In this document: one piece after another, positions 1 to 35,318 of the stretch
How positions within the stretch are numbered: position 1 is the first letter of the stretch
How the letters are laid out: each line of letters starts with the position of its first letter
NCBI GenBank assembly: GCA_002070025.1
Contig: MWCL01000016.1
Location: 1 to 35,318 of the forward strand
Source: Spirochaetes bacterium ADurb.Bin215
GTDB taxonomy: Bacteria; Spirochaetota; Spirochaetia; Treponematales; Treponemataceae
DNA length: 35,318 nt
Direction of reading: 5' to 3'
Program-made: the position numbers and the translations under genes
The notes under the pieces: model-generated
What the model was told of the DNA's origin: nothing
The model's input: the letters and a program-made list of their open reading frames with translations, nothing else
Databases searched by the model: none

Positions 1-90
1 TAATGATAGTACCAGGGGCTCGTGCGGGCGAGCTTCCGGTTGTGGTAGGGGCAGTCGGGATTTGGACAGAACGTTGGCCGACGGACTGGG

Positions 91-125
91 CGTCCAGCGG
101 ACAATCGTCCAGCGGACAATCGTCC
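91..125. repeat. 15-bp tandem repeat
   Basis: CGTCCAGCGGACAAT occurs at 91-105 and again, identically, at 106-120; a third partial copy (CGTCC) follows to 125. The 15-bp period equals five codons, like the in-frame repeats elsewhere in this window, but no convincing gene covers it. Positions 1-215 otherwise hold only this array, the inverted repeat at 140-167 and a weak hairpin at 188-202. Confidence 0.8.
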
Positions 126-139
126 GGCGTGTTGCGACA

Positions 140-167
140 TATATACCTCCCCGCAGAGAGGTATATA
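140..167. repeat. Perfect 10-bp inverted repeat
   Basis: TATATACCTC (140-149) and GAGGTATATA (158-167) are exact reverse complements around an 8-nt spacer. It lies about 50 nt beyond the 3' end of the minus-strand membrane-protein gene. It has no T-run, so it looks more like a protein-binding dyad or part of a dispersed repeat than an intrinsic terminator. Its role is unknown. Confidence 0.6.
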
Positions 168-208
168 GAGTAAATCAGGGTAGAATGGCCAGGATTTCTG
201 GCATTTTA

Positions 209-241
209 GGCAAGATTATTTCAACAATTTTGATAGCAGTC
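209..241 (-). repeat. Dispersed 33-nt repeat, copy 1 (covers the 3' end of the IgaA-like gene)
   Basis: The core CAACAATTTTGATAGCAG (plus-strand reading) is shared exactly with copy 2 at 2307-2339. Over the full 33 nt I count 30 identical positions. This copy encodes the last residues and the stop codon of the minus-strand membrane protein. A diverged third copy lies at 9092-9117, at the 3' end of the peroxiredoxin gene. Confidence 0.75.
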
Positions 242-2231
242 CCAAAGTAAAACCAATTCCAAATGCGGTAAGAGCAAGAAGAATGATGAGCTTTTCCCTT
301 TCCTGCTGCGCCCGTTCTACCCGGTAGCGGGAGAATGAGAGCTCGAGTATGGGCTCCCCGTCCGTTGTCCTGCCGGAACCAGTAACAAACGCGATGGGAC
401 TACCGTCTGTCGTGTTTGGGAAATACGTATACAGTTCTTTCAGTTCGTTGAGTCTTTCTTCAAAACGTGGGGTCTCCGCGATCCATGATTCTCTTGGTTC
501 GCTGCGGCCAAAATTGTGTCGGGACGGGGATGGGATCTGGTAGGGGTCAAAATGGCTTTCTTCCAGATACGACCAGGGAATGGATATGGATGCGTCCGGA
601 GTGAAGTAGTCGCTGGTAATTGGAACTCCCGTCTGGTTTTGCAGTGCCCGTGTTACTTCGTTCGTGATAAGTTCGTTGATGGTGTCCGTTTCTTCCCGGA
701 GGAAGGCAGTCCAGGAATGAAGGAGCGAGTCAGTGCTTCCGGTAAACCCGGCTGCTTCATAGGCCGAGGCCGCTTCGAGAAATGACGTGAAGTGTATAGA
801 GTCGGAAAAGATCTCCGCGAAGTCTGCGGGGGATTCGTTCGAGGTGAACTGGTCAATGTACAGCGAGATATACCAAAGACGGGTTTCCGGGTAGTTCGTT
901 CCGATAAAGATGCTGGTGGCGAGCGGTGTGCGGATGAGGCGGGAAAGCTGCGCAGCACGTTTCCGGGCTTCCGAAAAGTCCGGCGATTCAGCTGCCTTTC
1001 TCTCTGTGACCCGGTAGGCATAGTCCGTGCCCGGTCGGGACGGGTCTTGCAGGATTGCGAAGTTTTCAAGATTCAGAATAGAACCCGCAGGAATACCGCC
1101 GGGTTTTTCGACTTCTTCCGCGAGGCGGGAAAGTGAATCGAATGTCCGCACCGTCTGTCCATGTTTACGCCAATTGAGGTAATCATTCGCGATGGTACCA
1201 GAGGCGTTCACGTCAGTATATATGAGCACGGCGATCGTCGTTACAATGAGCGGGATAAGAAAACGCATCCAGTTCCGTGACCAGTGGTTTTTTTCGAGCG
1301 ACCACAGTGTTTCACCGTAGGGAGTATGTATTGTTGCGGTGCAGAACACGTCGTGTTTTTTCGGATGAATCCATCCTTCCAGTACTACCGGTTTCCCGTC
1401 TTCAATATGTGCATATCCTTTTGGCAGGACCTGGAGCAAAAAGCGGTCGACCATTATTCTGCTCCCGCGGAAAACAGCGGTTCCCGAAAGCCTGACCAAG
1501 CTTGTTTTTTTTGCCGCGAGGGCGCCGCCGGGAACGAGTATCCAGAGAAAGGCCGCCGCGGTTACGGCGGTTCCGGCGTACAGCAGGATGATGGGGCTTT
1601 CACGGTTCCAGGTCAGGAGCAGGATGATACCGATGAGCAAGATGACCGACGCGGCCAAACGTATTGGAGGGTGATACATCAGGTATTCACGGGCGGTTGG
1701 CGGTTTATGGCGATCGACGAGTTTTGACGTGCCCGCGGCCGCCGCTGCGAATTGTCCTTTTTCAAGCGCATCCCGCGCGGCGGCTTCTTGTTGTACGGTC
1801 CACCTACTGTTGATTGATACGGGAACGGCCATTCCGTTTGAAAGAAGGATCAGTTCGGCGGTGTTTTCTTCATTTTCATTGAGACTGCTTTCCATACACT
1901 GCATGAAGTAAAACGGGAGCGGGCCGATGGCGTGCTGCATGCGCGATTCCGCGCCGTATCTGCCGCTGATTGTGGTGTAGCCGTAGCCTCCGCTCACGGT
2001 AATAACGCGCGCATCTGCCGGGAAGCGCTTTGCAAAACGAGGATAGATCTTTTTGCAGGCGGCAGCTTCCTTCGCGGAGAGCGGCCGGGAAACCAGATCC
2101 ATGCTGGCAATGTTCTTCGCCACTTTCCGCAGACGGTATCTGTTAGATAGAAGAGAAAGAACCATGGCTGCCAGATATACCAGCATGAGAGCGACAAAGG
2201 CAAGGTTCAGGAACAGTATAACAATACGCAT
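216..2231 (-). CDS. IgaA/UmoB (YrfF)-like multi-pass membrane protein
   Basis: This 671-residue protein probably sits in the inner membrane. It has a hydrophobic N-terminal segment (about 5-30), a hydrophobic pair near 190-245, another segment near 320-345 and a C-terminal segment ending in GLLSKLLK. IgaA of enterobacteria has the same arrangement and about 710 residues; it restrains the Rcs phosphorelay. From memory, local pieces also match: AELILLSNGMAVPVSIN resembles NVELILTDSLPLVISLN, and the stretch after the fourth segment (NWRKHGQTVRTFDSL, then a G-x-x-x-G-S-x-L motif) resembles IgaA's SWMKGAQTIEATTVKQL region. I see no Rcs genes here, so the partner is unknown. The start at 2231 (MRIVILF) is chosen over 2267 because a TTGCCC-N17-TACTAT promoter ends 7 nt before it. 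The IgaA link is a remote, by-eye match. Confidence 0.5.
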   Translation of the reverse strand: MRIVILFLNLAFVALMLVYLAAMVLSLLSNRYRLRKVAKNIASMDLVSRPLSAKEAAACKKIYPRFAKRFPADARVITVSGGYGYTTISGRYGAESRMQHAIGPLPFYFMQCMESSLNENEENTAELILLSNGMAVPVSINSRWTVQQEAAARDALEKGQFAAAAAGTSKLVDRHKPPTAREYLMYHPPIRLAASVILLIGIILLLTWNRESPIILLYAGTAVTAAAFLWILVPGGALAAKKTSLVRLSGTAVFRGSRIMVDRFLLQVLPKGYAHIEDGKPVVLEGWIHPKKHDVFCTATIHTPYGETLWSLEKNHWSRNWMRFLIPLIVTTIAVLIYTDVNASGTIANDYLNWRKHGQTVRTFDSLSRLAEEVEKPGGIPAGSILNLENFAILQDPSRPGTDYAYRVTERKAAESPDFSEARKRAAQLSRLIRTPLATSIFIGTNYPETRLWYISLYIDQFTSNESPADFAEIFSDSIHFTSFLEAASAYEAAGFTGSTDSLLHSWTAFLREETDTINELITNEVTRALQNQTGVPITSDYFTPDASISIPWSYLEESHFDPYQIPSPSRHNFGRSEPRESWIAETPRFEERLNELKELYTYFPNTTDGSPIAFVTGSGRTTDGEPILELSFSRYRVERAQQEREKLIILLALTAFGIGFTLGLLSKLLK

Positions 2232-2238
2232 GGAGCAA

Positions 2239-2267
2239 ATAGTACCGGCAACCGGGGAGAGGGGCAA
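2239..2267 (-). promoter_or_regulatory. Sigma-70-like promoter of the IgaA-like gene (leaderless)
   Basis: On the minus strand, TTGCCC (2262-2267), a 17-bp spacer and TACTAT (2239-2244) are followed by 7 nt and then the ATG at 2231. Transcription would begin at or next to the start codon, and there is no Shine-Dalgarno. Confidence 0.55.
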
Positions 2268-2306
2268 GGGTAGCGGGCAGGGAGGGTCAAGTAATCAAGT
2301 CCTTTG

Positions 2307-2339
2307 GGCAAAAATTTTTCAACAATTTTGATAGCAGTC
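2307..2339 (-). repeat. Dispersed 33-nt repeat, copy 2
   Basis: Same repeat and orientation as copy 1 (209-241). It lies in the intergenic region 2232-2511, so the two copies bracket the membrane-protein gene as direct repeats about 2.1 kb apart. The rest of this region holds the promoter of the minus-strand gene and the untranslated leader of the ABC-F gene. Confidence 0.75.
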
Positions 2340-2511
2340 TTCAAGCCTTTACAGAAAAAAGAAAATTTGGTAGTACTGGTTTATCACATCATACAAAGGA
2401 GCAGACGAAGGGATGATAGACTGATCGGGGAGAAACAACAGATAACGAAGCGGCGCTTTCTCACCTGATCAAATACATGCCGCTCATACAAATCCATGCC
2501 AAGGAGCACGT

Positions 2512-4074
2512 ATGAGCATAGTAACCCTGTCTGTTTCCGGGCTGAGCTATCACTACGAACAATCACCAGAACCTCTTTTTACCGCTCTCGATTTTTCATT
2601 GAATGCCGGATGGACCGGGATAATCGGTGGGAATGGCGCTGGCAAGACGACGCTGCTCCGCCTGATATGCGGCGGTCTTGACCTGCAGGGCGGGGGTATT
2701 ACCGGCGTGCGGGACCGCATCTATTGCCCGCAGGAAACGGAATTGCCGGGGGACTCGCTCGACGAATTTTTCCAGTCCCTCTATGAGGGCAACAACACCG
2801 CGGGGCGTCTTTTCAGTGTGTTCGCTCTTGGTCATGACTGGCCGTACCGTTGGGAGACGTTGAGCCACGGCGAGCGGAAGCGGGCTCAGCTCGCGGCCGC
2901 TCTCATGCGGGAACCTGACCTTCTCGCGCTCGATGAACCGACCAATCATCTTGATGCTGACGCCAGGAATCTGTTGCAGGAAGGATTACAAGGGTTTGAC
3001 GGTGTGGGTCTCGTGGTCAGTCATGATCGCGATTTTCTGGGAGCGCTCTGCTCCGGGTTTCTCTTTGTGGGTGATGGAATCGCCCGGTACCGGCCGGGAA
3101 CGCTCGAGGAAGTTTTTGAACAGGAATCCCGGGAAAAAGCTGCCGCTCAGCGCCGGTATGAAAACCTCAAACAGCGATATGAGCAATTGAAGGGCGAGAC
3201 CCAGGCCCGTCGTGAAACCTCCGCCCAAAAGAAGAAAGGTTTGTCCGGGAGGACGCTTTCTCCGAAGGATCATGACGGCCGCGCCAGGCTTAACGGGATC
3301 CGTCTGACCGGGAAGGATACGATCGGAGACGCGCTTGCGAAGAAGATGCAGAGTCGGGCGGAGCGAACCCGCACAGAACTCGAAGCTGCTGCAAAAGAAA
3401 AACCTCGGTTCAGAAAATCGGGGATTACCATTGACGGCGCGGTGAGTTCGCGCGACTATCTGGCGCGCCTGCCTGCGGGGACGCTCCCGCTTGGCGCGGG
3501 CAGGTCGGTGCGGTATCCCGATCTGGTGATCGCTCCCGGCGACCGTGTTGCTCTTGTCGGAGCGAACGGGAGCGGGAAAAGCACGCTGATCAGAAAGTTG
3601 TTTGCGAATGGCGGCATCCGTACCGGTGAAACGCTCCATATTCCCCAGGAGTACGGTGAGTTGGAACGACTGGTGCTTACCGGGCGGTTCGGTTTACTCA
3701 ACTGTGGTGACCTCGGCGAACTTCTTTCCCACTTTTACCGGTTGAATGGAAAGGCCGATCAGGTGCACTCCCCGGAACTCCTGAGTCCGGGTGAATTCCG
3801 CAAGCTGGCACTCGCAGAGGGACTGTTCCGGTCCTGTACCCTCATCATTCTTGATGAACCCACGAATCATCTCGATCTTCCCTCGCGTATGGCCATTGAG
3901 GAGGCCCTCGGGGAATATCCCGGCGCGCTTCTGGTGGTGAGTCATGACCGCGCGTTCCGCGAGAAGCTTTGCACCGTGTGCTGGGAGATCGCGGGGGAGG
4001 AGCTCACCCTTCACCCGTCACATCATGGAGCCACTTGCCGCTTCTCAGGCGGAGCATCCCGGGGACGACCTTGA
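2512..4074 (+). CDS. ABC-F family ATP-binding protein
   Basis: The 520-residue protein carries two ABC ATPase domains and no membrane segment, the layout of soluble ABC-F factors that bind the ribosome (translation factors or antibiotic-protection proteins). Domain 1 has Walker A GGNGAGKTT, signature LSHGERKR and Walker B LLALDEPTNHLD. Domain 2 has GANGSGKST, LSPGEFRK and LIILDEPTNHLD. Both have an H-loop in VVSHDR. A charged, probably helical linker (about 195-300, rich in K, R, E and Q) joins them. ATG 2512 has AAGGAG eight bases upstream. The last 24 or so codons run antisense over the 3' end of the MATE gene and look unlike a conserved tail, so the original stop may have been lost. Substrate or resistance role cannot be told from sequence. 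Confidence 0.9.
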   Translation: MSIVTLSVSGLSYHYEQSPEPLFTALDFSLNAGWTGIIGGNGAGKTTLLRLICGGLDLQGGGITGVRDRIYCPQETELPGDSLDEFFQSLYEGNNTAGRLFSVFALGHDWPYRWETLSHGERKRAQLAAALMREPDLLALDEPTNHLDADARNLLQEGLQGFDGVGLVVSHDRDFLGALCSGFLFVGDGIARYRPGTLEEVFEQESREKAAAQRRYENLKQRYEQLKGETQARRETSAQKKKGLSGRTLSPKDHDGRARLNGIRLTGKDTIGDALAKKMQSRAERTRTELEAAAKEKPRFRKSGITIDGAVSSRDYLARLPAGTLPLGAGRSVRYPDLVIAPGDRVALVGANGSGKSTLIRKLFANGGIRTGETLHIPQEYGELERLVLTGRFGLLNCGDLGELLSHFYRLNGKADQVHSPELLSPGEFRKLALAEGLFRSCTLIILDEPTNHLDLPSRMAIEEALGEYPGALLVVSHDRAFREKLCTVCWEIAGEELTLHPSHHGATCRFSGGASRGRP

Positions 4075-5356
4075 TCATTTCCTCGCTCATGACGAGCAGG
4101 TAGATGAGCCAGACCGGCGCGGCAAATATGAAGGCTGCGAGAGCGGCCGCGGGTAAAGCGAAAAACCACATGAAAAACAGGTCATAGAGTACGGTGAAGC
4201 GTGTGTCGCCGCCCGCGCGGCCTACGCCGATTATCATGGAGATGTTAAACGCGCGGAACGGATAGGCGAGCGCAAGGAATATGAACATGCTGTTGAGGTA
4301 TGCGAGCGCCTGGGGCGAGATATTGAAAAATGACGGTACCAGCGGACGTAAGAGAAAGAGTACCGCGATGACTGCGGGCGCGGTGAGCGGTGCGAAGCGG
4401 ACAATGCGACTCGCGTAATTCCGTGCCGTGTCGTGATCGCCCTCGCCAATTTTTTTACCGATCATTACCGACGCACCGTTCGCGAGCCCGATGTAAAAGA
4501 CCCAGGTGAGATTACTGATGGTGTTTGTAATATTGAACGCTGCGATGGAGTCGGTATTGGTTCGGGCGAAGATAACGCTCTGGAGTGTTATGCCGAGTCC
4601 CCAGAGAAGTTCGTTGACTATTACCGGAACGGCAATGAGCGAAAACCGCGCGGCGAAAGTAGTGGTAAAGGAAAAGAACTCTTTGAGCGTTCCTGCCGGC
4701 GGGTATTTTTTTGCGTAGGAGACGGTAAGGACAATACAGAGTTCAACGAACCGCGAGGTGAGTGTCGCGAGCGCGGCGCCGGTTACGCCGAGCGCCGGGA
4801 TCGGTCCCGCGCCGAAGATGAACAGGTAGTTCAGTACCACGTTCAGGCTGAGTGAAATGAGGGTGGAATACAGGGAAAGGCGGATGCGTTCGACTGACCG
4901 GAGAATGATGACGAACACGAATGAAATGCCGAAGGGAATGAAGCTCAACGAGACGGTGCGGAGATACTGCGCGCCGGAAGCGATAACCGCCGGGTCGATG
5001 GAATACAGCCGGATAACCCATCGCGGAAAGATGAAGCAGACAAGGGTGAACAGTAATCCGATTGATACAACGAGGGCGAGGCAAAAACCGGTTGCCCGCT
5101 TTATTCCTGCGAGATCTTTTTTGCCCCAGAACTGCGCGGTAAAAACGGCACCTCCGGACGTAATGCCGAAGAAGATCATGTTTAATAGAAAGTAAATCTG
5201 GTTTCCAAGTCCGACCGCCGCAATCTCGACGGTTCCCAGCCGGCCGATCATCACGGTATCCACCATGTTGACGAGTGAATTGATAAAACTTTGCGCCATG
5301 ATTGGCAGGGCCAGCGTAAACAGGCCGACATAAAATCCGCGTTTCGCGCTTACCAT
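4004..5356 (-). CDS. MATE family efflux transporter
   Basis: This 450-residue protein has about twelve hydrophobic segments and an N-terminal MATE signature (LALPIMAQSFINSLVNMVDTVMIGRLG). Later features include FGITSGGAVFTAQFWGKKD, and GAALATLTSRFVE near the middle. The family exports organic cations or drugs across the inner membrane using Na+ or H+. The start ATGGTAAGC overlaps the stop of the upstream uracil-DNA-glycosylase-like gene (5350-5356), so the two are probably co-transcribed and translationally coupled. Its 3' end overlaps the convergent ABC-F gene by 71 bp. Substrate unknown. Confidence 0.9.
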   Translation of the reverse strand: MVSAKRGFYVGLFTLALPIMAQSFINSLVNMVDTVMIGRLGTVEIAAVGLGNQIYFLLNMIFFGITSGGAVFTAQFWGKKDLAGIKRATGFCLALVVSIGLLFTLVCFIFPRWVIRLYSIDPAVIASGAQYLRTVSLSFIPFGISFVFVIILRSVERIRLSLYSTLISLSLNVVLNYLFIFGAGPIPALGVTGAALATLTSRFVELCIVLTVSYAKKYPPAGTLKEFFSFTTTFAARFSLIAVPVIVNELLWGLGITLQSVIFARTNTDSIAAFNITNTISNLTWVFYIGLANGASVMIGKKIGEGDHDTARNYASRIVRFAPLTAPAVIAVLFLLRPLVPSFFNISPQALAYLNSMFIFLALAYPFRAFNISMIIGVGRAGGDTRFTVLYDLFFMWFFALPAAALAAFIFAAPVWLIYLLVMSEEMIKVVPGMLRLRSGKWLHDVTGEG

Positions 5357-6183
5357 CCAAGTATTTCCTTCCGGTGTTCTTTTCCGATAATCGCCAGATT
5401 TTCCGCAAGCGATTTTCCCGGATCACTCCGGCTTCGAAGATCGATTGAAAAGCGGTTCATGGAAAAATGTTGAAAAAGGTAGACGGGCGGCGAGTAGAGC
5501 TTCCCGGCGGGGTGCCCAACTGTCGCGGGGTGCTGCGCTGTCGCGTTGGTGCTGGTTGCCCTGCCGGGGTGCGCAACTGTCGCGGGGTGCTGCGCTGCCG
5601 CCGCGAGTTCTTTCGCGTATACCGAGAACAAGCCTTTCTCGCGGAGTTCTCCGTAGCCTACGAGCCAGAGCGGACAGCCGAGTGCCTGCTGAAGTGCGGC
5701 GGTTTCCCGGGCCATCCAGCGCTGGGTTTCGTCAAAGAGTGCGGCGAATTCCGCCGGGCCTTCCCGGAGGAGTCGGGCAAGCTGCTTGGTCTTTGCCGTA
5801 TGTACGGGCGACTTGTTCAAAATGATGACGTGCTTGCGGAAATCGATGCCGAGGTCGGGGTTCTTGCGAAAGAATCCTTCGCCGAGTTTTCCTGCCTGAC
5901 CCACGAGGTAGCGCCTGTTTTTGGCGAGCTGTTCATTTTTCCCCGGGTTGTCGCCCACCAGGATGAGACGGATATCGTCCGTTTGCCGGAGGGTGTCGAG
6001 TACGGTATTGTACACAATGGGCGTCTCTACCGGATAGTCGGGAGTGCCGTCCGCCGCCGCCGCTTCTGTTTGCAGTGCGGCAAGCCAGCCGTCATTTCCG
6101 CCGGCCGCTTCAAGCCATCGATCGCAGTGCGTGCGGAATTCTGTTCTGAATCGGGAGAACGCCCCCCATTGAGTACTCGTCAT
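5350..6183 (-). CDS. Uracil-DNA glycosylase superfamily protein with an inserted repeat
   Basis: The protein (277 residues) resembles UDG-superfamily enzymes. VGDNPGKNE stands where the family has the GxxPGxxE motif, YLVGQAGKLGEGFF matches the following VGxAG element, ILNKSPVHT follows, and a late QHFSMNRF element stands at the usual motif-B histidine position. A base-excision-repair role is plausible; activity is not proven. Near residues 195-226 there is an Ala/Thr/His/Pro-rich insertion with two repeats, AQHPATVAHPGR and AQHPATVGHPAG, encoded by the DNA repeat at 5511-5597. It falls between the catalytic core and the conserved C-terminal element and has a composition unlike the rest. TATATT lies 6 nt before the ATG with no clear Shine-Dalgarno. 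The gene overlaps the MATE start by 7 bp. Confidence 0.7.
   Translation of the reverse strand: MTSTQWGAFSRFRTEFRTHCDRWLEAAGGNDGWLAALQTEAAAADGTPDYPVETPIVYNTVLDTLRQTDDIRLILVGDNPGKNEQLAKNRRYLVGQAGKLGEGFFRKNPDLGIDFRKHVIILNKSPVHTAKTKQLARLLREGPAEFAALFDETQRWMARETAALQQALGCPLWLVGYGELREKGLFSVYAKELAAAAQHPATVAHPGRATSTNATAQHPATVGHPAGKLYSPPVYLFQHFSMNRFSIDLRSRSDPGKSLAENLAIIGKEHRKEILGW
5511..5597. repeat. In-frame intragenic repeat inside the UDG-like gene
   Basis: Two near-identical 30-bp units at 5511-5540 and 5568-5597 (57-bp offset, 19 codons) share the core CAACTGTCGCGGGGTGCTGC. The core resembles the CAACTCCCGCGGGG units at 11387-11454 inside the sigma-54 activator gene. In both genes the array is a multiple of three, lacks stops in the gene's frame and lies between domains. 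Confidence 0.75.
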
Positions 6184-6189
6184 AAAAGA

Positions 6190-6195
6190 AATATA
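6190..6195 (-). promoter_or_regulatory. Candidate -10 box of the UDG-like gene (leaderless)
   Basis: TATATT on the minus strand, six bases before the ATG at 6183. No good -35 is visible. The spacing matches other genes in this window. Confidence 0.35.
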
Positions 6196-6228
6196 GCAGA
6201 TTCCTTGCTCCTGGGGAACGTTGCAGGA

Positions 6229-6258
6229 TTGTATAAATATGCAAAAATATTGTATTAT
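6229..6258 (+). promoter_or_regulatory. Sigma-70-like promoter of the nfnA-nfnB-yjbQ operon
   Basis: TTGTAT (6229-6234), an 18-bp spacer and TATTAT (6253-6258) give a leader of about 35 nt containing AAGGGG (6287-6292), 7 nt before the nfnA ATG. Confidence 0.5.
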
Positions 6259-6299
6259 TACAGAAAAGCCGCAAGTGTCATGTTCAAAGGGGATGCATA

Positions 6300-7172
6300 A
6301 TGCACGAAATACTGGAAAAGAAACAATTTTCCGAAGAAGTTTTTTATCTTCGCGTAAAAGCGCCGGAAATTGCCCGGAACCGCAAGGCCGGACAATTTGT
6401 TCTGGTGCAGATTGATATTGATTACGGGGAACGCATTCCCCTGACTATCGCAGACGCCAACGCCGAAGAAGGCTGGATCGCACTCGTCTTCCAGACGGTC
6501 GGGGCGACGACGCACAAGCTCGCGATCAAAAACGTGGGCGACTCGATCGAGGCGATTCTCGGTCCGCTCGGTAAACCGACCCATATTGAAAAGAAAGGTA
6601 CGGTGGTCTGTGTAGGCGGCGGTATCGGTGTCGCGCCGCTCTATCCGATAGTGAAGGCGCACAAAGCTGCCGGCAACAAGGTTATTACCATCATAGGCGC
6701 CCGCACCAAGGACCTCGTCATTTTTGAAGAGGAAATGCGTGCCGCGTCCGACGAACTCATTGTCGTAACCGACGACGGATCGTACGGCCGGAAAGGGCTG
6801 GTTACCGAACCGCTCAAGGAACTCTGTGAGAGTGCCGAGCCGCCCAAAGAAGCGGTTGCCATCGGCCCGCCCATAATGATGAAGTTCTGTGCCGCGACTA
6901 CAAAGCCCTACGGCGTTCATACCGTTGTTTCACTCAACACCATCATGATCGACGGAACCGGCATGTGCGGCGGCTGCCGCGTTACTGTCGGCGGGAAGAC
7001 CAAATTCGTCTGTGTAGACGGTCCCGAATTTGATGGTCACGAAGTTGATTTTGACAACATGATGATGCGCATGAAGGCATACAAGGAACGGGAAGACGCC
7101 GATCATCACAAATGCCACATGGAAATGGAAGCCAACCGTGTTGGCGATCCGGACAAGAAGGGAGGGGCCTGA
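6300..7172 (+). CDS. nfnA: NfnA: NADH-dependent ferredoxin:NADP+ oxidoreductase, FAD/[2Fe-2S] subunit
   Basis: This 290-residue protein belongs to the family of dihydroorotate dehydrogenase electron-transfer subunits and sulfide dehydrogenase subunit beta. It has an N-terminal FAD-binding barrel (about 1-95; GQFVLVQI, ERIPLTIA), a nucleotide-binding domain with VCVGGGIGVAPLYPI, and a C-terminal cysteine cluster, MCGGCRV...FVCVDGPEFDGH, that binds a [2Fe-2S] centre. With NfnB it forms the cytoplasmic NfnAB complex, which by flavin bifurcation couples NADH and reduced ferredoxin oxidation to NADP+ reduction. It is the first gene of the operon, and its stop overlaps the nfnB start (TGATG). The adjacent NfnB-type subunit favours Nfn over a pyrimidine or sulfide role. 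Confidence 0.88.
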   Translation: MHEILEKKQFSEEVFYLRVKAPEIARNRKAGQFVLVQIDIDYGERIPLTIADANAEEGWIALVFQTVGATTHKLAIKNVGDSIEAILGPLGKPTHIEKKGTVVCVGGGIGVAPLYPIVKAHKAAGNKVITIIGARTKDLVIFEEEMRAASDELIVVTDDGSYGRKGLVTEPLKELCESAEPPKEAVAIGPPIMMKFCAATTKPYGVHTVVSLNTIMIDGTGMCGGCRVTVGGKTKFVCVDGPEFDGHEVDFDNMMMRMKAYKEREDADHHKCHMEMEANRVGDPDKKGGA

Positions 7173-8677
7173 TGAGCCACAAGACACAGGAAGAACTTGC
7201 CCGCGAAGCAGAAAAGATATGGAATGCCATTAAAGGGAAGACGTTGTCTCCCAAAGACCGGATGGAAATTCCGGTGCAGGAAATGCCCGCGCGCGATCCC
7301 GTGAAACGGGCGCGTGAGATGGGCGAAGTTGCCCTGGGGTATACCGAGGAACAGGCGCGGGTTGAAGCGGCCCGCTGTCTCGGCTGTAAGAACCGCCCCT
7401 GCGTGGCGGCCTGTCCGGTCGGTGTCCCTATTCCGGAGTTTATCGCCTGTATCCAGGACGGTGATTACGCGAAAGCGGTTGCGACCATCAAGTTGACGAA
7501 CCTGCTTCCCGCCATTTGCGGCCGGGTGTGTCCCCAGGAAAAACAGTGCCAGAGTGCCTGTACCGTTGGCAAATCGCTCAAGACGGTGGACAAGGCCGTT
7601 GCGATTGGCCGGCTTGAACGCTTTGTCGCTGACTGGGAACGGGAAAACGGTCTCATCAAACCGCCGGCGGTAGCAGCCGCTACGGGCAAGAAGGTCGCGG
7701 TTATCGGATCCGGTCCCGCGGGACTCACCGTTGCCGCAGACGTACGGCGCGAAGGCCATGACGTAACCATATTTGAAGCCTTTCACAAGACCGGAGGTGT
7801 CATGGTGTATGGCATCCCCGAATTCCGCCTTCCCAAAGCGATTGTCGCCAAAGAAGTCGAGACGCTCAAGGCCATGGGTGTTACGTTCCGGACAAACTTC
7901 CTCGTGGGCCGAACCGAAACCATTTACGACCTTCTCGACCGGGAAGGCTTCGATGCCGCCTTCATCGGCACCGGCGCCGGGCTTCCCAAGTTCATGAATA
8001 TCGAAGGTGAAAATCTTATCGGCGTATTCAGCGCGAACGAGTACTTGACCCGGGCCAACCTCATGAAGGCATTTGATACCGAGCATGCGGACACGCCCCT
8101 GTATCCCGCGAAGACGGTGGCTGTTGTGGGCGGCGGAAACGTCGCCATGGATGCGTGCCGCATGGCCCTGCGCCTGGGCGCGGACAAGGTGTACTGCATT
8201 TACCGCCGCACCCGCACCGAAATGCCTGCGCGTGTGGAAGAAGTCATGCATGCCGAGGAAGAAGGCGTCGAGTTCTGCTTCCTGCAGAACCCCACCCGGA
8301 TTATCGGAGACGATACCGGCCGCGTACGCGCTGTTGAGGTTCTCGACTACGAACTCGGCGAACCCGATGCCTCCGGACGGCGCCGTCCGGTTGCCAAAGC
8401 CGGAACCGAGCACGAGATCCCGGTTGACGCCATGATCATCGCGCTCGGCAACGAGTCGAACCCCCTCATGGCCCAGACCACCGAAGGGCTCAGCGTTACC
8501 GACCGGGGAAACATTGTGGTAGACGACAAGCAGCGGACCAGCCTCAAAAAGGTCTGGGCCGGCGGCGACATCGTGCTCGGGGCCGCGACCGTCATTCTCG
8601 CCATGGGCGAGGGGCGCAAGGCTGCCGCGAGCATCAACGCGTATCTCTCCGGTAACGAGCCGGACGTGGAAGACTAA
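7172..8677 (+). CDS. nfnB: NfnB: NADPH-binding subunit (GltA-type glutamate synthase small-subunit family)
   Basis: The 501-residue protein has N-terminal [4Fe-4S] motifs (CLGCKNRPCVAACP, then CGRVCPQEKQCQSAC), an FAD site (IGSGPAGL), an NADPH site (VVGGGNVAMD) and a C-terminal GDIVLGAATVILAMGEGRKAA. Databases often label this family gltA, NADPH-dependent glutamate synthase. No large glutamate-synthase subunit is next door and NfnA is, so NfnB is the better name. The ATG at 7172 is preferred over an in-frame ATG at 7112 because GGAGGGG lies 4 nt upstream of it and it overlaps the nfnA stop by one base. The stop in turn overlaps the yjbQ start (TAATG). Confidence 0.9.
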   Translation: MSHKTQEELAREAEKIWNAIKGKTLSPKDRMEIPVQEMPARDPVKRAREMGEVALGYTEEQARVEAARCLGCKNRPCVAACPVGVPIPEFIACIQDGDYAKAVATIKLTNLLPAICGRVCPQEKQCQSACTVGKSLKTVDKAVAIGRLERFVADWERENGLIKPPAVAAATGKKVAVIGSGPAGLTVAADVRREGHDVTIFEAFHKTGGVMVYGIPEFRLPKAIVAKEVETLKAMGVTFRTNFLVGRTETIYDLLDREGFDAAFIGTGAGLPKFMNIEGENLIGVFSANEYLTRANLMKAFDTEHADTPLYPAKTVAVVGGGNVAMDACRMALRLGADKVYCIYRRTRTEMPARVEEVMHAEEEGVEFCFLQNPTRIIGDDTGRVRAVEVLDYELGEPDASGRRRPVAKAGTEHEIPVDAMIIALGNESNPLMAQTTEGLSVTDRGNIVVDDKQRTSLKKVWAGGDIVLGAATVILAMGEGRKAAASINAYLSGNEPDVED

Positions 8678-9069
8678 TGGCCGTACGCGAGTTTTCGCTT
8701 TCGACCTCCCGGGAGGATTTTGTGAATATCACCCGGCAGGTCGCAGAAGCGGTCCGCGACAGCGGCGTTACGGACGGTGTGTGTACGGTCTTCTGTCCGC
8801 ACACTACCGCGGCGATTACTATCAATGAAAACGCCGACCCCGACGTGGTGCGTGATCTGCTCTTTGCCCTCGCGAAGACCTATCCCGATCGGCCGGAGTT
8901 CCGGCATGCTGAAGGAAATTCCGCCGCGCACCTCAAATCGAGCACGATCGGCGCGAGCGAACAGATTATCGTGTCGGGTGGGCGGCTCCTGTTGGGAACC
9001 TGGCAGGGCATTTACTTCTGCGAGTTCGACGGTCCGCGTTCGAGACGGTTTTATGTACAGGTGACATGA
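8677..9069 (+). CDS. yjbQ: YjbQ family protein (UPF0047; secondary thiamine-phosphate synthase)
   Basis: A small protein (130 residues) of full family length. Conserved family motifs are CPHTTAAITINENADPDV near residue 45, HAEGNSAAHLKSSTIGAS near 85, and GTWQGIYFCEFDGPR near the C-terminus. The His/Asp/Glu residues form a metal site. Overexpressed homologues show weak thiamine-phosphate synthase activity, and the cellular role is not settled. It overlaps nfnB by one base as the last gene of the operon, followed at once by a strong terminator. The link to Nfn looks like shared transcription rather than a known shared pathway. Confidence 0.88.
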   Translation: MAVREFSLSTSREDFVNITRQVAEAVRDSGVTDGVCTVFCPHTTAAITINENADPDVVRDLLFALAKTYPDRPEFRHAEGNSAAHLKSSTIGASEQIIVSGGRLLLGTWQGIYFCEFDGPRSRRFYVQVT

Positions 9070-9073
9070 AAAA

Positions 9074-9098
9074 GGCAGCCGAGCGGCTGCCTTTTTTT
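9074..9098 (+). terminator. Rho-independent terminator after the nfn-yjbQ operon
   Basis: GGCAGCC (9074-9080), loop GAGC, GGCTGCC (9085-9091), then seven T. An A-run precedes the stem, so it could also act on minus-strand transcripts leaving the peroxiredoxin gene. The T-run merges with repeat copy 3. Confidence 0.93.
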
Positions 9099-9117
9099 CA
9101 ACAATTTTCGTAGCAGT
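9092..9117 (-). repeat. Dispersed repeat, copy 3 (diverged)
   Basis: TTCAACAATTTT followed by CGTAGCAGT matches the copies at 209-241 and 2307-2339 except for two bases (CG for GA). It begins at the stop codon of the minus-strand peroxiredoxin gene and runs into the terminator, so two of three copies sit on minus-strand gene ends. Confidence 0.65.
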
Positions 9118-9824
9118 TACTTCTTGATTGCCTTGAGGACGGTGTCTTTGTCGAGCTCCTTCGTACAGAAGAACCAGTCGTAACACTTGAGGTCCTTCGC
9201 TTCCATGCGCTCTTTCGCGACACCGCAGGAACCCGCGGTCGGAACAATGACATCGTCTCCGGGGCGCCAGTCGGCCGGGGTCGCAACGGAGAACTCGTCC
9301 GCAGTCTTCAGGGCCTGAACCACGCGGAGCAGTTCGTCAAAATTGCGTCCCATGCTCAGGGGATAGTAAATCATGGTTCGGATTATGCCCTCGGGGTCAA
9401 TGACGAATACCGCCCGAACCGCCTTGGTGTTGCTCTCTCCGGGCTGGATCATGCCGTAGAGTTTCGCCACTTCCATGGTGATGTCTTCTATGAGCGGGAA
9501 TTTTACTTCCACGTCTTTCATTCCCTTGTATTCAATCTTGTCCTTGATGGTACGGAGCCAGGCGATGTGGCTGTACAAGCCGTCCACGGAAAGTCCGACG
9601 AGTTTGCAATTGAGTTCGGCGAACTGTTTTTCCATGCTGGCAAAGGTCATGAATTCAGAAGTACATACCGGGGTGAAGTCTGCGGGGTGGCTGAAAAGGA
9701 TGACCCATGACCCCTTGTACTGTTCGGGGAAATTGATTTCTCCCTGGGTGGTTACCGCCTTGAATGACGGGGCCTTTTCTCCGATACGGGGCAGGGTGGC
9801 AACGAGTTGTGCTGTGTTTTCCAT
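9117..9824 (-). CDS. Peroxiredoxin (Prx6-like, AhpC/TSA family)
   Basis: The protein (235 residues) reduces hydrogen peroxide and organic peroxides in the cytoplasm. The peroxidatic cysteine is C54 in SHPADFTPVCTSEF, with the usual T and P three and two residues before it. A long C-terminal arm with GSCGVAKERM and CYDWFFC carries further cysteines, as in the Prx6-type enzymes of archaea and anaerobes, where they can act in resolution. The ATG at 9824 is preferred to one at 9923 because AAGGAG lies about 8 nt upstream and alignment to the family starts there. Transcription probably depends on sigma-54 (site at 9891-9907), with the divergent activator gene next door as the likely regulator. Confidence 0.9.
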   Translation of the reverse strand: MENTAQLVATLPRIGEKAPSFKAVTTQGEINFPEQYKGSWVILFSHPADFTPVCTSEFMTFASMEKQFAELNCKLVGLSVDGLYSHIAWLRTIKDKIEYKGMKDVEVKFPLIEDITMEVAKLYGMIQPGESNTKAVRAVFVIDPEGIIRTMIYYPLSMGRNFDELLRVVQALKTADEFSVATPADWRPGDDVIVPTAGSCGVAKERMEAKDLKCYDWFFCTKELDKDTVLKAIKK

Positions 9825-9890
9825 AATAAACTCCTTGTAAAAAATATGATTCGTTTCCTCTGAAACGATAGTAGTGCTTGGCTGTATACC

Positions 9891-9907
9891 TGCAAGTTTC
9901 GTGCCAA
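9891..9907 (-). promoter_or_regulatory. Consensus sigma-54 (-24/-12) promoter of the peroxiredoxin gene
   Basis: On the minus strand, TTGGCACG-AAAC-TTGCA matches the sigma-54 consensus TGGCACG-N4-TTGCW at every defined position. Transcription would start near 9880, about 55 nt before the ATG. A sigma-54 activator gene lies divergently, 168 bp beyond the promoter. Confidence 0.88.
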
Positions 9908-10036
9908 GGTATGAAAAATGCAAATATTTCTGACATATAACGAGTCAAGTTTTTGTATGGTAAAGAGATAAAACGTTGGTTGGCATATTTTATAGTGGTA
10001 CCACCGTGCATGGCTTCGTGGTAGGCGGGATTCTAC

Positions 10037-10065
10037 TTGCACGGCACCGATATTTCGGTTATACT
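10037..10065 (+). promoter_or_regulatory. Sigma-70-like promoter of the sigma-54 activator gene
   Basis: TTGCAC (10037-10042), a 17-bp spacer and TATACT (10060-10065) lie 9 nt before the ATG at 10075, so the mRNA would be nearly leaderless. One CGA-N4-TCG palindrome lies between the two boxes, which suggests repression by the gene's own product. Confidence 0.6.
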
Positions 10066-10098
10066 GACACCGATATGTCGTTATACACCGAATATTCG
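10048..10098. promoter_or_regulatory. Array of three CGA-N4-TCG palindromes: candidate enhancer/operator sites
   Basis: CGATATTTCG (10048-10057), CGATATGTCG (10071-10080) and CGAATATTCG (10089-10098), the first two preceded by CAC and the third by CAC as well. They lie roughly 170-215 bp upstream of the predicted peroxiredoxin transcription start, a normal distance for sigma-54 enhancers. They also overlap the activator's promoter and start codon. A separate perfect palindrome, GTGGTACCAC, lies at 9995-10004. Confidence 0.55.
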
Positions 10099-11634
10099 TT
10101 GTCGCAGTCGGCAACCATGAGCATTGTTCTTGAGGCCCTTCACGAGCTTGTAGACTATGAGCTTGCGGTAGTACTCGATTTTGACGGAGAGGATACCCTG
10201 TCCGTTCATACCGCGACCGGTCCGCTCTCCGGCCCCGCGTTTAAAGAGTTTTCCCTTTCTCTTACCAAACGGCCGGATATCCGCCGTCTTCTGGAAGCGG
10301 AAAAACCGCATCTGTTCGCGGAAGACGAGTCCCATGTTGACACCTACGATAAAATACTCGACTTGCCCGACGCGCATTCGTGCATGGTTTCCCCGCTCAT
10401 TGCCGGCGGGGAGGTTATCGGTCTTCTGACTCTTGATCACCGGAGCTGCGGAATCTTTTCACGCGAAATTCTCAATTTTATCGGGGTTATTTCCCGGCTT
10501 ATTGCCATTGCCCTGCAGCAGGCCCGGCGGGAAGCCGATTTGCAGGATGTTACCGTACGTCTCGCCGGGGAGCGGAACAGGCTGCTTTCTTCCAAAGCGG
10601 ATGCGTACCGTTCCTTCGCCGGGGAATCGCCGGCATGGAAAGCGGTAGTGGACATGTTGACCTTGGTGTCCGCGACCTCGTCCCCCGTGCTCATTCTGGG
10701 CGAAACGGGTACCGGCAAGGAAGAAGCTGCCCGGCTCATTCACCGGCTTTCGCCGCGAAGCGACGGCCCCTTTGTCGCGGTAAACTGTTCCGCCCTTCCG
10801 GCAACGCTTGCGGAAAGTGAATTGTTCGGGCACGAGAAGGGCGCGTTTACGGGCGCACAGGCGCTCCGGAAAGGACGCTTCGAACTCGCGAACGGCGGAA
10901 CCCTCTTCCTTGACGAAGCCGGTGACCTGCCGCAGGAAATACAGCCAAAATTGCTTCGTGTTTTGCAGGAAGGACTTTTCGAGCGGGTTGGCGGTGAGCG
11001 GTCGGTTCATGTTGATGTCCGTATTGTCGCGGCGACAAACGCCGATCTTTCAAAGGCGGTCGGGGACGGCCGGTTCCGGGAGGATCTCTTTTACCGGCTT
11101 TCGGTGTTCCCGGTGTCGTTGCCCCCGCTTCGTGAACGCGGAAACGACGTGCTCCTGCTCGCCGAGTTTTTTGCGCGTCGTCTCCGGGAGGAACCGGGCT
11201 GGGAAAACCTGTCGTTTTCCGCCGACGCGCTCGACATGCTCCTGTGCCGCGAGTGGCCGGGAAATGTCCGTGAGCTGAAAAACGCGGTTGAGCGTGCGGC
11301 AATCCTTGCCCGCGGCGGCGAGATGACCGCGGATCACTTCGCGGACTCGGCAATGCGGTGTGTGTGCGTGCCGGCCGCGGGGAACCCAACTCCCGCGGGG
11401 CTATCAGCTGCCACGGGGAGCGCAACTCCCGCGGGGAGCACAACCCCCGCGGGGTTACCAGCTTCGTCCATCGTTTCGCTCGCCGAGGCCGAACGCGAAC
11501 ATATCCGCGCGGCGCTTGCTTTATCAGGCGGGAAGATTTACGGAGAAGACGGGGCTGCGCGTCTTCTCGGACTTAAACCGACGACACTCCAGAGCCGCAT
11601 GAAAAAACTCGGGATTACACCGGAACGCGTTTGA
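10075..11634 (+). CDS. Sigma-54-dependent transcriptional activator (GAF - AAA+ - Fis, NorR-like)
   Basis: The product (519 residues) has an N-terminal GAF sensor domain (about 15-165), an AAA+ domain (about 190-420) and a C-terminal Fis-type helix-turn-helix ([20 protein letters not shown]). The AAA+ domain shows Walker A GETGTGKE, the sigma-54-contacting loop GAFTGA, Walker [13 protein letters not shown] and the arginine-finger region [22 protein letters not shown]. The layout is that of NorR-type regulators, in which GAF senses a small molecule such as NO. The ligand here is unknown. Its position opposite a peroxiredoxin with a sigma-54 promoter points to redox or peroxide sensing. An alternative start at 9976 would read through the promoter, and ATG 10117 is also possible. 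A Pro/Ala/Gly-rich repeat lies in the AAA+-HTH linker. The 3' end overlaps hydE by 20 bp, convergently. Confidence 0.92.
11387..11454. repeat. In-frame intragenic repeat inside the sigma-54 activator gene
   Basis: CAACTCCCGCGGGG at 11387-11400 and 11423-11436, and CAACCCCCGCGGGG at 11441-11454. The offsets of 36 and 18 bp are whole codons. It encodes NPTPAG, SATPAG and STTPAG units between the AAA+ and DNA-binding domains. The middle unit contains a near-palindrome (CTCCCGCGGGGAG). It is related to the array at 5511-5597. Confidence 0.75.
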
Positions 11635-12670
11635 GGCTGTCCGCCCGGGAATAGTCCAGTTCGAGGCCGGCGGCCAGAGCAAGACCCGCCATGCAGCCGG
11701 CGCAGGCACCGGTTTGTTCGGTTACGCACCGTTTCCCGGGATAAATCTCATATTTCTTTTTTACGTCCGCAGGCGAAAAGTTCGGCATGACCACATTCGC
11801 TCCGGCCCGGAGCGCGTCCACCCGGTAATCCTGATCCAGGCTGCCGAGTGCCGTGGTCGCCGGGAGCCAGGCATTCCGGCTCGTAAGACGGATGAGCGCG
11901 ACCGTCCGCAGGGTGAGCTTGAGGTCTCCGGTTTTCGCGTGTGCGAGCGGTGTCTCCGGATGCGGAATGAAGGGGCCGATGCCGATCATGTCGTATTCGC
12001 GCTGGGCAAGAAAACGGATGTCCTGCGCGATTATATCGAGGGTCTGTCCGGGTGGGCCCACCATGAAACCGCTTCCGGTCTGGTAGCCGAGTTCCTGCAG
12101 GGTATCGAGACAGGCAAGCCGGGTTTCAACCGTCCTCCCGTCATGAAGTGAGGCGTAGAGCGCGGGATCGGTGGTTTCAACGCGCAGGAGATAGCGGTCG
12201 GCTCCGGCGTCTTTCCAGCGGGCGTAGTCGGCCCGGGGGCGTTCGCCCACCGAAAGGGTGATTGCCATGTCGTGTTCGCTCTTGATCCGGGAGATAACAT
12301 CCGCGAGTGTTTCCGCCGGCATGCCGTCTTCTCCCGCCTGTAAAACTATGGTGTGTATCCCCGCGTCCCAAACGAGCCGGGCGCTTTCCACCATTTCATC
12401 GGGAGTAAGACGGTAGCGTTCGGCTTTACCGTTTGCCCGGTTGAGTCCGCAGTAATGGCAGGTATTCCCGCAATAACTGGAAAATTCCACGAGGCCGCGG
12501 AGCACCATGCGCGCACCGCAGTAGCGGTCACGTACATCGGCCGCCGCAGCGAAAAGAAGGGCGTCTTCTTTGGGGCTTTCATTGTTGAGCAAAAAAACGA
12601 GGTCTTCCTGCGCGGCGTCGGGGTTTTCGCGTACCCGCTCGAGACAGTCGGTAAAGCCGGGGCGTGTCAT
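11615..12670 (-). CDS. hydE: HydE: [FeFe]-hydrogenase maturation radical SAM enzyme
   Basis: This 351-residue protein is one of three maturases that build the 2Fe subcluster of the [FeFe]-hydrogenase H-cluster. HydE acts on the product of HydG. The radical-SAM motif is CGNTCHYC (C67, C71, C74), inside [13 protein letters not shown]. The SAM/barrel strands continue with VLQAGEDG, and [12 protein letters not shown] lies near the middle. A C-terminal [12 protein letters not shown] matches the auxiliary-cluster cysteines found in some HydE proteins. The start overlaps the hydF stop as ATGA. It is the last gene of the operon, and no terminator is visible before the convergent activator gene. No hydrogenase structural gene lies in the window. 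Confidence 0.94.
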
Positions 12671-13956
12671 TCAGGCGCTCCTTTTGCGGTGCGTCGGTCT
12701 TTTACCGCGTGGTAGGCTGCGAGAGCTTCAGGGAAGGGTGAAAGGGTGCGCTCGGCAACACCCTGCAGCACTGAAATGGCGATGCCGTAGTTGGTTACCG
12801 GGATACCCGCCACACGGGCCTGTTCGATCCGCCAGAGGGTTTCCCGCCGGGTAAGTGTACAGGCGCCGCAATGGATGATGAGCGCGAATTGTGAGAGATC
12901 GGTTGGATACTCTTTCCCGGCGGTGTGTACGCACGCGATATCGAGCCCGGTAAATTCGCGGAGCCATTTGGGAATCTTGATTCGTCCGATATCATCCAGA
13001 AGCGGATGGTGGGTACAGGCTTCGGAGATGAGAACCCGGTCTCCGTCCTTGAGCCGGTGTATGGCCGCGCCTCCCTCCGCCATGAGGGTAATATCTCCCT
13101 TGTAGCGGGAAAAGAGGATGGAGAACGTGGTGCAGGCAATATCGTCCGGGGTATCGACGACCATTTTCCGGGCAACCTGTGAATCGCAAACCACGAGGTC
13201 CGGTTTTTCGGCAAGCTTTGTGAGGAACACGGGATACCCGTTTTCCTTGACGACGGTCGACGCGGCGTTGAAATCGAGCGTGTCGCGAATCGCCTGAACC
13301 TGCGGGAGAATGATCCGGCCCTTGGGCGCCTGGGTGTCAATCGGGACAATGAGGACAACATGAGGGGTGTCCTTGCCGGCAGGCAACAGGTCGCCGAGAA
13401 TGGCGGGCGGCTCCAGGAAGTCGTCGGGACAAACCGTTAGAATCAGTTTCTTGAAGTCCTGGATTATCGCCTCGCGTTCGGCCGGATTCTGCTCCGCCGT
13501 TGCGCAGGAAATGCGCATGATGCGATCCGCGGGGAGCGTTTCCGGCAGTTCCGCGGCGTTTTCCGGGGGCGTCATGTCGCTCTTGTTAACGACAAGGATG
13601 AGCGGCGTGTTCTGCTTTTCCGCTTCAGCGGCAAGGGCCGCCTCATAGTCGGTCCAGACTCCGGGTTCAATCACGAGGACGGCTATGTCGCTCGAGGTGA
13701 GGGCTTCCTTTGTCCGGCCGATTCTGAGTTCGCCAAGGCCGGAATCGTCATTGATGCCGGCGGTATCGAGAAAGGTAACCGGTCCTACGGGAAGAAGCTC
13801 CATGCTCTTGCGGACCACATCCGTTGTGGTGCCGGCAACCGGTGAGACAATGGAAATGCTCTGTCCGGTAATGAGGTTTACGAAGCTCGATTTTCCCGTA
13901 TTCGTCCGTCCGAATATACCGATATGCAGACGAAGGGCCTTGGGCGTTTCATTCAT
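12667..13956 (-). CDS. hydF: HydF: [FeFe]-hydrogenase maturation GTPase and scaffold
   Basis: The protein (429 residues) carries and delivers the 2Fe subcluster to the hydrogenase. The N-terminal GTPase domain has P-loop GRTNTGKS (16-23), switch PVAGTTTD, G3 FLDTAGI and VVNKSDM. The middle of the protein dimerises. The C-terminal part holds the [4Fe-4S] ligands, CTHHP followed by HCGAC, matching the family CxH...CxxC pattern. It lies 9 nt after hydG and overlaps hydE by 4 nt, so hydG-hydF-hydE are surely co-expressed. Length is normal for the family. Confidence 0.94.
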   Translation of the reverse strand: MNETPKALRLHIGIFGRTNTGKSSFVNLITGQSISIVSPVAGTTTDVVRKSMELLPVGPVTFLDTAGINDDSGLGELRIGRTKEALTSSDIAVLVIEPGVWTDYEAALAAEAEKQNTPLILVVNKSDMTPPENAAELPETLPADRIMRISCATAEQNPAEREAIIQDFKKLILTVCPDDFLEPPAILGDLLPAGKDTPHVVLIVPIDTQAPKGRIILPQVQAIRDTLDFNAASTVVKENGYPVFLTKLAEKPDLVVCDSQVARKMVVDTPDDIACTTFSILFSRYKGDITLMAEGGAAIHRLKDGDRVLISEACTHHPLLDDIGRIKIPKWLREFTGLDIACVHTAGKEYPTDLSQFALIIHCGACTLTRRETLWRIEQARVAGIPVTNYGIAISVLQGVAERTLSPFPEALAAYHAVKDRRTAKGAPE

Positions 13957-13965
13957 GAAAAACTC

Positions 13966-15510
13966 CTAGAAGTAAATATCTCTCTCCCCGGCGAGAATTC
14001 TCGCCCGGGCTTTTTCGAGGTGATTCAGTTGCGCCTCGGAGAAGTCCGCGGGAACACGTTCGCGGACCTCTTTCATTTCCTGTTCGATGATGGTATCGCC
14101 AATTCTCTTTGTCTCCGGTGTGGCGAAATCTTCAAGCCATTCCTGGAAGGTGAGAATGGCGTTCAGTTTACAGAAGCACCCTTCCTGTCCGGACGCGAGG
14201 GCATCCATTATTTTCTTTCCGGTTCGGCCGCAACGGTAGCCGGCGGTACAGAACGAAACAATGTGACCCATTTCCGCGAGTTCCCGGATAATTGCGTCGA
14301 GGCTCCGGGTGTCCCCCAGGATGAACTGCTGGCGTTCGCCTTTCTGATCGTCTCCGCCACCTGCTTCCGCGTCTGCGGGGAAAGCGTCCGCGTAGGCTCC
14401 GATTCCGACGCGGCTGTCCGCGTCGCGTTGGGTACACATCTTGATGACCGAACGGAGCATCTCCGGGCTTTCCCGATTGGTTACGATGAGTCCGGCATAG
14501 GGAATGGCGAGGCGGAGTACCGCGATGAGGAACTTGAACTCATCGTCGCTTACCCGGTGTTTGACCCAGGAGAAGTCGGTGTCGGATGCGGGCTCGAGCC
14601 GGGGAACGGACACGGTATGGGGTCCGAGGCCGTAGCGTTTTTCAAGGTCCCGCGCGTGGGCGACCATGCCCATTACTTCGAACTTCCAGTCGTAGAGACC
14701 GAAAAGCGCGCCGACGGCAACGTCGTCGATACCGGCGTCCATGGCGCGGTGCAGGGCATAGAGGCGCCAGGGATAATTTCCCTTGAGGGTTCCTTCCGGA
14801 TGTACCTCGCGATAGGTTTTGTGGTGGTAGGTTTCCTGGAATACCTGGAAGGTACCGATTCCCGCTTCGTGAAGCTTCTTGAGGTCGTCTATGGGAAGGG
14901 GCGCCGCGTTTACATTGACCCGGCGAATTTCTCCAACACCGTTTCGCACCCGTTCCTTGATCGAATAAATGCGCTTCATGCTTTCCGCGATATAGTCGGC
15001 ATCGGTTTCCGGGTGTTCGCCGTAGACGACGACCAGACGCTTGTGCCCGATCTTCGTTGCGAGCACCCGGGCTTCGGCTTCGATTTCGTCCATGGTGAGC
15101 ACACGGCGTTCTATTGAGTCATTGTCGCAGCGGAAACCGCAGTATTTGCAGCGGTTAACGCATTTGCTGCCGCAGTACAGCGGGGCAAAGGTGACCACGC
15201 GGTTGTCGTATACCTGGTGTTTGATCTCACGCGCCGCTGTGAAAATTTCCTCTTTGAGGTCGGGGTCCGTCACATTGAGGAGCGCAGCGACATCGGCGGA
15301 ATCCATGAGATTCACGTCGTACGCTTTTTTGATTATGGCGCGGATCCGCTCCGGTGAGGCGGCGCGGTTTTTCTCGATTTCCGCTTCGATTGCGTCGTCG
15401 TCGATAAAGTCCTTGCCGTCCACGAGGTAGCGGTCAATTTCGTCCTGTTTTATCAGGTTGTCTTTCCATTCTTTGACGGATTGTACTCCGCCGCTTGTTG
15501 CGTCTTTCAT
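13966..15510 (-). CDS. hydG: HydG: [FeFe]-hydrogenase maturation radical SAM tyrosine lyase
   Basis: HydG cleaves tyrosine to p-cresol, CO and cyanide and makes the Fe(CO)2(CN) unit of the H-cluster. The 514-residue protein has the radical-SAM motif CVNRCKYC (C117, C121, C124). The C-terminal cluster ligands are FCTAGYRCGRTG and EGCFC, the second site that binds the Fe-cysteine carrier. The ATG at 15510 has AGGAG upstream. It is somewhat longer than commonly studied HydG proteins, with an extended N-terminus (KEWKDNLIKQDEIDRYL). It sits 15 nt after the TM1266-like gene and 9 nt before hydF. Confidence 0.95.
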   Translation of the reverse strand: MKDATSGGVQSVKEWKDNLIKQDEIDRYLVDGKDFIDDDAIEAEIEKNRAASPERIRAIIKKAYDVNLMDSADVAALLNVTDPDLKEEIFTAAREIKHQVYDNRVVTFAPLYCGSKCVNRCKYCGFRCDNDSIERRVLTMDEIEAEARVLATKIGHKRLVVVYGEHPETDADYIAESMKRIYSIKERVRNGVGEIRRVNVNAAPLPIDDLKKLHEAGIGTFQVFQETYHHKTYREVHPEGTLKGNYPWRLYALHRAMDAGIDDVAVGALFGLYDWKFEVMGMVAHARDLEKRYGLGPHTVSVPRLEPASDTDFSWVKHRVSDDEFKFLIAVLRLAIPYAGLIVTNRESPEMLRSVIKMCTQRDADSRVGIGAYADAFPADAEAGGGDDQKGERQQFILGDTRSLDAIIRELAEMGHIVSFCTAGYRCGRTGKKIMDALASGQEGCFCKLNAILTFQEWLEDFATPETKRIGDTIIEQEMKEVRERVPADFSEAQLNHLEKARARILAGERDIYF

Positions 15511-15525
15511 TGTCAGCTCCTTTGC

Positions 15526-15777
15526 CTACAGTTTTGCCAGTGTTGATTTGACGGTAACGCCCTCGATCATGCCGATCTTGCCGGTCAGGGCTCCGATTCG
15601 ATCAGTGGTGGCGTCTACCATGAGTGTGATGAGGTTGAGGTTTCGTTCGTGATACGGCAGGCCCATTCGTCCGATTATCATGTCGGCAAAGGGGGCGAGC
15701 GTTTCATTGACGAGATTGGCTGTTTCGCTTCTGTCGCGGATGATGATCGCGATAACGCCAACGGCTCTTTCTTCCAT
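15526..15777 (-). CDS. TM1266-type iron-only hydrogenase system regulator
   Basis: This small protein (83 residues) belongs to the family known as iron-only hydrogenase system regulator, a short ferredoxin-like ACT/NikR-type fold typically next to hyd maturation genes. Signature stretches are VGVIAIIIRDR, FADMIIGRMGLPY, LITLMVDATTDRIGALTGKIG and a final VTVKSTLAK. No DNA-binding domain is present, so direct DNA regulation is not evident. The ATG at 15777 has GGAGGG (15783-15788 on the complement) 5 nt upstream, which rules out the longer start at 15831. First gene of the hyd operon. That Shine-Dalgarno can pair with upstream leader sequence (see the leader entry). Confidence 0.82.
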   Translation of the reverse strand: MEERAVGVIAIIIRDRSETANLVNETLAPFADMIIGRMGLPYHERNLNLITLMVDATTDRIGALTGKIGMIEGVTVKSTLAKL

Positions 15778-15921
15778 AAAGACCCTCCAATGTATTCTGC
15801 GGAGGGGCCGCGGGCGTATCTTTGCAGGCACAGCACGGCCGGAATACGGCGGTGTGCGGAATAAAGATTCTGGCTCCCGGCCCTTGGCTTCAGAATCGGC
15901 TCTGCCTCATCCTGACCGCAG
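15778..15921 (-). promoter_or_regulatory. Structured 5' leader of the hyd operon: candidate riboswitch
   Basis: Reading the minus strand. P1: 15916-15920 pairs with 15855-15859 (TGCGG/CCGCA). It encloses P2: 15891-15897 with 15866-15872 (GATTCTG/CAGAATC). P3: 15836-15840 with 15806-15810 (GGCCG/CGGCC). P4: CCCTCC (15801-15806) pairs with the Shine-Dalgarno GGAGGG (15783-15788) over a 12-nt loop. CTGCGG at the 5' end (15916-15921) could instead pair with CCGCAG (15797-15802), which would break P4. These exclusive pairings are what a translational switch needs. I could not match it to a known riboswitch class. Confidence 0.45.
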
Positions 15922-15925
15922 GTGG

Positions 15926-15952
15926 TATATAAAAAGCATACTATATAGTTAA
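15926..15952 (-). promoter_or_regulatory. Candidate promoter of the hyd operon
   Basis: TATATA (15926-15931) on the minus strand would place the transcript start near 15919, close to the 5' base of the leader's outer stem. The -35 is weak (TTAACT at 15947-15952, 15-bp spacer). Confidence 0.35.
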
Positions 15953-15983
15953 AAAAATATCAATATACAGAAGAAATGTTGAA

Positions 15984-16012
15984 TTGTGAAATACACAAAA
16001 GAGGGGTATACT
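15984..16012 (+). promoter_or_regulatory. Promoter of the FHA-phosphatase-kinase cluster (leaderless)
   Basis: TTGTGA (15984-15989), a 17-bp spacer and TATACT (16007-16012) stand six bases before the ATG at 16019. There is no Shine-Dalgarno at normal spacing. Confidence 0.6.
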
Positions 16013-16018
16013 TTCCCT

Positions 16019-16363
16019 ATGGCAGACGAAACCATTATAACGACGAGTAAAATAGGACAGCGGCTGGATTCCATCGTCAAGAAGGAACAGGTGTCTTTTC
16101 TCATGTTTGACAAAGCCCATATTCCGCTGGTAAGTAAAATTACCATCGGACGCGATACGAGCAACGATGTGGTTATCGACAACAAGCTCGCGAGCAGGCA
16201 TCACGCGATCATCCAGAAAATCAAGGATGACTACTTCCTCAAGGATATGGGCAGTACCAATGGAACCTTTCTCAACGGAGAAAAAGTTCCCGCGGACAAG
16301 TATGTCAAACTAGGGCATAACGACACCATTACCATCGGCAAGACGAATCTGGTAATTTCCTGA
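16019..16363 (+). CDS. FHA domain protein
   Basis: The protein (114 residues) is almost entirely one forkhead-associated domain, which binds phosphothreonine peptides. The motifs are IGRDTSNDVVI (GR of strand 3-4 loop), ASRHHAII (conserved S-x-x-H) and DMGSTNGTFLNG. It begins the cluster with a PPP phosphatase (13 bp downstream) and a Ser/Thr kinase, so it most likely reads that kinase's phosphorylation. A GTG at 15986 could start the frame, but it lies inside the promoter spacer; ATG 16019 is six bases after the -10 box and is preferred. Confidence 0.85.
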   Translation: MADETIITTSKIGQRLDSIVKKEQVSFLMFDKAHIPLVSKITIGRDTSNDVVIDNKLASRHHAIIQKIKDDYFLKDMGSTNGTFLNGEKVPADKYVKLGHNDTITIGKTNLVIS

Positions 16364-16375
16364 CCGGGCAGTCTC

Positions 16376-17368
16376 ATGGGCATACCGGTTAAACACCTCG
16401 AAACCATCTGCTTCCGGGAAGAACTCCCCGAAAAGAAGCGATTTGATGCCCTCGTTGAAGCGGCCCGAACCGCCATGGAGGCCACTGATCCGCTTGTCCG
16501 CCCCCGCGACCGGAAGGGTTTCGCCGGCGGGTTTGTGCGTTTATCCGGCCCGGTACCAACGATAATCGTTCCCGATCTCCATGCGCGCCGGGAATTCCTC
16601 CTCAACGTAGTACGGTACCGCTATTCTGGAGAAACAACAGTTCTTGAAGGCCTTGCAACCGGTGCGGTGCGGGTTGTCTGCGTGGGAGACGCATTTCATT
16701 CGGAACAGCGCTGCCGGTTCCGGTGGCTGGCCGCGTATGAGGAATACCGCGCGGGAATTCTGGACGGCCCGTCGCTCACGGCGGAAGTTGCGGACAGCAT
16801 GGGCCTCATGGAAATGATCATGGAATGTATTGTCGCGTTTCCGGAAAATTTCTTTTTTCTCAAGGGAAATCACGAAAACATTCTGAATACCGACAAAAAT
16901 GGCAATCATCCGTTCAGAAAATACGCGGAAGAGGGAGAAATGTTTTACCGGTTTTTTTTGAGCCGGTTCGGAAAAGCGTTTACAACCCGGTATGCACGGT
17001 TCGAAAACACCTTCCCCCTTTGCGTGGTCGGGGACCGCTATATGGTTTCCCATGCCGAACCGGGGCGTTTTTACGATGAACCTTCCATAATAAACGCGCG
17101 GCTTGACCCACGGTTGATCAGGGATTTTACCTGGACCGGAAACGGGGACTCGGAAGAAGGGACTGTTGAACAAATGCTTGCGGTATTTTTGCCCGATGTT
17201 CCGGACGCGCTCTATTTCGGCGGGCACCGGCCGGTCGCAAATTCATACGCGCTTCGGGCGTCGGGGCGTTATGTGCAGATTCACGATCCGTATTCCGGTC
17301 AGGTTGCTTTCGTTCCGCCGGACCGGCCTTTTGATTTTACTATTGATATGAGGAGTGTAGAGCCATGA
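16376..17368 (+). CDS. PPP-type serine/threonine phosphatase-like metallophosphoesterase
   Basis: A 330-residue calcineurin-like protein. The metal-binding motifs are IVPDLHARREFL in place of GDxHG, VCVGDAFHSEQR in place of GDxVDRG, FLKGNHENI (GNHE), YMVSHAEPG and FGGHRP. The second motif keeps GD but loses the usual DRG, so substrate handling may differ from the typical PP1/PP2A-like enzyme. Position between an FHA protein and a Ser/Thr kinase suggests it reverses that kinase's phosphorylation. The stop overlaps the kinase ATG (ATGA at 17365-17368), indicating translational coupling. Activity is inferred. Confidence 0.8.
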   Translation: MGIPVKHLETICFREELPEKKRFDALVEAARTAMEATDPLVRPRDRKGFAGGFVRLSGPVPTIIVPDLHARREFLLNVVRYRYSGETTVLEGLATGAVRVVCVGDAFHSEQRCRFRWLAAYEEYRAGILDGPSLTAEVADSMGLMEMIMECIVAFPENFFFLKGNHENILNTDKNGNHPFRKYAEEGEMFYRFFLSRFGKAFTTRYARFENTFPLCVVGDRYMVSHAEPGRFYDEPSIINARLDPRLIRDFTWTGNGDSEEGTVEQMLAVFLPDVPDALYFGGHRPVANSYALRASGRYVQIHDPYSGQVAFVPPDRPFDFTIDMRSVEP

Positions 17369-18990
17369 TCGCGTTACCGGACAAGATCGGGAAGTACAAA
17401 ATTGTTTCGTTGGTAGCCCGCGGCGGTATGGGTGCCGTGTACAAAGCGTTGCACCCAACCCTGAAACGACATGTCATCATAAAAAAACTGACGATTCGGG
17501 GCAATGCCGCGATTACCGAGCGGTTCAAACGTGAAGCGCAGATTCTCCTGGATTTGAACAATCCCCACATCGTGCATTTCTATGATTACTTCAAGGAAGG
17601 TTCGGCTCATTACATCGTCCTTGAATTTGTGGACGGGCTTTCCCTGGACAAGCTTCTCAAGCGGAAAACACGGTTTTCAGGTGAAATGGCCCTGCTCATT
17701 TTTTACGACGCCTGTCTGGCGCTCAAGTATGCCCATGATCACGGTATCGTTCACCGGGATATAAAACCGGGGAACATTCTCATTTCCCGCCGGGGCGAGG
17801 TAAAGCTAGCCGACTTCGGTATCGCCTCGGGCGGTGAAGACGAAGAATCAGCAGACCTGACCTCGAGCGGGGTAACGCTCGGAACGCCTTCGTACATGCC
17901 GCCGGAGCAGTTTTCCGACAGCAGTACGGTAGACAAGCGGGCGGATATTTACGCGATGGGCGTAATGCTCTACGAAATGGTAACCGGCGTAAAACCGTTC
18001 CCCGGTGCTTTTTCGCCCGAAACCCTGGCGTCAATTCAGCGGGGAAAATATCCCTCTCCCGGACGGTTGGCGCCCGGGCTTCCTCCGGTTGTATGCCGCC
18101 TTTTACGGAAAATGATCCGTCCCGATCCCGACAAACGATTCCAGGACATGGCGCCGGTAATCCGTATTCTCAAGCGCTTTCTGTCCCGCTACAATACCCA
18201 CCAGATCCGCACGGTCATGGTCAAAAACATGCTGACCGATCAGGTTGCGGAACCGCAATTTCTTCCGAGAAACCGGCTGCTGCTCAAGATTTCTTCCGCG
18301 ATTCTCGCCGCGGTCCTTTTTGCGGGTGTGGTGTTTTTTGCCTGGAGGGAGGGTTTGATTCACCGGTTCTTGCTGAGAACCTGGTATACGCCGGTAACGG
18401 TGACCATGGACTTGCCCAACACGGTACCGGCTTCGGCCGATCAGGTGTTCCGGGTGTTTTTCTTCCTGAATGACGCTGATTCGATCCCCGAAGTTCCCGG
18501 TACCCAACGTACGCTCGACTTTGTGGATGAACGTCCGCTTTTAACCCGTATCGTTGATGGTGAAGTATCCACCCCTGGCGGAAAATTGGTCCGCCCCCTG
18601 GCCGCGCGTCCGGTTTGGCTCAAGAGCGGAGCGTACCGCGTAAAGATAACCATGGGGCCGCGTATCTGGTGGCGGTCTCTTGTCGTGGATAAGGATGATG
18701 AAACCGTTCATATCGACTTTGGCCGGGTTGTTCAGCGAAGCATCCGGCTCAGCACCCTTGCTCTTGACGCGCGGTCGGGTAAAAGACTTTCCGATGCGGT
18801 GTTCAGCGTGTTGTACAAGCGGGACTGGGTACCGATAGAGTCTCTTGACCGTGAGGTGCTTACCAGCGGAACAGTCTGGAAAATCCGCGCCTGGGCGGAG
18901 GGCTATGTACCGGAAATATTCTCGCTGAAAATAGAGTGGTTCCAGGACGAGCTGGATATCAGCGCGACGCTGGTGCCCGCGGAAAAGTGA
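17365..18990 (+). CDS. Membrane-anchored Hanks-type Ser/Thr protein kinase
   Basis: The product (541 residues) has a complete N-terminal kinase domain (about 8-275): Gly loop ARGGMGAVY, lysine in IIKKL, catalytic HRDIKPGN, DFG in LADFGIASG, activation-segment GTPSYMPPEQ and an APE-region equivalent. A hydrophobic segment at about 302-325 (LLLKISSAILAAVLFAG and following) is the only membrane span. The C-terminal part of about 210 residues would therefore be outside the cytoplasm; it has no PASTA repeats and looks like a beta-rich carrier or sensor domain of unknown ligand. It is coupled to the phosphatase gene upstream and lies 7 bp before an unknown gene. Confidence 0.93.
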   Translation: MIALPDKIGKYKIVSLVARGGMGAVYKALHPTLKRHVIIKKLTIRGNAAITERFKREAQILLDLNNPHIVHFYDYFKEGSAHYIVLEFVDGLSLDKLLKRKTRFSGEMALLIFYDACLALKYAHDHGIVHRDIKPGNILISRRGEVKLADFGIASGGEDEESADLTSSGVTLGTPSYMPPEQFSDSSTVDKRADIYAMGVMLYEMVTGVKPFPGAFSPETLASIQRGKYPSPGRLAPGLPPVVCRLLRKMIRPDPDKRFQDMAPVIRILKRFLSRYNTHQIRTVMVKNMLTDQVAEPQFLPRNRLLLKISSAILAAVLFAGVVFFAWREGLIHRFLLRTWYTPVTVTMDLPNTVPASADQVFRVFFFLNDADSIPEVPGTQRTLDFVDERPLLTRIVDGEVSTPGGKLVRPLAARPVWLKSGAYRVKITMGPRIWWRSLVVDKDDETVHIDFGRVVQRSIRLSTLALDARSGKRLSDAVFSVLYKRDWVPIESLDREVLTSGTVWKIRAWAEGYVPEIFSLKIEWFQDELDISATLVPAEK

Positions 18991-18997
18991 GGACGCC

Positions 18998-19501
18998 ATG
19001 GCAACAAAAAAAGCACCGGTAAAGAAAACTGCCCGCGATGTTTTGGCCGCCGAACTCCGGTCCATGATGAAGAATCTCGACGAGGAAGGGCTCGCCTTTC
19101 TGGTGGAACAGGCTCGGGTTCATCTGCATAACATGAACGTGATTCGCCTTGAAGAGGAACTGGCCGCGGCCTCCCGGAGCGATAAAAAAGGTGCCGCGAA
19201 AAAATCGGCAAACCGGCTTCCTGCGGCCGATTTCCGGATTGACCGTTCACCGAGCGGGGCGACCTACCACATCATCAGCGGCGGCAAGTGGAAGATGTTT
19301 ACGGATGAAGAAATGCTTACGATGGTAAAAATAGCCCAGTCAAAAGATACCCTGCTTGAAGTTTCGCACCGGCTCTGGGACTGGCTTGCCCGTGAGCGTC
19401 CAGACGCGTTTGAGGATCTTGATCTTGAAGATCACCATGACCCGCGTATCAAGGAACTCGTAAAACTGCTCAGGAAGAAATTCGCCGTCAGGAAAAACTG
19501 A
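18998..19501 (+). CDS. Uncharacterised protein of the kinase cluster
   Basis: I do not recognise this 167-residue protein. The N-terminal third is Lys/Ala-rich and probably helical (MATKKAPVKKTARDVLAAEL), with a Lys/Ala-rich stretch again near 62-72 (KKGAAKKSA). The centre has an ordered-looking motif, TYHIISGGKWKMFTDEEM, and the C-terminus is acidic then basic (EDLDLEDHHDP, then KLLRKKFAVRKN). There is no signal peptide or membrane segment. It is 7 nt downstream of the kinase stop (AGGACGCC ahead of the ATG gives a weak Shine-Dalgarno), so it could be a substrate or partner. It overlaps the convergent yfcE-like gene by 14 bp. Confidence 0.75.
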   Translation: MATKKAPVKKTARDVLAAELRSMMKNLDEEGLAFLVEQARVHLHNMNVIRLEEELAAASRSDKKGAAKKSANRLPAADFRIDRSPSGATYHIISGGKWKMFTDEEMLTMVKIAQSKDTLLEVSHRLWDWLARERPDAFEDLDLEDHHDPRIKELVKLLRKKFAVRKN

Positions 19502-20036
19502 GCGGCGGCAGGATATCTGTTCCATCGAGTGATTTTATCGTGATACCGCTATCGGTAATGAGCGCGTAGCCGCCGCCGAGTTCCGATTTGGGAAGCGGAA
19601 GAGAGCCCGGGTTTACTACAATTATGCCGTTTTCCTCTTTCAGAACCGGGACATGCGTGTGTCCTGATATGAACACATCTCCGGCGGAAAGGGGCGGATG
19701 GTCTTTTTCGGTATAGATGTGTCCGTGCGTTACCAGGCAGCGTCGTCCGGCCGTGAAAAAAACAAGGTAGTCGCCGAGGCAGGGAAATGAAAGGAGCATC
19801 TGGTCAATTTCGCTGTCGCAGTTGCCGCGGACGCCGAGTACCCGGTCCGCATACCGGTTGATATGTTCAGCGAGCGATTGCGGATCATATCCGTCCGGTA
19901 TGGGATTCCGGGGACCGTGGTTGAGGTAGTCGCCGCAGAGGACAAGATAATCGGCTTTTTCCCGTTCAAAAGCTTCTGCAGCCCGGGCAAATGCCGGCGC
20001 TGAACCGTGCAAGTCTGAAATGATAAAAAACTTCAT
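19488..20036 (-). CDS. yfcE: YfcE-type phosphodiesterase (metallophosphoesterase)
   Basis: This 182-residue protein is a short cytoplasmic metallophosphoesterase. The metal ligands appear in order: ISDLHGS, CGDYLNHGP, GVRGNCDSE, VTHGHIY and SGHTHVP, then NPGSLPLPKS. This is the pattern of YfcE/MJ0936, which hydrolyse phosphodiesters in vitro; the natural substrate is unknown. GGAAGGAGG before the ATG gives a good ribosome site. It starts 18 nt after the argC stop, so the two are likely co-transcribed with no obvious pathway link. Confidence 0.88.
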   Translation of the reverse strand: MKFFIISDLHGSAPAFARAAEAFEREKADYLVLCGDYLNHGPRNPIPDGYDPQSLAEHINRYADRVLGVRGNCDSEIDQMLLSFPCLGDYLVFFTAGRRCLVTHGHIYTEKDHPPLSAGDVFISGHTHVPVLKEENGIIVVNPGSLPLPKSELGGGYALITDSGITIKSLDGTDILPPLSFS

Positions 20037-20054
20037 GGATCCTCCTTCCGGATA

Positions 20055-21002
20055 CTACCAGGTGAGTCCTGTTTTCTCGTCGACTCCGAGGCGGATATTC
20101 ATGCACTGAACCGCCGCGCCCGAAGCGCCCTTGCCAAGATTGTCCAGGCGCGAAGCGAGAACCGCCTGTGTGTCGTTGCCGAACACAAAAAGGTCAAGGC
20201 GGTTGGTTTCATTGCAGCCCATGGGGTGAAGATAATTGTCTTCAAGGGAATTTTCTCCCGCGAAGGGCATGACCCGTACGAATGTTTCTCCCCGATAGTG
20301 GTCTTCAAGAAACGCGTGAAGTTCCTGCGCTGTTTTCCTGATCCCGGCAAGCTGCAGGGGAACAGTAACGAGCATGCCTTTGTAAATGTTCGCGAGAACC
20401 GGGGTAAAAACCGGCGGAGCGGCGAGCCCCGCGCGCATGGTTACTTCCGGAAGATGCTTGTGGGTAAGCCCGGTTGCGTACAGCCGGGGCGCGTTCACCG
20501 TGTCGCGGCCGGCAATTTCCTGCTCATAATAGGCAATCAGTTTTTTCCCGCCGCCGCTGTAGCCGGTGAGCGACTGGAAGCTGAACGGATAGTCTGCCGG
20601 AATCATGCCGCCCGCGATGAGCGGCGTAACAGGGACAATAAATCCTGTCGCATGGCAACCGGGAACGGAAATGCGCCGGCTGTTTTGTATGCGTTCCCGC
20701 TGGTTTTTCGCGAGTTCGGGTATTCCGTAAACCCAGTCGGGATTGGTACGGTGCGCGGTGCTCGCGTCGATAACGCAGGTGGTATCGTTATCAACAAGCG
20801 ACACTGTTTCTCGCGCCGCGTCGTCCGGGAGGCAGAGAAAAACAATATCCGCTTCGTTCGCGAGACGTTTTCGTTCAGCGGGATCTTTCCGCTTGTCCGG
20901 ATCTATGCGCAGCAGTTCCAGATCGGGCCGCTTTTCAAGCCGCTGGTAAATTTCGAGTCCTGTGGTGCCTTCCTGACCGTCGACAAAAATCTTGTGCTTC
21001 AT
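20055..21002 (-). CDS. argC: N-acetyl-gamma-glutamyl-phosphate reductase (type 2 ArgC)
   Basis: The enzyme carries out the NADPH-dependent reduction of N-acetylglutamyl phosphate to the semialdehyde, step 3 of arginine synthesis. At 315 residues it is the short, type 2 form. The dinucleotide-binding start is FVDGQEGTTGLEI. IVFLCLPDDAA and VIDASTAHR follow, and the catalytic cysteine is in SVPGCHATGF, with the C-terminal GKGASGAAVQ element. The ATG at 21002 fits the family N-terminus and lies 7 nt after a TATTCT box; an ATG at 21038 would lie within the promoter. No other arginine gene is in the window. Confidence 0.93.
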   Translation of the reverse strand: MKHKIFVDGQEGTTGLEIYQRLEKRPDLELLRIDPDKRKDPAERKRLANEADIVFLCLPDDAARETVSLVDNDTTCVIDASTAHRTNPDWVYGIPELAKNQRERIQNSRRISVPGCHATGFIVPVTPLIAGGMIPADYPFSFQSLTGYSGGGKKLIAYYEQEIAGRDTVNAPRLYATGLTHKHLPEVTMRAGLAAPPVFTPVLANIYKGMLVTVPLQLAGIRKTAQELHAFLEDHYRGETFVRVMPFAGENSLEDNYLHPMGCNETNRLDLFVFGNDTQAVLASRLDNLGKGASGAAVQCMNIRLGVDEKTGLTW

Positions 21003-21009
21003 GGAAAGA

Positions 21010-21038
21010 AGAATACCGGATTGACGGACGATGCGCAA
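21010..21038 (-). promoter_or_regulatory. Candidate promoter of argC-yfcE (leaderless)
   Basis: TTGCGC (21033-21038), a 17-bp spacer and TATTCT (21010-21015) on the minus strand, 7 nt before the ATG. Confidence 0.45.
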
Positions 21039-21056
21039 TATTGAAAACAGAGCGTA

Positions 21057-21573
21057 TCAGAACTCCCAATCGAAGGTTAATCCGTTTTCCAGTTGTAATG
21101 AATGGGAATAAAAAGGCTCATCGGTATACCCGAAAAAGTACTTTGCTTTCAGCGAGTACAGAGGGGTGAATTGCTTTTTCAGGGATACATCCGGTATGAA
21201 GTATACTACTTCAGACTCGTGATAGTATCCGCCACGGAGACGGGCTGAAGCGATTGTTGTATCCGTTTCATGGAAGAGTTCGATGTAGCCATCCTGACCG
21301 AGTTCGCCATCCTCATTGGTTGAAAGACCGTACACCATTTCCGCATATACACCCGGCATGAATATCCAGACGAGTCCGGGCTGAACGAGCGTACGTAATT
21401 CATACTGTGTTTTGGTTACGCGTACCTTCGCGAGCGGTATGATTGTATCCGACCAGTAGTACAGCAGCGTGTTTTCTGTTTCAAAAACATAGTTGTCGTT
21501 GCTGTATCCAACGTAACTCACATCCAGGATATTCCTGAAGTTGAACGATTGTGCCGAAAGAACGGCGGACCAT
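21057..21573 (-). pseudogene. C-terminal remnant of a beta-barrel-like outer membrane protein
   Basis: From about 21573 down to the stop at 21057 the frame encodes alternating, aromatic-rich strands (FNFRNILDVSYVGYS, LRTLVQPGLVWIFMPGVY, ARLRGGYYHESEVVYFIP). The chain closes with ENGLTFDWEF, a typical outer-membrane barrel end with terminal Phe. There is no start codon with a ribosome site and no signal peptide. The upstream part of the open frame (to 21728) is the other-frame reading of the ODP remnant. This looks like the tail of a gene whose front was deleted. Confidence 0.6.
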
Positions 21574-22023
21574 GATGCATCCAGGACAGTGGCAATACGG
21601 AGCCGGCAGGAACCGCAAGGTCCTGCCGCTGGAGAACGACCATTGCCAGCTGTTTTCTGAAACAAGATAGGGCTCATTCTGTATACCGTAGTAGTGTACC
21701 AGCACGGAAGTTCTCCAGTGCATGGCAACCGGTGCCGTTACGCCGCTTTGGTAAAACTCGGTAATTGACCCGCAAATGTCCGGGTCCTGATGATGGGCGA
21801 TTATTAGTGAAATCTTCTCAAGAGGGAGCAGGGATGCGACCGCGTCGCGTACATACGAAAAGTCGATGATTGATCCGGGATCTATCAGAACAGCTTCATC
21901 TCCGTCTATGACGAGATACGGATTGCAGTCAATCGAGTCATCGTCAAAACGTTTTCCAACCCAGTATATTCCGGAGGCAATTTCGACCGGCTGCGGATTA
22001 TTCACAGTTTCTTTGATCTTCAT
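21571..22023 (-). pseudogene. Truncated ODP-type (oxygen-binding diiron) metallo-beta-lactamase gene
   Basis: The reading begins at ATG 22023 (MKIKETVN) and matches the MBL domain related to flavodiiron proteins, found in ODP oxygen sensors known from Treponema. The matching pieces are GIYWVGKRF, CNPYLVIDGDEAVLIDPGS, IIAHHQDPDICGSI (the HHQDPD variant of the metal motif) and FLPAPYCHCPGC. About 150 residues in, the similarity stops where the family would continue into the TYD...LFS...DLFG region. The frame then runs through 29 unrelated codons to 21481, which belong in another frame to a beta-barrel protein. A deletion that joined two genes is the simplest explanation. Confidence 0.65.
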
Positions 22024-22029
22024 GCTGAA

Positions 22030-22035
22030 AGTATA
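22030..22035 (-). promoter_or_regulatory. -10 box of the ODP remnant (leaderless)
   Basis: TATACT on the minus strand, six bases before ATG 22023. The stretch TATACTTTCAGCATGAA is nearly identical to that of the ferredoxin-like gene at 29550-29566 (one mismatch). Confidence 0.45.
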
Positions 22036-22067
22036 GTCTCTGCTCCCTCGTTTGGTAAAATGGGAGT

Positions 22068-22096
22068 CCGGACGGTCTTCCGTCCGGCTTTTTTTT
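22068..22096 (+). terminator. Rho-independent terminator in a divergent intergenic region
   Basis: CCGGACGG (22068-22075), loop TCTT, CCGTCCGG (22080-22087), C and eight T. It faces the plus strand, but no plus-strand gene lies upstream for 2.5 kb. The promoter of the next gene starts right after the T-run, so it may insulate that gene from antisense read-through. Confidence 0.85.
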
Positions 22097-22097
22097 C

Positions 22098-22126
22098 TTG
22101 CGTTTCCCTGTTTATTCCTGTACGAT
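22098..22126 (+). promoter_or_regulatory. Promoter of the MBL/cNMP-binding gene
   Basis: TTGCGT (22098-22103), a 17-bp spacer and TACGAT (22121-22126), 20 nt before ATG 22147. The leader would be about 13 nt with no Shine-Dalgarno. Confidence 0.45.
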
Positions 22127-22146
22127 GGTGTAAAGTAAATACGTAC

Positions 22147-24294
22147 ATGCGCAGTAAAAAAGAGCAACACTTCAACTACATATCTCTTCCCCGTGGCGGA
22201 TATCTCGCCGATACCGAAGCAGGGTACATACAATTTGGCGCGCCGCCGGAGACTATCAAGGACACCATGACCATGGAGAAGGGTGTTCCCCGCGTCTATG
22301 TTGTCATGGAGAAGATGTTTGACTGGGCAAAGGGCATCAGTCTCGCCGAGATAGAATTTCCGCTGTACTATAACTATTTTATCAAGAAAACAAAAACCCA
22401 TGTGTTGTGCCGGAAAAACCAGGTCAAGCGGCTCAAAGCCGTATTGCAGGAAGCGCTTTTTGGACCGAAGAATCTGGATCTTTCCATAGATTACGATTCC
22501 GACTGCAGTGTATGCAAAGTTCCCGATATCCGCAAGGAAATGAATTACTTCCGCGCAGGCATGAAATTATCCGATGTCGTGGGGATTCATGTATTCGAGG
22601 ATAAAAAATGTTCCATCGACGAAGCGACCATTACCTATGATGAGTCGGGTACTTTCAAGATCTTTCATGGCAAAAAACTGGTGTCCGCCGTTCCCGGATC
22701 CTTCGCGTACAAGCCGTCCTATTCAATAGGCGAACGGCTTCCCGAGCCGTACAACCCGCCGCTTTTCAGCATTACCTGTCTCGGTCCCAGTCACGGCTTT
22801 GATCCTACCCAGAACACGTCCGGATACATCATCTGGCTTAATCATCACGGTATCATGATTGACCCCCCGGTGAACTCGACCGAATGGCTTCGCGACTCGA
22901 ACGTCAATCCGAAGCTGATCGACGGGATTATCCTTACCCATTGTCATGCAGACCACGACGCGGGTACGTTTCAGAAAATTCTGGAAGAGGGCAAGATAAC
23001 CATTTTTTCCACCGAAACGGTCATGATGAGTTTCTTGCGCAAGTATGCGGCGCTTTCTGATATGCCGGTTTCAAATCTCATGAAACTTTTTATTTTCCAT
23101 CCGTTGCGTATCGGGAAGTCCGAGTTTATTCACGGCGGCAAATTTCAGATGTTTTATTCTCTGCATTCCATCCCGACGTTCGGATTCAAGATGGATTTTC
23201 AGGATCAAACGTTCGTATATTCATCTGATCACAACAATGACCCGGCAGTTCACAAGAAGCTTCTCGATGAACGGGTCATTACGCCGGAGCGGTACAAGGA
23301 ATTCAGGGACTTTCCCTGGGACTCAAAGGTTATTTATCATGAGTCGGGCGTACCCCCGCTCCATACTCCGATTGCCTATCTGAATTCCCTTCCTAAAGAG
23401 ATTCAGAAAAAAACCGTGGTATACCATATTGCGGCCAAAGACTTTCCCAAAGAAACATCCCTGACACTGGCAACCTTTGGAATCGAGAAGACGTTGGTAT
23501 TTCCCACAACCACTCCGTATTATGACAAGGCGTATCAGGTTCTGAACGTCCTGAATCATCTGGACTTTTTCCGGGACATGGAGATAACCAAGGCCCAGTC
23601 CTTCCTGACGATTGTTCAGGAGGAGCATTTCAAAAAGGGCGAGTGCATAATTCGCAAGGGGACGGCGGGAGACAAGTTTTACGTGATTCTTTCCGGGAAC
23701 GTTTCCGTTGCCGGCGAAGGTCTCGAGACCAGAAAAATTTATGGTACGTATGAGTATTTTGGCGAAGTTGCCATAATTACCGGACAGGAGCGGCAAGCCG
23801 ATGTTGTGGCCGAAACCGACGTTATTGCCTATTCGGTGGGTCGCGACGAATTTCTCGACTTTATCGAGGGAACTGAGTTCCAGCAGACATTGGTGCGCCT
23901 CGCGAAGGTTCGCAGCAGTGATTCCTGGAATTTGCTTTCCGCGAGTTCCCTGTTTCGCTATTGTTCGTCGTACCAGAAAACCTGGCTGGAATCCATTCTT
24001 GTCCCGGTTCAAAAAACGGGCAAGGGCGTCCTGGTTCGCGAAGGTGAACGGCTGGAATGCATTTACATTGTCCGCAAGGGTGTTGTATATCGCAGCAGGG
24101 GCGGTGAGAGTACCGGAACGCTCCGTCGCGGAGATTACGTAGGCAACCTGACGAGAATGTACCGCCGCGCAGAAGCGCTGTGCACCTATACCCACAACGG
24201 ACCGGTGTCCCTGTACGCGATTAACCGGGGGGACTTCCTGAAGTTCGCCGAGAAGAATCCCGGTTTGCTCATGAAGTATTTTTATACAGAATAA
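22147..24294 (+). CDS. Metallo-beta-lactamase-fold hydrolase with two cyclic-nucleotide-binding domains
   Basis: The protein has 715 residues. An N-terminal region of about 200 residues is unassigned and includes a cysteine-bearing YDSDCSVCKVPD. The MBL domain follows (about 205-460) with the metal motif THCHADHD near 263-270 and later YSSDHNN and IYHESG. A first cNMP-binding domain (about 475-595) has IIRKGTAGDKFYVILSGNV and the phosphate cassette YFGEVAIITGQERQADVV, keeping the key Glu and Arg. A second, degenerate cNMP-like domain (about 610-715) has IYIVRKGVVYRS but no intact cassette. Some MBL proteins with this architecture are thought to be cyclic-nucleotide-regulated phosphodiesterases; the substrate here is unproven. 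The start at 22147 rather than 22060 follows from the promoter at 22098-22126. Confidence 0.8.
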   Translation: MRSKKEQHFNYISLPRGGYLADTEAGYIQFGAPPETIKDTMTMEKGVPRVYVVMEKMFDWAKGISLAEIEFPLYYNYFIKKTKTHVLCRKNQVKRLKAVLQEALFGPKNLDLSIDYDSDCSVCKVPDIRKEMNYFRAGMKLSDVVGIHVFEDKKCSIDEATITYDESGTFKIFHGKKLVSAVPGSFAYKPSYSIGERLPEPYNPPLFSITCLGPSHGFDPTQNTSGYIIWLNHHGIMIDPPVNSTEWLRDSNVNPKLIDGIILTHCHADHDAGTFQKILEEGKITIFSTETVMMSFLRKYAALSDMPVSNLMKLFIFHPLRIGKSEFIHGGKFQMFYSLHSIPTFGFKMDFQDQTFVYSSDHNNDPAVHKKLLDERVITPERYKEFRDFPWDSKVIYHESGVPPLHTPIAYLNSLPKEIQKKTVVYHIAAKDFPKETSLTLATFGIEKTLVFPTTTPYYDKAYQVLNVLNHLDFFRDMEITKAQSFLTIVQEEHFKKGECIIRKGTAGDKFYVILSGNVSVAGEGLETRKIYGTYEYFGEVAIITGQERQADVVAETDVIAYSVGRDEFLDFIEGTEFQQTLVRLAKVRSSDSWNLLSASSLFRYCSSYQKTWLESILVPVQKTGKGVLVREGERLECIYIVRKGVVYRSRGGESTGTLRRGDYVGNLTRMYRRAEALCTYTHNGPVSLYAINRGDFLKFAEKNPGLLMKYFYTE

Positions 24295-24297
24295 TTT

Positions 24298-25900
24298 TTA
24301 CGCCCGGCGATCAACCATTTCGGATGTTGCGTAAAAACGGATATCCGGATTGTTTTGTTCCATCCGCTCAAGGCTCCATTGGGAGTCGGTAATGAATACA
24401 TAATTACCCCGGATATCCACCAGAATCCTCCGTGTGTTTTCATCCACGAATTTTTTGATCGCTTTGGGGTTGTCGCTCGTTATCCAGCGAGCCAGCGTGA
24501 GCGAGATGGGTTCATAGGAGCAGGACGCGTTGTATTCGTTTTCGAGCCGGCTTTTCAACACCTCTATCTGGAGCTGTCCGACTACTCCGAGAATACGTAC
24601 ATTCGGATAATGGATCCGGGAAAAAACCTGGATAACTCCTTCTTCCGCGAGCTGGTTGAGTCCCTTGTGAAACTGCTTTTCCCTGAGCGGATCGGCGTTC
24701 CGGATTGACTGGAAAAGTTGCGGAGCGAAGCTGGGAATGCCCTTGAAGTTAACCGTTTCGCCTTCGGTCAGGGTATCGCCGATTTTAAATGTTCCGGTGT
24801 CATGGATCCCGATGATGTCTCCGGGCCATGCCTCATCGATAATCTCCCGGTCCTGACTCATGAACGCGGTGGGATTCGCCGTACGGAAGGTTTTTCCCGA
24901 CCGTACATGGTGATACAAGGTGTTCCGGACAAATTTCCCGGAAACCACCCGAAGGAAGGCAATCCGGTCGCGGTGCTTCGGGTTCATGTTCGCATGGATC
25001 TTGAATACAAACCCCGAAAAAGCCTGCTCTTCCGGTTTTATGAGCCGTTCTTCCGCTTCTTTCGGAGTAGGCGGCGGTGCGAGGGAGACAAGCGAATCGA
25101 GCAGTTCCTGTACGCCGAAGTTGTTCAACGCGGAACCGAAGAACACGGGAGTTACCTTCCCGGCCATGTACTCATCACGGTCAAAGGGGGGGGTATATGC
25201 CGGTTATCATGGCTACATCTTCACGGAGCTGACGTGCCCGGGAATCCCCGACGCGTTCATCAAGCCGCGGGTCATCCAGAGAATCTATCCGGAATGTATC
25301 GGTTGGCAGTTGATCTTCTCCCGGGCGGAACAGCAGGAGTTTCTTTTCCACGAGGTTGTACACCCCTTTGAACAGTTTCCCCTGACCGATCGGCCAGGTA
25401 ACCGGGCGCACCTCGACGGCAAGTTCGCGCTCGATCTCGTCGAGCAGTTCCATGGGGTCCTTGCCTTCCCGGTCAAGTTTGTTGACAAAGGTGGTAATCG
25501 GCGTGGCGCGCATGCGGCAGACGACGCAGAGCTGGCGGGTCCGTTCTTCGACACCCTTGACCGAATCAACCACCATGAGGGCGGAGTCTACTGCCGAAAG
25601 GCCCCGGTAGGTGTCTTCGGAAAAGTCTGCGTGTCCCGGTGTATCCAGGAGGTTTATCTTTCGTCCGCCGTACTCAAAACCCATTACGGAGGTGCTGATT
25701 GAAATGCCGCGGTCCTGTTCCATTTTCATGAAATCGGAGACCGCGGTACGGCTCGTTTTTCCGCTTTTTACGGCGCCCGCTATGTGAATGGCTCCACCGA
25801 AGAGAAGAAGTTTTTCCGTTATGGTTGTTTTTCCCGCGTCCGGATGCGAGATGATCGCAAAGGTCATCCGCTTGTTCGTTTCAGTATCGTGTGTATTCAT
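24298..25900 (-). pseudogene. prfC: prfC, peptide chain release factor 3, split by a one-base frameshift in a C8 tract
   Basis: RF3 is the GTPase that releases RF1/RF2 from the ribosome. The N-terminal frame (25900-25181) has SHPDAGKTT (P-loop), DRGISIST, LLDTPGHADF and FVNKLDR. It ends as GIYPPL-stop. The other frame (to 24298) continues with FDRDEYMAGKVTPVFFGSALNNFGV to a normal C-terminus, for a family-length product of about 530 residues. The break lies in eight C (25186-25193 on the complement); seven C would restore FDRDEYMAG. The zero-frame stop context is CTT TGA C, the same heptamer used for +1 frameshifting in prfB, but without the Shine-Dalgarno-like spacer element. Sequencing error, true mutation or recoding are all possible. 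The 3' end lies 4 nt from the convergent gene. Confidence 0.85.
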
Positions 25901-25911
25901 GAGGTAGTACC

Positions 25912-25940
25912 AACGTACCTGCAGGACTGTTCTCCGTCAA
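25912..25940 (-). promoter_or_regulatory. Promoter of prfC
   Basis: TTGACG (25935-25940), a 17-bp spacer and TACGTT (25912-25917) on the minus strand, 11 nt before the ATG at 25900; short or absent leader, no Shine-Dalgarno. Confidence 0.55.
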
Positions 25941-25959
25941 GCGTCAGAGGCTGTTTTGT

Positions 25960-25988
25960 TTGACCGTTTGTTCTTTCTACCATATATT
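25960..25988 (+). promoter_or_regulatory. Promoter of the M16 peptidase gene
   Basis: TTGACC (25960-25965), a 17-bp spacer and TATATT (25983-25988). The leader of about 43 nt contains GGAGAG close to the ATG at 26038. It lies back to back with the prfC promoter without overlapping it. Confidence 0.6.
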
Positions 25989-26037
25989 GTACGCACGAAA
26001 CTGTATCGTCTGATAGTATAAGAAAACGGAGAGTCTC

Positions 26038-28905
26038 ATGATAAAACGATTCGCATATATTACTGTCGCGGTGCTTTTTTTCTTTACCGCCTGCGAAACC
26101 GCCGCGCCCGTGCTTACCGCCGGGCGGGAGCTGGTAACCGATGAAAGAATTTCAACAGGGACGCTTGAAAACGGTGTTTCCTGGATGGTCATGGAAAACA
26201 ACGAACCGCAGAACCGCATTCAGCTGCGTCTGGTTGTGCGTGCCGGATCGGTTCCTGAAGACGATGATCAGCGCGGCATTGCCCATCTGGTTGAGCACAT
26301 GGCATTCAAGGGAACGAAGAGTTTCGCGAAGGAAGATCTCGTGGACTATTTTGAAACCATCGGTATGGCTTTCGGTCCCGAGGTGAACGCGTACACATCC
26401 TTCGACGAGACTGTGTACAAGCTTGAAATTCCCGCGGATGATCCCGCGATTCTGGCCCGTTCCATGGCGATTCTCCGTGAATGGGCCGACTCGCTTGTTT
26501 TCGATCCAGCCGAGCTTGAAAAAGAACGGTCCATAGTTATAGAGGAGTGGCGGCAGGGGCTCGGTGCGAATCAGCGGGTTCGCGACCGTCAGATTCCCCT
26601 GTTGTTCCGGGGCATGGCCTACGCGGACCGCCTGCCCATCGGCGACCCCGAGATTGTACGCACCGTGAGCCGGGAGCGGATCATGCAATTCTACCGCGAC
26701 TGGTACCGGCCGGAGCTCATGACGGTCATTGCCGTTGGAGACGCAAGCGCAGAGATTTTGCGGGACCATATTGCCGAAACGTTTTCCGCCATTCCCGCAT
26801 CTGTCAGCCCCCGAGGGAAACCCGAAACCGGCTCGCCGGTTCATACCGGCCGTGACGTGCTTCTTGTCCGCGATCCGGAGATTACCTATACGACCGCGCA
26901 AATTCTTCAACACCATGACATGCAGCCGCTGAAAACCGTCAACGATTACCGCCGCCGTTTGATCGAAGCGATGGCATTTTCAGTGCTCAACAGCCGTCTT
27001 TCGGAGAAAGCGCTTGCCTCTGATCCCGTCTTCCTCGCTGCCGAAGCGGGCTCCTGGCAGCTTATTCCCGACATGCGGTTTTCCTGGATATGGACGGCCC
27101 CCTCACCGGAGAAATTTTCCGTCGCTTTTGAGGAAGCTATGACGGAACTCGAGCGTATGAAGCGGCACGGTATAACCGAAAGCGAACTTGAACGGCAGAA
27201 GACGACCATGCTGGAACAGATGCGGAAAGCCTGGCTGGACCGCGACAAGGTTTCCTCTGCCGCGCATACAGACGCTCTTGTGCATTCCGTTCTGTACAGT
27301 GAGCCGTATCTTTCACTTGATGCGCGCAACGAGCTGTATCGGACACTGGTTCCCGGAATTTCTTCCGGCGAGGTGCAACAGGTTTTACAGGATCTGTATC
27401 CGGGCCGTGGCACGCTTCTATTCGTCACCGCTCCGGAAAACGCTGCTGACATTCCCGATGAAGCCGCGCTCGCCGCGCTCTGGGAAAAGGCCGGAACGGG
27501 AAAGGAACTTGCCGCGTATGAAGAAGCGGACCTTGGTCGTCCCCTGTATCCGCCCGAGCTCCTTGCGGAACGCGGTCATATTGTCGGAAGAAAAGAATTG
27601 TCCGATGATGGAATCGTACAACTGGATCTTTCCAACGGTGCAACGGTTATCATTCATCCTACCGACTTTCGGGAAAATGAAGTCCTGTTTACCGCGTACA
27701 GCCGCGGCGGTACATCACTTGTTTCGGACGGAGATTTCCCTTCCGCTTCGGCGGCTGTTGATTATGTGGAATATTCCGGACTCAACGGATTTGATCCGGT
27801 TTCACTGCAAAAAAAGTTATCCTCCAATTCGGTTTCGGTTACCCCCTGGATTGAGGAAAGCTATGAAGGTTTGAGCGGAAACTCCTCCGCGGAGGATCTG
27901 GAAATTCTCTTTCAGCTTACCGCCCTCTATTTTGTCCGTCCGGAATTTACAGAAACCGGTTGGTCAGCCCTCATGGCACAACTACGTACCCTCGCGGCGA
28001 ACCGGAGGAGCAAACCGGATGAACAATTCAACGACATGATCCGCGACATTCTGTATGGAGACGCGAAACGATTTCATAATCTGGATATGGAACGGGTCGC
28101 CGCCATGGATCCTTCGGTCGCGGAGCGGATATACCGTGAACGGTTCGCCGGCGCTGATGATTTCGTGTTTGTATTTACGGGAAGTGTCAGTGAAGAACAG
28201 GTTGTCTCCTTTGCCGAACAGTATCTCGCCATTCTTCCCGCAGTGGGCAAGAAGGAGGACGCGTCAGTAATCCGTCCGCCGTTTCCGGAGGGTAGTACCC
28301 GGAGAACGCTTCAGTCCGGACTGGAGCCAAAAAGTACCGTGTTTGTCGGATTCGGCGGAGATGCAGTTATTCGCGACTATGACTTTGAACTGTTCAGCCA
28401 GTTCCGGTTGCTTCTGGATCTCCGGCTCAGGGAAGCTATCCGCGAGGCGCTCGGAGGGTCGTACGGTGTATGGGTCGGCGGGATTCTCTCCGGATACCCG
28501 GACGGACGATTTTCCCTCCAATTCCAGTTTGGCTGCGAGCCGGGACGGGAGGAGGAACTGACCCGGGCGGTTTTGGCAGAACTTTTCTCTCTCCGCGAAA
28601 AACCTGTCGCGGAAACTGATCTGGTAAAGCTTCAGGAGCAATACCGCCGCTCCCGGGAATCCGGATTGCAGAACAACGGATTCTGGCATTCACGGCTGGT
28701 GCAGGTGCTCATGCGCGGGGAGCCGATCAGTGTGATTACGGATACAGACTCGATGCTTACCCGGATTACCGCGGAGACACTGCGTGAGCAGGCCCGTCGG
28801 TATATCAATCCGGATAATCATATCAGCGGCTGGCTGCTGCCTGCCGATCAGACCTTGCGGGAAGAGGGGCAACCTGCCGGGGAGCCGGTTCCTGCCGCAC
28901 CGTGA
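26038..28905 (+). CDS. M16 family (pitrilysin-like) zinc peptidase, predicted lipoprotein
   Basis: This 955-residue peptidase has two M16 halves, as in PqqL-type enzymes. The signal peptide MIKRFAYITVAVLFFFTAC ends in a lipobox-like FTAC, so the mature protein is probably lipid-anchored facing the periplasm. The inverted zinc motif HLVEH is at residues 83-87 (GIAHLVEHMAFKGT), with the downstream Glu in ERSIVIEEWRQGLG. The C-terminal half (from about 525) lacks the zinc motif, which is normal for the family: one half catalyses, the other helps bind substrate. The likely role is degrading peptides taken into or released in the envelope. Its last 58 bp overlap the convergent ferredoxin-like gene. 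Confidence 0.9.
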   Translation: MIKRFAYITVAVLFFFTACETAAPVLTAGRELVTDERISTGTLENGVSWMVMENNEPQNRIQLRLVVRAGSVPEDDDQRGIAHLVEHMAFKGTKSFAKEDLVDYFETIGMAFGPEVNAYTSFDETVYKLEIPADDPAILARSMAILREWADSLVFDPAELEKERSIVIEEWRQGLGANQRVRDRQIPLLFRGMAYADRLPIGDPEIVRTVSRERIMQFYRDWYRPELMTVIAVGDASAEILRDHIAETFSAIPASVSPRGKPETGSPVHTGRDVLLVRDPEITYTTAQILQHHDMQPLKTVNDYRRRLIEAMAFSVLNSRLSEKALASDPVFLAAEAGSWQLIPDMRFSWIWTAPSPEKFSVAFEEAMTELERMKRHGITESELERQKTTMLEQMRKAWLDRDKVSSAAHTDALVHSVLYSEPYLSLDARNELYRTLVPGISSGEVQQVLQDLYPGRGTLLFVTAPENAADIPDEAALAALWEKAGTGKELAAYEEADLGRPLYPPELLAERGHIVGRKELSDDGIVQLDLSNGATVIIHPTDFRENEVLFTAYSRGGTSLVSDGDFPSASAAVDYVEYSGLNGFDPVSLQKKLSSNSVSVTPWIEESYEGLSGNSSAEDLEILFQLTALYFVRPEFTETGWSALMAQLRTLAANRRSKPDEQFNDMIRDILYGDAKRFHNLDMERVAAMDPSVAERIYRERFAGADDFVFVFTGSVSEEQVVSFAEQYLAILPAVGKKEDASVIRPPFPEGSTRRTLQSGLEPKSTVFVGFGGDAVIRDYDFELFSQFRLLLDLRLREAIREALGGSYGVWVGGILSGYPDGRFSLQFQFGCEPGREEELTRAVLAELFSLREKPVAETDLVKLQEQYRRSRESGLQNNGFWHSRLVQVLMRGEPISVITDTDSMLTRITAETLREQARRYINPDNHISGWLLPADQTLREEGQPAGEPVPAAP

Positions 28906-29554
28906 CCGCCCGGGCCGTTGCGGAGAATTTCCCCTTCGGTGGACAGGACGATGGTCTGAGTCGGAATAAACTTTCCGCTCGCGCGGATTGCCTCCGCAGC
29001 GGCATAGTCCAGTCCGCCGCAGCAGGGAACTTCCATGCGGACCACGGTAAGGCTTCTGATATCGTTGTTTGCAAGTATCGCGGCGAGTTTCTCCGAATAG
29101 TCGACGGCATCCAGTTTGGGACACCCGATGACTGTAACGCGGTTTCGCATGAAGTCTCCGTGGAAACTGCCCCGCGCGAAGGCCGCGCAGTCGGCGGCGA
29201 GAAGCAGATCAGCGCCGTTAAAAAAGGATGCGCTCACCGGTGCCAGTTTGAGCTGAACCGGCCACTGCCGCAGTTCCGATTTGCCCGCGGTTTCAGATGC
29301 CGGTACGGACGGCGCCGGTGCGGCGGTTGTTTTTGACGCCTTGTTTCGTTCTACCGTGCGGCCTCGCGCTCTTCAAAACTGATGGCCCCCGTCGGGCATG
29401 CCGGCAGGCAGTCTCCGAGTCCGTCGCAGTAGTCGTCGCGCAAAAGGCGGGCTTTACCTTCAACAAGTCCTATGGCCCCCTCATGGCAGGCCGAAACACA
29501 TAATCCGCAGCCGTTACAGCGGGATTCGTCTATGGTGATAATTTTCCGTTTCAT
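28848..29554 (-). pseudogene. 2[4Fe-4S] ferredoxin-like iron-sulfur protein, split by a -1 frameshift
   Basis: The start is ATG 29554 ([13 protein letters not shown]). Two [4Fe-4S] motifs, [11 protein letters not shown] and [11 protein letters not shown] followed by PTGAI, end in EEREAAR and a stop at 29351. In the next frame the sequence continues as VERNKASK, a Pro/Ala-rich linker, then QWPVQLKLAPVSASFFNGADLLLAADC, VIGCPKLD and MEVPCCGG. This is the second half of the same family of single ferredoxin-type proteins. One missing base near 29355 (for example a G in the GG run) explains the break. The function of the family is not settled; an electron-transfer or redox-sensing role is likely. 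The -10 box lies six bases before the start, and a Crp/Fnr-like site sits about 42 bp upstream. Confidence 0.75.
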
Positions 29555-29560
29555 GCTGAT

Positions 29561-29566
29561 AGTATA
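29561..29566 (-). promoter_or_regulatory. -10 box of the ferredoxin-like gene (leaderless)
   Basis: TATACT on the minus strand, six bases before ATG 29554. It lacks a recognisable -35, as expected for an activator-dependent promoter. Confidence 0.5.
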
Positions 29567-29589
29567 CGAATTGCATGGTAGGATAGAAT

Positions 29590-29603
29590 GTTGCAAAAGC
29601 AAC
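29590..29603. promoter_or_regulatory. Candidate Crp/Fnr-type operator
   Basis: GTTGC-AAAA-GCAAC is a perfect inverted repeat with the 5-4-5 geometry of Crp/Fnr sites. Its centre lies about 42 bp upstream of the predicted ferredoxin start, the class II activator position. It also lies between the ferredoxin-like gene and the Crp/Fnr gene it would regulate. Confidence 0.55.
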
Positions 29604-29628
29604 AAATAGTGCATTTGGAGGGTCCTGA

Positions 29629-30282
29629 ATGACCATACCGGGAAATGTTCGGCTTTTCGCACATATCGCGCCGCAGGATCTTGAAAAACTGCTTTCCTGT
29701 CTTTCCATTCGCCGGAGAAGTTTTTCACGGGGCGAGACGGTCCTGCATGAAGGCGATCCGCTCGACGCGATTGGCCTTGTGCTGTTTGGACGCATACAAA
29801 TTCTGCGAAACGAGTATGACGGGTCGCGGAGTATCGTCTCCACATTCGGTACGGGATCGATTTTCGCCGAAACCTTTGTGTGTGCCGGAGAAACGGTGTG
29901 TCCGGTAACGGTTTCCGCTTCCGAAGACAGCGAAATTCTCTTTATTCCCTATGAAAAAATGCTCCGTTCTTGCGGAAATGCCTGCGGATTTCATACCCAA
30001 CTTATTGAAAACATGATGCGTCTTCTTGCCGAAAAGAATTTGCACCTGAACGCAAAACTGCAAATCTCGTCAAAACGGACGATACGGGACCGTGTTGTGC
30101 AATACTTGTACACCCTTTCCCGTGACACCGGTAGTACATCGGTTGCCATTCCGTTCAGCAGAAATGATCTGGCCGATTATCTCTATGTGGACCGTAGTGC
30201 ACTATCACGGGAACTGGGGAAAATGGAAGCTGACGGGCTGATACGGATTGACGGGCGGAGTTTTCAAATACTTTGGAGATAA
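29629..30282 (+). CDS. Crp/Fnr family transcriptional regulator
   Basis: The protein (217 residues) has an N-terminal cyclic-nucleotide-binding-like sensor domain ([22 protein letters not shown] and following) and a C-terminal winged helix-turn-helix: [22 protein letters not shown]. The sensor domain has scattered cysteines (including C24) but not the N-terminal cluster of classical Fnr, so oxygen sensing by an iron-sulfur cluster is not supported. HcpR-like or heme-binding members are alternatives. GGAGG precedes the ATG by 7 nt. The divergent ferredoxin-like gene and the palindrome between them suggest that it controls that gene and perhaps itself. Confidence 0.9.
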
Positions 30283-30287
30283 TAGAT

Positions 30288-30316
30288 TTGACAAATCGCA
30301 GGACTGACCGTATCAT
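30288..30316 (+). promoter_or_regulatory. Strong promoter of the EAL protein gene (leaderless)
   Basis: TTGACA (30288-30293, full consensus), a 17-bp spacer and TATCAT (30311-30316). ATG 30325 follows 8 nt later, so the transcript should start within about two bases of the start codon. No Shine-Dalgarno is present. Confidence 0.75.
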
Positions 30317-30324
30317 TCATCCAC

Positions 30325-32187
30325 ATGCTCGACCGAAAGTTCAGAAATAAAGGTTTATTTAATTTTCGTTACAAAGATACTCAATGGTTCAAGACCATCC
30401 GGTCAGAGACTCGGCTCTACAAGTTTCAGGTTATTGTATTTGTTCTCGCGGCTTCCCTGATTATTCCGGTCGCGCTCGGTTTTTCGCATATCTCGTCTCC
30501 GTATCAATTGCCGGCACTGGTCTATACCGGTGTTTTTGTAGTGTTTGCAGCTGAGCTTGCCTTTTTCGTCAAAATGAAAAAGATTCGGGCTATGACATTG
30601 CTTCTGCTTGGTGAACTCATTGTCGGGCTTGTCTGTTCCCTGTTCCTGCAGGGCGGGTATGCGCTGGCCCTCCTTCTCCTGTCTGTTTGTCCGCTTCTCG
30701 CAACACAACTGCGTGGATCTCGACGGGGCAGTTATTATTTTTCCATTACGCTCGCGGTCTTTCTCCTTACCTATGTACTGCAGGTGTTGCAGGTGTTGCC
30801 AAGCCCCGTTCCTGTTTTTTCACCGCTCGAGATACTCTTTTTGCTGGTAACCACGGTAACCATCTTCATTTTGTCATACTACGCGGAACGCCGCCAGGAA
30901 ACGCTTGTTGCCCGGTTCGTGGATCTTCTGGTCTTTGATGAGTCCACCGGACTTCCAAACAAAGATGTTCTGTATCAGAGTATCGACCCGGGCAAGCGGT
31001 ATATTCTTGCGATCATCAAGATAGAAAATTTCAGCGATCTTGTTGCCCTGTTCGGGTATGAATTTTCCAATATCATTTCACAATTCGCCTCGCAAAAATT
31101 GACCAAATACGAGAATCGGTATTCCTATATAACCTATCAACTCAAATACAATGAATACGGTCTCCTGATTGAAGCCGATACAGAAACAACCACGAATGAC
31201 GCAGCTGACTTGCTCGGCAGGATACTCAAGTCTCTTGAACTCGAATCTCTTCCCTGGGAACGCGACCGCATCAAGCTGGTCTACCGGGTAGGCGGCGCTG
31301 TTATTACACCCGAAGACAGCAGAAGTCCGCTGTCAAAAGCCGATGTGGCCCTGAAAAAAGCCGAGCGCGGCCATTCGGCAATAAGCATTTACGATAATGA
31401 CAACGATGAGCGTGAAAGTGCGTACAAATACGTTATCCGTTTTACGGAATTGATAAACAATCGGGAAAACCAGACATTCAAAGCTCTTTTCCAACCGGTT
31501 TTTTCTTCGGACGGGAAGGGAATCGTATGGTACGAAGCGTTGCTCCGCATCAAGCAGCAGGATGGCGAATATGTATCGATATATCCCTATCTCGGCGTCG
31601 CCAAATCGACCGGGTTTTATCAACATCTGACCGACTTTATCCTGCGGAAAACCGCGGAGGCCATTTCCACGTACGATGTGGATGTATCCGTGAATATTTC
31701 CATTACCGACATTCTTCGCCCCGAATTCATCACACTCGTTGATCAGGTGTATGAGATCATCAAATACCGGAAGGGACGGATCATTTTTGAAATCCTGGAA
31801 AGTGACGAGATGGTCGAAGAGGACAAATGCCTGTGGTTCATCGATTATATCAGCCGGTACGGATTCAGGATCGCAATTGACGATTTCGGTACGGGGTACT
31901 CGAATTACTGCAATTTGATCAATCTTCCGGTTTATATCGTGAAGATCGATGGGTCGCTCATCCAGAAAATTCATTCTGATGAATCTGCCCGCATGCTTGT
32001 AGAAGGCATCGTGCATTTTTGCAAAAAATCGAATAAAAAAACGGTCGCCGAGTTTGTTGAAGATATTCACATCTTTGAATCGCTCAAGAGCATGAACATA
32101 GATTTCCTTCAGGGGTATTATCTTTCCCTTCCGGGAGACATATGCAATTGTCCGTGTCTGCCCGAAGCGGCTGTTCTGGAAGATTGA
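30325..32187 (+). CDS. Membrane-bound EAL-domain cyclic-di-GMP phosphodiesterase with degenerate GGDEF
   Basis: The 620-residue protein has about five to six N-terminal membrane segments (about 35-190). A GGDEF-like domain follows (about 205-365); its active-site motif is lost (LKYNEYGLL where GGDEF should be), so it probably no longer makes c-di-GMP. The EAL domain (about 390-615) keeps YEALLR, VNISI, FEILESD, IDDFGTGYSN, VKIDGSLIQ, VAEFVED and LQGYYLSLP, covering the catalytic Glu, metal-binding Asp pair and Lys, so it should hydrolyse c-di-GMP. The membrane part may sense an envelope signal. It is monocistronic, with its own consensus promoter. Confidence 0.92.
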   Translation: MLDRKFRNKGLFNFRYKDTQWFKTIRSETRLYKFQVIVFVLAASLIIPVALGFSHISSPYQLPALVYTGVFVVFAAELAFFVKMKKIRAMTLLLLGELIVGLVCSLFLQGGYALALLLLSVCPLLATQLRGSRRGSYYFSITLAVFLLTYVLQVLQVLPSPVPVFSPLEILFLLVTTVTIFILSYYAERRQETLVARFVDLLVFDESTGLPNKDVLYQSIDPGKRYILAIIKIENFSDLVALFGYEFSNIISQFASQKLTKYENRYSYITYQLKYNEYGLLIEADTETTTNDAADLLGRILKSLELESLPWERDRIKLVYRVGGAVITPEDSRSPLSKADVALKKAERGHSAISIYDNDNDERESAYKYVIRFTELINNRENQTFKALFQPVFSSDGKGIVWYEALLRIKQQDGEYVSIYPYLGVAKSTGFYQHLTDFILRKTAEAISTYDVDVSVNISITDILRPEFITLVDQVYEIIKYRKGRIIFEILESDEMVEEDKCLWFIDYISRYGFRIAIDDFGTGYSNYCNLINLPVYIVKIDGSLIQKIHSDESARMLVEGIVHFCKKSNKKTVAEFVEDIHIFESLKSMNIDFLQGYYLSLPGDICNCPCLPEAAVLED

Positions 32188-32223
32188 ATATATGAAAAAT
32201 GCAAAAAAAAGAATAACCAGTAC

Positions 32224-32264
32224 TTGCATTTATAACCTAACAGTGTTATGCTAACATTGTTAGG
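32224..32264 (+). promoter_or_regulatory. Promoter and double-palindrome operator of the TetR-led operon
   Basis: Promoter TTGCAT (32224-32229), 17-bp spacer, TATGCT (32247-32252). The operator consists of CCTAACAGTGTTA (32236-32248) and TAACATTGTTAGG (32252-32264), inverted 13-bp arms with one mismatch. Each arm contains its own small palindrome TAACA-N-TGTTA. The operator covers the spacer, the -10, the likely start point and the beginning of the AGGAGG Shine-Dalgarno, so binding should shut off the operon. This is a typical TetR autorepression layout. Confidence 0.8.
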
Positions 32265-32276
32265 AGGCTGACGAAC

Positions 32277-32882
32277 ATGAAAGCATCCAATCCGGATCTT
32301 GAGAAGAGTATCCGGGAAAAAGCTCTGGATCTTCTGATGGTCAAGGAACCGGAGGAAATAGGCATGCGCGAAATAGCGCGGGCCTGCGGCGTTACTCCGC
32401 CAACAATTTACTACTACTTCAAGGACAAGGACTGTCTTTTTGTCCGGGTCAAGCAGGATTGCATCGCTTCGATGGATGCGCGGATGCTTGACGCGATCAG
32501 CCGTGGTACCGGTCCGCTGGAATCCCTCAGGCTGGGTCTGGAAGCGTTTCGGGACTGGGCGTTTGACAATCCCCGGATCGCCGTTCTCATCATGGGCAGA
32601 TTCAAACCCGATACCAGCGATATTGATGAAGCCCTGCGGCAAAACTACCGGTCCATGACCATGGCGGTATCGCTTCTGGAGGATGCCGCGAAAGCAGGAC
32701 TTGTGTCCTGCTCTGATCCGGTACTTGCCGTATCTCTTTGTGTATATTCCCTCTGGGGAGTCATTGAATCCTTTTTTTCAAAGCGGACATTTCCGCAATT
32801 CTGGGACCGCGGACGCGAGCTGACCGATGCTTCCATCCGTATGTGTCTGAACTATATTGCTTGCAAGGGAGAATCCAGATGA
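32277..32882 (+). CDS. TetR family transcriptional regulator
   Basis: A 201-residue repressor. The N-terminal DNA-binding region has GMREIARACGVTPPTIYYYFKDKDCLF, the classic TetR helix-turn-helix. The rest is helical ligand-binding domain with no recognised ligand signature. AGGAGG lies 9 nt before the ATG, overlapping the operator described above, which is strong evidence for autoregulation. The stop overlaps the next gene's start region (ATGAATG). The two downstream exported proteins are probably its targets. An efflux or envelope-stress role is possible but not shown. Confidence 0.93.
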   Translation: MKASNPDLEKSIREKALDLLMVKEPEEIGMREIARACGVTPPTIYYYFKDKDCLFVRVKQDCIASMDARMLDAISRGTGPLESLRLGLEAFRDWAFDNPRIAVLIMGRFKPDTSDIDEALRQNYRSMTMAVSLLEDAAKAGLVSCSDPVLAVSLCVYSLWGVIESFFSKRTFPQFWDRGRELTDASIRMCLNYIACKGESR

Positions 32883-33549
32883 ATGAAAAAAACTGATGGG
32901 TATGCTGGCTGTAGTCTTGGCCCTGATGATGCCAGTCGCGGCGGAAACTGTAATGTCTGTGTCCGTGGAGCCCGGAGAATACTGGCACTCAAAGATGCGT
33001 GTTCTGTTCTTTACGGTTAAAAACCCGCCTCAGGTTGCAGTTTGGGTTGAGACGCCGGAGGGTGAATTCATTGATACAATCATGATTACCGGCAGGACTG
33101 CGAAGCAGGAATGGCGCAGCGCACCGGACGAAGGGCGCCCCGAATCCCTTCCCGTATGGACTCATGCTTCAGCGCAACACGTCGGTGATCTGGACGCCGC
33201 GAGTTCCGCCACGCCCGAAGAACGGATAGACAGCGGTCGGTGTCTATCATCCCTGGTGCACGGTGCGCGGTATCGGATCCGGGCGGAAGTGAATCACAGT
33301 TATGATTATAATGATTACTGGGAGAAAAAAGCGGAAAAAGGTTCGGACCGGTATTCGGGTGTTAACGGACAGCCGTCTGTGGTGTACGAAGGCGAGCTGG
33401 TATACACGGCCGGTGAACAGGTAGTACTGGTTCCCGTTGGTCAGGGATCTGTGGATGGTTCAAACGGAACGATAGCGGGAACCCTGGATGGTCTTACAAC
33501 GGCGCTATCCATTGTGGATGCTGTCCGGGTTTCTGTTGAAGCGGAGTAG
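32883..33549 (+). CDS. Exported protein of unknown function (possible DUF2271 type), with a one-base frameshift in its signal peptide
   Basis: From ATG 32896 the protein reads MGMLAVVLALMMPVAAE, a signal peptide that lacks the usual basic start. Thirteen bases upstream, ATG 32883 follows the TetR stop and has GGGAG at good spacing, but seven A put it out of frame. With six A it would read MKKLMGMLAVVLALMMPVAAE, a textbook signal peptide, so one extra A is likely. The mature part is beta-rich. PPQVAVWVETPEGEFIDTI resembles the DUF2271 periplasmic family, and DAASSATPEE and NHSYDYNDYWEKK are other recognisable stretches. Only one cysteine is present. It is followed by the outer-membrane-like gene after 3 nt. 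Function unknown. Confidence 0.72.
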
Positions 33550-33552
33550 TCA

Positions 33553-34476
33553 ATGAAACGAATTCTGTTGTTTATGCTGTTTTTTGTTACCGTGTTTTAT
33601 GCTACGGCGGAAGACGGTGTTGATACCTCACAACGCATTACGGTGAACGTGACTACGCGTATGGAGCTCCAGGTCAAGTTTACCCAGACGTTTATATTCC
33701 CGGTTTTTGCGGGCATGCATCCTCTTACCGAGAACAACAATCTCCGGCTGGATCTTTCCGCCGATATAACGCCGGTTTCAGTGAACGGGACCGCGGAATT
33801 CGTGCTTACTCCCGTCGCGTTTCTCCAGCTCGTTGCCGGCGGGGCGATCGGTTCGGGCTGGAACATTCCTCTCGCGGACGGTCTGCGGATAAACGAGCCC
33901 GGGAGGAATCCCGACGGCACTCTTGACGGTTCAAACGAGCTTATCGGAGATGCTTTTGACGGATTTGTCTGGACCGTGAAGGGCGGCGGAGTGTTTCAGT
34001 TTGATTTGGCCGCCGTCAAACCCGGTGACTGGAATCACGTGGTTTTCAGAACATACCACGGTCTTCGGTACCGGGCGCTTACAACCGCAGGAGCGGATGA
34101 TTCCTGGGTATATGAGAATGATACCGGGGAAGAACGGAACGGTTGGTGGTACTACGGGAACTATTTCCTGGGATATCAAATGCCGCTTCCGGTCAGCCTT
34201 GTCGGGATACTGGTCGAAGAGGAACTGTTTTTATATACAACCGACGGACAACGCTATTGGGGAGACGATATTTCCCGGTGGATTTTCGGATTGCTTGTAA
34301 CGTATGACGTGAGTCCCGCGATATCGGTATCGGCGCTTCTTCAGGCGCGCACCAAAAAGAACTATGAAGGGGATACCGGTGACTATGATTTCTATCAGCT
34401 CAGGAATATTGACCGGGATGATCCCCGAAGTCTGGAATTCTACCGGTTTGGTCTCAGCCTGGATATAGCATTATAA
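33553..34476 (+). CDS. Predicted outer-membrane beta-barrel protein
   Basis: I cannot assign a family to this 307-residue protein. It has a clear signal peptide (MKRILLFMLFFVTVFYATAED). The rest is rich in alternating hydrophobic and aromatic strands (WWYYGNYFLGYQMPLPVSLVG, and a C-terminal LEFYRFGLSLDIAL) and lacks long hydrophobic helices. That fits a small outer-membrane barrel, though the last residue is Leu rather than Phe. It is the third gene of the TetR operon, 3 nt after the exported protein. Together they may form a regulated envelope system. Confidence 0.72.
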   Translation: MKRILLFMLFFVTVFYATAEDGVDTSQRITVNVTTRMELQVKFTQTFIFPVFAGMHPLTENNNLRLDLSADITPVSVNGTAEFVLTPVAFLQLVAGGAIGSGWNIPLADGLRINEPGRNPDGTLDGSNELIGDAFDGFVWTVKGGGVFQFDLAAVKPGDWNHVVFRTYHGLRYRALTTAGADDSWVYENDTGEERNGWWYYGNYFLGYQMPLPVSLVGILVEEELFLYTTDGQRYWGDDISRWIFGLLVTYDVSPAISVSALLQARTKKNYEGDTGDYDFYQLRNIDRDDPRSLEFYRFGLSLDIAL

Positions 34477-34479
34477 GAA

Positions 34480-35100
34480 TCAAAACCCGGATAGAAACCA
34501 TTCGTGGATTCTCGCGTCATCCACGGAAAGTTCCGGGTGAAAGGTCAGGCCCAGGATGTTTTTCCAGGCAACCATGACTGGCTCGGAGGCCTCGTTCCTG
34601 CCTGAAACCGAGGCAAGAATCCGGACTTCCGGTCCGATCGAGAGTATTCTCGGCGCCCGGATAAACACCGCTTCAAACGGAGCGGTGTTTTTTTTGAATC
34701 CGGCTTCCGGATTCAAATCCAGTTTTTCAATGAAAGACTCGGTCTGTCTGCCCCAGCCGTTCCGGGCGACCGTAACCGGCAACACGCCGAGCGGGGCAAC
34801 CCGGTTGTCGTCGCAGTTTTCCGAAAGAAGAATGAGACCGGCGCAGGTTCCCATAACCGGCCGGGTCAGGGCAAAGCTCCGGAGATCGCTGTGCAGGTCG
34901 TTCGGCGTTCCGTCCGCGTTGGTGAGGAATTTGGTAAAAACGGTGGATTCACCGCCGGGGATTATCAGGCTGTCGCAGTCGGCGAGATCCTGCCGGGTGC
35001 GTACTTCTCGCGCTTCAGCGCCAAGTTTGCGCAGCACATCGATGTGCCGCGCGTACCCGCCCTGCAACGCGAGAACTCCGGTAATGCGGGATGTTACCAT
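34480..35100 (-). CDS. pdxT: PdxT: glutaminase subunit of pyridoxal 5'-phosphate synthase
   Basis: The 206-residue glutamine amidotransferase supplies ammonia to PdxS for direct synthesis of vitamin B6 (PLP). It has [13 protein letters not shown] at the N-terminus, [11 protein letters not shown], the nucleophile elbow GTCAGLIL with the catalytic Cys, and a C-terminal [10 protein letters not shown] that gives the His-x-Glu part of the triad. The start overlaps the pdxS stop by 7 bp, so they are translationally coupled. The gene contains two strong DNA hairpins (34663-34714). Its 3' end is 3 bp from the convergent barrel gene. Confidence 0.96.
34663..34695 (+). terminator. Terminator-like hairpin embedded in pdxT (acts on the plus strand)
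   Basis: AAACACCGCT (34663-34672) and AGCGGTGTTT (34681-34690) form a 10-bp stem with an 8-nt loop, and T continues to 34695. It faces the plus strand, so it could end transcripts of the TetR operon 190 nt beyond its last gene. It is followed by a second perfect stem, GAATCCGG (34696-34703) and CCGGATTC (34707-34714) over a 3-nt loop. Confidence 0.6.
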
Positions 35101-35318
35101 CCGCGTCCCGCAAGACGGTCTTCGTCGCGCATCGTGGCAATATCAAGACCGTCCATGGCCGGACCGAGTCCGGTTGAAACTTCGAGGAGCTTCGCGGGAT
35201 CACGGTAATGGGTTACGGCCTGAACGATGGCTTTGGCTCGTTGTACGGGGTCTTCGGATTTGAATATTCCCGAACCGACAAAGACTGTTTCTGCACCGAG
35301 GTGCATCATGAGCGCGGC
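35094..35318 (-). CDS. pdxS: PdxS: pyridoxal 5'-phosphate synthase lyase subunit (C-terminal part; runs off the window)
   Basis: Only the last 74 codons are in the window. [21 protein letters not shown] and the following [19 protein letters not shown] match the C-terminal part of the (beta/alpha)8 barrel of PdxS, which joins ribose 5-phosphate, glyceraldehyde 3-phosphate and ammonia to make PLP. The end [19 protein letters not shown] is a normal C-terminal tail. It lies upstream of pdxT in the same operon. The start codon lies outside the window. Confidence 0.95.

Follow-up and report, generated by a model that had tools for sequence, protein, structure and literature searches.

A conserved structured leader RNA, a candidate riboswitch, upstream of [FeFe]-hydrogenase maturation genes in spirochaetes

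The 5' leader of the TM1266-hydG-hydF-hydE operon of Spirochaetes bacterium ADurb.Bin215 is structured and recurs in related genomes. The consensus of the element reads CCTGMGG-UCAGGA, a variable hairpin, UCUGAAGCC-AAGGG and then a distal strand that re-pairs. We regard the leader as a well-supported new cis-regulatory RNA; that it is a structured RNA acting in cis is very probable. Beyond this we favor, at a probability of roughly 0.57, a small-molecule riboswitch that would act on translation in response to a putative ligand.

The leader and its operon

The window analyzed here is the whole stretch of 35,318 nucleotides (contig MWCL01000016.1, positions 1 to 35,318). The order on its minus strand is promoter, leader of about 150 nt, TM1266, hydG, hydF and hydE, and the upstream neighbor is a divergent FHA-domain gene. 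A terminator was not found on the transcribed strand. The parts are as follows.

15958..15963, minus strand: -35 hexamer TTGATA of a conserved promoter
15935..15940, minus strand: -10 hexamer TATGCT, with a 17-nt spacer to TTGATA
near 15928, minus strand: transcript start, inferred from the usual promoter spacing
15916..15921, minus strand: P1 5' arm CTGCGG, predicted to pair with 15797-15802 at a probability of 0.97-0.995 and coevolving among relatives
15890..15915, minus strand: P2 hairpin UCAGGAU ... AUUCUGA, with a conserved core and a variable loop
15884..15889, minus strand: J2/3 junction strand AGCCAA, nearly invariant
15876..15883, minus strand: P3 5' arm GGGCCGGG, from coevolution and folding
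15805..15815, minus strand: P3 3' arm, immediately 5' of P1', from folding
15797..15802, minus strand: P1 3' arm CCGCAG, from folding and the hand-aligned P1 test
15801..15806, minus strand: anti-Shine-Dalgarno CCCTCC, common to P3' and P1', from folding and analysis of Shine-Dalgarno partners
15783..15788, minus strand: Shine-Dalgarno GGAGGG, from sequence and folding
15526..15777, minus strand: TM1266 family putative hydrogenase regulator (TIGR03959, 103 bits; PF21699; relative of PDB 2nzc)
13966..15510, minus strand: hydG (TIGR03955)
12667..13956, minus strand: hydF (TIGR03918)
11615..12670, minus strand: hydE (TIGR03956)

An earlier reading of this DNA from sequence only had placed the -10 box at TATATA (15926-15931). 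This assignment is less likely than TATGCT with TTGATA. The choice matters since TATATA would put the start of transcription inside P1, whereas TATGCT puts it just before P1, and the earlier concern that the transcript might begin well inside the leader is thus not borne out. Comparable promoters, ending 12-16 nt before CCTG, were found in 13 of the 21 leaders. In most leaders the distance from the inferred start to P1 is about 5-9 nt, which puts P1 where an aptamer would lie.

The promoter also holds an operator-like box, ATTGATATTTTTTTAACTATA (15944-15964, minus strand), which occurs nowhere else in the genome when two mismatches are allowed; its TATTGATATTTTTTTNNCGAT part is exact in six relatives. 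This box is possibly a transcription-factor site.

Distribution of the element

Leaders were read at 30 TM1266 loci from order-level relatives. At 16 of these, the window included, we found CCTGMGG-TCAGGA-(4 to about 33 nt)-TCTGAAGCC-AAGGG in slightly varying form. Two covariance models, R1 with 16 sequences and R2 with 21 sequences covering only the 5' half, were run on overlapping samples, about 1,000 genomes altogether: from the order 394 genomes, from the phylum 393, from the acidobacterial phylum 247, and smaller sets from another spirochaete order (46) and a single family (23). Every match with E < 0.01 lies upstream of hydrogenase-maturation genes. The sole remaining model match (L112, E 0.013) falls inside a fliD-like gene and was dismissed as chance. 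Scanning 84,980 species genomes for the exact pattern returned 12 matches, with Treponema sp., Sphaerochaeta sp., several other spirochaetes and Acidobacteriaceae bog_96 among the carriers; one of the 12 (L077) falls in a coding gene and was likewise dismissed.

The alignment comprises 21 copies, 20 spirochaete and one acidobacterial, from several families and two phyla, and the carriers are anaerobic spirochaetes apart from the one acidobacterium. The conservation among relatives on which the first proposal had been made to depend therefore extends to 21 genomes, with compensatory changes. A mis-binned acidobacterial contig is unlikely, as the PheS encoded on it shares 89% identity with the PheS of a member of the same family. 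The bog_96 element, too, precedes TM1266, a gene truncated there at the edge of the contig. A sample of 120 members of the acidobacterial order yielded no TM1266, and therefore this copy was likely acquired by horizontal transfer; its presence suggests that the element moves along with the operon.

Fold and coevolution

The unconstrained fold of the window leader is a three-way junction of P1 (CUGCGG/CCGCAG), P2 (UCAGGAU/AUUCUGA) and P3 (GGGCCGGG with 15805-15815), and the best fold was unchanged for a shorter transcript. The stability of the leader is not unusual (z -1.1; 23 of 200 shuffles were equally good), so folding energy gives no support and the evidence comes from the relatives. The CC of the J2/3 strand has an alternative partner in the GG of P1.

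All segments quoted in the sequence-only reading are present, namely CTGCGG (15916-15921, minus strand), CCGCAG (15797-15802), CCGCA (15855-15859), CCCTCC/GGAGGG (15801-15806/15783-15788) and GATTCTG/CAGAATC (15891-15897/15866-15872). The CTGCGG/CCGCAG pairing that it proposed is P1. The competing pairing of CTGCGG with 15855-15859 had to be abandoned, as it has a probability of about 0 in the ensemble and is not conserved. Its inner 7-bp stem is lost in a close relative (L003) that keeps GATTCTG and has GCTAATC opposite.

Coevolution was assessed with a swap test because registers would otherwise have been picked by eye. In this test the energy of the duplex that a 5' strand forms with its own distal region is compared to that with the distal regions of other leaders after removal of row and column effects. 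The swap and pairing tests ignore phylogeny, and swaps between close relatives pair nearly as well, which works against the tests; under these conditions P1 gave a permutation p of 0.0003, with none of 60 shuffled controls equal, and P3 a p of 0.007, with 1 of 60 equal. Pairing of the P1 and P3 strands also exceeded that with a shuffled distal region (combined p 0.0003); for the window alone the P1 value was not above its shuffles. In a hand alignment of P1, 79.4% of the cells were paired versus 71.5% with the strands swapped, a value equaled by none of 5000 swaps. The outer positions show A-U, U-A, G-C and C-G pairs, and a change from C-G to A-U occurs at position 10. At position 12 the G is replaced by A in one leader (L070), which is matched by a U on the junction side (A12-U34) and by a U in P1'. 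These data support a model of the element as a three-way junction built from P1, the hairpin P2 and the long arm P3.

The coevolution of distal strands also bears on the idea of a DNA-level element, an operator or a mobile repeat, in place of an RNA. The separate operator-like box conserved in the promoter itself would fit such an origin, but the conserved leader box lies downstream of the predicted start, and its halves are 4 to about 33 nt apart with a spacer that itself forms a hairpin. Furthermore, the element is present once per genome, as found in each of 11 deeply searched genomes, so the match to an ordinary repeat that had been named as a contrary outcome did not appear. We consider a DNA-level function very improbable.

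If isolated, the 5' half of nearly all leaders folds into one imperfect hairpin, CCU-GM-GG ... CC-AA-GGG. Its outer stem (CCU/GGG) shows no coevolution (p 0.91), and this hairpin is therefore regarded as no more than a candidate second state, perhaps an intermediate of folding or a consequence of the conserved sequence.

Gene context and a possible protein partner

TM1266 lies immediately 3' of the element in 19 of the 21 copies. Among the 20 spirochaete copies, 18 precede TM1266, one precedes hydG-hydE in a genome that has TM1266 elsewhere (G020), and one is located before genes for an SsuABC-like ABC transporter, TM1266, aspartate ammonia-lyase, hydF and hydE (G060). The element is thus kept despite an altered downstream gene order in both genomes. 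In the latter (L101:1688-5997) the transporter and aspartate ammonia-lyase genes lie within the maturation operon behind the element, and the compound moved by the transporter might be a hint to the ligand.

The element follows one clade of TM1266. It is present in each of the 18 genomes in which TM1266 shares 63% identity or more with that of the window. The model searches were negative for the 30 genomes whose TM1266 is more distant, as far as the samples covered them, and the leaders at 11 of these more distant TM1266 loci gave no match with filters off. The leaders at L025 and L027-L031 are without the element, and several share, about 80 nt before TM1266, CTGAGGG-CGGAT ... CGAGG ahead of the Shine-Dalgarno, possibly a second leader type. 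In L020/L021, about 90 nt before TM1266, GGATTA..AATCTGAATGCAAGGACT looks like the element core to the eye and may include a compensated stem; R2 gives no match there and the likeness was set aside as unsupported.

Ribosomal proteins exert autogenous control on their own leaders, and the restriction to one TM1266 clade fits a protein partner equally well as a ligand. TM1266 would then bind the junction and adjust translation of the maturation genes. The protein is named a putative regulator and is encoded along with the element; in G060 its gene follows later in the operon, and G020 retains it at another locus. The same correlation would result, however, from co-inheritance of one operon type. 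There is also no sign of RNA binding in the TM1266 sequence, and the sole solved relative, 2nzc, is uncharacterized. The likeness to ribosomal-protein leaders is that the leader precedes the gene of a small putative regulator; the element differs in that it can sit far from TM1266 (G020, G060) and in that protein binding is putative. This is the main rival to the small-molecule riboswitch, and we judge it unlikely.

Comparison with known RNAs

No covariance-model match was obtained on the strand and at the position of the element with Rfam 15 (4227 families) at E<=10, either in the window or in 14 relatives, in agreement with the earlier remark that no riboswitch class with these conserved segments is known on this operon. 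At gathering and permissive thresholds the window gave chance-level matches only, all on the opposite strand. The Moco/Wco (molybdenum/tungsten cofactor) riboswitch RF01055 is comparable as a metal-cofactor RNA of anaerobes, and its tungsten-type copies were reported before hydrogenase genes (PMC9481103). RF01055 gave no match on the element at E<=10, and the genes behind the element are H-cluster maturases rather than molybdopterin genes.

In the main texts accessible to the search, no report of H-cluster maturation under control of an RNA element was found. Papers pairing hydG with a riboswitch were unrelated to the element, and the candidate-RNA surveys found made no mention of hydrogenases in their main texts.

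The element shares two properties with riboswitches: it is a conserved structured 5'-leader domain with compensatory changes, and it is consistently linked to one pathway, with H-cluster maturation genes at every accepted copy. From the earlier proposal of a riboswitch before this operon, the conserved structured leader with exclusive pairings is upheld, and ligand binding stays putative.

Shine-Dalgarno competition and proposed mechanism

In translational on-riboswitches an anti-Shine-Dalgarno strand is common to the aptamer and the Shine-Dalgarno pairing. The element is similar, with an aptamer-like junction at the 5' end and a distal strand, CCCCUCCGCAG, that can either close P3/P1 or cover GGAGGG. 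In the window this choice is exclusive: CCCTCC pairs with GGAGGG or sits in P3'/P1', so the proposed conflict between P1 and the Shine-Dalgarno stem is indeed present in the sequence. The difference from these riboswitches is that the competition appears in about half of the copies and the ligand is putative. The best partner of the Shine-Dalgarno overlaps P3'/P1' in 10 of 20 leaders, versus 6.1 expected from placement, and lies elsewhere in the others. The swap test gave p 0.04, with 8 of 60 shuffled controls equal. The exclusive pairing behind the translational switch suggested earlier is clear in the window and weakly above chance across the copies. The P3 loop of L017 contains CTCCTCGAC, a pairing partner of the Shine-Dalgarno region; in this family the expression platform may have shifted to that loop.

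Without ligand, the window leader prefers the junction over the Shine-Dalgarno-paired state by 5.9 kcal/mol, and an off factor or kinetic folding would thus be needed for switching. A leader whose fold constitutively sets translation efficiency or mRNA stability, by a stem at the 5' end or ribosome standby and with no sensing, is a further alternative: P1 at the 5' end and the free Shine-Dalgarno of the best predicted fold would suffice, and the Shine-Dalgarno alternative is weakly supported. For a stability stem the near-invariant junction residues (UCUGAAGCCAAGGG and the bulged G), kept across two phyla, would be superfluous. We consider such a constitutive role quite improbable, less so than a DNA-level function and more so than binding of TM1266.

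Returning to the riboswitch reading, the choice between Shine-Dalgarno and P3'/P1' pairing together with the lack of a terminator on the transcribed strand favors control at the level of translation, in which the formed junction would be the on state. Control of the operon through this competition is plausible. The first ~130 nt of the transcript would form the three-way junction, closed by P1 at the very 5' end, with P2 as a hairpin of conserved core and free loop and P3 as a long, variable arm. With P1 and P3 formed, the pyrimidine-rich P3'/P1' strand would be occupied and the Shine-Dalgarno free, presumably the on state. If the junction opens, the P3'/P1' strand could pair with the Shine-Dalgarno, presumably switching translation off, and the 5' half could close on itself as the longer hairpin (CCU...GGG), thereby freeing the distal strand. 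The likeliest trigger would be a small molecule of H-cluster assembly that stabilizes the junction, and the step controlled would be translation of the hydrogenase-maturation operon.

Implications

In its most specific form, this proposal would be a new riboswitch class that ties translation of the maturation genes to demand by sensing a compound from the assembly of the [FeFe]-hydrogenase H-cluster; this form is tentative and rather less than even in likelihood. Candidates for the compound sensed are a radical-SAM product, an iron-carbonyl-cyanide synthon and precursors such as tyrosine or cysteine. How cells time the building of the H-cluster is poorly known, and the ligand or protein partner of the element would name the signal. 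With its length of about 150 nt, the element is a compact test system for the control of hydrogenase maturation.
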